Below are positions 1 through 64,000 of a stretch of DNA of 64,000 nucleotides, in pieces. A program made the translations under genes and the position numbers. Source of the stretch: Akkermansiaceae bacterium (GTDB lineage Bacteria; Verrucomicrobiota; Verrucomicrobiia; Verrucomicrobiales; Akkermansiaceae); contig JAFLSS010000005.1 in assembly GCA_022510805.1 (NCBI GenBank), positions 1 to 64,000 on the forward strand, read 5' to 3'. Every line of letters begins with the position of its first letter. Position 1 is the stretch's first letter. The notes beneath the pieces were generated by a model. It made no database searches and was not told the DNA's origin. It was given only the letters and a program-made list of their open reading frames with translations.

Positions 1-3000
1 CTGTGATGGGTTCGCGATCCTGCTGCGCGGATTGACGCTCTGCCGGGCGTCCGAGCGCATCGTAGGTGTAGCTGCGGCGGGTGAGCTCGTTCTCGCCGTG
101 GCTATAGAGCATGTCGGTGAGCAGGTTGCGCTTTGCCTCGTAGCTCTGTGTGAGCGTCACGCCATTGGGCTGCGTGAGGGTTTGCAGCAAGTTGCTGCCG
201 GGCAGGTAGGTGTAGGTAAATTTCTGCTCGCTGCCCTCGGTATCCATGAAGGAGGCTTTGTTGATGCGACCATCTGCCGCATAATCGGTGGCGACGAGTT
301 GCAGCAACTCCACGCCGCGGATCAGCGAGTAGCCGATGCTGCGTCCATAGGCATCCGTGAGTTCATAACGAGTCACTTGTGACTCCCCTTCGCCCAGCTT
401 CTCATCCATCAGACTGCCGAACTTATCATAGCTGAATGTGCGGATCCCCGCTGCATCTTCCGCTTGAATGAGTTGCCCGAGGAAGTCGTAAGTGAACTGC
501 TGACGGGTGGTGTCCTCTGCCGAGAAGTCGATAGCCGTGAGCCGCCCGGTCTTTTCATTATAGGTGTAGCTTGTGATAATACCGCGTGCACTCGTCTCTG
601 TCGCGAGCTGATTGGCAGCATTGTATGTCTTCGTTGAGCCTTCGCCGTTGGCATAGGTGATGCCCAGCTCCAGCCCGGTGGCATCATCGTATGTCCACGT
701 CGTCGTGTCGCCACCGGTAAGCCCACGCGGGTCGGTGGTGATGGTCTGCTGCCCCATGCGCCATGTGGTCAGAGAGATCATACGATTCGCATCATCATAG
801 GCAAAGACGGCGGGCTGTACTCCGGTGCCGTACTCTGCCACCTTGCGCCCGCGCACATCGTAAGCGTAGTTGGTGGTGTTGCCCAGCGCATCAATGATGA
901 GAGCAGGATTATTACTCGCCGGGTCGTAGGAGGTGCGAGTGGTGTAGCCGGCGGCGTCTATTACCTTAATCGTGCGCCCGGCTATGTCCGTAAGCGTGGT
1001 CGTGGTGTTGCCTCGGCCATCCGTAGAGGTCTGCTCTATGCCGTTCTCCAAATAGCGGCGTGAGGCCGTGGTGATGATGCCTACGTTATCGGTCCGGCTC
1101 GTTGTAAAGCCATCAATAACAGTAGCTTCCGCTACAATGTCTGAGGTGGGGATCTTCTGATAGCTCTTGCGCGCTGTGCCCTCGCCGTACTCTGTCCAAG
1201 ATGTAGAGGTATTGCCTCGTGCATCTGTGTTGATTTGCTTGTTCTCCATCGTGGGGGAGAGCTGGCTGACGAGCGTCTTCTGCGCACTTGTGAGCCACTC
1301 GCCCTCCGCATTGTTGCGCTCGCCGGTTACCACTTGGTATACGCCATCGTCCAGCTTCCGGTAGCTCTGCGACTGCTTCACGATGACATTCTTCGTGGCA
1401 TCATCCGGATTCGCCGCATCCAGCAGCTGCACCTGCTGAGCCTGATTGCCCATGCTGTCATAGGCATAGGTGGTGGGTGCGAGCTGCCCTTGCTGCGTGC
1501 GCGTGAGCTGCCCTTTGTTGTTGAATGTACTCGCCGTATCCAAGCTTCCCCCCTTGGTAGAGGTAGCCACGGCAGAGAGAATCGTCTCGCCGAAGCCATT
1601 TTCCACCGTGCGCAAGATCATCTCTCCGCTGCTGAGGATCTGCAGCGTGGTGCGCAGGCCATTGGCATAGTCATACACATAGCGGAGGCCTCGCTGGCCA
1701 TCGCCACTGAGTTCTATCACACTTCCGGCAAGGTTATTCACCGTGATCAGCTGTGCCCCGGCGGGGGTGGTGACGGTTTTCTTCAGCCCGGTTTCACTGT
1801 ATGCCGTCTGCGTGACCCGCCCCAGCTCATCCGTGCTCTGTACCACGCGCCCCTGCAAGTCGTACTCCACGCTCGACACGCGCTTCATCGCCCCGATGCA
1901 TTCCTCTGTCACCACAGCGCGTCCCTCAGCATCGCGCGTGTAGGCCGTTACTGTTTCCGGCGTGGTGGGCGTGGCGCTGCGGATGGTTTCGATGAGCTGA
2001 CGCGCGCTGTCGTAGGAATACGTTGTGCACACGCCGTCTTCATTTACCTCCCTCAGCGGTTGTCCTTGGCAGGTGACGGCGCGGCAGCTGCTGCGCCCGT
2101 TGTCCATTTGTGTGGAAACCTGGCGATTGTTGACATCGAAGCCATGCGTTTCGCCATTCGTCATCGCCCACTCGCCGTTCGCGAGCAGCACATAGCTCTC
2201 CGCGCGCAGCGTATTGCCCTCTGCGCTGATGAAGCTCACCTTGCGCGTGCTCTGCCCGGGCACCGCCGCGCCGTTCACGCGCGTTTCCTCCGTCACTGTA
2301 TACAATGCACCATGGGCAGAAGTGTCTGCATACTCATACCAGGTCTGCACGCCGTTCTCCGCCTGCGACATACGCTTCCGCCCACGCGCTCGTGCATTGG
2401 GGGTGTCTTGCGTGTACACCTCCTCAATGCGGGTTCGCGTGCCGGGCGCGCCTACAGCAGTGCTGGTAATGGTGGTGCGCTCCACCCCCGCTTGCGGTTT
2501 GCTGTATGCGTATTGCTCCGTCAGCAGAGTCACCATGGAGCTGCCCCCCGGCAAGATAAGCTTGCGCTCCAGCGTCTTCAACTCGCTGTTGTGCTTCTCG
2601 GTGCTGCTGTATGCATATTTGCGGTCTGTCGTCAGGATGGAAGCCCCATCCTTCCACGGCTCGCGCTGCTTAGTGACGCGGGAGAACTCATCATACCACG
2701 TTTCTTCCCAGTATCCATCCGAGCGGGAAAGCGCAATTTGGTTCCCTGCGGCATCGTAGCTGTATGTGGTGGTGATGGCTCCTTCTTCGCCATAGCCCTC
2801 CACCCGCGTGAGGCACAGCCAGCCCTGCGCAGCGATCTGGAACACTTCACATGTGCGGGAGGCCACCTTTCCACCCTTGCTCATCTCGGTGACAAGTTGA
2901 ATGATGTCCGTGGCCACCTCCTTGGCTACGCAGGCTTGGATGACCGCTTCCTCTCCCACACCGCGCTCAAAGAGCCATGCGCGCTCAGCCTTATCCTGCA

Positions 3001-4348
3001 CCCAGCGGTAGACGAGATCTGCGCGCCCCGGCGTATGGCTTGTGATATGCAGAGTGCTTTCCGCTGCATCGTAAGCCACATCGAAGCTCATGAAGGCCTC
3101 GGCGTTGTCGATGAGCTCATACACCCCCTCCACACTGATTCCCTGCACTTGAGAAGCCGTGTAGAGCGCCATGCGATACCCCTCTGCCGTGGCATCCTCC
3201 ACCTGCAGCAGCCCGTCCCAATAACTCCATATCTGCGCAATGGCTCCGCTCTCATCGCGGCGCACCTGCAAATATGCACCCACATCCGTCACCTTCACAC
3301 CATTCGCCCCCACATACTCCAGCAGGCTGCCATTCTCCAAGCTGAAAATCCACTTCTGCCCCTCATTATCTTGCCATTGCAGTTTCGTATTACTCGCCAA
3401 GAGAGTAGCTTGCCCCTCCCCTGTGTCGACCCCCACAGCCACAACACGCCCATTCGCATAAGAACGCAGCGCAATCACCCGCGCCCCCCGCATGATCTCT
3501 ACCCGATCCCCTAACTTGAATGTGCCGTTTTCGGGCAATTTGAGGTAGGCAGCCATGGGGTGGTTAAACAATAGACCGCTCGGCGAGGCGCACGCCTCTG
3601 TGAGTTCCTTATACCTGAGCTCCACCTTGCCGCTCAGAGTCGTGCCAAGCCCGCGCAACACACCAAAGCTGCAATTCCAGCGCATTTCCTCTTCCTCCAA
3701 TGAAGCATTCACGGCACTACCTGCAGAACTTGTCTTATATTTGGGCAGTTCCGCCCCCATCCCTCTTGTTTTAGGGGGCTCCCCTCCCTCATTCGAGCAA
3801 GTCCCATTGCAACCACACCCCCCATCATCCCTACCCCCGTCTTCCTCCCATGCCGCTGTAAGACGCACATCGCAGATAGAGACGTTGTAACTTTCATGCG
3901 GAATATTCACATTCGTCGATTCATAACTCAACGTGTGCATACCGGACTTCAAGGGAATGCTATCACTACCTGTCCACTCCGTATGCCCACCGTGTTGACC
4001 TCCGGGCTCAACATCCGGCGACAAATCCACCTCCTTTTTCCCATCTATTGACACGCTGCCCCAATCATCTACCGTCAGCGTGACCGTGCAGTTGGCTGTC
4101 AGCACGACCTGTTCACCTGTCTTCTTATTCCTGCCAAAAGGAATCTCAAACGGCACCTCATCGCTGAAACCTCCCCCATTGACACCTTCTTTCCTATTGA
4201 GGATATTCAGATCCGGCAATTCGCCTTCAATCTCAATATCATCATCTTCGGAAACAATGGACAAAATCCGCCCCACTTTGCCTCTAGGTGTATAGGCAGG
4301 TGTGGCGTTGAGGTACTTGGAAAGTTGAGGAATAATCCTAGTTTTCAT
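1..4348 (-). CDS. RHS/YD-repeat protein, C-terminus truncated by window edge
   Basis: Manual reverse-strand translation from ATG at 4348 (MKTRIIPQLSKYLNATPAYTPRGKVGRILS...) stays open to base 1. It contains many YD-type repeats (TTYSYDSARQLIETI, SSVEYDLQGRVVQSTDELGRVTQTAYSETGL, TNYAYDVRGRKVAEYG, QFTYDFLGQLIQAEDAAGIRTFSYDKFGSL). Absent from the ORF track because no stop lies inside the window. Confidence 0.93.
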   Translation of the reverse strand, partial: MKTRIIPQLSKYLNATPAYTPRGKVGRILSIVSEDDDIEIEGELPDLNILNRKEGVNGGGFSDEVPFEIPFGRNKKTGEQVVLTANCTVTLTVDDWGSVSIDGKKEVDLSPDVEPGGQHGGHTEWTGSDSIPLKSGMHTLSYESTNVNIPHESYNVSICDVRLTAAWEEDGGRDDGGCGCNGTCSNEGGEPPKTRGMGAELPKYKTSSAGSAVNASLEEEEMRWNCSFGVLRGLGTTLSGKVELRYKELTEACASPSGLLFNHPMAAYLKLPENGTFKLGDRVEIMRGARVIALRSYANGRVVAVGVDTGEGQATLLASNTKLQWQDNEGQKWIFSLENGSLLEYVGANGVKVTDVGAYLQVRRDESGAIAQIWSYWDGLLQVEDATAEGYRMALYTASQVQGISVEGVYELIDNAEAFMSFDVAYDAAESTLHITSHTPGRADLVYRWVQDKAERAWLFERGVGEEAVIQACVAKEVATDIIQLVTEMSKGGKVASRTCEVFQIAAQGWLCLTRVEGYGEEGAITTTYSYDAAGNQIALSRSDGYWEETWYDEFSRVTKQREPWKDGASILTTDRKYAYSSTEKHNSELKTLERKLILPGGSSMVTLLTEQYAYSKPQAGVERTTITSTAVGAPGTRTRIEEVYTQDTPNARARGRKRMSQAENGVQTWYEYADTSAHGALYTVTEETRVNGAAVPGQSTRKVSFISAEGNTLRAESYVLLANGEWAMTNGETHGFDVNNRQVSTQMDNGRSSCRAVTCQGQPLREVNEDGVCTTYSYDSARQLIETIRSATPTTPETVTAYTRDAEGRAVVTEECIGAMKRVSSVEYDLQGRVVQSTDELGRVTQTAYSETGLKKTVTTPAGAQLITVNNLAGSVIELSGDGQRGLRYVYDYANGLRTTLQILSSGEMILRTVENGFGETILSAVATSTKGGSLDTASTFNNKGQLTRTQQGQLAPTTYAYDSMGNQAQQVQLLDAANPDDATKNVIVKQSQSYRKLDDGVYQVVTGERNNAEGEWLTSAQKTLVSQLSPTMENKQINTDARGNTSTSWTEYGEGTARKSYQKIPTSDIVAEATVIDGFTTSRTDNVGIITTASRRYLENGIEQTSTDGRGNTTTTLTDIAGRTIKVIDAAGYTTRTSYDPASNNPALIIDALGNTTNYAYDVRGRKVAEYGTGVQPAVFAYDDANRMISLTTWRMGQQTITTDPRGLTGGDTTTWTYDDATGLELGITYANGEGSTKTYNAANQLATETSARGIITSYTYNEKTGRLTAIDFSAEDTTRQQFTYDFLGQLIQAEDAAGIRTFSYDKFGSLMDEKLGEGESQVTRYELTDAYGRSIGYSLIRGVELLQLVATDYAADGRINKASFMDTEGSEQKFTYTYLPGSNLLQTLTQPNGVTLTQSYEAKRNLLTDMLYSHGENELTRRSYTYDALGRPAERQSAQQDREPIT

Positions 4349-4553
4349 GGGCAGGAATATGGGTTATTAATGATCACCCTCTAAATACGACATTTTCACA
4401 CACATTGCAAGAAAAAAATAAGGATTTGGCTTTAGCATTGACCTTAGCATATGTTATTTTCAATGCGACAGAGCCGGCCATTTTGACCGCGGAGGGCGCG
4501 GAAGATATTCAGCATTGACAGGCCGGGGGCGCTGTGGCATCATGGCAGGCGCT

Positions 4554-4973
4554 ATGTTAAAAGGAATCTCGCCTGTCATCTCCCCCGAATTGCTGAAAGT
4601 ACTGGCCGAAATGGGCCACGGGGACGAAATTGTCATCTCTGATGCCCACTTCCCCGGCCACACGTTCAATGACCGCGTGCTGCGGGCAGACGGTGTGGGC
4701 GCTGAGGCGCTGCTGGCCGGCATCATCCCCCTCTTTGAGCTGGATGCCTACGCCACGCCGGTGATTATGATGGCGGCGGTGCCCGGAGATGAGCTCGACC
4801 CCGCCGTGGAGGCTAAATACCGCGCAGCCCTCGGCTACTCCGGCGAGATTGAGCGCACCGAGCGCTATGCGTTCTACGAGCGCGCCAAGCAGGCCTACGC
4901 CGTGGTCATCTCCGGCGAGACTGCCAAATACGGCAATATCATCCTCAAAAAAGGCGTCACACCGCTCAGCTGA
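4554..4973 (+). CDS. fucU: L-fucose mutarotase (RbsD/FucU family)
   Basis: [39 protein letters not shown]...RADG...AIIPLFELD-like...[28 protein letters not shown] is characteristic of FucU. In-frame upstream ATGs at 4515 and 4542 are possible starts. Confidence 0.92.
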
Positions 4974-4979
4974 GCCGCC

Positions 4980-5432
4980 ATGTACCGCATCTGCAAAACC
5001 ATCGAGCTGGAGAGCGGGCACTTGCTCTCCAAGCACCCCGGCAGTTGCCAATTCCCGCATGGGCACACGCGCAGCGTGGAGCTCGTGTTTGCCGCCGACT
5101 CGTTGGATGAGAATGACATGGTCATGGATTTCAAGGCCATCAAGGAGATGCTGGGGGAGTTCCTGGAGCAGTTTGACCACGCGCTGTGCATGAATACGGA
5201 TGACGCGCACTACGCCACCTTCCGCGAGGTGTATGGTGAGCGCATCATCCCCTTTCACCACAGTGACCCCACCAGCGAGGCCATGGCGGCTACGGTGTTT
5301 CACCACGCCCGCGAGGCGCTGGCGCGCGCCGCAGCCGGAGGCATTTCCTACCCTGTGCGCAGCTGTGTGCGCCTGGAGCGAGTGCGCGTGTGGGAGACCA
5401 GCTCCTCCTGGGCCGAATACAGCGAATCCTGA
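4980..5432 (+). CDS. queD: 6-pyruvoyl-tetrahydropterin synthase / 6-carboxytetrahydropterin synthase family
   Basis: MYRICKTIELESGHLLSKHPGSCQFPHGHTRSVELVF...MVMDFKAIKEMLGEFLEQFDHALCMN: HGH and DF..(K)..DH motifs of the PTPS/QueD family. Confidence 0.85.
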   Translation: MYRICKTIELESGHLLSKHPGSCQFPHGHTRSVELVFAADSLDENDMVMDFKAIKEMLGEFLEQFDHALCMNTDDAHYATFREVYGERIIPFHHSDPTSEAMAATVFHHAREALARAAAGGISYPVRSCVRLERVRVWETSSSWAEYSES

Positions 5433-5441
5433 CCGCGAGCC

Positions 5442-6095
5442 ATGAACCGCACCTGGCTTACACAGCGCGGCGCGCCCGATGTGGTGATCATCATGCTCGG
5501 CTGGGCGGCCACCCCCCAAGCGGTGATGCACCTGCAGCTGCCGGGCTGTGATGTGCTGGCCGTGCACCACTATACGGACGGGCTCGAGCCGCTGCGCGCG
5601 GCGGAGTTCGCCGCCTACCGGCGCGTGTACCTCGTGGCGTGGTCTTATGGCGTGTGGGCCGCAGAGCAATGCTGCCGCGAGCTGCCGCTGCACCGCGCCA
5701 TCGCGTTCAACGGCACCCCATTCCCGGCAGATGAGCGCTACGGCATGCGCCTGCGAGCCTCCCTGCGCGCCATGCAAGCCGCCGCACACGGCAGCCTCCC
5801 CACCCCGGCAGAGCTGCCGGGGCCCTACCCGGAACCCACTCCGGCAGAGAAACTGGCCGAGCTCACGCGCCTGGCAGAGTGGAGCCGCTGTGACTCCGCC
5901 GCCCACCTGCGCTGGCATGCCGCCTACATCGCGGATCAGGATGAGATCTTCCCCCCGGCGCGCATGCGGGCTTATTGGCAGAGCGTGGGGCTGGGCACAG
6001 AATACAGCGGCCGCCACTACCCCTTTGCGGACCCCGCCCTCCTGCTGCGCGCCCTCGACTTGGAGGAGGAAGCGCTGCCCACAGCCCATGCCTGA
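5442..6095 (+). CDS. bioG: BioG-like pimeloyl-ACP methyl ester esterase (DUF452)
   Basis: Small alpha/beta hydrolase with VVIIMLGWAATPQAV, VYLVAWSYGVWAAE (G-x-S-x-G-like AWSYGVW) and AIAFNGTPFPADERYG, typical of BioG. Confidence 0.75.
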   Translation: MNRTWLTQRGAPDVVIIMLGWAATPQAVMHLQLPGCDVLAVHHYTDGLEPLRAAEFAAYRRVYLVAWSYGVWAAEQCCRELPLHRAIAFNGTPFPADERYGMRLRASLRAMQAAAHGSLPTPAELPGPYPEPTPAEKLAELTRLAEWSRCDSAAHLRWHAAYIADQDEIFPPARMRAYWQSVGLGTEYSGRHYPFADPALLLRALDLEEEALPTAHA

Positions 6096-6269
6096 CCCGG
6101 CACATGCTGCGGCGCGCGAGCCCTCTCCCGACCGCGCGGGAGGCTCTATTGAAGTCAAAACAATGCCAAATCGGGCAGAAAATTGAGCAGAAAGCGCTGA
6201 AATCAGAAAAAAAGATTGCAATGCCCGAAAAATGGGGTATTCTGAGAATGCTTCGCGACATTGTTTGAT

Positions 6270-7616
6270 ATGGATGAAAGCTCACAAGACGCACCGCTGA
6301 CATTTGATCTCTCTGAATTGGCAGGTTTTCAATTTGGCCCGAACTGGGCGAGAGAGCGCACTAAGGCTTCGGACTACTCCGCTGTGCCGGAGCGCCCCGC
6401 CTCCCCCCGCCGGAGAGAGCGCGGTGATGCCCCCCGCCGCGACCGCGAACCCCGGCAAGACCGCCAGGACCGCCCGCGCCGCGGCGCCCCCCGCCAGCAG
6501 CAGCGCCGCGAGCCCGTGCGCCGCGAGCTCCCCGCCCCGGCAGAGGGGCTGCGTGTTGAGCTGCGCCCGAGCAACAACATCCTCACCGTCTTCTCCACCG
6601 AGATCCAACGCCAGAAGCGCGCGCACTCCCTGCTGGATCTGGCGCGTGTCGTCATGAAGCAAAAAGACCGCTACGACATCGTCTTCATGAAACAAGAGGG
6701 CGGGCCCTCCCTCATCCACTCCCTCAAGGAAGATGGCGCATGCTGGCTGAGTGAGGCAGAGGCCATGGCCTACCTGCACAAGGCTCCCTGGTTCAGTGAG
6801 CTCTACAGCATCGAACAGGTGGAAGCCGAGGCCCCCAAAGGCACCTTCACCGGCATTGCCGAGTGTTCGCTGGGCGGAGAACTCATCGGCCCGGTGAACT
6901 GGCACGGCTACCAGCCGGCTGTGGCAGTCCTTTACAAATCAAAATATTCCCACATGGACATGGGCGCATTCCGCGCCGCTATCCGCGTGAACAAGTCTGA
7001 AGAAGCTGTGCAGGCCTGGCTGCAGCAAGCCTCTGCCCGCACGGTGTGGCGCCCCACCCGCGAAGGAGCACAGGACACAGAGCTCCCCTCCCTGCGCGCC
7101 GTGGAAGAGGACTTCCGCGAGCACCACTTTGCAGAGGTGTACGAGACAGTCGATAAGGTGTTTGTGAACGGAAGCACCCCCTTTGACCGCCTCTCGTCCG
7201 GCTTGGCGGCACATGTCTCCATCCTCTCCGGGCGCCACCGCCACACCCCGCAGATCCTCATCCCCAACCTCTGCCACGGTTTGGCGCGCCACCGCATGCC
7301 CATCTTCCGCTGGCACACGCGCCACTACACCGGGCCGAGCCGCATCCGCACCGTGCCGGAGGATCTCGTGCTGGCAGACCGCATGGTTGCCATCCTGGAA
7401 TGGAGCAAGCAGAACTCCGGCAAGAAGGTGGAGGCCATGTATGCTGAGCTGAGCGGCGTGCCTGCCGGCGCAGATGACGAGGGCAAGAAAGCCGCCGCTG
7501 AGGCCTATGATCCCTACACGGCGGATATGATCTGGCTCATCGACCAAGGCTTTATCCTGGTGACCAATGACAACTCCATCTGGTACCCCAAGGGTGAAGC
7601 AGCGCCGAAAGCCTGA
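6270..7616 (+). CDS. Hypothetical protein with Arg-rich low-complexity N-terminal segment and globular C-terminus
   Basis: Open frame; MDESSQDAPLTFDLSELAGFQFGPNWARERTKASDYS... then RRRERGDAPRRDREPRQDRQDRPRRGAPRQQQRREPVRRE, then a ~350-aa non-repetitive domain. In-frame ATG at 6261 is also possible. Confidence 0.8.
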   Translation: MDESSQDAPLTFDLSELAGFQFGPNWARERTKASDYSAVPERPASPRRRERGDAPRRDREPRQDRQDRPRRGAPRQQQRREPVRRELPAPAEGLRVELRPSNNILTVFSTEIQRQKRAHSLLDLARVVMKQKDRYDIVFMKQEGGPSLIHSLKEDGACWLSEAEAMAYLHKAPWFSELYSIEQVEAEAPKGTFTGIAECSLGGELIGPVNWHGYQPAVAVLYKSKYSHMDMGAFRAAIRVNKSEEAVQAWLQQASARTVWRPTREGAQDTELPSLRAVEEDFREHHFAEVYETVDKVFVNGSTPFDRLSSGLAAHVSILSGRHRHTPQILIPNLCHGLARHRMPIFRWHTRHYTGPSRIRTVPEDLVLADRMVAILEWSKQNSGKKVEAMYAELSGVPAGADDEGKKAAAEAYDPYTADMIWLIDQGFILVTNDNSIWYPKGEAAPKA

Positions 7617-7651
7617 TCCGCGCGCTCCCCGGCCGGTCTCCGGCTAAGCCT

Positions 7652-7689
7652 GCGCCCCCTGCTGCCCACTCTGCGGCCGCAGGGGGTGC
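7652..7689. terminator. Hairpin between convergent genes, possible bidirectional terminator
   Basis: gcgccccctgc / gcagggggtgc inverted repeat between the + gene ending at 7616 and the - gene ending at 7710. Confidence 0.5.
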
Positions 7690-7709
7690 CTGCTTTGTGA
7701 GGGGGGGGA

Positions 7710-8120
7710 TTATGATTCGCGCAGGAGGCGCATCAGCGCATCATACGCGCGGGACTCCCCCCGCGCCGCCGCCTTGCGGAACCAATAGGCCGCCAGCTCC
7801 ACGCTGCGGGGAGCGCCCACCCCGCGCTCAAAACACTCACCCAAGCGCAGCGCGGCCGATGCGTGCCCGCGGCGCGCTGCCAGCTCCCAACAAGACACGC
7901 CGCCCTCGGGATCCTTGGCACAGCCCACGCCCTTCAGGTAACACTTGCCGAGCAGGTAGAGCGCCTCAACATCCCCGGCGCGCGCCGCCGTATCAAAAAA
8001 CTGCAACGCCTGCTCATAATTGCGCGCCACCCCGCGCCCGCGCAGCAGCTTGCGGCCAAGAATCACGCAGGCGCGCGCATCACCCGCAGCGGCTTGTTGG
8101 TAAAGATCAGCAGTATCCAT
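7710..8120 (-). CDS. Sel1/TPR-like repeat protein
   Basis: MDTADLYQQAAAGDARACVILGRKLLRGRGVARNYEQALQFFDTAARAGDVEALYLLGKCYLKGVGCAKDPEGGVSCWELAARRGHASAALRLGECFERGVG: canonical Sel1 repeats. The track's 8171 start is upstream and overlaps the neighbouring gene. Confidence 0.88.
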   Translation of the reverse strand: MDTADLYQQAAAGDARACVILGRKLLRGRGVARNYEQALQFFDTAARAGDVEALYLLGKCYLKGVGCAKDPEGGVSCWELAARRGHASAALRLGECFERGVGAPRSVELAAYWFRKAAARGESRAYDALMRLLRES

Positions 8121-8143
8121 ACACGCGCAAGAGAAGCCCGGCT

Positions 8144-9064
8144 CTAAAACTCCTTGTTGGCAAAGATCCACGATGCCGCCAGCAAATGCAGCAGCATGTA
8201 TGCCAAGGCAATGAGCGCCAGCCCACCCAGCAGCGGCCCGCTCAGCTCTGCCCCGGCTGAGGCGGCATCTGTGATACTAAAGAGGCTGAAATCCGGCAGC
8301 AGGATGGAAACCACACGCTCTGTCCACAGCAGCGTCACCCCCTCGCCACCCCCCTGAGCCGCCACCATCGAGTGGAACAACTGCCCCTGAAACATGCCGA
8401 TAAAGTACGCGCCGAGCGCAAAGAGCATGCTCACAATCGTGCCGCTCGTCATGCAGGACAAGAAGAGCGTAAAAGTCGTCAACACCCCGAAGCCCAGGAA
8501 CATGGCCACAATACTGCGCTGCAAATTCCAAGAATTACCCGCCTCAGCCACCTGCTGCAAATAGGGCTGCATATCAGCCGCACTCCACCCGCGGTCAGTC
8601 AGAACCAGCCGCACCTCCTCCTCGATAACCGCCTCACGCAGGTGCAGCAGCAGCGCCAGCAGACCATCCATGACCAGCAGCATGAGCCCCATCAGCAGCA
8701 GCACCCCCAGCGCCTTGCCCGCCAGATACGCAAAGCGCGGCACCGGCTTGCACAGGATCGTGTAGAGAATGCGGTCCTCCGTGTCCTTGGGGATGAGCAG
8801 CGCCGCCGCCGCCACACAGAACAGCATGCAGAAGAGGCGCATGCAGCCCAGGGCTATGTCCTTCATGAGCTGCAGCTGCCCCACCCCTTGGAACTCCACC
8901 CCGAGATTTTGCTGATACGGCACAAACTGCAGCGCCAAAAAGCCGATGCCCACCACCGCCAGCGCCGCAAAAAGGCGCATGCGCATCAACTGAATAAAGG
9001 TGACACCCGCCACCGCCGCGATGCGCGCCGGCATGTGCCAGAGGAAGCTGAAAAAAGCCGGCAT
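8144..9064 (-). CDS. ABC-2-type transporter permease-like membrane protein
   Basis: 306 aa with several hydrophobic helices; IPKDTEDRILYTILCKPVPRFAYLAGKALGVLLLMGLMLL resembles ABC-2 permease proteins. Confidence 0.75.
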   Translation of the reverse strand: MPAFFSFLWHMPARIAAVAGVTFIQLMRMRLFAALAVVGIGFLALQFVPYQQNLGVEFQGVGQLQLMKDIALGCMRLFCMLFCVAAAALLIPKDTEDRILYTILCKPVPRFAYLAGKALGVLLLMGLMLLVMDGLLALLLHLREAVIEEEVRLVLTDRGWSAADMQPYLQQVAEAGNSWNLQRSIVAMFLGFGVLTTFTLFLSCMTSGTIVSMLFALGAYFIGMFQGQLFHSMVAAQGGGEGVTLLWTERVVSILLPDFSLFSITDAASAGAELSGPLLGGLALIALAYMLLHLLAASWIFANKEF

Positions 9065-9445
9065 TTACTTACGCGCAGCGTGTTCACCCTCATCAATAAG
9101 GCGCCAGAATGAGCGGGACTCGCCCAAGCGCTGATCCTCTGAGCCACTGCCCATGCCGGAGCGGAAGAGGAAATCTTTCAGCGAGTCCGCATGCAGCACG
9201 CGCTGCACCACCACCTTGCCGTCCTCCATGGTGAAGTAGATGCGGTAATCCTTGGAGCGGTAGCGGTATATCTTGCGGCCGGCGCGCTCTACCACGCCGA
9301 ACTGGGAGTCCTCGCCGTTGAGGCTATCCTCATCCACGCGAAAATGGCTCACCAGCTCCAGCTGATCCAGAGTGGGGATAGCCGACAACTCGGCTGCACT
9401 GATTTCATTGAAAACGATCTGATGCACGTGTGCATTGTATGCCAA
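9065..9445 (-). CDS. Small conserved-looking protein with RelE/ParE-like C-terminal fold
   Basis: GRKIYRYRSKDYRIYFTMEDGKVVVQRVLHADSLKDFLFR resembles the core strands of RelE-superfamily proteins. Immediately upstream of the permease gene. Confidence 0.6.
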   Translation of the reverse strand: MAYNAHVHQIVFNEISAAELSAIPTLDQLELVSHFRVDEDSLNGEDSQFGVVERAGRKIYRYRSKDYRIYFTMEDGKVVVQRVLHADSLKDFLFRSGMGSGSEDQRLGESRSFWRLIDEGEHAARK

Positions 9446-9517
9446 GCTCTCCGGGCTTGCAAGCTAAATTCTCCATAGCCGGTAAAGAAGTTAGCCTTTT
9501 GTCCTGTCACTATCTCA

Positions 9518-9547
9518 TTGACAGCATGGGCTCAGCTGTGCTATAGA
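9518..9547 (+). promoter_or_regulatory. Candidate sigma70-type promoter for thioredoxin-like gene
   Basis: TTGACA (9518-9523), 18-bp spacer, TATAGA (9542-9547). Confidence 0.55.
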
Positions 9548-9555
9548 TGGGGACT

Positions 9556-10116
9556 ATGACCCTTTCCCCTATCCTGTCTACACTCAGTCTGCTAGCCTTG
9601 GCGGCATGGGCTCCGGCCTCCGCTCTCCGCGCGGCAGAATCCGCCCCTGCAGCCGCACCCGCCGCGCAGCAAGCCCCCGGCAAAGTCGCGCAAGCGCTCG
9701 CGCAGCTCCCCACATTCAACGGCCGCCCGGCCGCTGATGCTCAGTATTACATCTACCTGCAATCCGCCAGCTGGTGCGGGCCCTGCTGCGCGGAGATGCC
9801 CGAGATTGCGCGCCTGTATCCCGAGATGCGGAAAGCCAAGGTGGAGTTGATCCTCATCGGCTGCGATGCCTCGCCCGAAGCCGACCTGGCGTTCCTCCAA
9901 AAGTACCACGCGGCCTTCCCCGGCGTGCATTACCAGGAAGAAGCCCTCAGCACCCTGCCCGGCTACACCCCGGCACAGGGTATCCCGGATGCCACCTTTG
10001 TGGACCGCGAGGGCAAGGTCATCCTCCGCTCGCACGGCTCGGCCATCAAATACTGGCGCCGCATCATTGACAAATACGAGGCGGAGCTCACCCAGCCCAC
10101 CCCCGAAGCGCCATAA
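9556..10116 (+). CDS. Secreted thioredoxin-like (TlpA-type) protein
   Basis: Signal-peptide-like N-terminus ([29 protein letters not shown]) and WCGPC active-site motif ([22 protein letters not shown]). ATG at 9547 is an alternative start. Confidence 0.87.
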
Positions 10117-10151
10117 GCCGCCGCCGCGCACACCTCCGGCGAGAAAAAGCC

Positions 10152-10180
10152 TTGACTCCGCCCGGCGAGTGTGGCACAAT
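10152..10180 (+). promoter_or_regulatory. Sigma70-type promoter of SRP RNA gene
   Basis: TTGACT (10152-10157), 17-bp spacer, CACAAT (10175-10180). A start 7 nt downstream is 10187, the predicted 5' end of the RNA. Confidence 0.75.
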
Positions 10181-10186
10181 GGCTGT

Positions 10187-10289
10187 GCCGCCGGGGCCCC
10201 CGGAGGTGCGGCTGGAAAACCCCGCCAGGACCGAGAGGTAGCAACGGTATTCAGACCACACTTGTCGGGTCAGCCTCGGCGGTTTTTTT
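10187..10289 (+). ncRNA. ffs: Bacterial small signal recognition particle RNA (4.5S-type)
   Basis: Helix 8 signature CCAGGACCGAGAGGTAGCAACGG (compare TCAGGTCCGGAAGGAAGCAGC) with a GNRA (GAGA) tetraloop; 3' TGTCGGGTCAGCC; GCCGCC at the 5' end pairs with GGCGG at the 3' end; followed by a T7 tract. Confidence 0.9.
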
Positions 10290-10294
10290 GTCAG

Positions 10295-10735
10295 ATGGAT
10301 ATACTTGTACTCGCCGCCGCTAAGCCCTCACTCCCCTACGCGAGGTCGGGGGTGGAGCTCTATTGCGAGCGGCTCCGGCCGCTGGGCAAGGTGGAGCTGC
10401 GCTATGTGCGCGATGGCGGGCGCGATGAGGTATCGGCCCGGCTGCTCAAGGCCAGCGAGGGCTGCCTGCGCGTGGCGCTCGATGAACGCGGGCAGAACCT
10501 GACCACGCGCGAGCTGGAGGCCAAGTGGCGCCAGTGGCAGCTGCGGGCGGTCAAGCGCGTGGCTTTCCTCATCGGCGCGGCAGAGGGGCACAATGAGGCC
10601 CTGCGCCGGGAGGCCGAGCTGGTGCTCTGCCTGGGCCGGCACACCATGCAGCATGAGCTGGCTCTCGTGGTGCTGCTGGAGCAGATCTACCGCATCCACA
10701 CTCTACTGGCAGGCTCTCCCTACCACCGGGATTAA
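10295..10735 (+). CDS. rlmH: 23S rRNA (pseudouridine1915-N3)-methyltransferase RlmH
   Basis: [38 protein letters not shown]...[17 protein letters not shown]...[57 protein letters not shown]. The track start at 9866 is too long. Confidence 0.93.
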
Positions 10736-11403
10736 GCCAAGCCCAGGCAAGCCTCCAACTGCGCGGGAGAGCTCACCAGCGGCGCGCCATACTGCGCCAG
10801 CTCCTCGGTGCGCGCGTACCCCCAATCCACCAGCGCCAGGCGGCACCCGGCGGCCTGCGCTGTCCGCGCATCATACGTGGAATCCCCCACCAGCAGCACC
10901 TCCCGGCACGGCACTCCCCACACCTGCGCCAGGTGCAGCAGCGCATCCGGCGCGGGCTTGCGGGGGAATTGCCCTGTGTAGCCCATGATAAAGTCAAACG
11001 CCACCTCGGGGAACACCGCCTGCACCAGCGGCAGGGTGACCTCATGCGGCTTATTTGAGAGCACCGCCATGTGTCCGCCCGCGGCAGCCAGCCGCGCCAG
11101 CAGCTCGGGGATCCCCGGGAAGGGAGTCGTGCCCGCCCCCTGCCAGCAAGTCGGGTACTCGCGGCTGAAGTGCTCATGCAGCTCATCCATGAGAGACAGC
11201 GGCGCGTGCTGCACCCCCTCATACCCCAGCGCACGCGCGCAGAGGTGCTTGCTGCCGAGGCCGATCATGCCGCGCACCTCATGTGCGGGGGGCACGCGGC
11301 GGCCCATGCGCTCCAGCGCGCGGCACACAGCCAGGGCAATGCCGGGGAGGGAGTCCACCAGCGTGCCATCCAGATCAAAGACAAAATGGCGGCCAGTCGG
11401 CAT
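10732..11403 (-). CDS. gph: HAD-family phosphoglycolate phosphatase-like hydrolase
   Basis: [63 protein letters not shown] motifs. Confidence 0.88.
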
Positions 11404-12185
11404 CAGTGAGTATAGCCGCGCTCGGATTCACGAAGAAAGCGGAGGAGCTGCTCCACCCGCGCATTCTTCCCGTACTTCTCATCCTGGAGGATCGTCTGAA
11501 CCGCCTCCTGAACATTGCACCCCTTTTGCAGGAACAGCTTGCGGTAGGCAAACTTGATGGCGCGGACATCTTCATCACTAAAGCCGCGGCGCTGCATGCC
11601 GATGCTGTTGACCGCGCGCACGGCGGCGGGAGAGCCCTCCACAATCATGAACGGCGGCACATCCTGCGACACGCGCGCGCAGCCGCCCACCATGGAGTGC
11701 TCACCCACGCGCACAAACTGGTGCAGCGCGGCAAAACCGCTCACGATGGCCCAGTCCCCGATGTGGCAATGCCCCGCCACCCCCGCATAGCCGGAGAGGA
11801 TGCAGTGATTGCCCACCACACACTCGTGCCCGCAGTGCGAGTTGATGAGGAAATGATTGTGCGAGCCGATGATCGTCTTCGTCTCGGGCGAGGTCGAGCG
11901 GTTGATATTGCAATTCTCACGGAACACATTATAATCACCGACTTCGAGGAACGTAGGCTCGCCCCTGTACTTGAGATCCTGCGATTTCAGGCCAATCACA
12001 GCAAAGGGGAAAAACTCATTCCCCTCGCCGAATGTTGAGGGACCCTCCAGCACCACATGGCTGTGCAGCACACAGCCCTTGCCCAATTTCACATGCGGCC
12101 CTACCACACAATAAGGCCCGATCTTCACATCCTCCGCCAGTTCAGCTGTGGAGTCAATAATAGCTGTTGGGTGTATTTCCGCCAT
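11403..12185 (-). CDS. lpxA: Acyl-ACP--UDP-N-acetylglucosamine O-acyltransferase
   Basis: Left-handed beta-helix hexapeptide protein: MAEIHPTAIIDSTAELAEDVKIGPYCVVGPHVKLG...GLKSQDLKYRGEPTFLEVGDYNVFRENCNINRST...HNHFLINSHCGHECVVGNHCILSGYAGVAGHC. Confidence 0.95.
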   Translation of the reverse strand: MAEIHPTAIIDSTAELAEDVKIGPYCVVGPHVKLGKGCVLHSHVVLEGPSTFGEGNEFFPFAVIGLKSQDLKYRGEPTFLEVGDYNVFRENCNINRSTSPETKTIIGSHNHFLINSHCGHECVVGNHCILSGYAGVAGHCHIGDWAIVSGFAALHQFVRVGEHSMVGGCARVSQDVPPFMIVEGSPAAVRAVNSIGMQRRGFSDEDVRAIKFAYRKLFLQKGCNVQEAVQTILQDEKYGKNARVEQLLRFLRESERGYTH

Positions 12186-12325
12186 ATGTGCATTCTAGCC
12201 TGTTCGGCGCGGGGCATCAAGAAAAAAGTTGGGCAAAGCTGAGCATGCGTACCGGGGGCGGAATCGGCATGCAGAGGTCAGAGACACTCTTGAGCACACG
12301 CGTTGTTTGTGTTAAAGGCATCGGC

Positions 12326-14809
12326 ATGCAAGATAATGCACAAATACTCGGATTTACCGCCGGCGAGCTCAGCCCCTGGCTCGCCACCCGCCACGATCTT
12401 CAGGCCTACCAGCGCGGCGCCTCCCGACTGGAGAACTTCCTGGTGCAGCCCTACGGCGGCTTGAGGCGCCGGCGCGGCACGCGCTACGTGGCAGATGCCG
12501 GGGTGCAGGGCACCGTGCGCCTGGTGCCCTTCAGCTTCTCGGAGTCAGATGTGCTGATGCTGGAGTTCTACCCCTCCGGCGTGCGGGTGTATCGCGATGG
12601 CAAGCTGCTCTACAAGGATGGCAAGCCCTATGAGATCAGCACCCCTTGGGACACGGACGAGATGGTGAAAGAACTGCGCTGGATGCAGGTCAATGATATT
12701 GTCTATGTGCTCTCCCCCACGTTTCAGACAGTCATGCTCATGCGCCACGGCGACACCGATTGGGAAGTCGCCGGCCTGGATCCCAACCCCTTCCCGCGCG
12801 AAACCTACCTCAACCAAGAGGTCAGCCTCAAGGTCAGCATGGACTCCAAGGGCACCTACGCCAGCTTGGAGCTGGAAAAAGGCTCCTTTTTCGACCCGAA
12901 TATGGCGCTGGATGAATACCTCATTGCCGATGCGCCCATCTCCTCCAGCACGCTTTTCCTCAATGAGAGCTACTCCATCTCCAGCTCTGCCAAGCCGGAT
13001 CTCTCCAAACTGGCCGTCGCGGTGAACACCGTCTTCCACGAGACCAACAGCGCCACCGGCATGTATGAGTACTACACCTGCATCCGCGCCTACCTGCCGG
13101 CCAATTACAACGGCAGCAACCACGCCAAGGACTACCCGCACCACTTCATGCCCGGCGTCATGCGCCTCAACAGCAACAACCAACCCTATGAGGTGTATGG
13201 TGATTGGGAGCTGCGCACCACAGGTGAGTGGAATGGTATCTGGGAGCTCTGGCGCTCATACAACACGCTCAATGACACCGTTTTCTTCCGCGAGTGGGAT
13301 TGGACCTGCATCAAATCCTTCGGGCAAGATGCCTACTCCACGCGCCAGAATTACGCGTTCTCCGGCTCAGAGGACATCCCCTGCCGCATGGTGATTGTCT
13401 GCCGCGCGTTCAAGGGCACCAGCGTGGGCGCCATCATGTATTTCCGCATGATGGGGCATGACCGCGAGCAGCGCTACCTCATCACCAAAGTCTCCTCCCC
13501 CACCCAAGCCACCGGCTACCCCACGATCCGCTACTGCGACTCCCAGCCCACCTTCACCACCAAAAAATGGAGTTTCGGCGCTTTCGGCTGGCGCAATGGC
13601 TACCCCCGCTTCGCCGGCATGCACCAGGGGCGGCTCTGGCTGGGCGGCACCGCCGGCAGGCCCACCACTCTCTACGCCAGCAGTGTGGGGGATTACAATG
13701 ACTTCCGGGTGCGCGCGGCAGATGACGCCGCTCTGCACCTCACCCTCGCCACCGATGATCAAAGCCGCATCTGCTGGATCTGCCCCATGCGCAACCTGCT
13801 TGTGGGCACCTCCGAAAGTGAGTGGACACTGGCCGCGCCCGATGGCGGGAGTCTCACGGCCACCAACGCCGCCTTCAGCAAGCAATCTGCCGTGGGCAGC
13901 GAGAACAAGGTGGCCTATGGTGTGGAGAACACGGTGTTCTATGTGCAGCGCGGCGGCAAGCGCATGCGCGAGATTTCCTACAAGCTGGAGGCCGATGGCT
14001 ACACCTCCACCGATGCGAGCATCCTCGCAGAGCACCTCTTTACCGCCGGAGTGAAAGAGTGGGTGGTGCAGCGCGGGAATTGTGTGCACCTGTGGACGCT
14101 GATGAATGACGGCAGTCTCGCGGTGCTCACCACCAACCCGGAGCAGCAGGTGGCCGCCTGGCAGCGCGCCTCATTCCCCGGCCGCCGCGTGCTGGGCATG
14201 GCGGCGCTCGCCTCTGTGGGCAGCAGCGAGGATGAAATATGGTTTATCATGCAAAACGAGCTCACGCAGCATATCTCCCTAGAGCGCCTCACCGAGGAGA
14301 ATGACTATGTGGACGGCTGTGTGGAGCTCACCCCCGATAGCGGAGTGGAGGTGAGCGCCGGGCTTCACTTGGCCGGGCTGCAGGCCCTGGTGTACCCCAA
14401 GGGCGAGCCGGAGAAGGCGCAGCGCGTGCAGATCAATGCCCGGGGGTGCCTCGACATCCCGGGCTTCACCCCCGGCGTCACCTACTGTGTGGGCGCTGAA
14501 TTCGAGTCGGAGATGGAGACGATGCCCTTTGAGCACGAGACTAACTTCAACTCAGTGCAGCAGCTCGGGCGGGTCAAGCTGCGCCTGCGCAACAGCACCC
14601 CCGGCTTTGCCTACAAAGGGCAGCACGCCGCCCGCTGGGAGACGTATGACCCCGCGCGCGACCACCTCACCTCGCCCTACACCGGCGCTATCCGCATCTC
14701 GCAGATTCCCTCACCCGGCGTGGGGCAAGGCTTCTGCCTGCGGGCCGACGGCGCGCAAGACTTCGCCCTCGTGTCGCTCACCATCGAGGTCGACTTCCAC
14801 GGCAAATAA
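12326..14809 (+). CDS. Phage-tail-type structural protein, solitary
   Basis: MQDNAQILGFTAGELSPWLATRHDLQAYQRGASRLENFLVQPYGGLRRRRGTRYVADAG...LVPFSFSESDVLMLEFYPSGVRVYRDGKLLY...RFAGMHQGRLWLGGTAGRPTTLYASSVGDYNDF. The FTAGELSP...N(F)..P.GG.RRR.GTR(Y/F)V signature occurs in tail proteins of tailed phages. In-frame upstream starts exist (12269, 12257, 12167). Confidence 0.8.
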   Translation: MQDNAQILGFTAGELSPWLATRHDLQAYQRGASRLENFLVQPYGGLRRRRGTRYVADAGVQGTVRLVPFSFSESDVLMLEFYPSGVRVYRDGKLLYKDGKPYEISTPWDTDEMVKELRWMQVNDIVYVLSPTFQTVMLMRHGDTDWEVAGLDPNPFPRETYLNQEVSLKVSMDSKGTYASLELEKGSFFDPNMALDEYLIADAPISSSTLFLNESYSISSSAKPDLSKLAVAVNTVFHETNSATGMYEYYTCIRAYLPANYNGSNHAKDYPHHFMPGVMRLNSNNQPYEVYGDWELRTTGEWNGIWELWRSYNTLNDTVFFREWDWTCIKSFGQDAYSTRQNYAFSGSEDIPCRMVIVCRAFKGTSVGAIMYFRMMGHDREQRYLITKVSSPTQATGYPTIRYCDSQPTFTTKKWSFGAFGWRNGYPRFAGMHQGRLWLGGTAGRPTTLYASSVGDYNDFRVRAADDAALHLTLATDDQSRICWICPMRNLLVGTSESEWTLAAPDGGSLTATNAAFSKQSAVGSENKVAYGVENTVFYVQRGGKRMREISYKLEADGYTSTDASILAEHLFTAGVKEWVVQRGNCVHLWTLMNDGSLAVLTTNPEQQVAAWQRASFPGRRVLGMAALASVGSSEDEIWFIMQNELTQHISLERLTEENDYVDGCVELTPDSGVEVSAGLHLAGLQALVYPKGEPEKAQRVQINARGCLDIPGFTPGVTYCVGAEFESEMETMPFEHETNFNSVQQLGRVKLRLRNSTPGFAYKGQHAARWETYDPARDHLTSPYTGAIRISQIPSPGVGQGFCLRADGAQDFALVSLTIEVDFHGK

Positions 14810-14812
14810 CCC

Positions 14813-16186
14813 TCACGCCAGGCGGCAGGGCACCCCGGGCTCCGGCAGCAGCACAGGCACGCCGGGCAGCTGCTCCTGCAGCAAAGCACGCATCTCATGC
14901 AAGGCGTCCTCGTCCCCATGCACCAGCACAATCTGCCTGGGGGCGAGCCGCTTGGCATAATCCAGCAGCGCCGCGCGCGAGGCATGGCCGGAGAAATCAA
15001 AGCACTCCACCCGGCAAGCGCAAGGGTATGCCTGCCCGCGCTCCGGGTTCTCCCCCAGGCGCACCAAGTCCCCGCGCTGTGCGGCGCGGATGCGCCCGGC
15101 CGGTGAATCCGGGTCACTATAGCCCACAATAAACAGCCCGTCCTTCTCCCGCGGCAGCACCTGCGCGGCCAAGCGGTTGGAGAGTGTGTGCGGGCTCATC
15201 ATGCCGCTGGATACCAAGTAGATATTGCCGGGCGACACCGGGAAATACGCATCTGCCCCGCGGGGGATGGGGGCGGTGACCACCTGCTCGCGCAGGCGGA
15301 CGCCGGGCAGGAGGCGCGGCGTGCTGTCCGCCAGTTTGTCATAGACTGCTGTCACCTTGGCGCCCAGGCCGCCATAGAAGATCGGCACATCGGGGATCAA
15401 GCCCTCATCGCGGAAGCGGTCCAGCTCATAGAGCAGCTCCTGACTCTTGCCCAAGGCAAAGACGGGGATGAGCACAGCCCCGCCCCCTTCCAGCACCTCG
15501 CGGATAGCCTGCGCCAGGCGCCGCAGCTCCTTGCCGCGCGTGTAGTCCGCCGCGCGCTCTGTGGCGCCGTGGGTACACTCCATGATAAGCGTGTCCACCC
15601 CCTCTTCCGGGAATTGAGCGCCGGGGATCAGCGTCTGGTTCTCAAACTGCACATCGCCGGTATAAAAGATCGTCTCGCCGCGCTCCGTCTCCAGCAGCAC
15701 CCCGCATGAGCCCAAGATATGCCCGGCATCGCAAAGCATCGCCAGCACATCCTCCCGGAACCCCACGCGAAACGCCTGCCCATATGGCCGCGTTTTCCAC
15801 TGCATCACCGCGCGCTCCAGCTCGCCGTGCGTGAAGAACGGGTACTCCACGATGCCATCCGCCATGCGCCGCGCCGTCATCACATTCACCGAGTTATGCA
15901 GCATCACCTGCCCCACCTCAGCCGTGCCGCGCGTCATGATCACCTCCGCCCGCGGGAACTCCTCCTGGTAGAGCGGCAGCGCGCCGATGTGGTCCAGATG
16001 CGCATGCGTCACAAACACCGCATCCACCCCGCCCTGGTCTATGAGATCCAGGCGGGGTTTGGAAGCATTGCCCTCTTTTTTGGGGTGTACCCCTGCATCG
16101 AGCACGAGGCGGGTGCCTCCTATCTCGAGCAGATAGCTATTGGCGCCGATCTCGGCCGCCCCTGCGAGGTTGGTGAACGTAATCAT
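14813..16186 (-). CDS. MBL-fold beta-CASP (CPSF/RNase J-related) metallo-hydrolase
   Basis: FVTHAHLDHIGALP, DAGHILGSCGVLLE, FYTGDVQFENQTL, VLIPVFALGKSQELLYEL, FSGHASRAALLDYAKRLAPRQIVLVHGDEDA. Confidence 0.92.
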   Translation of the reverse strand: MITFTNLAGAAEIGANSYLLEIGGTRLVLDAGVHPKKEGNASKPRLDLIDQGGVDAVFVTHAHLDHIGALPLYQEEFPRAEVIMTRGTAEVGQVMLHNSVNVMTARRMADGIVEYPFFTHGELERAVMQWKTRPYGQAFRVGFREDVLAMLCDAGHILGSCGVLLETERGETIFYTGDVQFENQTLIPGAQFPEEGVDTLIMECTHGATERAADYTRGKELRRLAQAIREVLEGGGAVLIPVFALGKSQELLYELDRFRDEGLIPDVPIFYGGLGAKVTAVYDKLADSTPRLLPGVRLREQVVTAPIPRGADAYFPVSPGNIYLVSSGMMSPHTLSNRLAAQVLPREKDGLFIVGYSDPDSPAGRIRAAQRGDLVRLGENPERGQAYPCACRVECFDFSGHASRAALLDYAKRLAPRQIVLVHGDEDALHEMRALLQEQLPGVPVLLPEPGVPCRLA

Positions 16187-16195
16187 GCGGCTATA

Positions 16196-17779
16196 TCAGC
16201 GGATGCGCTTGAGCAGCCAGTGCAGCAAGCCGGAGATGGGGATGCGCTCTTGCTCCATCGAGTCGCGGTGGCGGATGGTGACGGTATCCTTGAGTGAGGG
16301 GTCCTCACCCTCGCCCAGCGTCTCAAAATCCACCGTGATGCAGAACGGCGTGCCCACTTCATCTTGGCGGCGGTAGCGGCGGCCCACGGCTCCGGCTTCA
16401 TCGTAGAACACATTCATGAACGGCCGCAGCTGCTCCTCAATCTCGTGCGCGATGCGCACCTGCTGCTCATTCTTCTTGAGCAGGGGGAACACCGCTGCCT
16501 TGATGGGGGCCATGCGCGGGTGGAAGTGCATCACCGTGCGGATATCGCTCTTGCCGTCCTGGCCGAGCTCCTCCTCATCAAACGCCTCGCAGATCACCGC
16601 CAGCACCGTGCGGTCACACCCGGCGGAGGGCTCCACAACGTGGGGGATAAAGCGCTCTCGCGTCGCTTCATCGAAATACTCCATGGGCTTGCCGGAGCCC
16701 TCTTGGTGGCGCGTCAGGTCATATGTCGTGCGGTAGGCTATGCCCTGCAGCTCCTGCACGCCAAAGGGGAACTCATACTCCAGATCATAGGTCTTCTTCG
16801 AGTAGAACGCGCGCTCGCCATCCGGCACATCGAGGATGTGGATCTTGTCACGCGGGATGCCGATATTCTCATAGAACGTGAGGCAGCGCTCCAGCCACTC
16901 GTCGGTGAGGCGCATGCCGTCTTCCTCTCGGCAGAAATACTCCACCTCCATCTGCTCAAACTCGCGCGAGCGGAAGGTGAAGTTGCGCGGGTTGATCTCA
17001 TTGCGGAAGGATTTGCCGATCTGCGCGATGCCGAATGGTATCTTCATGCGCGAGGAGTCGAGGATATTCTTGTACTGGCAGAAGATGCTCTGAGCCGTCT
17101 CCGGGCGCAGCCAGCCGATGCTGGAGGGATCATTCTCATCTGAGGCCGCGCCGATCGTGGTGCGGAACATGAGGTTGAACGAGCGCGCCTCCGTCACCAG
17201 CGAGCCATTGGCCGGGTTGTAGCGCACGGAGTCCACCACGTCTTGCGTGCTCTCCTCGAGCAGTTCCAGCTCTGCCGGCTGCACTCCCTTGCCGGAAAGC
17301 TGGGCATAGTATTGCAGCGCGCCTTTGCGGGCTGTCTTGGCATCTTTCTCACCGCTCGTAGGCACCAGCATGGAGAACTCCTTCGCCGTGCTCCACGTGC
17401 CATCCTTTTTGGCAGCTCCCTTCCACCAGTAGGCCACTCCGCTCTGCGCGGGGATCTGGTCGGCGCGCAGGCGCTCCTTGGAGAGCAGGCAATCACACAG
17501 CGGATCCGAGAAACCGCCCACGTGCCCGGATGCCACCAGCACCGAGTTGTGCGTGAGGATCGAGCCGTCCATTCCCACGATATCCGGCCGCTCCTGCACA
17601 TTCACGCGCCACCAGTATTCCTTGAGGTTGCGCTTCAGCTCCACACCCAAGGGGCCGTAATCCCAGCAGCCATTGAGGCCGCCGTATATCTCTGCAGCCT
17701 GAAAGATAAAACCTCTGCGCTTGCAAAGGCTCACTATTTTTTCCATTCGAGCGGGGTCGGTCTGTGTGCGGTCTGCCAT
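16196..17779 (-). CDS. glyS: Glycyl-tRNA synthetase (single-chain class II type)
   Basis: MEKIVSLCKRRGFIFQAAEIYGGLNGCWDYGPLGVELKRNLKEYWW...RPETAQSIFCQYKNILDSSRMKIPFGIAQIGKSFRNEINPRNFTFRSREFEQMEVEYFC. Confidence 0.95.
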   Translation of the reverse strand: MADRTQTDPARMEKIVSLCKRRGFIFQAAEIYGGLNGCWDYGPLGVELKRNLKEYWWRVNVQERPDIVGMDGSILTHNSVLVASGHVGGFSDPLCDCLLSKERLRADQIPAQSGVAYWWKGAAKKDGTWSTAKEFSMLVPTSGEKDAKTARKGALQYYAQLSGKGVQPAELELLEESTQDVVDSVRYNPANGSLVTEARSFNLMFRTTIGAASDENDPSSIGWLRPETAQSIFCQYKNILDSSRMKIPFGIAQIGKSFRNEINPRNFTFRSREFEQMEVEYFCREEDGMRLTDEWLERCLTFYENIGIPRDKIHILDVPDGERAFYSKKTYDLEYEFPFGVQELQGIAYRTTYDLTRHQEGSGKPMEYFDEATRERFIPHVVEPSAGCDRTVLAVICEAFDEEELGQDGKSDIRTVMHFHPRMAPIKAAVFPLLKKNEQQVRIAHEIEEQLRPFMNVFYDEAGAVGRRYRRQDEVGTPFCITVDFETLGEGEDPSLKDTVTIRHRDSMEQERIPISGLLHWLLKRIR

Positions 17780-17912
17780 AACGCCGTCCATTCTAGCGCA
17801 TTTCCTCCCCAATGCAAGCCCAATTCCAGCCATAAGCGCCGCGGCTCCTCATTCTCCGCAAATCCGCGGCCGGCAGGGTCTCTCGGCCCCCCTCCCGGCC
17901 GGCGGGGCTGGG

Positions 17913-20423
17913 TCAGATCCCGGGGTCAAGCATGTCAAACATGTCCAGCTGGCCGATGTCGGCCGCCTGCTCTGCTGCGGGCAAGCCGCCGGACTTGATG
18001 CGGCGGCGGCGCCCGGTGCCGGGCTCACGCAGGGTAGAGCTCATCTCCAGATGCGTAAGGATGCGCTTGGCGCGGTCGATGATGGGGGCGGGCAAGCCCG
18101 CCAGCCGCGCCACTTGAATACCATACGATTTGTCCGCAGGGCCCGGCAGCACCTTGCGCAGGAAGATGATCTCATCCCGCCACTCGCGCACCTCCACATG
18201 CCAGTTGCTGATGGCGGGGTGAGAGTACTGCAGATCCACCATCTCATGATAATGAGTCGCAAAGAGAGTGCGCGCGCCGATGACATCGTGCAGGTGCTCC
18301 GCCACCGCCCAGGCGATGGAGAGGCCATCGAACGTGGCTGTGCCGCGGCCGATTTCATCGAGGATGACGAGGGAGCGCTCCGTCGCGTTGTTGAGGATGA
18401 GAGCCGTCTCGCTCATCTCAACCATGAAGGTGGATTGCCCGCCGGCGATGTCATCACTCGCGCCGACACGGCAGAAAATGCGATCCACCAGGCCGATGTG
18501 GGCCGACTCCGCCGGCACATACGCCCCCATCTGCGCCATGAGGGTGATGAGGGCCACCTGGCGGATGTAGGTGGATTTGCCGGCCATATTGGGGCCGGTG
18601 AGGATGATGAGCCGGTTCGCCTGCTCATCCATCTCGGTGTCATTGGGGACAAAGGCCACACTCTGCTGCACTTGCTCGATGACGGGGTGGCGGCCGTTGA
18701 CAATGCGCAGGGTGCGGGAGTCATCCAGCACCGGGCGGCAGTAATTGTGGCGCTGAGCTGTCTCCGCCAGGCTGAGCAGCACATCCACCTCTGCCAGCGC
18801 CGCAGAGCTCTGCTGAATCGCGTCCAGATAAGCCCCCACAGCCTCACGCAGGCGGCAAAAGATATCATACTCCAACTGGCGTGAGCGCTCATCTGCGCCG
18901 AGGATGGTGCTCTCCATCTGCTTGAGCTCCTCCGTGATAAAGCGCTCGGCATTCGCCAGCGTTTGCTTGCGGCGGTAGTGCTCCGGCACTTTGGCGTAGT
19001 TGGCCTTCGTCACCTCGATATAGTAGCCGAAAACGCTGTTGTAGCGGATTTTGAGCGAGTCGATCCCCGTGGTCTTGCGCTCGCGCGCCTCCATCTCCGC
19101 CAGCCACACCTTGCCCTCGCGGGAAGCGCAGCGCAGCTCATCAAGCCGGGCGTCATACCCATCGCGTATCATGCCGCCCTCCTTGATGGTGGTCGGCGGC
19201 TCATCCACCAGCGCCCCCTCAAGCAGGGCGGTGAGCTCTGAAAAATCTCCCAACCGGCTGAGCAGGGCGGCAAAGTGCTCACTGCGCGGAGCGAGGGAGC
19301 CCAAGTCCTGCACAAGATCCGGCACCCGCGCGAGCGAGGCACCCAGCGCCAGCAGGTCGCGCGCGTTGCCCGCCCCCTGCGAGAGGCGTGAGGTGAGCCG
19401 CTCCGTATCGCGCACGCCCTTGAGAGAATCCCGCAGCTTGCTCATCAGAAACGGCTCTTCCAAAAATGCGGAGATGAGCTCTTGGCGCCGCGTGAGCTCG
19501 GCCAAATCACATATGGGGTGCAGGATCCACTCGCGCAAGAGGCGCGCGCCCATGGGCGAAGAGGTGCCGTTGAGCACGCCGAGCAGGGTGTTGCGCAGGC
19601 CGCTGCGTGACTCCACCAAGTCCAGATTGCGGCGGCTGGCGGCATCAATGAGGACAACTCGTGCCGTGGGGCGCAGGGAAAGGCGGCGCAGGTGGTCCGT
19701 GCTGCGGCGCAGCTGGTGCTTGAGGTAGTGCAAGATGGCCGCCGCCGCCCCGAGCGAAGCGCTGAGCTGCGCACAGCCGAAGCCCTCCAGCGAGTGCACG
19801 CGAAAATGCGACTCCAGCGAGGTCTTGGCCACCCCGGGCAAGAATGTATAGCCATCGTAATACAGCGTCACCGGCAGCGCGGCAAACAGCTCTTTCTGCT
19901 CATCACTCACCAGCAGCTCGCTGGGCTGTATGCGCCCCAGCTCCTCCGCCAGCGCCTCAGGTGTGTCGTAATCCGCCACAGTGAACTCCCCCGTCGTGTG
20001 GTCGGCACACGCCAGCCCCCACGCCTTTTTGTCCCGGTAACACGCCACGATGTAGTTGTGCTCACCGGAGTTGAGCAATGAGAGATCCGCCAGCGTGCCG
20101 GCAGAGACAATGCGCGTGATCTCCCGCTCCACAAGCTTGCCCGGCACGGGCGTGCTCATCTGCTCTGCGATGGCCACCCGCTTGCCCATCTGCACAATCT
20201 GGCCGATGTAGGCCTCTGCCGCATGAAACGGCACGCCGCACATCGGGATGGTCTGCCGCTTGGTCAGCGTAAGCCCCAGCGCCTGCGAACACGCCACGGC
20301 ATCCTCAAAAAACATCTCATAAAAATCCCCGAGGCGAAAGAACAGCCACACGTCCTCCGGCAGTGACTGCTTCATGCGCAGATACTGATCCATCATCGGG
20401 CTGATTGTTGTGCTTTCGGCCAT
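17913..20423 (-). CDS. mutS: DNA mismatch repair protein MutS
   Basis: MMDQYLRMKQSLPEDVWLFFRLGDFYEMFFEDAV...LTGPNMAGKSTYIRQVALITLMAQMGAYVPAESA...FCRVGASDDIAGGQSTFMVEM...LVILDEIGRGTATFDGLSIAWAVAEHL. Confidence 0.97.
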   Translation of the reverse strand: MAESTTISPMMDQYLRMKQSLPEDVWLFFRLGDFYEMFFEDAVACSQALGLTLTKRQTIPMCGVPFHAAEAYIGQIVQMGKRVAIAEQMSTPVPGKLVEREITRIVSAGTLADLSLLNSGEHNYIVACYRDKKAWGLACADHTTGEFTVADYDTPEALAEELGRIQPSELLVSDEQKELFAALPVTLYYDGYTFLPGVAKTSLESHFRVHSLEGFGCAQLSASLGAAAAILHYLKHQLRRSTDHLRRLSLRPTARVVLIDAASRRNLDLVESRSGLRNTLLGVLNGTSSPMGARLLREWILHPICDLAELTRRQELISAFLEEPFLMSKLRDSLKGVRDTERLTSRLSQGAGNARDLLALGASLARVPDLVQDLGSLAPRSEHFAALLSRLGDFSELTALLEGALVDEPPTTIKEGGMIRDGYDARLDELRCASREGKVWLAEMEARERKTTGIDSLKIRYNSVFGYYIEVTKANYAKVPEHYRRKQTLANAERFITEELKQMESTILGADERSRQLEYDIFCRLREAVGAYLDAIQQSSAALAEVDVLLSLAETAQRHNYCRPVLDDSRTLRIVNGRHPVIEQVQQSVAFVPNDTEMDEQANRLIILTGPNMAGKSTYIRQVALITLMAQMGAYVPAESAHIGLVDRIFCRVGASDDIAGGQSTFMVEMSETALILNNATERSLVILDEIGRGTATFDGLSIAWAVAEHLHDVIGARTLFATHYHEMVDLQYSHPAISNWHVEVREWRDEIIFLRKVLPGPADKSYGIQVARLAGLPAPIIDRAKRILTHLEMSSTLREPGTGRRRRIKSGGLPAAEQAADIGQLDMFDMLDPGI

Positions 20424-20532
20424 GGCAACGCTCCGGTGATGATACGCCCTTTTCTCCCCTATTTCAAGCTTTTTCACTCACTGAACCTAGGCTGCTTGCC
20501 GAGCTTCTGAACACTAACAACATGCGTCAGGC

Positions 20533-21975
20533 TCAGCGCGCCAGCACAGTGGGCGCTCCCGAGTTGCCACAGGCGGAGATGGCGCGCAGCGCGAGCCGAT
20601 CCACCCCGGCAAACATGGAGGCCGGCAGCGTGACACGGCGCTGCGCCCCGGGCAAGATGCACAGCGTGGTCCACTGCCCCTTGCGCCGCGCCTGCACCAC
20701 CCACTTGCGCGCGCTCGCATCGGCCGCTTCCCAGGACAAAGCCTCGCCCCCCTTGCCGGGGCCCGCGCGGAACACAGGCGCCCCCGGGCGGGCGGTGCCG
20801 CTCCAGGGCATTGCAGGCGGCACCGCAAAGCCGCCATAGCGCGCCTGCAGCTCGCGCTGCACGCCGCCGCGGTTGCTGCCGATGGAGCGCCAGCTCCAAA
20901 ACAGCTGGCCCGAGCTCTGGCGGGCATAGCGCCGCGCGCAGTCGATCTGCCGGCCGATCTCCGACGCCGGGCGGGTGGGATCCTCCGAGCTGGCAATACG
21001 CGCAGAGGCAATGCCCGGCCACACCGGCCGAGAGGGGTTGATGCTGCTCCACCACTGCATGAGCGCGGTAAAGCTCTGCGGGCTGTCAATGCGCCAGTAA
21101 AGCTGAGGGGCCAAGTAATCCACCCAGCCGCGCTGCAGCCACTTTCTGGCATCGCAGGCAAGGTGCTCGTAGGCATTCACCCCGGCGGGGACACCGGCCG
21201 GGTAGTTGGGCTGCCATATGCCAAAGGGGCTGATCCCCACCCGCACCCACGGCTTGGCGCTCTTCACACTCGTATAGAGGCGGCTCACAAAGGAATCCAC
21301 AGCAGCGCGGCGCTGCGCCGGCGTGCGGCCGTCGGAGATGTTGTGATGCGGCGGATAGGGGTAAAAATAGTCATCGAGGTGCACGCCGTCTATATCATAC
21401 CGGCGCACGACATCCATAATCACATTGAGAATATGCTGCTGCGCAGCAGAATGTGAGGGGTTGAGCATGGTGGCCGAGCCGGCGCGCTTGATGAGCTCCG
21501 GCCGCCGGGTAGAGATATGCCCGCGCCCCACCGGCTTGTTGCTCACCGTGGCGCGGAATGGGTTAAACCACGCGTGGATCTCAATGCCGCGGCGGTGACC
21601 CTCTGCGATGGCAAATGCCAGCGGATCATACCCCGGATTCACCCCCGGCCCGCTCAGCCAGCCACTCCAGGGCTCGAGCGATGAGTTGTACAGCGCATCC
21701 GCATTGGGCCGTATTTGCAGGATGATGGCATTGAGCTTGAGCTGCACCGCCTGATTCAGGATCTTGAGCAGCTCTGCCTTCTGCTGCGCGGCCGATAAGC
21801 CTGCCGCCGACGGCCAGTCCAGATTAAACACCGAGGCTACCCACGCCGCGCGAAACTCCCGCGCCGGCTCCGGTACGCGCTCATTCACCGGCGCCCATGC
21901 CTGCGCCCACCCCGCCATGCATGCTATGCAGAGCGCCATGCAGAGGATGATCCGACGCATCGACATTGTGCTCAT
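20533..21975 (-). CDS. Secreted family-10-type glycosyl hydrolase-like (GHL10/DUF187) protein
   Basis: Signal-like N-terminus; EFRAAWVASVFNLDWPSAAGLSAAQQKAELLKILNQAVQLKLNAIILQIRPNADALYNSSLEPWSGWLSG...YDIDGVHLDDYFYPYP. Confidence 0.9.
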   Translation of the reverse strand: MSTMSMRRIILCMALCIACMAGWAQAWAPVNERVPEPAREFRAAWVASVFNLDWPSAAGLSAAQQKAELLKILNQAVQLKLNAIILQIRPNADALYNSSLEPWSGWLSGPGVNPGYDPLAFAIAEGHRRGIEIHAWFNPFRATVSNKPVGRGHISTRRPELIKRAGSATMLNPSHSAAQQHILNVIMDVVRRYDIDGVHLDDYFYPYPPHHNISDGRTPAQRRAAVDSFVSRLYTSVKSAKPWVRVGISPFGIWQPNYPAGVPAGVNAYEHLACDARKWLQRGWVDYLAPQLYWRIDSPQSFTALMQWWSSINPSRPVWPGIASARIASSEDPTRPASEIGRQIDCARRYARQSSGQLFWSWRSIGSNRGGVQRELQARYGGFAVPPAMPWSGTARPGAPVFRAGPGKGGEALSWEAADASARKWVVQARRKGQWTTLCILPGAQRRVTLPASMFAGVDRLALRAISACGNSGAPTVLAR

Positions 21976-22011
21976 ATGGGTGAGATCCTACCGGCGGGGG
22001 TGCGGGGCGCA

Positions 22012-23469
22012 TCAGTAGCTCGCTCCGGTGAGCAGCAGGGGCAGTGTCCCCACGGCCAGAAGCGCCAGCGCACTCACAGTGAGCAGCGCTACCGCCAGCG
22101 GGGAGAAACGCACCGGCTCCTCCGCCTCTTCCTGCTTCTCCCAGTACATCGCCCGCAGCACCTTGAAGTAGTAGTAGAACCCGGCCGCAGCACACACGAT
22201 CATGATGGGCAGCAGCCACGGTGTCATCCCGCTCCAGCGCTCACCGGCATACAGAAGCGCACGGAAGGATGACCACTTGGCCAGGAATCCACCCGTGAGC
22301 GGCACACCCGCCAGCGAGGCAAAAAGCACGGTGATGAGGAAGGCCGCGCGGGGGTTGGTCCTGCCCATGCCGCGGAAGGCTGAGAGCTCCTCGCTGCCGC
22401 GCTGCATGCGCACCTGCGCCACAGCATAGAAAGCCGCCAGAGTCGCCACCCCATAGACAAAGAGGTAGAACCACACATCCGAGAAGAGCGTGGGACGCAG
22501 CGCCACAAAGAAGATGAGGATAAACCCGGCCTGGCCGATGGAGGAATAACCCAGCAGGCGCTTGACATTCTGCTGGCCAATGGCCCCCAGATTACCGATG
22601 ATCAGCGTGAGCCCCGCCACCACGGCCAGCCCGTGCACCACCGGGCGCACCAGCTCCGGCGTGTCGCCGGCCACACTCCCCAGCGGCACACTCAGCAGCA
22701 TGAGCACCACAAAACCCGCCGTCTTGGAGGCCACCGCCAAGAACGCCGACACCGGGGTGGGCGCACCTTGATACACATCCGGAATCCACACATGCATGGG
22801 AGCCGCTCCCACTTTGAAAAAGGCCCCGGCCAGCAGCAGCGCCAGCGATACCAGGAACCCCGTGCAGAGGTAAGGATTGCACAGCGCGCGTGACACAAAG
22901 GCCGAATGCAGGGCAAAGGACCCCGTGGTGCCAAAGTACCACGCGATGCCCATGACCAGAGCCCCCGTGCTCACCGCACCGAGGATGAGATACTTCACCC
23001 CCGCCTCGATAGAGCCCTGATTCCGGCGGAAATAACCCGCCATGGAATAGGAGGCCAGAGTGACAATCTCCAAACTCACAAAGAGCAGCACCAGATCCCG
23101 CGCCTGCGTCAGCGCGCACACGCCCGCACAGGCGATGAGCAGCAGCGACGCCAGCTCGGAAGAGCCCTCATCGCTCTCCCCCCCTGCCACAGATGCATAG
23201 ACCACCGAGCGGTAGTCCCAGAGCATCAGCAGGCAGATACCGGTCGCGCCGCAGGCAAGCAGGCCGAAGGAGTTAGCATACTCCCCCTTGATCATGAAGC
23301 AAGCCGTCAGCAGGGCGCCCAGCGCTCCCACCAAGGGGAACGCTTGCTTGGGGATACGGGGCAAAAAGGCATCGGCCAGCATGAGCAGCACGGCCAGGCC
23401 CACAAGGCAAAACACCGGCACAAACTGCCCCCATGTGTATGTAGCGGAAAGCAAATAGGACATATTCAT
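22012..23469 (-). CDS. nuoN: NADH-quinone oxidoreductase subunit N
   Basis: Polytopic membrane protein; KTAGFVVLMLL, LLGYSSIGQAGFILI, AFLITVLFASLAGVPLTGGFLAKW. Last gene of the nuo operon. Confidence 0.93.
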   Translation of the reverse strand: MNMSYLLSATYTWGQFVPVFCLVGLAVLLMLADAFLPRIPKQAFPLVGALGALLTACFMIKGEYANSFGLLACGATGICLLMLWDYRSVVYASVAGGESDEGSSELASLLLIACAGVCALTQARDLVLLFVSLEIVTLASYSMAGYFRRNQGSIEAGVKYLILGAVSTGALVMGIAWYFGTTGSFALHSAFVSRALCNPYLCTGFLVSLALLLAGAFFKVGAAPMHVWIPDVYQGAPTPVSAFLAVASKTAGFVVLMLLSVPLGSVAGDTPELVRPVVHGLAVVAGLTLIIGNLGAIGQQNVKRLLGYSSIGQAGFILIFFVALRPTLFSDVWFYLFVYGVATLAAFYAVAQVRMQRGSEELSAFRGMGRTNPRAAFLITVLFASLAGVPLTGGFLAKWSSFRALLYAGERWSGMTPWLLPIMIVCAAAGFYYYFKVLRAMYWEKQEEAEEPVRFSPLAVALLTVSALALLAVGTLPLLLTGASY

Positions 23470-23486
23470 GAAAGATGGCTAGAAGT

Positions 23487-24953
23487 TCAGATTATAAGAA
23501 GTGAGGGAGCAACACCTAAAAGAAGGAGCAGGAAGCCCAGCAGCGCTGCCGAGATGATGTCGGCACAGCTCAGTTTGGTGGCGCGGGCGCTCGCTGAGCT
23601 CACCTCGCCCTCAAACACGTTGCGGAATGCACGCAGCATGTAGACCGCGCTGATGACCAATCCCCACAGGGCGATGACGACTGTCACCTGCACCGGGCCC
23701 AGCCCGCCGAGCCAGCTGCAGCAGCCGGTGGCCTCCCCCGGGCTCCAGCCCTGGAAGCAGGAGATGAAGATGCTCAGCTCACCCGCAAAGTTGGCCAGCA
23801 AAGGCAGGCCGATGGAGGCCATACCCGCCAGGCCGAACAGGAAGCCCAGCAGGGGCAGCTTGCGCGCCAGGCCTCCCAAGCTGTTGATTTCGAGCGTTCG
23901 GGTCTGGCTCTCGATCTGCCCGGTGAGCAGGAAGAGCATGGCGATGCTCAGGCCATGCGCCACCATCAGGAGCGCGGCGCCCTTAAAGGCGAGCATGTTC
24001 TCACCGCCGGATGCCACATAGCACGCAAAGGCCAAGAAGAGATAGCCCATGTGCATGACGGAGGAGTTGCCCAGCAGGTCGTCCAAGCGCGTGCGCGACA
24101 CCGCCACGTACCCCACCCACAGCACATTGCCCAGCAAAAGCAACAGCAGCAGGTTATTCCAGCAGCCAAACAACTTGCCCACCGAGGGCCCGAAAATATA
24201 GGCTATCAGAAACAGCCCGTACAGGCCGAACTTCTTGAGCACACCCGCATGCAGCATGGCCACCGGTGTGGGGGCGCTGGCATAGGCCGGCGCTGCCCAT
24301 GAGTGGAACGGGAAAAGCGAAACCAGTGTGCCAAAGCCCAGCAGCAGCAGCCCCGAGATCAGGCAGGCGGACTCCGGCAGCTTGCCCATATATGCCTTGG
24401 CCGCAATGGCGGAGAATGTCATGGCATTCATCTCCACACACAGCAGCACCAGCCCGGCCAGCAGCACCATGGACGCCAAGCCCAAGTAGAGCGTGGTGCG
24501 CCAGGCGATGGTGCGGCGCTCGCCGCGGCCGTAGCAGCCGATCATCACAAAGGTGGGGATGAGCGCCAACTCATGGAACGCAAAGAACGCGAACACGTGG
24601 TCAGAGATGAAAGCACCCGTGGCGCCGGCTGAGATGAGCAGGGTGGATACGCTCCAGCTGCGCGCCTCATCGGGGTGGGCTGTCCGCATGCCATAGATGG
24701 CGGCAAAGGTCACGACCACCGTGAGCAGCAGCATCGCGCAGCTCATCGGCATGCGCAGGGAGAACTGCATCTCCTGCCCCATGAAGGAGGAAAGGCAATC
24801 TCCGTGACCGCAGCACACCACAGAGAGCACCGCCGCCACGCCAAGCACGAGTGTAGCGGCTGCGCTGGCAAGCGCTGTGGGCCGCGCCGGAGCCTTGCAT
24901 AGCCCAATCAGGGCACTTGCAAGAACGGGAATCAGAATGAGCCAAGTGAGCAT
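23487..24953 (-). CDS. nuoM: NADH-quinone oxidoreductase subunit M
   Basis: ALIPTFVMIGCYGRGERR, FHSWAAPAYASAPTPVAMLHAGVLKKFGLYGL, SSVMHMGYLFLAFACY. Confidence 0.94.
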   Translation of the reverse strand: MLTWLILIPVLASALIGLCKAPARPTALASAAATLVLGVAAVLSVVCCGHGDCLSSFMGQEMQFSLRMPMSCAMLLLTVVVTFAAIYGMRTAHPDEARSWSVSTLLISAGATGAFISDHVFAFFAFHELALIPTFVMIGCYGRGERRTIAWRTTLYLGLASMVLLAGLVLLCVEMNAMTFSAIAAKAYMGKLPESACLISGLLLLGFGTLVSLFPFHSWAAPAYASAPTPVAMLHAGVLKKFGLYGLFLIAYIFGPSVGKLFGCWNNLLLLLLLGNVLWVGYVAVSRTRLDDLLGNSSVMHMGYLFLAFACYVASGGENMLAFKGAALLMVAHGLSIAMLFLLTGQIESQTRTLEINSLGGLARKLPLLGFLFGLAGMASIGLPLLANFAGELSIFISCFQGWSPGEATGCCSWLGGLGPVQVTVVIALWGLVISAVYMLRAFRNVFEGEVSSASARATKLSCADIISAALLGFLLLLLGVAPSLLII

Positions 24954-24974
24954 GGTCTGTGTAGGTAAATCAGG

Positions 24975-26819
24975 TTAAAATTGAATGGTGAAGGCCAAGA
25001 GGAAGATGATGAACAGCAAGCCCAGCCCTGTGATGAGCGTGTAGTAGCGCAGCGAGCCGTTTTGTATGCTCCCCGCCAGGCGGCCCACCCAGCCGGTGAG
25101 GCGTGCCGAGCCCTGCACGACAAGCCGCCGCAGCAGGCCATCATCAATGAAATCCAAGGTGCAGGCCAGATACTTCTGCACAAAGCCCACGAGGTAGCAA
25201 TCATAGAAGCAATCAATATAGAGGCGCTTGCGCAGGGCACGCGAGAAGGCATTGCCCGCCAGCGGGTCTTCCGCGCATGACTTGCGCCCATACACCCACC
25301 ACGCCGCGCCTCCGCCTACCAACAAGGCGCCCAAGCCGGCAAAGAACGGCACCCCGATCTCCAGCCCGTGCGCGTGGAATCCCCCGCAAGGTACCAGCCG
25401 ATCCGCCACAAATCCATAGCCGGAGATGATGGCCAGCACACCCAGCACTACCAGCGGCAGCAGCATGGTGGCGCCGGCCTCGCGCGCGCCCTCCGCGCTG
25501 TGGGAGCGCCCCTTGCCGCAGAAGGCCACAAGGCACAGGCGCACCATGTAAAATGTTGTCAGCGCCGCCACACTCACCCCCACCACAAAGCAGGGCAGAG
25601 ACTTCTCCCACGCGGCATCCAAGATGGCTTCCTTGGAGAAGAAGCCCGAGAAGCCGGGGATGGCGATGAGCGCGCAGGTGCCCATCAGGAAGCAAAGGAC
25701 GGTGAGCGGCATGCGCTTGGACAGCCCACCCATTTTCCAGATGTTCTGCTCGTGGTGGCAGCAGATGATGATGGCGCCGGCGCCCAGGAAAAGCAGCGCC
25801 TTGAACCACGCATGCGTGTAGAGGTGGAACATGGCGGCCTCCCCTGCCAGCAGGCCCACGGCCATCACCATGTACCCCAGCTGCGAAAGGGTGGAGTATG
25901 CCAGCACGCGCTTGATGTCATCTTGCTGCAGCGCCATGAGCGCAGCCAGCAGCGCTGTGAGCCCGCCTATCAGCGAGATCACGCAACAGGCCGTATCTGT
26001 GAAGGCCTCAGCCCCCATGCTCACCTGCAGACGCACCAGCATGTACACACCGGCGGCCACCATCGTGGCGGCGTGGATGAGAGCCGACACCGGTGTGGGG
26101 CCCTCCATGGCGTCCGGCAGCCACACATGCAGCGGGAACTGAGCAGATTTGCCCACCGCTCCGCAGAAGAGACACAGCACCACCGCGGTCAGCACAGCCT
26201 GCGGCGCCGCCGCGGCCTTGCCCGCCATGTCCGCAAAGGACAGCGTGCCAAACACACCCAGCGTCAGCAAGATGCCGATGAGGAAGCCGAAGTCGCCCAC
26301 GCGGTTGGTAATAAAAGCTTTTTTCGCTGCATCAGCCGCAGAATCCTTGTGGAACCAATGGCCAATGAGCAGGTAGGAGGAGAAGCCCACCATCTCCCAG
26401 CCGATGAAGGTCATGGCCAAGTTGTCGGCCAGCACGATGGTGCTCATGCTGAACATGAAGATGGAAAGGCCGGCAAAGTAGCGGCTCAGATTCGAGGAGT
26501 CGCCCTTCATGTAGCCCAGCGAGAAGATGTGCACCAGCAGGCCGATGCCTGTCACCACGAGCATCATCCTGAGCGCCATGTCATCCAGCACCAAGCCGAG
26601 ACTCAGCGAGAACTTCGTGGTGGTCACCCACTCATACGCGTCCGGCGGCGTGCAGCACTGCCAGCCGCAAAGCATCGCTACACAAAGCGCCAAGGTTGCC
26701 AGCGCGGATAATATGGACAAGGTAGCGGCTGTGCGCGGGCAGCGGTGGAAGCAAACCCAATCCAAAGCGGCCACGATGAGCGGCAGCAGGAGAAATAACC
26801 AGGGGAGATTGTGCATCAT
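24975..26819 (-). CDS. nuoL: NADH-quinone oxidoreductase subunit L
   Basis: FIGWEMVGFSSYLLIGHWFHKDSAADAAKKAFITNRVGDFGFLIGI, KSAQFPLHVWLPDAMEGPTPVSALIHAATMVAAGVYMLVRL. Confidence 0.96.
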   Translation of the reverse strand: MMHNLPWLFLLLPLIVAALDWVCFHRCPRTAATLSILSALATLALCVAMLCGWQCCTPPDAYEWVTTTKFSLSLGLVLDDMALRMMLVVTGIGLLVHIFSLGYMKGDSSNLSRYFAGLSIFMFSMSTIVLADNLAMTFIGWEMVGFSSYLLIGHWFHKDSAADAAKKAFITNRVGDFGFLIGILLTLGVFGTLSFADMAGKAAAAPQAVLTAVVLCLFCGAVGKSAQFPLHVWLPDAMEGPTPVSALIHAATMVAAGVYMLVRLQVSMGAEAFTDTACCVISLIGGLTALLAALMALQQDDIKRVLAYSTLSQLGYMVMAVGLLAGEAAMFHLYTHAWFKALLFLGAGAIIICCHHEQNIWKMGGLSKRMPLTVLCFLMGTCALIAIPGFSGFFSKEAILDAAWEKSLPCFVVGVSVAALTTFYMVRLCLVAFCGKGRSHSAEGAREAGATMLLPLVVLGVLAIISGYGFVADRLVPCGGFHAHGLEIGVPFFAGLGALLVGGGAAWWVYGRKSCAEDPLAGNAFSRALRKRLYIDCFYDCYLVGFVQKYLACTLDFIDDGLLRRLVVQGSARLTGWVGRLAGSIQNGSLRYYTLITGLGLLFIIFLLAFTIQF

Positions 26820-26823
26820 AGAG

Positions 26824-27141
26824 TTAGTCTTTCAAAGAGTTGAGCGATGTGCTATCCACCGTGCGGCGCGCGCGGAACATGGCGACGATGAGCGCCAGCC
26901 CCACGGCTACTTCTGCCGCCGCTATGGCCATAATAAAGAGAGTCAGCACCTGTGCATCATACACAGGCACCCCCTCAGTACCCTGCGCCCGCGAGAATGC
27001 CACCAGCGACACATTCGCCGCCGTGAGCATGAGCTCCAGGCACATGAATACAACCAAAATGTTTCTGCGCATCAACGCGCCGGCTAAACCCACGGCAAAG
27101 AGGATGCTCGAGAAGATGAGGTAGTGTGATAAAGGAGTCAT
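26824..27141 (-). CDS. nuoK: NADH-quinone oxidoreductase subunit K
   Basis: MTPLSHYLIFSSILFAVGLAGALMRRNILVVFMCLELMLTAANVSLVAFSR...FIMAIAAAEVAVGLALIVAMFR. The track start at 27222 is too long. Confidence 0.94.
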   Translation of the reverse strand: MTPLSHYLIFSSILFAVGLAGALMRRNILVVFMCLELMLTAANVSLVAFSRAQGTEGVPVYDAQVLTLFIMAIAAAEVAVGLALIVAMFRARRTVDSTSLNSLKD

Positions 27142-27160
27142 GTTATATGAGGGAGGTGGG

Positions 27161-27793
27161 TTAATCCTTGCGCAGCTTGCGGCCCACGGCCACCGCACCC
27201 GCGGATCCGGCCAAAAGGGCAAAACTCAGGAGGACAAAGGGGATGCTGTAGCGGGAGAAAAGCGTGTTGCCCAGCAAGGCGGTGTCGGAGCTCTTCTCCG
27301 GAAGCTGCAGGGCCGGCAGTGCGCCGCCGTAGGGCTGCAGCTTCGGCATCTGCGCCGCGGCCTCAGCCTCCTCACCCACGCAGAGCTCACCCGAGCTCTC
27401 CACCAGCACATGCACCGGGCAGCGCCCTCCTTTGGAGCCGGGCAGCGCCTCAACTGCCTTCACCATCAGCCCGGCAAAGACACCCGCCACCACGACACCA
27501 ACCACGGTGCTCACGAAGCTGCTCACGCCTCTCTCTTCCTCGCTCTTGACATCGAGCATCATGATGATGAAAAGGAAGAGCACGAGGATGGCGCCGGCAT
27601 AGACGATGATTTGCGAGATGCCGAGGAAGGTGGCCCCGAGGTTGAAGAAGATGGCTGACGTGAAGCCGAAACAGAGCGCCATGCTCAGCGCGCTGCTCAC
27701 CGGATTGCGGAAAGCCACCACCCCCACGGCACACAGCAGCGCCGCAAAGGCAAAGACATAAAACAAAACAGCAGAGATAGCAGAGTACAACAT
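27161..27793 (-). CDS. nuoJ: NADH-quinone oxidoreductase subunit J
   Basis: FRNPVSSALSMALCFGFTSAIFFNLGATFLGISQIIVYAGAILVLFLFIIMMLDV. Confidence 0.93.
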   Translation of the reverse strand: MLYSAISAVLFYVFAFAALLCAVGVVAFRNPVSSALSMALCFGFTSAIFFNLGATFLGISQIIVYAGAILVLFLFIIMMLDVKSEEERGVSSFVSTVVGVVVAGVFAGLMVKAVEALPGSKGGRCPVHVLVESSGELCVGEEAEAAAQMPKLQPYGGALPALQLPEKSSDTALLGNTLFSRYSIPFVLLSFALLAGSAGAVAVGRKLRKD

Positions 27794-27797
27794 GGCT

Positions 27798-28349
27798 TTA
27801 TTTGTATTGGTTCCACTTGTTCACAAGACCCTTGCGCGTGCCGCCCAGCTGGTAAAGCTGCTCCTTGGAGCGCACGGCCTGATCCCGGTCGGTGAGGGTG
27901 ATGAGGTATTCCTTGGAGAGGAAGATAGCCTGCTCGGGGCAAGCTTCTTGGCACATGCCGCAGTAGATGCAGCGCAGCATGTCGATCTCAAAAGCCGCCG
28001 GGGCTTTCTCTTGCTTGCCCTCGGCGCTGCCGGGCACCACACGGATGGCGCGCGCCGGGCAGATAAACTCACACAACTGGCAGGAAACGCAGCGCTCCCG
28101 CCCATCCTCACCGCGCACCAGAGTGGGCGCGCCGCGGTAATAGGAGGGGAGGCGGTCATCCCAGCGCTGCTCAGGGAAAGGCATGCAGACACCTACTCCC
28201 TTGCCGTTGAAATCAGCCTTGCCTCGGCTCTTGCCCAGCAGGGAGAGCACAAGGTGCTTGAGTGTGATAGCAAGCCCTTTCACCAACTCCACCACATACA
28301 ATTGGTCGAGAAGGGAAAACTTGGGGCGCTTAATGGGGACGTATGACAT
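27798..28349 (-). CDS. nuoI: NADH-quinone oxidoreductase subunit I (2x[4Fe-4S] ferredoxin)
   Basis: ERCVSCQLCEFICPARAI and MLRCIYCGMCQEACPEQAI. Confidence 0.95.
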   Translation of the reverse strand: MSYVPIKRPKFSLLDQLYVVELVKGLAITLKHLVLSLLGKSRGKADFNGKGVGVCMPFPEQRWDDRLPSYYRGAPTLVRGEDGRERCVSCQLCEFICPARAIRVVPGSAEGKQEKAPAAFEIDMLRCIYCGMCQEACPEQAIFLSKEYLITLTDRDQAVRSKEQLYQLGGTRKGLVNKWNQYK

Positions 28350-28367
28350 GAGACGTAGAAAGGGCTA

Positions 28368-29633
28368 TTATTTGACGAAGTAGAGAATAGCGGCAGTCAG
28401 GAAGATGTTGGCCACAGCCAGCTCGATGAACACCAGCCAGCAGAGGCGCATCACCTGATCCCAGCGGAAACGCGGCAGTGTCCAGCGCACCCACACAAAG
28501 AAGAAGATGAATGCCAAGAGTTTGAGCAGGAACACGATAAACTGGCAAAGCACGGCCAGCCACTCACAGCAGCTCGCCAGGGCGGCGTCTGCCCCGAAGC
28601 CGATGGACCAGCCGCCCAAGAAGAGCGTGACCACCATGGCGGAGCCGATGACCATGGCCGCATACTCACCCATGAAGAACGAGGCGAACTTCATCGAGGA
28701 GTACTCCGTGTGGTAGCCACCCACGAGGTCAGTCTCACACTCCGCCATGTCGAAGGGCGTGCGGTTGGCCTCTGCGAATATGCAGGTGGTGAACATGATG
28801 AAACTCAGGAAGAGCGGGATGAAGAGCAGCCAGCGCTGCAGGCTCAGCCCCTGCCCCCAGAGCGGCAGCAGTGTCCAGCCATCTGCCGCCTGGCTCTGCA
28901 CGATGTCCTGCAGATTCAGCGTGCCGAACATCATGAGCAGCGGGATGATGGAGAGCCCCATGGCCACCTCATAGGAAATGAGCTGAGCCGTGGCGCGCAT
29001 GCCACCCAGGAAGGGGTATTTGGAGTTGGATGACCAGCCGGCCAGCGTGAGGCCGTATACTGAGAGCCCGGACACGGCAAATACCCACAGCGGGCCGATG
29101 TTCAGATTGGCCACGCACATGGAGATATCGCCAAAGGCGGTGCTCACGCTCGAGGAGAAGGGAATCACGGCAGCAGCCACAAGCGGCGGGCCGAGCACGA
29201 GCATCGGCGCGAGGATGAAGTAGAACTTGCGCACGTAAGAGGGCGTGATCTCCTGCTTGAGGAAGAGTTTGCCGCCATCCAGCGCCGGCTGCATGAGGCC
29301 GAAAGTGGGGATTTCGCGGTCAAAGCGGAGCCAGCGGCAGAGGCGCGCCACCCAGCCATCTTGCGAGCAGCCGAAGAAATGCAGCGTTTCCTTGAGGGGC
29401 TGTTTTTCTTTGCTGCCGAAGCGGTTGAGCAGGAAAAGCGGCAAGCCGGCGCGGTTCGGACCGGGGCGGTCCTGAATCCAGCCGGCCACGCGGCGCTCAA
29501 TCCACACTGACACCACCACAAAAGCCAAGATCACAGCGAAGACCAGCACCAGCTTCAACACCGTGGTGAGCAGGTAAAACCAAGTCGGATTGCTGAGCAC
29601 ATCACAGCACCAATTCCAAAGCGTATCCATCAT
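28368..29633 (-). CDS. nuoH: NADH-quinone oxidoreductase subunit H
   Basis: VWIERRVAGWIQDRPGPNRAG, LTLAGWSSNSKYPFLGGMRATAQLISYEVAMGLSI, EANRTPFDMAECETDLVGGYHTEYSSMKF. Confidence 0.96.
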   Translation of the reverse strand: MMDTLWNWCCDVLSNPTWFYLLTTVLKLVLVFAVILAFVVVSVWIERRVAGWIQDRPGPNRAGLPLFLLNRFGSKEKQPLKETLHFFGCSQDGWVARLCRWLRFDREIPTFGLMQPALDGGKLFLKQEITPSYVRKFYFILAPMLVLGPPLVAAAVIPFSSSVSTAFGDISMCVANLNIGPLWVFAVSGLSVYGLTLAGWSSNSKYPFLGGMRATAQLISYEVAMGLSIIPLLMMFGTLNLQDIVQSQAADGWTLLPLWGQGLSLQRWLLFIPLFLSFIMFTTCIFAEANRTPFDMAECETDLVGGYHTEYSSMKFASFFMGEYAAMVIGSAMVVTLFLGGWSIGFGADAALASCCEWLAVLCQFIVFLLKLLAFIFFFVWVRWTLPRFRWDQVMRLCWLVFIELAVANIFLTAAILYFVK

Positions 29634-29651
29634 ATCGTGTTGGGGTAATCT

Positions 29652-31388
29652 TTACTTCTTCGCTTTCTCTCGTTCAATCAGGGGGATGGTGACACCCGTG
29701 TCCAGCACGACACGCCCCTGATTTCCAATATTTGCCCAGGTCACGCCCTCGAGCTCGCTGATCTGCTGCGCCATCAGGTCGAGCAGCTGCATGGCCGAGT
29801 TCGCCTGCGCCGCAGCGGCGGCGGCTTCTCCCCGGCCGCAGGCTGCCACCAGCGCGCGCAGGATATCCGCATCTGCCCGGGCATCGCCCAGCGGCTCGAT
29901 GGCTTTGTTGAGGCGTTGGATGCGGCCGGCCACGTTGATCATGGTGCCGTATTTCTCTGCAAAGCTCACACCGGGCAGCACCACGTCTGCGCGGCGGGTG
30001 GTGCCGCTCTCGCTGTGGTGCATCACCAGCAGGTAATCCAGCAGCCCCAGCTGCTCGGGGGTGATGCCGGCCTCTGCCGTGACATCCTCACCCAGCACGA
30101 TGAGCGAGCGGATCTTGCCGGCCTTCACCGCTTTCACGAGCTCAGGCAGCGTGCTGCCGTCATGCCCGAAGATGAGTTTGGCGCCGGTGGTGTTGGGGTT
30201 GCGATCTGCCGAGACCAGCATGTCATCCGCCTCCTGCGTGCGCGGCACGATGTCCACATAGGCCGCGCCCAGTGAATCTGCCAGCAGCTTGCTCAGGTAG
30301 AGCTCTTCGTTGGTGAGGCGGGCGGAGGCGATGATGGCCAGCTCCTCGGGCTTGCAGCGGCGCAGCTGCTCCGCCACGAGGCTGAGAGTGGCCTCCCAGG
30401 TGGAGGGGCGCAGCGGGGCGCCCGCATCCGTGCGCACCAGGGGTGTGGCCAGGCGCTCCGGGGCGTTGATATACTTGTAGTTCAAGCGGTGGTCATCCGG
30501 CATCCAGCAGCTGTTCACCTCGTCATTCTGGCGGGGGGTGATGCGGTAGACACGCTGCTCACGGGTCCAGATGTTGATGTTGGTACCCGTGCCGCAGTTC
30601 ACATCAATGGTGGGCGTGCTCTTGAGGAACCAGACACGCATCTTGAAGCGGAAGTCCTTGCTGGTCATGGCGCCCACGGGGCAGATATCCACCACATTCA
30701 TGGAGTAGTTGCTGTCCAGGCACTTGCCGGGGAAGCAAGACACGGCGTTGTGCGCCCCGCGGCCCACGACACCCAGCACCTCCTCGCCCACAATCTCCTT
30801 CATGAAGCGGATGCAGCGGCGGCAGAGCACGCAGCGCTCCTGGTCCAGATTCACGCGCGGGCCGATGGAGAGATTCTTGCCTTTCTTCACCTTGGACTCC
30901 GTGAAGCGGTGGGAGGCGCGGCCGTAATCCGCGGTGTACTCCTGCAGCTTGCACTCACCCGCCTGGTCACAGATCGGGCAATCCAGCGGGTGGTTGGTGA
31001 GCAGGAACTCCAGCACGCCGCGGCGGGCATCCTCGCAGAGCGCGCCATCCGTGCGGATGCCCATATTCTCCGCCACAGTGTTGGCGCAGGCAATCACCGC
31101 GCGGGGCATCCATTGGATGGTCTGGTAGCCATCCTCATTGTAAGTGGGCGTGGCGCCGGGAGCAAGGCGCGGGGGCATGCCCTGCTCGACAAGGCACATG
31201 CGGCACGAGCCGACCACGGAGAGCTTGGGGTGGTAGCAGAAGCAGGGCACATGCACCCCCACAGAGTTGCATGCATCCGCGATGCGCGTGCCCTTGGGGA
31301 AGCGGTACCACTTCCCGTTGATTTGGACATTGACCTTGCCCTCGGCAGCGGCTTGGTCTTTCGGCAGGCTTTCAGGTTCGGAACTCAT
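29652..31388 (-). CDS. nuoG: NADH-quinone oxidoreductase subunit G (short form, 578 aa)
   Basis: GVHVPCFCYHPKLSVVGSCRMCLVE, CPICDQAGECKLQEYTADYG, RCVLCRRCIRFMKEIVGEEVLGVVGRGAHN. Confidence 0.93.
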   Translation of the reverse strand: MSSEPESLPKDQAAAEGKVNVQINGKWYRFPKGTRIADACNSVGVHVPCFCYHPKLSVVGSCRMCLVEQGMPPRLAPGATPTYNEDGYQTIQWMPRAVIACANTVAENMGIRTDGALCEDARRGVLEFLLTNHPLDCPICDQAGECKLQEYTADYGRASHRFTESKVKKGKNLSIGPRVNLDQERCVLCRRCIRFMKEIVGEEVLGVVGRGAHNAVSCFPGKCLDSNYSMNVVDICPVGAMTSKDFRFKMRVWFLKSTPTIDVNCGTGTNINIWTREQRVYRITPRQNDEVNSCWMPDDHRLNYKYINAPERLATPLVRTDAGAPLRPSTWEATLSLVAEQLRRCKPEELAIIASARLTNEELYLSKLLADSLGAAYVDIVPRTQEADDMLVSADRNPNTTGAKLIFGHDGSTLPELVKAVKAGKIRSLIVLGEDVTAEAGITPEQLGLLDYLLVMHHSESGTTRRADVVLPGVSFAEKYGTMINVAGRIQRLNKAIEPLGDARADADILRALVAACGRGEAAAAAAQANSAMQLLDLMAQQISELEGVTWANIGNQGRVVLDTGVTIPLIEREKAKK

Positions 31389-31402
31389 CTCAAAAAAGGG
31401 GG

Positions 31403-32815
31403 TTATGCGTCATCGCGGGAGAGGAATTTGCGCGCCTCCGCAGCCTCCGCAGAGTGCGGTTTGAGCGCGTTGATGGGTTTGGTGAGCGCCAAGAACTCCT
31501 CGCGGAACTTGGTGGTAAAGGCCTGCACCGGCCACGAGCACGCCTCGCCAAAGGCGCACACCGTGCGGCCGCAGATATTGTCTGCCACAGACTTGAGCAA
31601 GTCCACATCCTCCGGGGAGGCCTGGCCGTTGCAAATGCGGGTAGAGAGCTTGAGCATCCAGGGATTGCCCTCGCGGCAGGGGGAGCACTGGCCGCAGGAC
31701 TCCCAGGCGAAGAAGCGGTTGAGGTTGTTGAGCATGTGGGGCATGCTGCGGCTGTCATCCATCACAATCACACCGCCGGATCCGCTCATGGAGCCGTGCT
31801 GGGCAATGCTGTCGAGATCCATCGGCACGTCAAAAATGCTCATCTTGCGCACACTGCCGTCGGCATTGCGCCCCTTGAGCACCTCATCACAGCGCATCAC
31901 CTTGGCAGAGGCGCCGCCGGGGATGATGGCCTTGAACTGCCGCCCGTCCTTCGGGCCGCCGCAGAGGTCATAGAGCAGCTCACCATAGGTGATGGAGCCG
32001 GAGATGATCTCATAATACCCGGGGCGCTTCACATCCCCGGACACGCCGATGATGCGCGTGCCGGGGCTGCGCGTGGCGCCCTCAGCCGCGTAGGCCTCGC
32101 CGCCGCGCATCAGCACTTGGCGCACTTGGCAGAGCGATTCCACATTGTTCACGATGGTGGGGCAGCCGTACAGACCGATGGCGGCCGGGAAGAAAGGCGG
32201 CTTGATGCGCGGATAGGGGCGCAGGCCTTCGATGGAGTTGATGAGGCCGGTCTCCTCACCGCAGATATAGGCGCCTGCACCGCGGTGCAGGACAATCTGC
32301 AGGTCATAGCCCGTGCCCAAGATATCCTTGCCGAGGAAGTTGTGCTCTTCCGCCTCCTTCAGGGCTTTCTGCACAATCTTGGCGCCCTCGGGGAACTCCT
32401 CGCGCATGTAGATCACGGCGTAGTGGGCTTGCACCGCATAGCAGGCGATGATCATGCCCTCAATGAGCTGGTGCGGATCTTGGTGCACGATGAAGCGGTC
32501 CTTGAACGTGCCGGGCTCAGATTCATCGCAGTTGCACACCAGGTACACCGGCTTGGTGTTGCCGCGGGGGATGAAGGTCCACTTCACGCCGGTGGGGAAA
32601 CCCGCGCCGCCGCGGCCGCGCAGACCACTCTTTTTCACTTCGTCGATAACCGCGGCAGGCTCCATGGCGAGCGCCTTCTTGAGCGTCTCGTAACCGCCAT
32701 CCTGAAGGAAGCAATCAATGGACGGGTCGTAGCCGACGCGGTCAATATTGCGGAAGATGCGGCGCGTCTCGCGCGGGTGCGGCTCACGGCCTTTTTTGTA
32801 GGTGATCTCACTCAT
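31403..32815 (-). CDS. nuoF: NADH-quinone oxidoreductase subunit F
   Basis: GLRGRGGAGFPTGVKWTFIPRG, VCNCDESEPGTFKDRFI, GAGAYICGEETGLINSIEGLRPYPRIKPPFFP, SCGQCSPCREGNPWM. Confidence 0.97.
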   Translation of the reverse strand: MSEITYKKGREPHPRETRRIFRNIDRVGYDPSIDCFLQDGGYETLKKALAMEPAAVIDEVKKSGLRGRGGAGFPTGVKWTFIPRGNTKPVYLVCNCDESEPGTFKDRFIVHQDPHQLIEGMIIACYAVQAHYAVIYMREEFPEGAKIVQKALKEAEEHNFLGKDILGTGYDLQIVLHRGAGAYICGEETGLINSIEGLRPYPRIKPPFFPAAIGLYGCPTIVNNVESLCQVRQVLMRGGEAYAAEGATRSPGTRIIGVSGDVKRPGYYEIISGSITYGELLYDLCGGPKDGRQFKAIIPGGASAKVMRCDEVLKGRNADGSVRKMSIFDVPMDLDSIAQHGSMSGSGGVIVMDDSRSMPHMLNNLNRFFAWESCGQCSPCREGNPWMLKLSTRICNGQASPEDVDLLKSVADNICGRTVCAFGEACSWPVQAFTTKFREEFLALTKPINALKPHSAEAAEARKFLSRDDA

Positions 32816-32830
32816 CGTAGCGGAGGGGAA

Positions 32831-33418
32831 TTAGGATTTCACTTTCTTGGAATAATCAGCCACCAGCTTGTCCACCATAGCTTTATCCACTTGAGAATAA
32901 AGCGTATCATTGATCATGATATTGGGACCGAAGCCACAGTTGGCCAGGCACTCCACAGCCTCAAGGCTCCACACACCATCAGGGCTCACGGCGATGGGCT
33001 CCTCCTCTGTCATGTCGGCGGGGTTGATCCCCGTTTTCTCGCAGATATAGGGCAGCAGCTCCTCCGCGCCGGAGAGCGCGCAGGCGATGGTGTGGCACAC
33101 GCGGATGTGCCATTTGCCGGGGCACATCCGGCGGATGCCGGGGTAGAAGGTCACCACACCCTCCACGTGGATCGGGGTGCACAAGCACATCTCCGCAATC
33201 CAGGGGATGGACTCGGGGGAGATGTAGCCGAACTTCTCTTGGATGAGGTGGATGATGGGAAGCACGGCAGACTGCTCTTTGCCCTCGGGGTAGAGCGCCA
33301 CAAGCTCCTTGGCCTTTTTCTCGAGAGCGGGCGTCACCTTAAAGGCAGGGAAAAATTGCTCGCCGGGCGAGGGGCGCCGCTCTGTCAGGGCTTGGATAGC
33401 ATCAGGTTGGTCAGACAT
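32831..33418 (-). CDS. nuoE: NADH-quinone oxidoreductase subunit E (2Fe-2S)
   Basis: VLPIIHLIQEKFGYISPESIPWIAEM, VEGVVTFYPGIRR, VCHTIACALSGAEEL, VECLANCGFGPNIMINDTLY. Start at MSDQPD (33418) preferred over the track start. Confidence 0.93.
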   Translation of the reverse strand: MSDQPDAIQALTERRPSPGEQFFPAFKVTPALEKKAKELVALYPEGKEQSAVLPIIHLIQEKFGYISPESIPWIAEMCLCTPIHVEGVVTFYPGIRRMCPGKWHIRVCHTIACALSGAEELLPYICEKTGINPADMTEEEPIAVSPDGVWSLEAVECLANCGFGPNIMINDTLYSQVDKAMVDKLVADYSKKVKS

Positions 33419-33477
33419 GGCAGAAAAGTGGAGTGGGAAAGGATGGGGGAAGAGAGAGAGGCATCTGCTCGCGGGCT

Positions 33478-34722
33478 TTAACGATCGCACTCACCTTGCA
33501 CGAAATCGAACGAGCCGAGGATGGCGCCGATATCGCTCACGAGGTGACCCGGCAGCAGCTCCGGCAGGATGGAGAGCGTGCAGAATGACGGGCTGCGCAT
33601 CTTCAGGCGGTTGGCTATGCCGCCGCCCTGAGAGTCGAGGAAAAAGCCCAGCTCGCCCTTGGGGTTTTCTGCGGCAAAGAACACCTGCCCGGCCGGGGCG
33701 TTCACGCACTCCGTGCTCACCATAAATTGGCGGATCAGCTCCTCCATGCCCTGCATGGCGTCTTCCTTGCGGGGGAGGATACCCTTGACGCCCTGCACGC
33801 AGATGGGGCCCTTGGGCATGGTGGCGCACACCTGGCGGATGATACGAACAGATTGCAGAATCTCCTCGAGGCGGAGCTGGAAGCGCGCGTAGCAGTCGCC
33901 CTCCTGCGCCACAGGCACATCAAACTCATACTTCTCGTAGCCGAGGTAGGGGTTGGTCTTGCGCAGGTCACGGGCCACACCGCTGGCGCGGAGGTTGGGG
34001 CCGGTCATGCCGTTTTGCAGCGCCATCTCGCGGGGGATGACACCCACGCCCACGAGGCGGTCGATGAATACCTTGTTGTGCAGCAAGAGTTTTTTGACCT
34101 CAGCCACAGTTTTCTCCGCGCTGTCGCAGAAGGCAAGCACCTCTTTCTCAAAGCCGGCGGGCAGGTCACGCGTCATGCCGCCGATGCGCGTATAGCTGGA
34201 GGTGAAGCGGGCGCCGCAGATTTTCTCATAGAAGTTGTGCACCTTTTCTTTCTCCTCATAGCAGTAGAGGAATGCCGTCATCGCGCCCGTATCCATGGCG
34301 TACACACCCAGCCCCAGGAAATAGGATGAGATGCGCGAGAGCTCTGAGCAGAGCACGCGGATGGCTTGGCCGCGCTCCGGCAGCTCCCAGCCCATCAGTT
34401 TTTCCACAGCGCAGGCATAGGCGATGTTGTTGCTCATGGGCGCCAGGTAATCAAAGCGGTCCGTGTAGGCAACATATTGGTTGTAGTGGCAGTTCTCCGC
34501 GATCTTCTCCATGCCGCGGTGCAGGTAGCCGATGATGGGATCACAGGAAACAATCTCCTCACCATCAATGACAATTTTCAAGCGCAACACACCGTGAGTC
34601 GCCGGGTGAGAGGGGCCCACATTGAGCGTCATCAGCTCATGGGGCATATCTGCATCGTTGCGCAGATAGTCAAGCGTTGTGCTGTTCTTATCAGACACTT
34701 GTATCAGTTTGGTCGTCTTCAT
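33478..34722 (-). CDS. nuoD: NADH-quinone oxidoreductase subunit D
   Basis: MTLNVGPSHPATHGVLRLKIVIDGEEIVSCDPIIGYLHRGMEKIAENCHYNQYVAYTDRFDYLAPMSNNIAYA. Confidence 0.96.
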   Translation of the reverse strand: MKTTKLIQVSDKNSTTLDYLRNDADMPHELMTLNVGPSHPATHGVLRLKIVIDGEEIVSCDPIIGYLHRGMEKIAENCHYNQYVAYTDRFDYLAPMSNNIAYACAVEKLMGWELPERGQAIRVLCSELSRISSYFLGLGVYAMDTGAMTAFLYCYEEKEKVHNFYEKICGARFTSSYTRIGGMTRDLPAGFEKEVLAFCDSAEKTVAEVKKLLLHNKVFIDRLVGVGVIPREMALQNGMTGPNLRASGVARDLRKTNPYLGYEKYEFDVPVAQEGDCYARFQLRLEEILQSVRIIRQVCATMPKGPICVQGVKGILPRKEDAMQGMEELIRQFMVSTECVNAPAGQVFFAAENPKGELGFFLDSQGGGIANRLKMRSPSFCTLSILPELLPGHLVSDIGAILGSFDFVQGECDR

Positions 34723-34856
34723 AATCTCCATCGGGCCGGGACACACCGCCCCCGCCTCAGCGCTGTGCCAATAAACTACCACTCTATCCCCTTTTTGTCA
34801 AGGGAGATTTGCGAGTTCCGCGCACTCGCGCGCGATCCTTTTTGTCACCATGCAAA

Positions 34857-34890
34857 CGAGCGGTGCATCCACCGGGGGATGCACCGCTCG
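34857..34890 (-). terminator. Hairpin downstream of the autotransporter gene
   Basis: Perfect 14-bp inverted repeat CGAGCGGTGCATCC / GGATGCACCGCTCG, followed on the minus strand by TTTGC, between the autotransporter stop (34911) and nuoD. Confidence 0.7.
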
Positions 34891-34910
34891 CGGCTTATCT
34901 CACCACGCCT

Positions 34911-37900
34911 TTAGAACGAGGTTTGTACGCCGAAATTCACGCCCCACAGGGCCGCCCCGGAGCGCAGGTCGGCATTGCCGGAGACAAAGACCTGTGTCTG
35001 CTGATTCACCGGCACGCTGGCGCTCACGCCGAGGCGGAACGCCGTGGAGCCCACCTCGGCGCCGCGCACGCGTGCGCTGTAGCCGGGGTTGCCCAGCAGG
35101 GCCACATTGGTCTCGCTGCGCGTGTCACCCAACTCCTGCGCCACAGCTGCGCTGAACTCCAGCGTCGCGGCGCGGCCAAGGGCCTGAGCCCCCGCCTTGG
35201 TGAGGTAGCGGGCGCCGAGCGCAAGCGTGGCCGAGGTGCGGGTCTGCCTGTCCACATGCAGGCCTGCGCCGTCGGCGCCGGTTTCTTCATAACCATTCAC
35301 CGACACGCTGTTGATCGCGATACTTGCCACGGGCTGCAGGAGGGAGGTCTTCTGCTCCTCGAGGGGGATATCATAGGCCACTTCGTAGATGGCGCCCAGG
35401 GAGGTCGCGCTCGTGTTGGCGGAGGTCGAGTAGGCCACAGAGCCCAGGTCGACATAGCGGTTGAGGCTCACATCTGCGCCGCCGCCCACCAGCGCGAGCG
35501 TGTGGGTCCAGCGCTCGGACTTGCTGCTCAGGAAGAGGCTCAGGTAGTATGAGTCCATCTTGCCGGAGGCAGAGTCCGCCGCCGAGGCGTCCAGGTCACC
35601 ATAGAGCGCCGTGAGGGAGAGGCCCACGCTGAGGTCGGGATTCAGCTCCACATCCGCGCCCACAGAGCCGCCCCAGCTGTTGAGCTTGTAGCCGCTCTCA
35701 TCGCCATCGGTACTGAGCTTGGCAAAGGCGCCGATGCCTTCCACCCACGCATGAGCGCGGAGCTTCTCATCCCCGGCCACAGCGCCCGCGCGGCGCAGCA
35801 CCGCGCGCTGGCGGGTGCGCTCGAGCTGCTGGCGCAGGGAGTCGCTCTGCGCGGCAGAGATTGCCGTGGAGGTGCTGCCGGCCACAGCGGCCAGCGCGCG
35901 AGTCGCCTCACTTGTCTTGCCGGCCACAATCAGATCAGCCACAGCCGCTTCCACCTTGCCGAGCGTGGGGCTCGCCTCCAAATCCAGCGAATCCTTGGCC
36001 GCCCAGAGCAGAGCCGCGCCGGCGCGGGAGTTGAATGTGCCGGCCGCTTCATCAAACAGATTGCCGGTACGGTGCTGCGCCGTGAAGACCACATCATCGC
36101 CCACCACAGTAGCCTTGGCATTCTCGTAGTAGATGTTGAAGAGGCCGGTTGTCTCCACCTGAGAGAGCTCCATGCCGTCCTCCAGCGCGCCGCTGCCCGC
36201 TATGGCATAGCCTGTTGTCTCCTGCGAGAAGAGCCCGCCCTCCGCATGGATGAGCGTGAGCTCCAGCTGATCCGGCATGCCGACACCCAGGCCGGTGCCC
36301 TCCACAGCCACGCCCATGCCACTCTCCAGCACCACGGCGCCATTGCTGCTCAGCAGGGCCGGGAGGGAGTTCACATCCTGCGCGCTGTCGAAGTTCACCA
36401 CAAAGGCGGTGGTCGAGCCGGCGCGCAGAGCCACGCCATCTGTCACCTCCACATGGCCGGCAGCGGCAGCCTCCCGCCCGGAGCCCACAGGAGCAATGCG
36501 CAGCACGCCTGTGTTATCCACGGTGCGGTAGGTCGCGCTGTCCGTGCTGAGGGTGAGGGAGGCCTTTCTGCCGTTCACCAGGTCATAGTTTGCATTGCCT
36601 GCGCCGCTGAGGGTCAGCTGAGTCTCACCGGCCAGGGTCAGCATGCCCTCGCCCCGGAGCTCGCCGCTGAAGACGCCCTGCCCACCGGTGATGGTGAGGC
36701 CGCCCGCGCCATTGATGAGTGTGCCGGCGCCGGAGAGGCCGCCGATGCTCGCTCCCTGCGCCGCGCTCACATCCAGCGTGCTGCCGGAGGCCAGCGCCAT
36801 GGCCGGGCCGGAGAGGCTCACGTCCGCCCCCACGGTGAGATCACCCAGCAGCTCCACCAGGCCCGTGCCGGAGATGGTGCCCGAGGCCGCGCTCAGATCG
36901 CTCGAACCGCTGAGGGTCAGCTTGCCGTTCACCTCCAGCTCGTTCGCGCTCACATCTTTACCATCTGCGCGGGTCGGTGTCTCGGGGTTGAGGCTCAGGC
37001 TGCCTGCCGTGTTGGCCTTGCCGTTGAGCACCAGCTTGCCGTTCTTCACATCCAGATCACCGGCGGTCTTCAGGTTGCCGTTGAGCACCAGAACATCATT
37101 GCCCGTCTTTTGGATGTTGACCTCACCCGCGGTGCCGAGATTGCCGTTGAAAGACGTGGCGCCGTGAGTCACCATATTGCCCTGCACATCGTAAAAACTC
37201 TCATTGCGCAGCTCCACAGTGAGGGGCGTTTGGCCGCTGTTGCTGATCTCCAAATTGGCCTTACCCTGCAGCTGCTTGATGGTGGAGTGGTTGCTCTGAG
37301 CCGTGGCTTCCACCGCGAGCTTGGTATCGAGGTCGATGATCACCTGGCCGTAGGGGTCGAAAGCATCCACCTGCGTGAGCGTGCTTTGATTCTCCACGCT
37401 GGTCTGCCACACATTGCGCGTCGCGGCTGTCAGGTAAAGCTTGCCGCCGTCCTCGCTCTCAATGTAGGCGAACTCCACGCCGCTGCCGGTCGCCAGCAGG
37501 AAGTGCGTCTGCAGCCAGCTGATGAGCTCACTGCCCTCCTTGCCCTCCATGCCGGTGATGGTGCCGTTGGTAAACCACAACTCCAGCTTGCCGCTGCCGA
37601 AGCTGCCCAGCAGGTCATCAGAGAACTGCAGCTTCACTGCTGAGCTATCCCCAAAGCCCACTGTGCCGGAGCCGCTGAACTGAATCAGCGCGGTCTCTGC
37701 CTCGCTGCCGCCCACTCCCACGTGCTGGGTGCCGAGGGTCAGCATATTGTCCATGCCCGTGAAGGTGAGGGGGCCCGTGAGCTCGGTGATGGAGATGCCG
37801 GAGGCTGTCTTGATGTTCTTCACATACTCGGCGTTCAGGCTGCCCATGGCCAGCACACTGCCGGAGTAGGCAGCCGAGGTGTTGATGATGACATCTCCCG

Positions 37901-40900
37901 TGTAGCCGCCGGCGTTGGCCAGGCTGCCGTTGTAGATGGTGAGCTTGCCGGTGTTCGCCGTCGCACCCTCCAGATCCAGGGTCGCGCCCGCGCCATTCAG
38001 CGTGATGGCGCTATCCACCAGGCTGCTGACCTTCAGCGAGCTGCCGACGCCGGTGATGTCGATCGCCCCGCCGGAGATAGCCTGCGCCGTCACGCTCGCG
38101 CCGGCGCCGGAGAGCGTCACACCGCCCGTGATGCTCGTGTTGGCCTTGAGCTCAGCGCCCGCGCCGGATACGACCACGGAGCCGGTGATCTCATTGACCT
38201 CCGCCGTGGCGCCGGCGCCGGAGAGGGTGGCGCCCTTCCCGATGCTGCCCGCGCTCAGCGAAGCGTCCTTCCCGGAGAGCTCCACGCTGCCGCTGATGGC
38301 CTCGGAGCTGTCGAACGATGACGACGCGCCGGAAATCACCACATTGCCGCCCACAGAAACCTCGCCCTCAACGTAGCTATCCGTGCCGGAGATTTCCACA
38401 CCCTGGCCGATGGAGCCATTCGTAAGGGTCACACCTGCCCAATCGGAAGCAATGGTCAGGCTGCCGGCAATGCTTCCCTCCGAGCCTACATAGATAATCA
38501 CATCCTTGCCGGCAAGCGTGACAGAGCCCTGAATATCGGCAGCCTGCATAAAGGTGCCTGCCCCTTGCATCAGCACATCACCGATGATATCACCGGTGCC
38601 CTGCGTCACCTCAGCGCCGCCGGTGATGGTGAGATTGGCCTGCACATCCTCACCGCCGAGGGTGAGGCTGCCGCCGTTCTGGATGAGGGTGCCGCCGCCG
38701 GTGATGGCGCCGCTCAGATTTTCCGAAGTGCCGCTGAGGGTGAGATCTCCCACGATGGCGAGCTCAGCGCCGGACGCCAATTTCAGCACCCCCGCCTGAT
38801 TTCCCTCGCTGTTGAGCACGAGCTTGCCCTCCTGCACATCCAGCGTGCCGGCCGAGCTGAGCACACCGCCCAGCGTGAGGGTGGCATCCCCCGCCTTGGC
38901 CAGAGTAGTGGAGTCTGCCGCCGCGCCGGACACGGTGATATTGCCGTTGAAGACAGTATTGCCATTGGCCTCGCCGGGGGAGTTGGAGTTGGCGAGCTTG
39001 ATCGTCTGCGCCGCATCTGCGATGATGGAGAGATTGCCGTACGTGCTGTCCCCCGAGAGCTGGTGAAGCGTGACCTCCGTTTTCCCAGCGGGCAGTTGGA
39101 TCTTCATATCCTTATCCACAATCACCATGAGATCATCGGAAATCGTATCCACATCAGTAGCCGTCGTCACATCACCCTCATGAGACGCGATCCAGAGATT
39201 ATCCAGATCAATGTCAATGATCAGGTCTCCGCTCTGAACATCAACAGTCTTAACACCCTCCGCAATACCGGCGCCGAAGATGAAAATTTCTGACGCCTCG
39301 CGCCCGCCCAGCTCAATCGAGCCATCCGTCAGGTGGATTGTCATATCACCCTCCAGCTCACCCCTGGCGGCTTCCAGGATCAGATCTGTCGAGAAATTAA
39401 GCGTCAGCTTACCTGTTCCGTCAAAGGCCACCTTATTGTTGGCCCCGCTGTTCTCAAAGGAAATGAGCACCCCGGTGCCGGTCGTGTGCGCCGTGGAGGT
39501 GTTGGTGCCCACCACCATGGAGTGATCTGCACCGGAAAGAGTGAGGGTGCCATTGCCCACGTGGGTGATGAGAGTCTCAGCCGAGCGGGTGCGGATGGCG
39601 CTGATGCGCTCTGCCGCCGCGCCGCCCACACTCACCGCAGACGTGTAGTCCACAGCCGTGTCGATGACAATATCGCCCGCAAAGCTGCCGGCATTGGCCA
39701 GATTGCCGCCGGAGAGGGTGACCGTGCCGCTCGCAGCCACGCCGCCCATATCATACAGCGACTTGGTGCCGGAGAGGGTCACATCTGCCGCCATGGAGGC
39801 TCCGTTGCTGAGCGTGAGCGTGGAATTCAGCAGGTTGAACGCCACCCCGTTGCCGATGGAGCCACCGCTCATGGTGAAGCTGCCGTCGCTCACCCCCACA
39901 CTGCCCGTGATGCTGCCGCCGCTCATGGCAAAGCCCGCACCATTGCTCACCGAGAGCTCGCCGGAGAGCGTGCCGTCCTGCAGCTCATAGCTGCCACCCG
40001 TCACCACCACCGCACCGGAGGAAGTGCCGTTCTTCTGCGTGAAGGAGCCACCGCTCAGCTCCACGCCGCCGGAGATATCGCCATTCTGCTCAAACGAGCC
40101 ACCGGACTGCACCACCTCGCCGCCGATTTCAGCGCCGGCCACCTGTGTGAACGAGCCGCTGCTCAGCTCCACGCCGCCGGTGATGCTGCCGGCCAGGGAG
40201 ACCGAACCGCCGGACTGAGTGATGGAGCCTGCGATGCTGCCGGAAGCCTCTTGAGTGAAGCTGCCGCTGCCACTCACCGTCACATCACCCGTGAGCACGC
40301 CCGTGCCCTTCTGCGTGAAAGAGCCACCACTCACCTTCACCGCGCCGGAGATGGCGCCGGATTCCTCAAAACTGCCGCCCGCCACAACCACACCGCCCAG
40401 GATGCTGCCGCCGGACTCCTGAGTGAACTCGCCGCCATTCACCGCGACACCGCCGTCAATCGCCGCGCCACTCTTCTGGGAGAACGAGCCGTCATTCAGC
40501 GACACTTGGCCCTCGATGCTGCCGGCCTCCTGGGAGAACGAGCTGCCACTGCCGCTCACCTCCACCCCGCCGGAAGTCGTGCCCTGCTGCTGCGTGATGC
40601 TGCCGCCGTTGGCCAGCGTCACATCACCCGAAATATCGCTCGTCTGGGTAAAGCTCGCCTGATCTACCGTGAGCCCGCCCAGGATAGCGTGATTATTGTT
40701 AAATTGAGCGCCATTGCTCACCGTCACATCGCCGGAGATGGACCCACCCTGAGTAAACTCGCTGCCGGAGCCGTCCACCTCCACATCGCCGGAAATCGAG
40801 CCGTTCTCCTGCTGCGTAAACGAGGAACCGCTGTTCACGCTCACATTGCCGGAGATATTGCCATTCTGCTTGTAGGAAGCGCCGTTGGTCACCCTCACGC

Positions 40901-42830
40901 TGCCGGAGATGACACCATTCTGCGCAAAGCTCACCGTGGCATCATTCAACTCCACATCCGTCATGATGCTGCCACCATTCTGCACGAAAGAGCCGTGGTC
41001 GCTCAACGAAATGGAAGAGCCGGTGAGGATGCTGCCGCCCTCCTGCGTGTAGGTGGAGTCCTCACCGGTGATGCTGATGGCACCCGTCACATTGCCACTC
41101 TGGTTAAAAGTAGCGCCATCACTCAGCGCCACCTCCGCCGAGATCTCGCCCTCCTCCTCCTGGGTGATGCTTGTGTCCTCCCCGGAGGCCAGGATACTGC
41201 CGGAGAACGAGCCGCCGGACTGCGTATACTGAGCGCCGTCCGCCAGAGTCAGCTCCGTCTCCATGGAGCCGCCGGACTGGGAGATGCTGTTGGAGGAGCC
41301 CTCGGCACTCAGCGCAGCCGCCGAGAAAGTGCCGCCGGCCAGGGTGTAGGTGGCCCCATCGGAGAGCGTGAGCGTGGCGCTCTCGCCGAAAATGCCATTG
41401 TTCTGCGTGAAGGTGGCGCCACTCACAGTAATGCCGGCGCTGCCGCCGATGGTGGCCTCTGCGCCATCCATGTAGAAGCGCGCCCCCTGCAGCACATCCA
41501 CCGACACATGCTCCAAGATATCACCATCCGTCATGGTGAACGAAGCGGCAGAGGCAGCCTCCGCACCGGTGCCGTCCAGCGTGATGCTGACATTGCCCTT
41601 GATCACGCCGCCATTCTGGACAAACGTAGAAGAACCCGTCACATCGAATTGAGCCAGGCCGAGGATGAGCCCGCCGCCGGAAATCGTGAAGCTGCCGCCC
41701 TCCTGCACATTGAAGTCAAAGACACCGCTGCCATTGCCCATGCTGCCGCCGCTCAGCGTGTATGAGCCGCCCTGCGTCACATTGAGCGTGATATTGGGAA
41801 TATACGCGCCCAGAACACCGCCGGCTTGGACAAAGGAGCCGCCATCGGAAATATCCACATTCACCGGCGACTTGTCCCCGCTGCCGATGCTGGAGCCGAA
41901 GTTGCCCCCGTTCAGCTGGTAGCGCCCGTTGGACTTGATTGTCACCGTCACGGGATTCCGGTTCGTCGCGAGGATATCATAGGCCACAGCGCCGGCATTT
42001 TGGGTGAAGACGCCGCCGTTCTGGATGGTGATCGTGCCACCGGAGCACATGCTGCTCAGCACATTGCCGGAGGTGTTGAGCTGGCCGCCGTCGACAATGA
42101 TATCCGAGCTGCCCGTGTTGCGCGCAGAAATGCGGCCGGCGGTTCCCACATTGAACACACCGCCCTGCTTCACCTCAATAGCCCCCCTGCCGCCGAGCTC
42201 GCCGACCAGGCCATTGAGGGTGTAGGTGCCGCCGTTGTCCACCACGATAGTCGCCTTGCTGTTGGACGCATTGGCCAGCTTGCCGTCTTGGGTCACCACA
42301 CCGCCATCATATACATTGATATACAGCGAAGCACCGGTGATGGAGCTACTCTGCTCGAACGTGCCGCCGTTGACATTGATGGTGGCGACACCCGCTCCCG
42401 TATTCATGGTGCCGGAGAAGATGAGCGAACCGCCGGAGGCCACATCGAACGTCACACGCGCGCCGCTATCGGCCGCCACTTTGCCGCCGGAGATGGTGAA
42501 GACACTGCCGCTGCCGATGCCGGCGGACACCGTGCTGTCCGCTCCGTAGCCGAGCGTACCCGCGCTCATGTTGAACGCGCCGCCATCCGTGAGGGTGATG
42601 CTGCTCGTGCCGGAGATGAGAGTGGCGTCAGATTCGGAGGAGATCACATCTTCCCCGCTCGCAGAAAAGTTTTCATCCCGATACTCGCGCTCCTCGAGAA
42701 CAAGCGTGCCGCTCACAGAGGTCTGCGCCGGGGCAGACGCCTCCGTTTCCGCTGCCGCATAAGAATGACCCGCAAATGACAGCACCGCCAGCAAAGCTGC
42801 CAACAGTCGAAGTGGAAGATGTAATTTCAT
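34911..42830 (-). CDS. Giant autotransporter adhesin-like protein (2639 aa) with repetitive passenger and C-terminal beta-barrel
   Basis: Sec-type signal (MKLHLPLRLLAALLAVLSFAGHSYA), many short G-S-F-T-Q / S-G-x-V-x-V-S-G repeats, passenger-type GTLDVQEGKLVLNSEG / GDLDVKNGKLVLNGKAN segments, and a ~300-aa C-terminal domain ending in an aromatic residue (WGVNFGVQTSF). Confidence 0.92.
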   Translation of the reverse strand: MKLHLPLRLLAALLAVLSFAGHSYAAAETEASAPAQTSVSGTLVLEEREYRDENFSASGEDVISSESDATLISGTSSITLTDGGAFNMSAGTLGYGADSTVSAGIGSGSVFTISGGKVAADSGARVTFDVASGGSLIFSGTMNTGAGVATINVNGGTFEQSSSITGASLYINVYDGGVVTQDGKLANASNSKATIVVDNGGTYTLNGLVGELGGRGAIEVKQGGVFNVGTAGRISARNTGSSDIIVDGGQLNTSGNVLSSMCSGGTITIQNGGVFTQNAGAVAYDILATNRNPVTVTIKSNGRYQLNGGNFGSSIGSGDKSPVNVDISDGGSFVQAGGVLGAYIPNITLNVTQGGSYTLSGGSMGNGSGVFDFNVQEGGSFTISGGGLILGLAQFDVTGSSTFVQNGGVIKGNVSITLDGTGAEAASAASFTMTDGDILEHVSVDVLQGARFYMDGAEATIGGSAGITVSGATFTQNNGIFGESATLTLSDGATYTLAGGTFSAAALSAEGSSNSISQSGGSMETELTLADGAQYTQSGGSFSGSILASGEDTSITQEEEGEISAEVALSDGATFNQSGNVTGAISITGEDSTYTQEGGSILTGSSISLSDHGSFVQNGGSIMTDVELNDATVSFAQNGVISGSVRVTNGASYKQNGNISGNVSVNSGSSFTQQENGSISGDVEVDGSGSEFTQGGSISGDVTVSNGAQFNNNHAILGGLTVDQASFTQTSDISGDVTLANGGSITQQQGTTSGGVEVSGSGSSFSQEAGSIEGQVSLNDGSFSQKSGAAIDGGVAVNGGEFTQESGGSILGGVVVAGGSFEESGAISGAVKVSGGSFTQKGTGVLTGDVTVSGSGSFTQEASGSIAGSITQSGGSVSLAGSITGGVELSSGSFTQVAGAEIGGEVVQSGGSFEQNGDISGGVELSGGSFTQKNGTSSGAVVVTGGSYELQDGTLSGELSVSNGAGFAMSGGSITGSVGVSDGSFTMSGGSIGNGVAFNLLNSTLTLSNGASMAADVTLSGTKSLYDMGGVAASGTVTLSGGNLANAGSFAGDIVIDTAVDYTSAVSVGGAAAERISAIRTRSAETLITHVGNGTLTLSGADHSMVVGTNTSTAHTTGTGVLISFENSGANNKVAFDGTGKLTLNFSTDLILEAARGELEGDMTIHLTDGSIELGGREASEIFIFGAGIAEGVKTVDVQSGDLIIDIDLDNLWIASHEGDVTTATDVDTISDDLMVIVDKDMKIQLPAGKTEVTLHQLSGDSTYGNLSIIADAAQTIKLANSNSPGEANGNTVFNGNITVSGAAADSTTLAKAGDATLTLGGVLSSAGTLDVQEGKLVLNSEGNQAGVLKLASGAELAIVGDLTLSGTSENLSGAITGGGTLIQNGGSLTLGGEDVQANLTITGGAEVTQGTGDIIGDVLMQGAGTFMQAADIQGSVTLAGKDVIIYVGSEGSIAGSLTIASDWAGVTLTNGSIGQGVEISGTDSYVEGEVSVGGNVVISGASSSFDSSEAISGSVELSGKDASLSAGSIGKGATLSGAGATAEVNEITGSVVVSGAGAELKANTSITGGVTLSGAGASVTAQAISGGAIDITGVGSSLKVSSLVDSAITLNGAGATLDLEGATANTGKLTIYNGSLANAGGYTGDVIINTSAAYSGSVLAMGSLNAEYVKNIKTASGISITELTGPLTFTGMDNMLTLGTQHVGVGGSEAETALIQFSGSGTVGFGDSSAVKLQFSDDLLGSFGSGKLELWFTNGTITGMEGKEGSELISWLQTHFLLATGSGVEFAYIESEDGGKLYLTAATRNVWQTSVENQSTLTQVDAFDPYGQVIIDLDTKLAVEATAQSNHSTIKQLQGKANLEISNSGQTPLTVELRNESFYDVQGNMVTHGATSFNGNLGTAGEVNIQKTGNDVLVLNGNLKTAGDLDVKNGKLVLNGKANTAGSLSLNPETPTRADGKDVSANELEVNGKLTLSGSSDLSAASGTISGTGLVELLGDLTVGADVSLSGPAMALASGSTLDVSAAQGASIGGLSGAGTLINGAGGLTITGGQGVFSGELRGEGMLTLAGETQLTLSGAGNANYDLVNGRKASLTLSTDSATYRTVDNTGVLRIAPVGSGREAAAAGHVEVTDGVALRAGSTTAFVVNFDSAQDVNSLPALLSSNGAVVLESGMGVAVEGTGLGVGMPDQLELTLIHAEGGLFSQETTGYAIAGSGALEDGMELSQVETTGLFNIYYENAKATVVGDDVVFTAQHRTGNLFDEAAGTFNSRAGAALLWAAKDSLDLEASPTLGKVEAAVADLIVAGKTSEATRALAAVAGSTSTAISAAQSDSLRQQLERTRQRAVLRRAGAVAGDEKLRAHAWVEGIGAFAKLSTDGDESGYKLNSWGGSVGADVELNPDLSVGLSLTALYGDLDASAADSASGKMDSYYLSLFLSSKSERWTHTLALVGGGADVSLNRYVDLGSVAYSTSANTSATSLGAIYEVAYDIPLEEQKTSLLQPVASIAINSVSVNGYEETGADGAGLHVDRQTRTSATLALGARYLTKAGAQALGRAATLEFSAAVAQELGDTRSETNVALLGNPGYSARVRGAEVGSTAFRLGVSASVPVNQQTQVFVSGNADLRSGAALWGVNFGVQTSF

Positions 42831-42882
42831 ATGTCTGAAAAGAATGGGAAAGTTCCGATATTCAGAGAAGTCTACAGTGAGG

Positions 42883-42911
42883 ATTATACTTAACTTATCT
42901 TAAAAAAACAA
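42883..42911 (-). promoter_or_regulatory. Candidate promoter of the autotransporter gene
   Basis: Minus strand: TTGTTT, 17-bp spacer, perfect TATAAT about 50 nt upstream of the ATG. Confidence 0.55.
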
Positions 42912-43035
42912 GTCAAAATTAATTCCTCACCGCCATCTCATGGTGCGTATTATATCTTTTTGAATGCGATGACCAGCCTGTATGCACCCTACTCATTTTC
43001 TGTCAATCAACTAAAAGATATCACACTTTCGGAAA

Positions 43036-43055
43036 ATGACGCGTCGACACGTCAT
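43036..43055. promoter_or_regulatory. Near-perfect 20-bp palindrome in divergent intergenic region, candidate operator
   Basis: ATGACGCGTCGACACGTCAT; its reverse complement differs at only 2 of 20 positions. Confidence 0.4.
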
Positions 43056-43289
43056 ATTTGATACATGGTTTCACCCCCTACACCCTGACATTCAAAAGGC
43101 GCTTGTCTTTTTGCTTGATTATCTCTTTCAAAAAGAGATGCGCACCACCCCGCAACACAGCGCGCCTACCACCCGCAGGCAGAGCCTGCCTATCCACCCG
43201 CCATTCAAATCCCACAAGCCCCCGCCGGGATAACCGCGGGCGGGATACTGCCTCTTTTCCCTTGCCGAGATAGGGGGAGGCGTGGTAGA

Positions 43290-45140
43290 ATGCAGGGCAT
43301 TATGGGAGCGCTCGGATATAGCATACGCATGGGGTGGCGAGGCGTCAAAACATTCGTGAAGCAAGGGAGAGTAGACCCCCTGCCGGTGAGGCGAGCGCTC
43401 AAGGGCTACACCCTGCGCAGCGCCGGGCGAGACCTGAAAGCGGCGGTCGATGTGGCGCTGGTGGGGCTGCCGCAGGGCATGGCCTTTGCCGCCATGGCCG
43501 GGCTGGAGAGCATCTACGGCATCATGGCCGCCACAGTAGGCACCTTTATCGCGCCGCTGTTCACGCGCTGCTCACTCACCGTGAGCGGGCCGAGCAACGC
43601 CACGGCCTTCATGCTGGCCAGCTTCCTGCTGGCGGCCTCCCCCGCCATACAAAGCGCGCCGGGCATCTATGTGCCGGCCATCGTCTTTCTGGCCGGCCTG
43701 CTGTGCGTGATCGGCGCATTCATCAAAGCCACCGAGATGCTGCAATTTGTGAGCCGCAGCGTGCTGGTGGGCTATATCACAGGCGCGGCCACCCTCATCA
43801 TCGCCTCACAGCTGCGCTACGTGCTGGGCATCCATGACGTGCAGGCAGGCAGCTCATTCTTCTCCATGAGCAGCGCCATCATCGCCAACCTGGAGCACGC
43901 GCAATGGCAGCCCATGCTGCTCGGCGCGCTGTCCTTCGCGCTGTTCATCCCGCTGCGGCGCTACTTCCGCTTTCTGCCCACCTTTGCGGTGATCCTGCTG
44001 CTCATGAGCCTGCTCAACTGGCTGCTCAGCCAGCCTTTTGCCGGCGGAGCCTTCGCCGGGGTGCGCATGCTGCGCGATTTCACGATGAGTGATCTCGTGT
44101 GCACCCCGCCGGCCCTGGCCGAAGCCACCACCCACCTCAGCGAGATCCTGCCCATCGCCCTGGGCGTGGCTTTCCTCTCCACGCTGGAGCAGACCGTCAT
44201 GAGCAAGACCATCTCCGCCAAGACCGGCGAGCCGCTCAACCTCAATCAGGACACCTTCGCCGTGGGCATGGCCAACATGGGCTCCGCCTTCACCACCTCC
44301 CTGCCCTGCTCCGCCTCGCTCACGCGCTCCATCCTCAACTACAACGCCGGCGCCGCCACGCGATTCTCCGGCATCTACTGCGGCCTCCTCTGCCTGGGCA
44401 TCACCTTTGTGCTGGCCAATGTACCGCTCATCTCACGCATCCCGCACAGCGTGCTCGCCGCGCTGGTGCTGGCCAACGCCGTCTCCCTGTTTGACCGCAA
44501 GCTGCTGCGCATCTGCATCCGCAGCACCCCCGGAGATGCCGCCGTGCTCGTGGCCACCTTTGTGGCAGCGCTGCTGCTGCCGCTGCACCTGGCCATCTTC
44601 GCCGGCGTCGTCTTCTCCGTGTCGCTCTTCCTGCGCAAAGCCGCCAAGCCGGAGCTCATCGAATACACGCTGGATGACGCCGGCACCCTGCTGCAGGTGA
44701 GCGACACCGCCCGCCGCCTGCCGCAGATCTCCATCGTGCACGTGGAGGGTGATCTCTTCTTCGGCGCGGCAGACCTCTTCCGCAAGCAGGTGTCGCGCAT
44801 CGCGGAGGACGCCTCGCTGGCTGTCATTGTGCTGCGCATGCGCAATGCTCGCAACCTGGACGCCACCTCCGTGTGCGCGCTGGAGGAGCTCATCCGCTTC
44901 ACCCGCGAGCAAGGGCGCCACCTCATCATCTCCGGCGCCAGCCGTGAGGTCTACCGCATCCTGCGCAAGAGCGGCGTGCTCGAGGTGCTGCAGGAAGGCA
45001 CCCGCCGCGGGGAGAGCAACATCTTCCTCGTGGAGCCCAAGAACCCCAACATGTCCACCCGCAAGGCGCTGCTGCGCGCCCAGCAACTGCTCGGCTCCAC
45101 CGAGGCGGACATCTCCATCTACACCACCCGCTCCGTCTGA
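43290..45140 (+). CDS. SulP-family anion (sulfate) permease with C-terminal STAS domain
   Basis: VALVGLPQGMAFAAMAGLESIYGIMAATVGTFIAPLFTRCSLTVSGPSNATAFM; C-terminal ISIVHVEGDLFFGAADLFRKQV...VIVLRMRNARNLDATSVCALEEL (STAS). Confidence 0.93.
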   Translation: MQGIMGALGYSIRMGWRGVKTFVKQGRVDPLPVRRALKGYTLRSAGRDLKAAVDVALVGLPQGMAFAAMAGLESIYGIMAATVGTFIAPLFTRCSLTVSGPSNATAFMLASFLLAASPAIQSAPGIYVPAIVFLAGLLCVIGAFIKATEMLQFVSRSVLVGYITGAATLIIASQLRYVLGIHDVQAGSSFFSMSSAIIANLEHAQWQPMLLGALSFALFIPLRRYFRFLPTFAVILLLMSLLNWLLSQPFAGGAFAGVRMLRDFTMSDLVCTPPALAEATTHLSEILPIALGVAFLSTLEQTVMSKTISAKTGEPLNLNQDTFAVGMANMGSAFTTSLPCSASLTRSILNYNAGAATRFSGIYCGLLCLGITFVLANVPLISRIPHSVLAALVLANAVSLFDRKLLRICIRSTPGDAAVLVATFVAALLLPLHLAIFAGVVFSVSLFLRKAAKPELIEYTLDDAGTLLQVSDTARRLPQISIVHVEGDLFFGAADLFRKQVSRIAEDASLAVIVLRMRNARNLDATSVCALEELIRFTREQGRHLIISGASREVYRILRKSGVLEVLQEGTRRGESNIFLVEPKNPNMSTRKALLRAQQLLGSTEADISIYTTRSV

Positions 45141-46153
45141 TGACACACCCCGCCTCCCCCATAGCCCGGGCGCTCGTGGACTGGTTTGCCCACGCGGGGC
45201 GCAGCTACCCCTGGCGGCGCACCCGGGACCCATGGGCCATCCTGGTGAGCGAGGTCATGCTGCAGCAGACCACCATCCCCACTGTGCTGGCGCGCTATGA
45301 GCAGTGGATGCAGCGCTTCCCCACCCCCGCCGCCCTGGCCGAGGCCTCCGAGGAAGAAGCCCTCCGCTCATGGGAGGGGCTGGGCTACTACCGCCGCGTG
45401 CGCTCCCTGCAAGCCACGGCGCGCGCCATCCAGCGCGAGCACGGCGGCCACTTCCCCACGAGCGAGTCCGCCCTGCGCGCCCTGCCCGGCATCGGCGACT
45501 ACACCGTGGGCGCCCTGCTGAGCTTTGCCTACAACCGCCCCGCCCCGCTGGTGGATGCCAATGTAGCGCGTGTCTTTGCCCGCCTGTTCAACGACACCAC
45601 CCCCGTGGACACCCCCGCCGGGCGGCGCAAGCACTGGGAATGGGCCGCCCGGCTGGTGCACCCCACTGAGCCGCGCGCCTACAACTCCGCCCTCATGGAG
45701 CTCGGCCAGACCCTCTGCACCCCCGGCCGGCCGGACTGCCTGCTCTGCCCCCTGCGTGAGCACTGCCGTGCCGAGCGCCCGGAGGAGCTGCCTGTGCGCC
45801 GCGCCAAAAAAGAGCTGACCCGCCTGGAGCACCACGATGTGTGGTGCCTGCGCCCGGAGGGGCTGCTCATGGAAAAACAGGCTGAAGGCGCCCGCCACGC
45901 CGGCATGTACCGCCTCCCCCGCCGCAGCGAATCCGAGGTGCAGGGGCTCCCCCTGCTCTGCCGCCAGTCCTACAGCATCACCCGCTACAAGGTCACGCGC
46001 TCCCTCTACGAAGCGCCCCCCGGCCTGACCCCGCGGGAGGGGGAATGCTTTCTCCCCCTCGCCTCCCTCGCAGCGGCACCTGTGGCCTCACCCGACAGGA
46101 AGCTCCTGCGGCGCCTGCTGCCGGAGCATGAGTCCGGCGCGGCGGGCTCATGA
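45140..46153 (+). CDS. mutY: A/G-specific adenine glycosylase
   Basis: YPWRRTRDPWAILVSEVMLQQTTIPTVLARYEQWMQRFPT, LPGIGDYTVGALLSFAYNRPAPLVDANVARVFARLF, CTPGRPDCLLCPLREHC [4Fe-4S] cluster motif. ATG overlaps the preceding stop (TGATG). Confidence 0.95.
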   Translation: MTHPASPIARALVDWFAHAGRSYPWRRTRDPWAILVSEVMLQQTTIPTVLARYEQWMQRFPTPAALAEASEEEALRSWEGLGYYRRVRSLQATARAIQREHGGHFPTSESALRALPGIGDYTVGALLSFAYNRPAPLVDANVARVFARLFNDTTPVDTPAGRRKHWEWAARLVHPTEPRAYNSALMELGQTLCTPGRPDCLLCPLREHCRAERPEELPVRRAKKELTRLEHHDVWCLRPEGLLMEKQAEGARHAGMYRLPRRSESEVQGLPLLCRQSYSITRYKVTRSLYEAPPGLTPREGECFLPLASLAAAPVASPDRKLLRRLLPEHESGAAGS

Positions 46154-47836
46154 CTCAGCGTCCGGCGTCTCCACCTCGGTGAACTCCAGCCCCAGCATGC
46201 ACAGGTCATCCTTGAGCCCTGCGCCCTCAGTGAAGGACATCACCAGCGAGAGCATGTTCTCCATCATCTGCGGCAGCTCCTCATCACAATGCCGGGAGAG
46301 ATGCGCCAACACGCGCTCAAAGCCCAGCTCATCATCAGCGCTGTTTTCCGCCTCCACCAGGCCATCCGTGTAGAGAATCACGCGCATCCCGCTCTCCAGC
46401 GGTATCTCACTCTCGCGGTAATTCGCGCGCTCATTCATGCCCATGGCACACGAGCGCGGCAGCGGCGGCATGTAGGCCCGGCCATCCGCCGTCACAATCA
46501 TCGGCGCCGGATGCCCCGCGCCGGACACCGTGAGGCGCCGCTGCTGCAAATCCAGGTACATGTAGAAGCCGGTGACAAAGGTGGTTTCCACATTATTGCC
46601 GGCAATCGTGTTGTAGAGGCTGCGATTGAGCGTGGAGAGCAGCAGCGCCGGCGTGTTGGCCAGATTCACCGCCTCCTCCATGAAGCCGCGCATCAGGGAA
46701 GCCACCATAGCCGCGCAGACACCATGGCCCATCACATCACATATCAGCATGCCCACCCCTGATTCTCCCACGCGGAACACATGGAAGAAATCCCCTGCCA
46801 CTTCCTCAATAGGCTGGTAAATGTGGTGGAAATTCACGCGGCGCTCCAGCCGGCTCTGCGGGCCCGCACTCCACACGCGCGGCTTCACCGCCTCGGGCAG
46901 CATCGAGCGCTGCAGCCGACGCGCCATCTCAAGCTGGCGGCGGAAATCCCCCTCCGCCTTCTCGAGAATCTTATTCTTCACATCGAGCTCTTCTGCCATC
47001 TGGCGGTATTTTTGCTCGCGCTCGATCATCTCCGTCACATCCGAGGCAATGCCCACAATACCCTTCACCTTCCCATCGGCCGCATACCAGGGGAACTTGG
47101 ACAGGCGGCACCAGGTATCGGGGCGGTCCTTCCAGTTCTCGCGGTACTCGCGGTTGAGGATAGGTGTTCCCGTGCGCATGATCTCCAGCTCCTCCGCGCG
47201 CGCGATCTCGGCCGTCTCAGCCGAGAAGAAATTGTGATCCCGGCGGCCGATCATATCTGCCGGCGTCTTCACCTGCATCTTGCGCACCGTCGCCTCATTG
47301 ACCAGCACAAAGCGCGACTCCCGATTCTTGAAAAAGATATTGTCCGGCAGGTAATCAATGAGCGTGCGGAAGAGGTCGCGGTCCTCCATGGCGTGCAGGT
47401 CAGCCATCTTGCGGCGGGTGATATCCACCCACACGCCCACGAGCCGCAGCGGCTGCTTGCGGGCATCGCGCTCCAGCAAGCCATTCACACGCACCCATTT
47501 CCAGCCCTTGGAGCCCGCGCGCAGCAGGCGCACCTCCACCCGCAGCGGCGAGGTTGTGGGATTAGCCAGGTATTTCTGCACAGCCGAGAGGAAGAACGAG
47601 CGGTCTTCCTCGTGGATGGTGGTTTCCGCCTCCGTAAAAATATTGGGTGCCTCTGTCTCCACGGGCCAGTTCATCATGCGCAGGCACTGCTCCGTGTAGT
47701 AGATCCGGTTCTCCTCAATCTCCCAGCAATACACCCCTTCCTCAGCCGCTTTCAACGCCTTGCGTACCATCTCCCATTTGAAGACAGTAGGGACCGTCCG
47801 GTGGTGGCTATTCGTATTATCCTCAGGCACGCTCAT
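46148..47836 (-). CDS. PAS-domain SpoIIE/RsbU-type PP2C serine phosphatase
   Basis: MSVPEDNTNSHHRTVPTVFKWEMVRKALKAAEEGVYCWEIEENRIYYTEQCLRMMNW, two PAS/PAC-like segments, then LEMARRLQRSMLPE...EEVAGDFFHVFRVGESGVGMLICDVMGHGVCAAMVASLMR...RVILYTDGLVEAENSADDELGFERVL. Confidence 0.9.
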   Translation of the reverse strand: MSVPEDNTNSHHRTVPTVFKWEMVRKALKAAEEGVYCWEIEENRIYYTEQCLRMMNWPVETEAPNIFTEAETTIHEEDRSFFLSAVQKYLANPTTSPLRVEVRLLRAGSKGWKWVRVNGLLERDARKQPLRLVGVWVDITRRKMADLHAMEDRDLFRTLIDYLPDNIFFKNRESRFVLVNEATVRKMQVKTPADMIGRRDHNFFSAETAEIARAEELEIMRTGTPILNREYRENWKDRPDTWCRLSKFPWYAADGKVKGIVGIASDVTEMIEREQKYRQMAEELDVKNKILEKAEGDFRRQLEMARRLQRSMLPEAVKPRVWSAGPQSRLERRVNFHHIYQPIEEVAGDFFHVFRVGESGVGMLICDVMGHGVCAAMVASLMRGFMEEAVNLANTPALLLSTLNRSLYNTIAGNNVETTFVTGFYMYLDLQQRRLTVSGAGHPAPMIVTADGRAYMPPLPRSCAMGMNERANYRESEIPLESGMRVILYTDGLVEAENSADDELGFERVLAHLSRHCDEELPQMMENMLSLVMSFTEGAGLKDDLCMLGLEFTEVETPDAES

Positions 47837-47897
47837 TCCCTCATTTTCGCATCTTCCGTGATATATGCAAGCAGAAAAATGTTTTCTGCCGAAGTTT

Positions 47898-48980
47898 TTA
47901 TTTATTCGCCGCAGCGGCCGCGGGGCCGTACATGCTTTCGTAGTAGCGCGCATACGCTCCGCTGGTGATCTGCTCCACCCACTCCGGGTGCGCGAGATAC
48001 CAGCGCACCGTGTCGCGCAGGCCGGCCTCGAAGGAGTAGCGCGGCTTCCAGCCCAAGTCCCGGCGCAGCTTGGCGGCATCTATGGCATAGCGCAGGTCGT
48101 GCCCGGCGCGGTCAGACACATAGGTGATCAGCCGCTCACTCGAGCCCGGCGCGCGGCCGAGCTCCTCATCCACCAGGCGCACCAGCAGGCGCACCACGTC
48201 GATATTGCGCCACTCATTAAGCCCGCCGATCACATACACCTCACCATCGGGCGCGCGGTGAAAGATATCATCTATGGCTTGTGCGTGATCCTCCACATGC
48301 AGCCAATCGCGGATATTCTCCCCGCGCCCGTATATCGGCAGCGGCTGCTCGCGGCAGATGTTGAGTATGCACAGGGGAATCAGCTTCTCGGGAAATTGGT
48401 ACGGGCCGTAGTTGTTGGAACAATTTGTCAGCACCACCGGCAGGCCGTACGTGTCGCGGTAGGCGCGCACGAAGTGATCCGAGCTCGCCTTGGATGCAGA
48501 ATACGGGCTGTGCGGCGCATAGGGTGTGGACTCGCAGAAAGGCGCCTCCCCCGGGTGCAGCGCGCCGAAGACCTCATCTGTCGACACGTGGTGAAAGCGC
48601 TTCCCCTCCTCAGCCCCGGCCCAGGCCTCACGCGCGGCTTGCAGCAGGCTGAGCGTGCCCAGCACATTGGTGCGCGCAAAGACAAAGGGATCACGGATGG
48701 AGCGGTCCACATGACTCTCCGCCGCCAGGTGGATGACGCCGTCGATGCGGCGCTCCTGAAACAAGCGGCGCAGCAGCTCAAGATCACAGATATCCCCGCG
48801 GACAAACGAGTAGTTGGGCGCGCCGGCCACATCCTCAAGGTTGGCGAGATTGCCGGCGTAGGTGAGTTTGTCGAGATTGAGGATGGAGTAGTGGGGGTAG
48901 CGGCGCACGAAGTGGCGCACGACATGCGAGCCGATGAACCCGGCGCCTCCGGTGATGAGTAGGGAACGTGCAGTCTCCAT
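47898..48980 (-). CDS. rfbB: dTDP-glucose 4,6-dehydratase
   Basis: LLITGGAGFIGSHVVRHFVRRYPHYSILNLDKLTYAGNLANL, HLAAESHVDRSI, FHHVSTDEVFGAL, PYSASKASSDHFVRAYRDTYGLPVVLTNCSNNYGPYQFPEKLIPL. Confidence 0.96.
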   Translation of the reverse strand: METARSLLITGGAGFIGSHVVRHFVRRYPHYSILNLDKLTYAGNLANLEDVAGAPNYSFVRGDICDLELLRRLFQERRIDGVIHLAAESHVDRSIRDPFVFARTNVLGTLSLLQAAREAWAGAEEGKRFHHVSTDEVFGALHPGEAPFCESTPYAPHSPYSASKASSDHFVRAYRDTYGLPVVLTNCSNNYGPYQFPEKLIPLCILNICREQPLPIYGRGENIRDWLHVEDHAQAIDDIFHRAPDGEVYVIGGLNEWRNIDVVRLLVRLVDEELGRAPGSSERLITYVSDRAGHDLRYAIDAAKLRRDLGWKPRYSFEAGLRDTVRWYLAHPEWVEQITSGAYARYYESMYGPAAAAANK

Positions 48981-49024
48981 AGCCGATGGTAATCGAGTGA
49001 GGTGGGGGAGGGGGATGAGAGGCC

Positions 49025-49732
49025 TCAGGCGCGCGGTGGCTCAGGCTGCTCCGCCGGGGCGCTGCCCTTGGACTCCAGCGAGCGGATGTATTTGATCTCC
49101 TTGCTGAGCAGATTCCCCACGCGGTGCTTGGCGAGGTAGATCTGCGCGAAGGAGATGCCGAGTTTTTGCTTCACCTCGCTGGCTTTCATATTGTGCAGCA
49201 CATAGTAGTCATATATCTGAAACTGGCGGGGGGACACCTTGCCTTTCACGCGCTCGAGCGCCGCTTTCATGATATTGTCCTGCCACTCTTTATCCCATAT
49301 TTGGTCGAAGGAATTACTGTCGGCATCCGGCATGAGATCCAGCGGGACAAGCTCCCCCTGTTCGTACTCAGCCACAGCCGAGGCCGTGTCCTTGCGGCGG
49401 AGGCGGAACTGGTCATTGATGCGCCAGCGGGTGATATTCCACAGCCAAGTCTTGAACGACCCCTTGGAGGGATCATAAGCATTTTTGCGCGCCTGCTTGG
49501 CAATGGTGATCACCGTCTCCTGCACCACATCCCAAGCCTCCTGCTCATTGAGGCCGGATTTGAGCGCCACAGAGTAGATGAGGCGCCAGTAGGTGCGGTA
49601 GAACTCATCCCACGTGCGCTGGTCCTTCCAATCCGCCAAGCGCAAGATGAGGCTGCGCCGCGTGTGGTCAGCATACTTCTCCAGCTCACCGGGAGCCGGT
49701 TCATCCCACGTTCTTTCTTCCTCGCTGGCCAT
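49025..49732 (-). CDS. ECF-like RNA polymerase sigma factor
   Basis: TWDEFYRTYWRLIYSVALKSGLNEQEAWDVVQETVITIAKQ...FKTWLWNITRWRINDQFR (region 2) and KVSPRQFQIYDYYVLHNMKASEVKQKLGISFAQIYLAKHRV (region 4). Confidence 0.88.
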   Translation of the reverse strand: MASEEERTWDEPAPGELEKYADHTRRSLILRLADWKDQRTWDEFYRTYWRLIYSVALKSGLNEQEAWDVVQETVITIAKQARKNAYDPSKGSFKTWLWNITRWRINDQFRLRRKDTASAVAEYEQGELVPLDLMPDADSNSFDQIWDKEWQDNIMKAALERVKGKVSPRQFQIYDYYVLHNMKASEVKQKLGISFAQIYLAKHRVGNLLSKEIKYIRSLESKGSAPAEQPEPPRA

Positions 49733-49754
49733 ACGTCAAGCATCCTAGCACATG

Positions 49755-51050
49755 TCATGCCGGGATGCAAGGCACAAGAATGGCATCCCTCATGCCGTGT
49801 ATTTTTTTCTTATCCGGCGGGGTGATCGTGGCGAGGCATCCCCCCAGCTGCACCCCGCCATCCGCCCGGCGGAAATAATAGGGGCACAGGCGCACCCGCC
49901 CGCGCACCTGCTCCACGCTGCCATCCTCCCGGTAGCAGGGGTGCTCCACCACAGCCGCCTCGCGGAACTCCTGCATCACCCACGGCTGCTTGGGCGCCTC
50001 TGCCAGCGCGTGCTCCACCGCTGCCTGCCACTCCGCAGGGCCTACATCATGGCCGATGATGACTCCCCTGCTGCCCCAGGCCAAGGGGGAGAAGCCCGAC
50101 ACCTTGAGCACAAGCCGCCGCGCGCTGCGCCCCAGTGCGCCCACTTCTTGCCAGCTGTGGAGCTGCAGCCACGGCAGGGCAGCCTGCGGCGGCAGCGGCG
50201 CCGGGTCCGGCACCCAGCCGCGGGGCACCACCTGCTGCAGGGTCTGCAGATGCGCGGCGCGCAGCTCCCGCGCCCACGCCTGCTGCAGGCCGGGGAAGTG
50301 CAGCAGCGCCAGCCACAGTTTTTCCTCCAGGTGCGGCAGCGGCGGCGGCGTGAGCTCCAGCTCACCGGCGGCGGCAGCCTCACTCAGCGCCCGCGCCGCA
50401 GGCACTTGATCCGTGTCAAAAAGCTCCCAGAAGCGGTAGATGGGACCGCGCTGCGCCGGGCTCAGCGCCTCCGCCTCCGCATAGGAAAAGCCCGCCCCCA
50501 GCTGCTCCGCCAGCCACTGCATCTCCGGGCGGTAATCCCCGGCCTCTTCCGACACCGCCACCACGCCGCCACGCGGCAGCGCCGCGCGCAGCCCCTCACG
50601 CATGCCCTCCGCCCCGCCGAGCACCTCATACCCCGCCGCGGCATACAAGCGCGACAACCAGAGGGTGATTCCCATACCGCCCGGCACGCTGTCCAGCTCG
50701 ACCAGCGACACCTCATCCTCCCCCAGCAGCAGGTCCGGCCGTATCACGCGCGGCGACTCCCCGCGCATCGCGGCAGCGCGCTGCGCCTGCACCAGCCACT
50801 CCGGCTTCCCCGCATCCAGCAGCGGCGCCAGCCAGGGGTGTTCCCGCCCGGAAGCGCTGCGCCGATAAAGCGCATGGGAGGCATCCTGAAACCGCGCCAG
50901 CACATGCCCCAGCCCTTCGATGCGGCGCACCACCGCACGCGGCAGCGCCAGCGGCTGCGGCGACAGGCGCCACGGCAGCCCGGCCTCGCCCGCGCGTGCA
51001 AACAAGCCCCCTTGCGGCACCGCCGCCAGTATATCATCCCTCTGCAACAT
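49755..51050 (-). CDS. ATP-grasp-like protein, hypothetical
   Basis: RPDLLLGEDEVSLVELDSVPGGMGITLWLSRLY and late LVLKVSGFSPLAWGSRGVIIGHDVG...QPWVMQEFREAAVVEHPCY suggest an ATP-grasp-like fold. Start at 51050 (MLQRDD) or 51059. Confidence 0.65.
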   Translation of the reverse strand: MLQRDDILAAVPQGGLFARAGEAGLPWRLSPQPLALPRAVVRRIEGLGHVLARFQDASHALYRRSASGREHPWLAPLLDAGKPEWLVQAQRAAAMRGESPRVIRPDLLLGEDEVSLVELDSVPGGMGITLWLSRLYAAAGYEVLGGAEGMREGLRAALPRGGVVAVSEEAGDYRPEMQWLAEQLGAGFSYAEAEALSPAQRGPIYRFWELFDTDQVPAARALSEAAAAGELELTPPPLPHLEEKLWLALLHFPGLQQAWARELRAAHLQTLQQVVPRGWVPDPAPLPPQAALPWLQLHSWQEVGALGRSARRLVLKVSGFSPLAWGSRGVIIGHDVGPAEWQAAVEHALAEAPKQPWVMQEFREAAVVEHPCYREDGSVEQVRGRVRLCPYYFRRADGGVQLGGCLATITPPDKKKIHGMRDAILVPCIPA

Positions 51051-51209
51051 GCCCCCCATTGTAGGAGCCGGCGCTCACGCTGTAAAGAGCAAAAAAACAG
51101 CATGACGCTAACGAAGAAGCGCGTGCGGCAGCGGGGGAGGGAGGGGCGCCCACCTGTCTCTGCCCGTTTTTGCGCGGCCGCGCCGGGGCAGCGTGTCACA
51201 CCCGGCACT

Positions 51210-51608
51210 ATGCCTGAGTTTTCCCATTGTTTCCGCGGGCTTGCCGCCAAGCGCAAGCTGACCCACAGTGAACTCGTGCGCGCCATCCGCTTCATGATCG
51301 CCGCAGAGTTCGAAGCCATCCAGCTCTACGAGCAACTGGCAGAATCCACCTGCAACGAATTAGCGCGCAAGGTGCTGCTCGACATCACCAAAGAAGAGAA
51401 GGAGCACGTGGGCGAGTTCCGCCACCTGCTCGCGCTGCTCGCCCCGGAGGATGAGACCGACTACGCCGAGGGCGCCCAGGAGGCAGCGGGCTACCTGGCC
51501 CCGCTGGTGGATGCCAAGCGCCATTCTTCCTGTGAATGCAGTGAGACGGGCGGCGAGTGTGAGGACTCCTGCAGCTGCGGCTGCCACGGTGAGGACTCCG
51601 GCAGCTGA
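51210..51608 (+). CDS. Rubrerythrin/ferritin-like protein with Cys-rich C-terminal tail
   Basis: KLTHSELVRAIRFMIAAEFEAIQLYEQLAESTCNELARKVLLDITKEEKEHVGEFRHLLALLAPEDE (E..Y and EE..H ferritin-like motifs) plus the tail SSCECSETGGECEDSCSCGCHGEDSGS. Only this part of the 49752-51608 track ORF is supported. Confidence 0.85.
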   Translation: MPEFSHCFRGLAAKRKLTHSELVRAIRFMIAAEFEAIQLYEQLAESTCNELARKVLLDITKEEKEHVGEFRHLLALLAPEDETDYAEGAQEAAGYLAPLVDAKRHSSCECSETGGECEDSCSCGCHGEDSGS

Positions 51609-51620
51609 TCCGCTCGGCTA

Positions 51621-51684
51621 CCGCGCCCCACCCCGCCGCCGGAAGAGGAGGCTCCCCCTTCTCTCCCAAGGCGGGGCGGCGCGG
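51621..51684. terminator. Long GC-rich inverted repeat between convergent genes
   Basis: CCGCGCCCCACCCCGCC / GGCGGGGCGGCGCGG arms between the + gene ending at 51608 and bioA ending at 51689. Confidence 0.5.
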
Positions 51685-51688
51685 GCGC

Positions 51689-53011
51689 TCACGCCAGATC
51701 CCCCTGCAGCGCATCCCGGATACCGGCGGCCAGCGCGGCAAACATCTGCCGGATCTCCGGCTCCTCAATACAGAGCGGCGGCATGAGCACCAGCGTGTCA
51801 TGCGTGACCGGGCGCGTGAGCAAGCCGTGCGCGCGCATCGCCATGCAAGCCCGCTCCCCGGCGCGTGCATCTTGCGGGTAAGAAGAGCCATCTGCCCGCG
51901 TGATATCAATCCCCATCACCATGCCGCACTGGCGCACAGCTGCCACATGCGGCTCCGTGCAGCGCAGCTGCTCCGCCAACTCCGCCATGAGGGCCACCTT
52001 GGGCGGCAGCTTCTCAAGCACATGCTCCTGCTCAAACACATCCAAACTCGCCATAGCCGCCGCGCAGCCGATGGGGTGCGCCGTGAAGCTATGCCCGTAG
52101 TAGAAAGTCTTGTTCTCGCTGTACGCGCCCAAAAAGCGCTCATACACCGCCTCTGTCGTGAGACAAGCCGCCATGGGAGTATAACCCGCCGTGAGCCCCT
52201 TGGCGCAGCAGAGAAAATCCGGCGTCACCTCCTCATGCATGCAGGCAAACATCCTGCCCGTGCGGCCGAACCCCGTCATCACCTCATCGCAAATGAGATA
52301 AATCCCCTGCGCAGTGCAGAACTCACGCAGCTCACGCAGCAAGCCCTTGGGCCATGGCGTCATGCGGTTCACCCCTTGGATGATCGGCTCGATCACCACC
52401 CCGGCCAGCGTGTCCAAAAACTCCTGCGGCTTGGCGCGCAGCTCCTCCAGGCTGCGCACATGAGTCACCTCCATGCCAAAACCCCGGAAACGGCTGAAAA
52501 ACGTGCCCACCCCGCCCAGAGAAGCCGCGCCCATGGTGTCGCCGTGGTAGCAGTTGGCAAACGCGACAAAGTGGCGCCGCTGCTCGCGACCAGGCGTCTG
52601 CACACAGCTCTGAAAAGCCATCTTGAGCGCCGTCTCCACCGCCGTGGACCCATCATCCGAATAAAAGACACGCGTGAGGGTGCCGGCGGGGAAAAGCGCC
52701 ACCAGCCGCTCCGCCAGCGCCGAGGCCAAGCCATGCCCGAAGCCGAGGTAGGAACTGTGGCACAGCTTGGCCGCCTGGCGCTGCATGGCCTGCACAATGT
52801 GCGGGTGACAGTGGCCGTGGATATTGACCCAGATGGAGCTGTTGCCGTCGATATAACGGCGGCCGAGCGAATCTGTCAGCCACACGCCCCGGCCGGACTC
52901 CAGCATGAGCACCTCTGACTCCTTCCCCCAGAGCGCCTGCGGCGTGAACGGGTGCCAGCAGTGAGCTAAATCCTGCTGCACCCACTGTTGTGTTTGTTGG
53001 TGTGCGTCCAT
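51689..53011 (-). CDS. bioA: Adenosylmethionine-8-amino-7-oxononanoate aminotransferase
   Basis: CWHPFTPQ...RYIDGNSSIWVNIHGHCHPHI, YSDDGSTAVETALKMAFQ, YHGDTMGAASLGG, LICDEVMTGFGRTGRMFACMHEEVTPDFLCCAKGLTAGYTPMAACLTTE, YYGHSFTAHPIGCAAA. Confidence 0.95.
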   Translation of the reverse strand: MDAHQQTQQWVQQDLAHCWHPFTPQALWGKESEVLMLESGRGVWLTDSLGRRYIDGNSSIWVNIHGHCHPHIVQAMQRQAAKLCHSSYLGFGHGLASALAERLVALFPAGTLTRVFYSDDGSTAVETALKMAFQSCVQTPGREQRRHFVAFANCYHGDTMGAASLGGVGTFFSRFRGFGMEVTHVRSLEELRAKPQEFLDTLAGVVIEPIIQGVNRMTPWPKGLLRELREFCTAQGIYLICDEVMTGFGRTGRMFACMHEEVTPDFLCCAKGLTAGYTPMAACLTTEAVYERFLGAYSENKTFYYGHSFTAHPIGCAAAMASLDVFEQEHVLEKLPPKVALMAELAEQLRCTEPHVAAVRQCGMVMGIDITRADGSSYPQDARAGERACMAMRAHGLLTRPVTHDTLVLMPPLCIEEPEIRQMFAALAAGIRDALQGDLA

Positions 53012-53020
53012 AAATAAAAC

Positions 53021-54448
53021 TCAGGCCTCCTCACCCTCCGTCTCCTCACGCGGCTCAAAGCGCATGAGCTCTGCGCGGAAGTAGAGCGGGATATCGCCCG
53101 TGGGGCCATTGCGGTTTTTGGCGAGGATGAGCTTGGCCTCATCTCCCTTTTCCGCGCGCTCCTCATCATCCTCAGAATAGTAGGCAGAGCGGTAGAGCAG
53201 GCCGATCATATCCGCATCCTGCTCGATGGCGCCGGACTCACGCAGATCACTCATCATGGGCACACCCTTACTCTTGCCCGTGCGCGTCTCCGCGCTTCGG
53301 TTCAGCTGGGCCAGCACAATGATGGGCAGGTTGAGCTCCTTGGCCAGGCTTTTGAGGCCGCCGGAGATTTCGGCAATCTCACGCTCGCGGCTGTTTTGCG
53401 CCTGCTTGGTGTGAGAGCGCATGAGCTGCAGGTAGTCAATGCCGATGGCGCAGAGATCCGGGTGCTCCTTGCGGACGCGGCGCGCCTTGGCCCGCAGCTC
53501 GGAGATGGAGATGGCCGCCGTGTCATCTATCACCAGCTTACTGTTGTTGTATTCCTTGAAGGCGATGTTAAAGCGCTTCATGCTCTCCCTTGAGATCTGC
53601 GACTTCTGGCGGGCGAACTTCTGGCGGCTCACCCCGCTGCGCGCGTAGAGCAAGCGCTCCACCAGCTGCACGCTGGGCATTTCACAGGAGAAGACCAGCA
53701 CCGGCTTCTTGACCTCCAGCGCCAAGTGCTCGACTATGTTGAGCAGGAACGAGGTCTTGCCCATGGAGGGACGCGCGGCGATGACGAACAGATCACCCCC
53801 TTTCAGGCCGTTGATCTTGCGATCCAGCAGCGGGTAGCCCGTCGGGATGCCGAGCATATCCACATCCTCCGAGATCAGGCGCTCCATATTCGTGAGCGCC
53901 TGCATGAGATCCGCTTTCAAGCTCCACGTATTCGCCCCCACCGAACTCTGGCGCACACGCATCACCGCCTGCTCCGAATTGTCCAGCGCGGTGACAATCT
54001 CCGTGGCATCCGAGTGGCCATAAGCGGTAATCTCATTGGCCGCCATGATGAGGCTGCGGCGCAAGTATTTCTCGCGCACGATATCAAAATGGTGGTGGAA
54101 AAGCGCCGTAGAAGTGGCAAAGGAAAAGATCTCCACCAAGCCGGCGTGTCCACCCACAGACACGAGCTGCTTGCTGTCCTCAAGCTCCTGAGCCACAGAG
54201 GGCATATCGACCGGCTTGTTGCTCTCATAGCGCTCACGGAAGATATTCCAAAGAATGCGGTGCGCCGGCACGTAGAAAAAATCCTCCGTCATCCCCTCGG
54301 AAATACAATGGGAGATGATGTTGGTGGGATCCACCACCATCATGGATATCAGGCTTTTCTCCATGGTGGGCGCCTGCGGCATCACCACTATCTCACGCTC
54401 CGGCACTCCCTGCTTGAAATCCGGCACTTCTTTCTGTTCGCTACTCAT
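53021..54448 (-). CDS. dnaB: Replicative DNA helicase
   Basis: PPQAPTMEKSLISMM-type N-terminus; GLKGGDLFVIAARPSMGKTSFLLNIVEHLAL; FSCEMPSVQLVERLL; VIVLAQLNRSAETRTGKSKGVPMMSDLRESGAIEQDADMIGLLYR. Confidence 0.96.
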   Translation of the reverse strand: MSSEQKEVPDFKQGVPEREIVVMPQAPTMEKSLISMMVVDPTNIISHCISEGMTEDFFYVPAHRILWNIFRERYESNKPVDMPSVAQELEDSKQLVSVGGHAGLVEIFSFATSTALFHHHFDIVREKYLRRSLIMAANEITAYGHSDATEIVTALDNSEQAVMRVRQSSVGANTWSLKADLMQALTNMERLISEDVDMLGIPTGYPLLDRKINGLKGGDLFVIAARPSMGKTSFLLNIVEHLALEVKKPVLVFSCEMPSVQLVERLLYARSGVSRQKFARQKSQISRESMKRFNIAFKEYNNSKLVIDDTAAISISELRAKARRVRKEHPDLCAIGIDYLQLMRSHTKQAQNSREREIAEISGGLKSLAKELNLPIIVLAQLNRSAETRTGKSKGVPMMSDLRESGAIEQDADMIGLLYRSAYYSEDDEERAEKGDEAKLILAKNRNGPTGDIPLYFRAELMRFEPREETEGEEA

Positions 54449-54502
54449 AGGGGTTTCTCCTCAGGCAGTCTAGCAAAGCTCTGCTCATTTGGCAAGAAAG
54501 AA

Positions 54503-54526
54503 CCGCGCGCTCCACCGAGCGCGCGG
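54503..54526 (-). terminator. Intrinsic terminator downstream of pilT
   Basis: Perfect 10-bp stem CCGCGCGCTC / GAGCGCGCGG with 4-nt loop, followed on the minus strand by TTCTTTCTT. Confidence 0.7.
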
Positions 54527-54557
54527 CCCCATGCGACAAGCGGCAGCCTCCGCCGCA

Positions 54558-55655
54558 TCATGCCCCGCCGGCATTGGCCAGATCCGCCTGCTCCGGGGGA
54601 AGGAAATTCTTAAAGCGCGCTTTGTCGATGGCCTTCATGTAAGCCTCCATGGGGGACACCAGGCCCTGCTGCAGCTTCTGCCAGATGGCGTCATCCATGA
54701 ACTGCATGCCCATGCCCTTGCCGCTCACAATCACATCTGCCAGCTTTTGCGTGGCGCCCTCGCGGATGATGGCCGCCACCGCCGGCGTGGAGAACAGGAT
54801 CTCATTCACCGCTACACGCCCCGGCTTGTCACAGCGCTTCATGAGCAGCTGCGCCACCACGCCGCGCAGAGATCCCGCCAGCATCGTGCGCGCCTGCGCC
54901 TGCTGCTCAGCGGGGAACACGTCGATGATACGATCTATCGTCTTGCGGGCGTTGTTGGTGTGCAGCGTGCCGAAGACAAGCAGCCCCGTCTCCGCCGCCG
55001 TGAGCGCCAGCGAGATGGTCTCCAGATCGCGCATCTCACCCACGAGCACAATATCCGTATCCTCACGCAGTGAGGCGCGCAACCCATCGGCAAACGTGGG
55101 GCAGTTGGTCGGCACCTCACGCTGGGTGATGATGCTCTTTTTGGAGGGGTGCACGAACTCGATGGGCTCTTCCACCGTGATGATATGGCGCGAGTAATGG
55201 GTGTTGATATAGTCGATGAGCGCCGCGAGGGTGGTGGATTTGCCGGAGCCTGTGGGGCCGGTGACAAGCACGAGTCCTGCGCGCATATCCGCCAGGCGCT
55301 TGATCTGCTCGGGCACATTGAGCTGCTCAAGGGTGAGGATCTTGGTGGGGATCAAGCGGAAGACACAGCAGTACCCGCGCTGCTGCTTCATGAAGTTCGA
55401 GCGGAAGCGGGATTTCTCATCCATCTCATACGCGAAATCCGCATCTCCGCCCTCCTCAAAAATCTTCCAAAGCTTCGGCGGGCAGATCGGCTGCATGAGC
55501 TCCACCATATCCTCATGCGTGAGGATATGATCATTGATCGCCTCAATATCGCCATGCACGCGCATCTTGGCCGGCTGCCCCTCTGAGAGGTGCAAGTCCG
55601 AGCCGCCCTGCTCTACCAGCAGGCGGAAATATTCGTGGATTTTGGGTTCGTCCAT
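54558..55655 (-). CDS. pilT: Type IV pilus retraction ATPase PilT
   Basis: GGSDLHLSEGQPAKMRVHGDIEAI, VTGPTGSGKSTTLAALIDYIN, ITVEEPIEFVHPSKKSIITQREV, LREDTDIVLVGEMRDLETISLALTAAETGLLVFGTLHTNNARKTIDRIIDVFP. Confidence 0.96.
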   Translation of the reverse strand: MDEPKIHEYFRLLVEQGGSDLHLSEGQPAKMRVHGDIEAINDHILTHEDMVELMQPICPPKLWKIFEEGGDADFAYEMDEKSRFRSNFMKQQRGYCCVFRLIPTKILTLEQLNVPEQIKRLADMRAGLVLVTGPTGSGKSTTLAALIDYINTHYSRHIITVEEPIEFVHPSKKSIITQREVPTNCPTFADGLRASLREDTDIVLVGEMRDLETISLALTAAETGLLVFGTLHTNNARKTIDRIIDVFPAEQQAQARTMLAGSLRGVVAQLLMKRCDKPGRVAVNEILFSTPAVAAIIREGATQKLADVIVSGKGMGMQFMDDAIWQKLQQGLVSPMEAYMKAIDKARFKNFLPPEQADLANAGGA

Positions 55656-55718
55656 ATGGGGGAAAGAGGAGAAAAGGTGTGTGTGTAAGTAAAAGAAAAA
55701 AGGGAGGGGGGGGGCAGA

Positions 55719-57122
55719 TCAAGCGGCAGGGGGCTCCGGGTGATCCTGGAGGAAGCGCTCCATCGTCACTTTATCCGTGGCGCGCGTGTTGCACTCCTCA
55801 GCGCTGATCACGCCATCGAGGTAGAGCTGCTGGAGCGAGTCATCCATGAGGCGCATCCCCTGCGCCTTGCCGGTCTGAATCAAGCCGGGGATCATGAAGG
55901 TCTTGCCCTCGCGGATGCAGTTGGCCACAGCCGCCGTATTCACCAGCATCTCAAGCGCCATCACGCGCCCGGTGCCGTCTTTCTTCGGCACCAGCTGCTG
56001 AGAAAGCACGCCGCGCAGGGACTCCGACACCATGATGCGGATGTGCTCCCGCTCTTCCACCGGGAAGGCGTCCAGAATACGGTCAATGGTGCGGGAGGCA
56101 GAGCCTGTGTGCAGCGTGCCGAGCACCAAGTGCCCCGTCTCTGCCGCCGTGAGCGCCAGCGAGATGGTCTCCAGATTGCGCATCTCACCCACCATGAGCA
56201 CATCCGGGTCCTCACGCAGAGCTGCGCGCAGCGCCCGCCCGAACGACTCCGTATGCTTGTGTACCTCACGCTGGTTCACCTGGCAGCCCTTGGGCTCAAA
56301 CACCGCCTCGATGGGGTCTTCGAGGGTGATGATGTGGTCATGCCGGTCCTCATTGATAAACTGAATGATGCTCGAGAGCGTGGTGGACTTGCCGGAGCCC
56401 ACAGCGCCGGTGACAAGGATGAGCCCGTTGGTAAAGCGCGTCAGCGGCACGACATACTCCTCCGGGAGGTTGATTTCTTTCATCGTGCGGATGCTGCTGT
56501 TGATGATGCGGTAGCAGATGTCATAACCGAGGCGCTGCTGCACCACCGAAGCGCGGTAGCGCCCGTGCTCATTCGCATAGGCGAAATCCACATCCCCCAT
56601 CTCCTTGAGGCGCGCCCACTCTTCCTCACCCAAGAAGCTTTCGGCCAGCGCCTGCGTGTCGTTGCGGGTGAGCGTGGGGGCGCCCTCCCAGATGGGCTGC
56701 AGCAGGCCGTGGCGGCGCCACGATGGCGGGCAGGCCGAGGGGAGGTGTATATCTGAGCAGCCGCAGTCCAGCCCCTGCTGCAGGTAGGCATCCACATGCA
56801 GCCAGAGCATCACGATGAGATAGCCGGCTTCTTGGACATAGAGGTAGAGGTGGAACTTGCCGTAGGGGCTGTCGGTGATGAAGTCCAGCGCACCCTGCTC
56901 CGCCAGCGCCGCGCGCTGCTCCTCTGTTGTGCAGCTCCGCACCAGGGTCTCCATCTCCTCTGCGGAGAACGCGCCGGCGTCCTCCGACACAGGGGTGTAA
57001 GCCGCTGCGCTCATCTTGAACGGCTGGAGCCCGGCGCCCAGATACATGGTGGGGCTCGTGTTCTCACGCGCCAGCTTCATGTATTGCTCCAGATCAGAGT
57101 AAATATGTAATTTTTCGCTCAT
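55719..57122 (-). CDS. Second PilT/PilU-like ATPase with N-terminal extension
   Basis: VTGAVGSGKSTTLSSIIQFIN, ITLEDPIEAVFEPKGCQVNQREVHKHTESFGRALRAALREDPDVLMVGEMRNLETISLALTAAETGHLVLGTLHTGSASRTIDRILDAFP; ~115 extra N-terminal residues before GCSDIHLPSACPPSWR. Confidence 0.92.
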   Translation of the reverse strand: MSEKLHIYSDLEQYMKLARENTSPTMYLGAGLQPFKMSAAAYTPVSEDAGAFSAEEMETLVRSCTTEEQRAALAEQGALDFITDSPYGKFHLYLYVQEAGYLIVMLWLHVDAYLQQGLDCGCSDIHLPSACPPSWRRHGLLQPIWEGAPTLTRNDTQALAESFLGEEEWARLKEMGDVDFAYANEHGRYRASVVQQRLGYDICYRIINSSIRTMKEINLPEEYVVPLTRFTNGLILVTGAVGSGKSTTLSSIIQFINEDRHDHIITLEDPIEAVFEPKGCQVNQREVHKHTESFGRALRAALREDPDVLMVGEMRNLETISLALTAAETGHLVLGTLHTGSASRTIDRILDAFPVEEREHIRIMVSESLRGVLSQQLVPKKDGTGRVMALEMLVNTAAVANCIREGKTFMIPGLIQTGKAQGMRLMDDSLQQLYLDGVISAEECNTRATDKVTMERFLQDHPEPPAA

Positions 57123-57206
57123 ATCACAGGTGTCAGGTTACATGTTTACCATACTGCGGGTGAGTTGGCGAGTTAAAAATGCGGGCTCTCAGCACAGCGC
57201 GGCGGC

Positions 57207-58091
57207 TCAAGCCCCTTGTGTGAGCTGGCGGCAGGCTTTCACCGTGTTGGCCATGAGCATGGCGATGGTCATGGGCCCCACACCGCCGGGCACCGGCGTG
57301 ATGGCCGAGCACTTCTCGCTCACGCCGGCGTAGTCCACATCACCCACGATGCGGTAACCGCGCGGCCGCGTCGCGTCCTCCACGCGGTTGATCCCCACAT
57401 CCAGCACCACTGCGCCGGGCTTGACAAAGTCCGCCTTCACCATCTCCGGGCGCCCCACAGCCGCCACGATGATATCCGCCGTGCGGCAGAGTGCCGGCAG
57501 ATCCGCCGTGCGCGAATGCGCGATGGTGACAGTGGCATTTGCCTGCTTGCTCACGAGGAGGTGCGCCATGGGCTTGCCCACAATCATGCTGCGGCCGATG
57601 ACCACCGCATGCTTCCCCTGCGTGGGGATGTTGTACGCCTTGAGCAGCTCCATGCAGCCCAGCGGCGTGCACGGCACAAAACCCGTGGCGTCCTCCAGCA
57701 CCAGCTTCGCCACATTCACCGGGTGAAAGCCATCCACATCCTTGCGCGGGTCGATGTTCAGGATCACCGCCTCCTCATCAATATGCGGCGGCGGCGGGCT
57801 CTGCACCAGGATGCCGTGGATGCGCGGGTCAGCATTGAGCCGGTGTATCAGCTCCACCAGCTCCTCCTGTGAGGTCTCGGCCGGCAGCGCCCACTTCTGA
57901 GAGTAGATCCCCAACTCCTCACACGCTTTGACCTTGGAGTTCACATACACCTGCGAGGCCGGGTCCTCACCCACCAGCACCACTGCCAGCCCCGGCGTGT
58001 GGCCGGCCTGCGTCAGCGCTGCAATCTCCTGCTTCAGGCCCTCGCGCACGCGCGATGCCACTTCTTTGCCATCAATGATTGTCGTTGCCAT
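57207..58091 (-). CDS. folD: Methylenetetrahydrofolate dehydrogenase/cyclohydrolase
   Basis: [104 protein letters not shown]. Confidence 0.97.
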
Positions 58092-58114
58092 ATAATCGGA
58101 TGATATGAGGGTTC

Positions 58115-58753
58115 TTATTCCGTGCCCAGCGCCTCCTCGAGCCGCGCGCACCAGGCCGCCAGCTCCTCCTCGCTCAGATCAGGCGGCACGCAGAGGGGCT
58201 CTGCCGTGGTGCTCAGCTCGACACGTGAGAAGGGCATGGGGATAAAGAAGCGGTCCCATGAGCGCACGCGGTAGGCGCATGAGTATTTGATGCGCAGGGG
58301 CACGATGGGCACCCCGCTCATGGAGGCCAGCTTGATGACGCCCGGGTGGCAGCGGTAGCGCGGGCCTTTGGGGCCATCCGGGGTGATGCACATGCTGCAC
58401 CCCTCACGCAGCTCACGCATCATATCCAAGAAGCCGGCAGCCCCGCGGCGGCGGCTCGACCCGCGCACCGTGCGCATGCCGTAATCGCGCGCCACTGTTG
58501 TGAGCATGGTGCCATCCTTGCTGGCGCTGGTCAGCATGCTCATGGGCACCTCACCGCGCAGCACGTAGCGGTACACAAAGCATGGGACAAAAATGCGGTT
58601 GTGCCACAGCGCGACGATGGCCTGATTCTTCTTCAAAAACGCAGACTTCTCATCCACGCGGCGCCGGAGGGTGGCGCATACCAGCGTCATCAGCAACCAC
58701 ACAATGTGCCCTAAGGGGCGTGTCCACCACTTCTGCCGCGTCTCGCTTCCCAT
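58115..58753 (-). CDS. Lysophospholipid acyltransferase-like protein (DUF374)
   Basis: [103 protein letters not shown]. Confidence 0.92.
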
Positions 58754-58800
58754 AGGTCCCTCTGTGAAAGTGTGTGAGTAGGTGTTGCTTGCCTGCGGGC

Positions 58801-61353
58801 TTACAAGGGCGCCTCCGCCGCCACATTCTCCCCGCCGTCAGAGCGGATGTCACGCCCCGTCGGGTCCACCACATTCACCTTGGCAAAGATCATGAGCGCC
58901 CGCCGTGAGGATTTCTCACCCTCCGAGCGGAACAAGCGCCCCACCAGCGGCAGATCCCCCAGCACAGGCACCTTGTCCTCATAGCGCACCACTCGCGCCT
59001 CCTTCAAACCGCCCATCACCAGCACCGCACCATTCGCCACCGTGATGTCCGTATTCGTGAGGTAGCGCTTGAATATCGGCTGGAATATGTGGTTGGGTGA
59101 GAGGAACACTCGCTCGATGCGCTCGTTGCGCCCCTCCGACCACATGGCGGCGTAGATCGGCGAGCCCCAGTCGATAAAGCCCTCAAAATCATTCACCACC
59201 GTGGTGAGCACCAGGCGCACATTGCGGCCATCCGGCGAGGGCTCAGCCTTGTGCACCCGCACTACTGAGCCAATGCCGCCCATATTCTCCTCATCCACCC
59301 CGTAGCGCACAAAGTCTGTGGGCTGCGCACCCACGGCAATGGCCATGCCGCTCGAGTTATTATTCCTGTTGTTACCCCAGTTATTATTATTGTTGTTGCC
59401 CCAGTTATTATTATTCCAATTATTGGATCTGGAGGCCGACTGCACAACGCGCGGCGGGTCGTAATTCTGAGGCACATAAATCTCGCGCACATTGGCAAAG
59501 GTGACAGCCTCCTCACTGCGCGGGTCAATGACCAAGCGCGGGGTGTGCATGGTGTCCGTGCCGGTCTTTTGCGAGAGCCCGCGCATGATCATGGTCACAT
59601 CTATAGGCTTCCACACACCGCGCACGCCGAAAATAGAGGGTGAGCGGGCAGCGGCGGTGTCATCCTCAGCATATGAGGCCACCGATCCCAGCGAGATGAG
59701 GCGGTTCATATCCCCGCCGTTCGTCACCTGTGTAAGAGAGCGCAAGCCACCTGTGGCCAGCGGGTTCTGGCGGGTAGGCACGCGCTTCTGATTTTCAGAG
59801 AGGTTCATGCCGATGGCATTGGGATCATTTGGCTGCTGCTCCACGCCACCGGTCAAGAATGTCGTCGGCGAGAGGCGCATATTGAGCAGCCAATCAAAGC
59901 CGAGATCCTCCAGATCATCCTGATTCACCTCCACCACCATGATATTGAGCACCACCTGCCATTCTTTTTCGGGGCGGTCATTGAGGTAATCCGAGATGAG
60001 AGAGAGGTTGTGCTGCGTGTTTTTCACGCGCAGGGTGCGGCTGGAGGGGTGGTAGGAAGCATAGGCGCCCTTGGGGAATGAGACACCATTGGCCTTGAGC
60101 ACCGCCACCGGATCCACCCGCCGCACTTTCATGCGGCTGCCAAACCCGCTTTCCTCCTCATCTTCCCCATCCTCATCATCACTTGAGGATTTGCCGCCCC
60201 CTTCAAACAGGTGGCTCGCCACGCCGTAGAAGGTGCGCTCTGCCAAGGCGCCATGCCCCGGCACCGCAAAACTCACCCCCGTCGGGTCAAAATAATACTC
60301 CAACCCATATGCACGCGCAATTTCATCCATCGCCTGCTTGAGCGTGATATTGCTCAGCGACAGCGAGATACGGCGCGCATGCACCTTTTCAAGCTCCGCC
60401 GGAGGAAGCGCGCCGAAATCAGTCGTCACATTGATGTGGCGCTGAGATTGTGTCCCCGAGTCCTCAAAGCGGCGCACAAAGGTGTTCAGGGTGCTGATCG
60501 CGTCATCTATTGTCGCGTCATCCAGCACAAAAGTAGGCACCTGCATCTGATCAAGGGTTCGAGCATGCGCCAGTTCCACGGAGTCCGGCACCGCCGGGCC
60601 GGAGGCATCATCGCTGCGCACCACCTCAGGCACGGCCGTATCCGCCTGGGAGATATCCCACATGCGGCCCACCTCATTGAGCATGGTGATGCGGGAGGTC
60701 TGCCGCTGCGCGGAGCCGTACCTTGCGCGGGCGTTGGCGCACTGCTCCATGCCGCGCTGAGCGGCCGTGTTGTAGGGGTCATGCTGCAGCACCGCCCGGA
60801 ACGTGCGGTCGGCATCATCATATTTGCCCAGATCATAATAGCCTTGGCCAAGTGTCAGCAGGCGGTTCACCTCCTCGACCCGGCCCACATGTTCAGGCGT
60901 GAGGGCGGGATTATTGCGCACAGGATCCTCTGTTGCAGAGAGCTCCTGCTTGGCGCGGGTATTGGTGGGCGAGAGCTCGATCGCCTCGCACAAGAATTTC
61001 ACCGCCTCCTCGCGGCGGCCCACGCTGCGGTAGTCGATGGCGCGGGCGATGAGGGCATCGGAGAGGCTATCGCGGATAAACTGCTCCTGCTGTTTGGTGG
61101 CAGGCGCTTTAGGCAGCACAGAGAGGGCGTTGCGGTAGTGCTCCACCGCGTCGGTATAGCGCTTGGCAGCATACGCTGTGCGCGCCTCCTGCACCTGCTG
61201 CATGGCATCCCGCATGGCCATGAGGCGCCGCGCCTGCTCGCGCTGCTCAGTTGCGGGCTCTTCGGCCTCTTGCGCCATGCAAAGCGGCGCCACAGCGGCA
61301 CATCCTGCCGCCATGAGCGTGGTGAGTGTAATAGCTGAAAAGAGTCTAGCCAT
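58801..61353 (-). CDS. Secretin (type II/IV pilus-type) with N-terminal TPR-like region and Asn-rich segment
   Basis: Signal-like N-terminus; TPR-like LGQGYYDLGKYDDADRTFRAVLQHDP; secretin-type LSLSNITLKQAMDEIARAYGLEYYF and NGAVLVMGGLKEARVVRYEDKVPVLGDLPLVGRLFRSEGEKSSRRALMIFAKVNVVDP. Confidence 0.9.
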   Translation of the reverse strand: MARLFSAITLTTLMAAGCAAVAPLCMAQEAEEPATEQREQARRLMAMRDAMQQVQEARTAYAAKRYTDAVEHYRNALSVLPKAPATKQQEQFIRDSLSDALIARAIDYRSVGRREEAVKFLCEAIELSPTNTRAKQELSATEDPVRNNPALTPEHVGRVEEVNRLLTLGQGYYDLGKYDDADRTFRAVLQHDPYNTAAQRGMEQCANARARYGSAQRQTSRITMLNEVGRMWDISQADTAVPEVVRSDDASGPAVPDSVELAHARTLDQMQVPTFVLDDATIDDAISTLNTFVRRFEDSGTQSQRHINVTTDFGALPPAELEKVHARRISLSLSNITLKQAMDEIARAYGLEYYFDPTGVSFAVPGHGALAERTFYGVASHLFEGGGKSSSDDEDGEDEEESGFGSRMKVRRVDPVAVLKANGVSFPKGAYASYHPSSRTLRVKNTQHNLSLISDYLNDRPEKEWQVVLNIMVVEVNQDDLEDLGFDWLLNMRLSPTTFLTGGVEQQPNDPNAIGMNLSENQKRVPTRQNPLATGGLRSLTQVTNGGDMNRLISLGSVASYAEDDTAAARSPSIFGVRGVWKPIDVTMIMRGLSQKTGTDTMHTPRLVIDPRSEEAVTFANVREIYVPQNYDPPRVVQSASRSNNWNNNNWGNNNNNNWGNNRNNNSSGMAIAVGAQPTDFVRYGVDEENMGGIGSVVRVHKAEPSPDGRNVRLVLTTVVNDFEGFIDWGSPIYAAMWSEGRNERIERVFLSPNHIFQPIFKRYLTNTDITVANGAVLVMGGLKEARVVRYEDKVPVLGDLPLVGRLFRSEGEKSSRRALMIFAKVNVVDPTGRDIRSDGGENVAAEAPL
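59356..59426. repeat. Short TTA/TTG-rich tandem repeat inside the secretin gene
   Basis: 17-bp exact direct repeat CCCCAGTTATTATTATT at 59375-59391 and 59399-59415 (24-bp period), flanked by further TTATT/TTG units. Confidence 0.85.
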
Positions 61354-61425
61354 AGCCTAGTGCGCTTATTCTATCAAATCTTGCCCCGGAAGTCACTCAT
61401 AAATTAACGATATAGGCGAAAAAAA

Positions 61426-62784
61426 TCAGTCCTTTTGCTCACTGAGGCGGCGCAGGTACTCCATGCGCTCCGCGATGCGGAGCTCCAACCCATTGCGCGT
61501 GGGGGTGTAGTAGACCCGCCCTTCGGGCAGGTAGGCCTGAGGCACAAAATGCTCCTCCCCATAATCATGTGCATATTTGTAGGTAGTCTCCTCGAGGGAG
61601 GCGCCACGCAGGCGCGCCAGTTTCTTGCGCGTGGGGGTGGCCAGGTGATCCGGCACAGCTAGAGTCCGGCCCTCTTTGACATCCTGCATCGCGGCATCGA
61701 GCGCCGCATAGGCGGAGTTGCTCTTGGGCGCCGTCGCGAGGTAGACCGTCGCGTGCGCCAGGGGGATGCGCGCCTCAGGCATGCCCACCATCTCTGCCGC
61801 CTGAGCCGCCGCCAGCGCCACGCGCAGGGCATTGGAATCCGCCAGGCCCACATCCTCACTCGCGCAGATCACCAGCCGCCGCGCGATGAAGCGGATATCT
61901 TCCCCCGCATGGAGCATGAAAGCCAGCCAATAGAGAGCGGCGTCCGGGTCACTGCCGCGCATGGATTTGATAAACGCGGAGATGGTGTCGTAGTGCCCAT
62001 CGCCCGCGCGGTCATAGCGGATGGCTTTTTTCTGGATGGATTCCTCCGCCACCGCGAGGCTGATGCAGATGCGCCCCTCCGCCCCCGGCGGGGTGGAAAG
62101 CGCGGCCACCTCGAGCGCGGTGAGCGCCTTGCGGGCATCGCCATCGGCCTTGAGAGCCAGGTGCCGCAGGGCCGCCTCCTCTATCTCCAGCGGCATCTCC
62201 CCCAACCCGCGGCGCGGATCTGCCGCCGCGCGGCGCAGCAGCTCCACCAGCTCCTCCTCACTCACCGGCTCAAGCGGGAAGATCTGCGAGCGGGAGAGCA
62301 TGGCCGAGTTGATCGCAAAATAGGGATTCTCCGTCGTGGCGCCGATGAAACGCACCGTCCCGCGCTCCAAATGCGGCAGCAGCACATCCTGCTGCGCCTT
62401 GTTGAAGCGGTGCAGCTCATCCACAAAGAGAATAGTCTTTTGCCCGTGCAGGCTGAGCCGCGTGCGCGCCTCGGCAATCTTTTCGCGTATCTCGCTCACA
62501 TTGGACTCCACGCCATTGAGCATCACAAAATACGCGCTTGTCTGCCGCGCGATGACATAGGCCAGCGTTGTCTTGCCCACACCGGGCGGCCCGTAAAAGA
62601 TGAGCGATGAGAAGCGATCCGTCTCAATAGCCCGCCGCAGCAGCTTCCCCTCTGCAAGCAAGTGGCGCTGCCCTGCCACCTCATCCAGCGATTCCGGGCG
62701 CATGCGCCCGGCCAAGGGCATATTGCCCGTGGTGCCGGAGAGCGCCTCTGCATTGCTGCCGAATGGAGTGAACAAATCTGCCAT
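61426..62784 (-). CDS. rarA: Replication-associated recombination protein A (RarA/MgsA AAA ATPase)
   Basis: PLAGRMRPESLDEVAGQRHLL, LIFYGPPGVGKTTLAYVIARQT, LFVDELHRFNKAQQDVLLPHLERGTVRFIGATTENPYFAINSAMLSRSQIF. Confidence 0.96.
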   Translation of the reverse strand: MADLFTPFGSNAEALSGTTGNMPLAGRMRPESLDEVAGQRHLLAEGKLLRRAIETDRFSSLIFYGPPGVGKTTLAYVIARQTSAYFVMLNGVESNVSEIREKIAEARTRLSLHGQKTILFVDELHRFNKAQQDVLLPHLERGTVRFIGATTENPYFAINSAMLSRSQIFPLEPVSEEELVELLRRAAADPRRGLGEMPLEIEEAALRHLALKADGDARKALTALEVAALSTPPGAEGRICISLAVAEESIQKKAIRYDRAGDGHYDTISAFIKSMRGSDPDAALYWLAFMLHAGEDIRFIARRLVICASEDVGLADSNALRVALAAAQAAEMVGMPEARIPLAHATVYLATAPKSNSAYAALDAAMQDVKEGRTLAVPDHLATPTRKKLARLRGASLEETTYKYAHDYGEEHFVPQAYLPEGRVYYTPTRNGLELRIAERMEYLRRLSEQKD

Positions 62785-62795
62785 GGGAGGAGGTC

Positions 62796-63998
62796 TCAGA
62801 GCTTGGGTTTGAGAGCGCTGAGACTCAGGCGGATGTAATCCCGATTCTCTTTCAGCGGCTTGAGCATGCTATCCTGCCGCGCCACCTTATCGCACGGGGC
62901 GGCGTAGAGGCGGCGGTAGGCCGCCACGCGCGAGATGATGAACTGCTCGAGCACGGAGCGCATGGACACCTCCATATCCAGGCACTGCTGCTGGGCGAGC
63001 TTCGTGATGTCGGCGCAGATGTGGCGGTAGGCAATGTGGTGCCCCACGCTGCCGAGCATCCACACCAGCGCCGCCAGCAGCACACAGCAGACCCCCAGCG
63101 CATCCTGCCCCATGTAACCCAGCAAGCCCCCCACTGCCAGCAGGATGCAGATAAAGACGATGCACGCACGCATCCACCCCACCTGCGCCAGGAAGAGCGC
63201 TGACAACTCAATCCGCAGGCTGCGGTCGGCAGAGGGCTCATACATGTCGTGGCAGAGGCGCTTGCGCAGCTCCTCCAGCTCCTCTCTCAAAGCATCTTCC
63301 GGGAACTCGCCGATCTCACACGAGAGAGTTTTTTGCATGCGGGGGCGCACATGCTGCCAATGCTTAGAGCAGTAGTTTACCACAAATTGCTCATCCACCT
63401 CAGCCAGCATGGCTTGCACATTATCCGCCATCTGCCGGTAGAGGGTGCGATCCGCCTGCCCCCCCATGAGCTCCAGCCGCAGCAGTGTCGTGGCCGACAA
63501 GATCCAGCCGAACGAGTTGCGCACACTCCGCAGCAGCCCCGGCACCACCTGCAGGAGTGAGTTGCTCAGCCATTTCTGCAGTTTGGACACCTCGTTCAGC
63601 TGGCTCTGCTGACAACTGTTGATCTCCTGGGCAATGCCCTCCAGGAAGCTATTTTTCATGCGGCTGGCATGTTGGCGCGCCTGCAGGATGCTGTTCTGCC
63701 GATCCAGCAAATCCATGGTGCAGGAAGCCAGCTTGCGGATCGAGCTGCGCAGCGCAGGCGCCGCCTCCACCAGCTCCAGCACATAATTGCGGAACTCACT
63801 CATGGCGCCCTTTTCCCCGGGGCTCACAATGTAGAACGGCAGCGCCCTCCCCAGCTTGTCCGAGCACAGCTCGCCGAGCGTGGTCTTGAGTTTCAGCATC
63901 TCCTCCGCTCCCAGCGTGTCCGAAAATGTGACAGCCAGCACCGCAGCAGTGCTCTGCGGCTCTGTGATATCCGCCAGCAAATCCCACACAGGCGCACT
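62796..63998 (-). CDS. Partial membrane protein, possibly C-terminal part of a larger (dynamin-like?) protein cut by the window edge
   Basis: Frame stays open to the right edge (SAPVWDLLADITEPQSTAAVLAVTFSDT...); long helical region plus two hydrophobic helices (MRACIVFICILLAVGGLLGY, VCCVLLAALVWMLGSVGHH). The track's GTG start at 63989 is probably internal. Confidence 0.6.
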   Translation of the reverse strand, partial: SAPVWDLLADITEPQSTAAVLAVTFSDTLGAEEMLKLKTTLGELCSDKLGRALPFYIVSPGEKGAMSEFRNYVLELVEAAPALRSSIRKLASCTMDLLDRQNSILQARQHASRMKNSFLEGIAQEINSCQQSQLNEVSKLQKWLSNSLLQVVPGLLRSVRNSFGWILSATTLLRLELMGGQADRTLYRQMADNVQAMLAEVDEQFVVNYCSKHWQHVRPRMQKTLSCEIGEFPEDALREELEELRKRLCHDMYEPSADRSLRIELSALFLAQVGWMRACIVFICILLAVGGLLGYMGQDALGVCCVLLAALVWMLGSVGHHIAYRHICADITKLAQQQCLDMEVSMRSVLEQFIISRVAAYRRLYAAPCDKVARQDSMLKPLKENRDYIRLSLSALKPKL

Positions 63999-64000
63999 CT

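Follow-up and report, generated by a model that had tools for sequence, protein, structure and literature searches.

Members of the genus Akkermansia, including A. muciniphila, appear to make an undescribed podovirus-type gene transfer agent (GTA) that predates the diversification of the genus and whose motor, capsid, portal and nozzle genes each occupy a locus of their own. We assign this reading a probability of roughly 0.7; it would make the set a bacterial counterpart of wasp polydnaviriforms, whose particle genes are dispersed as well. It is close to certain that the dispersed genes are a domesticated, whole podovirus-type particle set. That this set works as a GTA is probable, with packaging and delivery of host DNA unshown. 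The genome sequences show that Akkermansia retains these genes in intact form, passes them on vertically and loses them as one unit.

The window, i.e., the whole 64,000-nucleotide stretch of DNA that was analyzed, comes from a 112-contig assembly of the genus Akkermansia. It was compared with 77 genomes of the genus, one per species and many of them MAGs; those relatives that carry a name are Akkermansia, many of them MAGs from the guts of ruminants and horses, along with A. muciniphila.

A predicted podovirus tail nozzle gene among housekeeping genes

The ORF at 12326–14809 of the window starts with ATG at 12326, runs uninterrupted to the stop codon at 14807–14809 and encodes 827 aa. The sequence-only reading had also described this frame as intact, and its figure of 828 aa includes the stop codon. 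An alternative in-frame start (TTG 12167) would give 880 aa; the start kept across relatives is ATG 12326. The locus consists of the following features:

11403–12185, minus strand: lpxA, upstream of and divergent to the nozzle gene (Pfam)
12186–12325, plus strand: intergenic leader from lpxA to the nozzle ATG, the presumed promoter region (sequence read)
12326–14809, plus strand: predicted gene for a tail nozzle protein of 827 aa, the one component of the dispersed particle encoded in the window (PHROG_376, PDB 8ck1, AlphaFold, 58/77 genus genomes)
14813–16186, minus strand: beta-CASP/RMMBL metallo-beta-lactamase (MBL), downstream of and convergent to the nozzle gene (Pfam)

Pfam confirmed the two neighbors between which the gene had been placed, and the stop codons of the nozzle and MBL genes are 3 bp apart, as previously noted. 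The lpxA–nozzle–MBL synteny that the same reading put forward for comparison did not hold across relatives: MBL adjoins the nozzle gene in nine other fetched loci, and lpxA directly in none. No clean empty lpxA/MBL site was found in genomes lacking the nozzle gene, where MBL is retained and lpxA does not adjoin it. Elsewhere in the window, a 451-aa frame (6261–7616, plus strand) without a Pfam match at E up to 1 adjoins housekeeping genes.

The PHROG_376 profile ("tail protein") covered residues 10–826 of the protein (E = 3.3e-120), a match that puts the frame well outside what chance would produce and agrees with its earlier assignment to phage tail structural proteins; no Pfam or NCBIfam model matched. 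The closest solved chain was the Carin 1 phage tail nozzle (PDB 8ck1, E = 6e-51). The best matches among phage records were 25–34% identical, and most of them carried the annotation tail tubular protein B, tail protein or hypothetical protein. An AlphaFold model, made from the window protein and 36 Akkermansia relatives, reached a pLDDT of 88.3 and a pTM of 0.81. Its top 22 PDB fold matches were all phage tail or nozzle chains, including 8ck1, 9efk and T7 gp12; viral predicted structures agreed with the assignment. The model and its matches indicate that the fold is complete and not a remnant. Both marks of membership in the podovirus tail nozzle family (PHROG_376), a full-length profile match and a nozzle fold, were present, and by profile and modeled structure the gene is predicted to encode a podovirus-type tail nozzle. 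The protein resembles the nozzles of Carin 1 (8ck1) and T7 (gp12, 7boy) in sequence (for 8ck1) and in predicted fold over nearly its full length. Those nozzles are encoded within a phage tail operon, whereas the Akkermansia gene is solitary in the chromosome. A surface adhesin, one of the functions suggested earlier, received no support, as no signal-peptide-like N-terminus was seen by eye.

Further particle genes at separate chromosomal loci

The window genome carries single-copy phage genes on three further contigs, embedded in ordinary chromosomal DNA. The whole set is distributed as follows:

Contig C58: nozzle
Contig C36: TerL with k1 (1947 aa) and k2 (414 aa), ejection-type proteins
Contig C19: portal, scaffold-like protein, adaptor and small proteins
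Contig C31: major capsid protein (MCP)

The portal matched PF12236 Head-tail_con (E = 4e-124), the MCP matched PF19821 Phage_capsid_2 (E = 4.5e-79) and the adaptor matched phrog_394, while TerL matched Terminase_6C just above the cut-off of that model. Neighbors of the dispersed loci include RecO, DHFR, thymidylate synthase, OMP decarboxylase, Tgt, YajC, an FtsH-type protease and RsfS. Each of the TerL, portal, MCP, adaptor and giant-protein (k1) families had its only match in the window genome on a contig other than that of the nozzle, and no tRNA was found in the 64 kb window; the earlier statement that no portal, capsid, terminase or tRNA lies nearby was correct. The description of the nozzle gene as solitary therefore holds at its locus but not in the genome. 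Likewise, the suggested tail-like particle is indeed distributed, but it is not only tail-like, since capsid, portal, scaffold, adaptor, terminase and ejection-type proteins are dispersed too.

In genome G039, the gene adjoining the nozzle is TerL, and a search with that TerL revealed a second single-copy family with a matching distribution. In other species, TerL lies elsewhere in the genome, away from the nozzle. Searches with the portal, MCP, adaptor and k1 (1600–2000 aa) returned the same distribution as the nozzle and TerL. Two mini-operons recur, k2-k1-TerL and k9-(k22)-portal-k7-scaffold, the latter with adaptor and k8 on the opposite strand. A lysis module, tail fiber, receptor-binding protein or regulator was not found among the dispersed loci. 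A 98–99 aa winged-helix protein encoded between adaptor and k8 (L135:11970–12269, plus strand; L138:7597–7893, minus strand) occurs in the A. muciniphila clade and in G012, and is absent from that position in the window genome; it is a candidate local regulator.

The leader at 12186–12325 is unlike the conserved block that precedes the nozzle gene in the A. muciniphila clade (clade alignment). In ten species of that clade (L079 and relatives), a near-invariant block, ACCTTTCAGGCGTGTTGAC, lies ~60–75 bp upstream of the nozzle ATG and is conserved although the sequence preceding it differs; it may be a promoter or operator. The block was not found upstream of other dispersed genes, and no promoter motif common to the dispersed loci could be demonstrated. 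The best shared 10-mer beat 12 column shuffles, yet it sits in neighboring coding sequence in most species, and shared 14-mers upstream of the dispersed loci were no better than control.

The same scatter of loci was present in the complete, single-contig genomes G001, G005, G006, G010, G013 and G057. Distances between the four loci in complete genomes are mostly ~200 kb or more (in G005: TerL at 0.46, MCP at 1.79, nozzle at 2.21 and portal at 2.50 Mb) and never below 80 kb, the smallest gap found, which separates nozzle and MCP in G057. No ordinary podovirus-sized genome could hold all four loci at such distances, which makes their joint packaging implausible, although head size is unmeasured.

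G039 (L046, ~8842–19000) is the sole fetched locus in which k2, k1, TerL and nozzle are adjacent. This adjacency may have been retained from an ancestor or may have arisen later by secondary joining. rmlD is a neighbor of k2 in the window genome, whereas in the A. muciniphila clade it adjoins the nozzle locus. Taken together, the adjacency in G039 and the placement of rmlD suggest, without proving, an ancestral joined block.

Relation to prophages

An intact-looking prophage in G006 (L154, L035, L155; ~2.439–2.475 Mb) carries relatives of nearly the whole dispersed set in one block, in the order TerS, TerL, small protein, portal, k7, lysis, fiber, scaffold, MCP, adaptor, nozzle, 567-aa protein, 3389-aa protein. 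The 567-aa protein matched k2 (hmmsearch, 1.5e-16) and the 3389-aa ejection-type protein matched k1 (3.4e-33), each against a single sequence. In contrast to the dispersed set, the prophage is contiguous and has a TerS with an HTH half, as well as lysis, fiber and DNA-metabolism genes. This comparison indicates that the dispersed set amounts to a whole podovirus particle plus motor, without lysis, fiber and DNA-metabolism genes. The prophage lies ~10 kb from the domesticated portal locus of G006.

A second group of nozzle proteins, ~25–38% identical, is encoded inside recognizable prophage clusters, and beyond the genus Akkermansia similarity to the nozzle was at prophage level only. A viral contig scan with a strict single-protein query gave no match, which does not exclude close viral relatives in IMG/VR. 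The dispersed genes do not meet the description of a temperate phage (a contiguous genome with integrase, replication and lysis genes), as the hallmark genes stand solitary or in mini-operons within housekeeping DNA. Nor do they fit a tail-only bacteriocin, because MCP, portal, scaffold and TerL belong to the co-inherited set.

Selection and inheritance

The nozzle gene is under purifying selection (dN/dS 0.09–0.19). Among ten dispersed genes in ten species of the A. muciniphila clade, dN/dS was 0.02–0.24 in nearly all pairs, the exceptions being a few values that rest on very small dS; seven neighboring housekeeping genes gave similar values. Purifying selection thus acts on all of the dispersed genes tested. 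Reading frames of the dispersed genes are intact in almost all species. Apparent in-frame TAG codons in the nozzle genes of G004, G008 and G011 were rejected, since the open frame reaches within two codons of the match end and the TAG is the normal stop.

Distances correlated with those of MutS for the nozzle (r = 0.98) and TerL (0.93) in 20 species, and for the portal (0.93) and MCP (0.91) in 9 species. Strongly supported conflict with the MutS tree was absent for the nozzle and TerL; there was one such conflict for MCP. The domesticated copies of TerL (support 0.998) and portal (0.995) are each monophyletic and apart from the prophage copies. The nozzle has diverged more quickly than the rest of the dispersed set, with 35% identity between the two main clades vs 61–64%.

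Fresh prophage debris was rejected on the intact frames, the dN/dS values and the trees that follow the host. The nozzle also has single-copy orthologues in 58/77 genomes, and the earlier inference of domestication stands; what would have refuted it, absence from the lpxA/MBL junction in close relatives combined with full identity to an active prophage, or else relaxed selection with frameshifted orthologues, was not observed. The fragmentation of the window genome into 112 contigs and the many MAGs among its relatives leave room for degraded remnants or misassembly, but the scatter is repeated in six single-contig genomes, frames are intact in almost all species and dN/dS is well below 1. We consider this explanation practically excluded.

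Joint distribution and loss

The 58 nozzle orthologues were full-length or split at contig ends, and were solitary and outside prophages in every fetched locus. The six families (nozzle, TerL, portal, MCP, adaptor and k1) occurred as a set in about 60 of the 77 genomes, a count that takes in G003 (89% complete) and G022 (84% complete), each of which lacks the nozzle only. Among these 60 carriers, 11 of 360 gene-by-genome cells were missing (~97% present), several of them neighbors on one missing contig. The remaining 17 genomes, 13 of which are at least 94% complete, had none of the six families, prophage copies aside; the portals found in three of them (G066, G064 and G075) group with prophage portals.

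The lacking genomes are nested among carriers in the MutS tree: a clade of 14 that neighbors the window species, G076 beside G057, and G002 and G046. This placement implies three or four loss events, in each of which loci that are not linked disappeared together, and we read this as a sign of one joint function. Separate co-option of each gene for an unrelated cell function would be compatible with the unlinked loci, their unknown expression and the faster evolution of the nozzle. However, it does not account for the all-or-none pattern over 60 and 17 species with joint losses, or for mini-operons retained in phage-like order, which again point to one joint function; we regard it as highly improbable.

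TerL and a TerS candidate

The catalytic-type acidic residues of TerL (D353, D410, D509 and E177) are invariant in domesticated and prophage copies. Their retention in both groups makes it likely that active packaging is selected, packaging itself being inferred. This bears on the possibility that solitary capsid, portal, terminase and nozzle copies poison the assembly of related infecting phages. Prophages with genes 30–50% identical do co-occur in some of the carrier genomes; nevertheless, poisoning would need neither the conserved TerL residues nor the keeping and losing of all components together. There was also no credible PADLOC match, which leaves the defense component proposed in the sequence-only reading without support. 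Anti-phage interference is therefore very unlikely.

The small protein k8 (74–85 aa in the copies read) is encoded beside the adaptor in 17/17 portal loci. It aligned with the C-terminal half of the TerS of the G006 prophage, but the match is weak (only 20 columns, hhalign P = 1.2e-4, 55% probability), and HMM-library searches gave no support for k8 as a TerS. The HTH half of the prophage TerS is missing from k8. As a lead only, k8 might be a TerS lacking the DNA-binding domain. This would fit gp1 of RcGTA, for which loss of the N-terminal DNA-binding domain was proposed to abolish sequence specificity (PMC6854486), and FpGTA (PMC12946183).

A gene transfer agent as the proposed explanation

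GTAs are recognized by caudoviricete-derived proteins, particles mostly with random host DNA, a fully endogenized and often multi-locus genome that is too large for the head, vertical inheritance with host co-diversification, and delivery of DNA to other cells (PMC9662315). Three of these six criteria are fulfilled on the genome data. Caudoviricete ancestry is met by the PHROG, Pfam and PDB matches of nozzle, portal, MCP, TerL and adaptor. Endogenization is met by four unlinked loci with housekeeping neighbors in the window genome and in complete genomes, and vertical inheritance by the agreement with MutS described above.

What follows on expression, assembly, packaging, release and delivery is inference. 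All loci would be expressed in a fraction of cells under some condition. Scaffold, capsid, portal and ejection proteins would form a small head, into which TerL, perhaps with a TerS-like protein without a DNA-binding domain, would package chromosomal DNA non-specifically. Adaptor and nozzle would then close the particle, and after lysis the particles would inject their DNA into other Akkermansia cells.

Published observations bear on this proposal in both directions. Among virus-like-particle contigs with transduction patterns from one mouse, those of Verrucomicrobia were over-represented 3.5x, with genus and packaging mode not stated (PMC7667829); this support is indirect and circumstantial. 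A study in which virion DNA of A. muciniphila YL44 was sequenced reported two prophages as well as lateral transduction, and by a term search its text does not mention gene transfer agents, which we count against the GTA reading (PMC8008629). Also counted against it are the lack of a lysis module, fiber, receptor-binding protein or shared regulatory motif, the short TerS match and the fast nozzle.

The sequence data are compatible with any particle that packages host DNA, including one that kills competitors rather than delivering genes, as does PBSX of B. subtilis, a bacteriocin-like particle that packages ~13 kb of host DNA (PMC7667829). However, no immunity or killing module was seen beside the dispersed loci, and ejection-type proteins under purifying selection suit DNA delivery, without excluding killing. 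A PBSX-like killing particle is possible but unlikely, and the GTA remains the preferred reading.

Comparison with known gene transfer agents

The Akkermansia set shares with RcGTA, BaGTA and BhGTA/VSH-1 the fixation of Caudoviricete-derived particle genes at several loci, vertical inheritance and an intact TerL (PMC9662315). RcGTA spans ~20 kb in all over five loci with a core cluster; BhGTA has a 16.3 kb cluster, and its only terL lies outside that cluster, a further likeness (PMC9662315). Both RcGTA and BhGTA thus have a main structural cluster, whereas in Akkermansia, a member of Verrucomicrobiota, head, connector, motor and tail lie at four loci, none of them the main one. Packaging and delivery by the Akkermansia set are unshown, unlike those of known GTAs.

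FpGTA of Faecalibacterium is likewise podovirus-like and from a gut commensal, with TerL, portal, scaffold, MCP and a TerS without an obvious DNA-binding domain (PMC12946183). Its genes form two operons of 10.5 kb and 5.5 kb, of which the second includes lysis and receptor-binding genes, and particles containing ~9 kb of DNA have been demonstrated (PMC12946183). The Akkermansia set differs in having four loci instead of two operons, no lysis or receptor-binding genes found, and no particle data.

In the searchable literature, we found neither a GTA report for Akkermansia nor, in Verrucomicrobiota, a case of head-to-tail scatter in which no core cluster remains. The set would be new as a podovirus-derived, unusually scattered GTA variant.

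Implications for Akkermansia and for the search for GTAs

To our knowledge, few GTAs are known outside Alphaproteobacteria. A podovirus-like example was reported only in 2026 (PMC12946183). The dispersed Akkermansia genes stand one by one among housekeeping genes, so methods that look for prophage clusters are ill suited to detecting them. A search for co-distributed solitary phage genes may reveal more such systems.

Akkermansia is a widely studied mucin-degrading gut bacterium. The dispersed genes were lost jointly in three lineages or more, so that the cost and benefit of a GTA can be tested by comparing species. If the GTA reading is true, Akkermansia would have a self-made route of gene exchange, which could explain host-derived DNA in virus-like particles.
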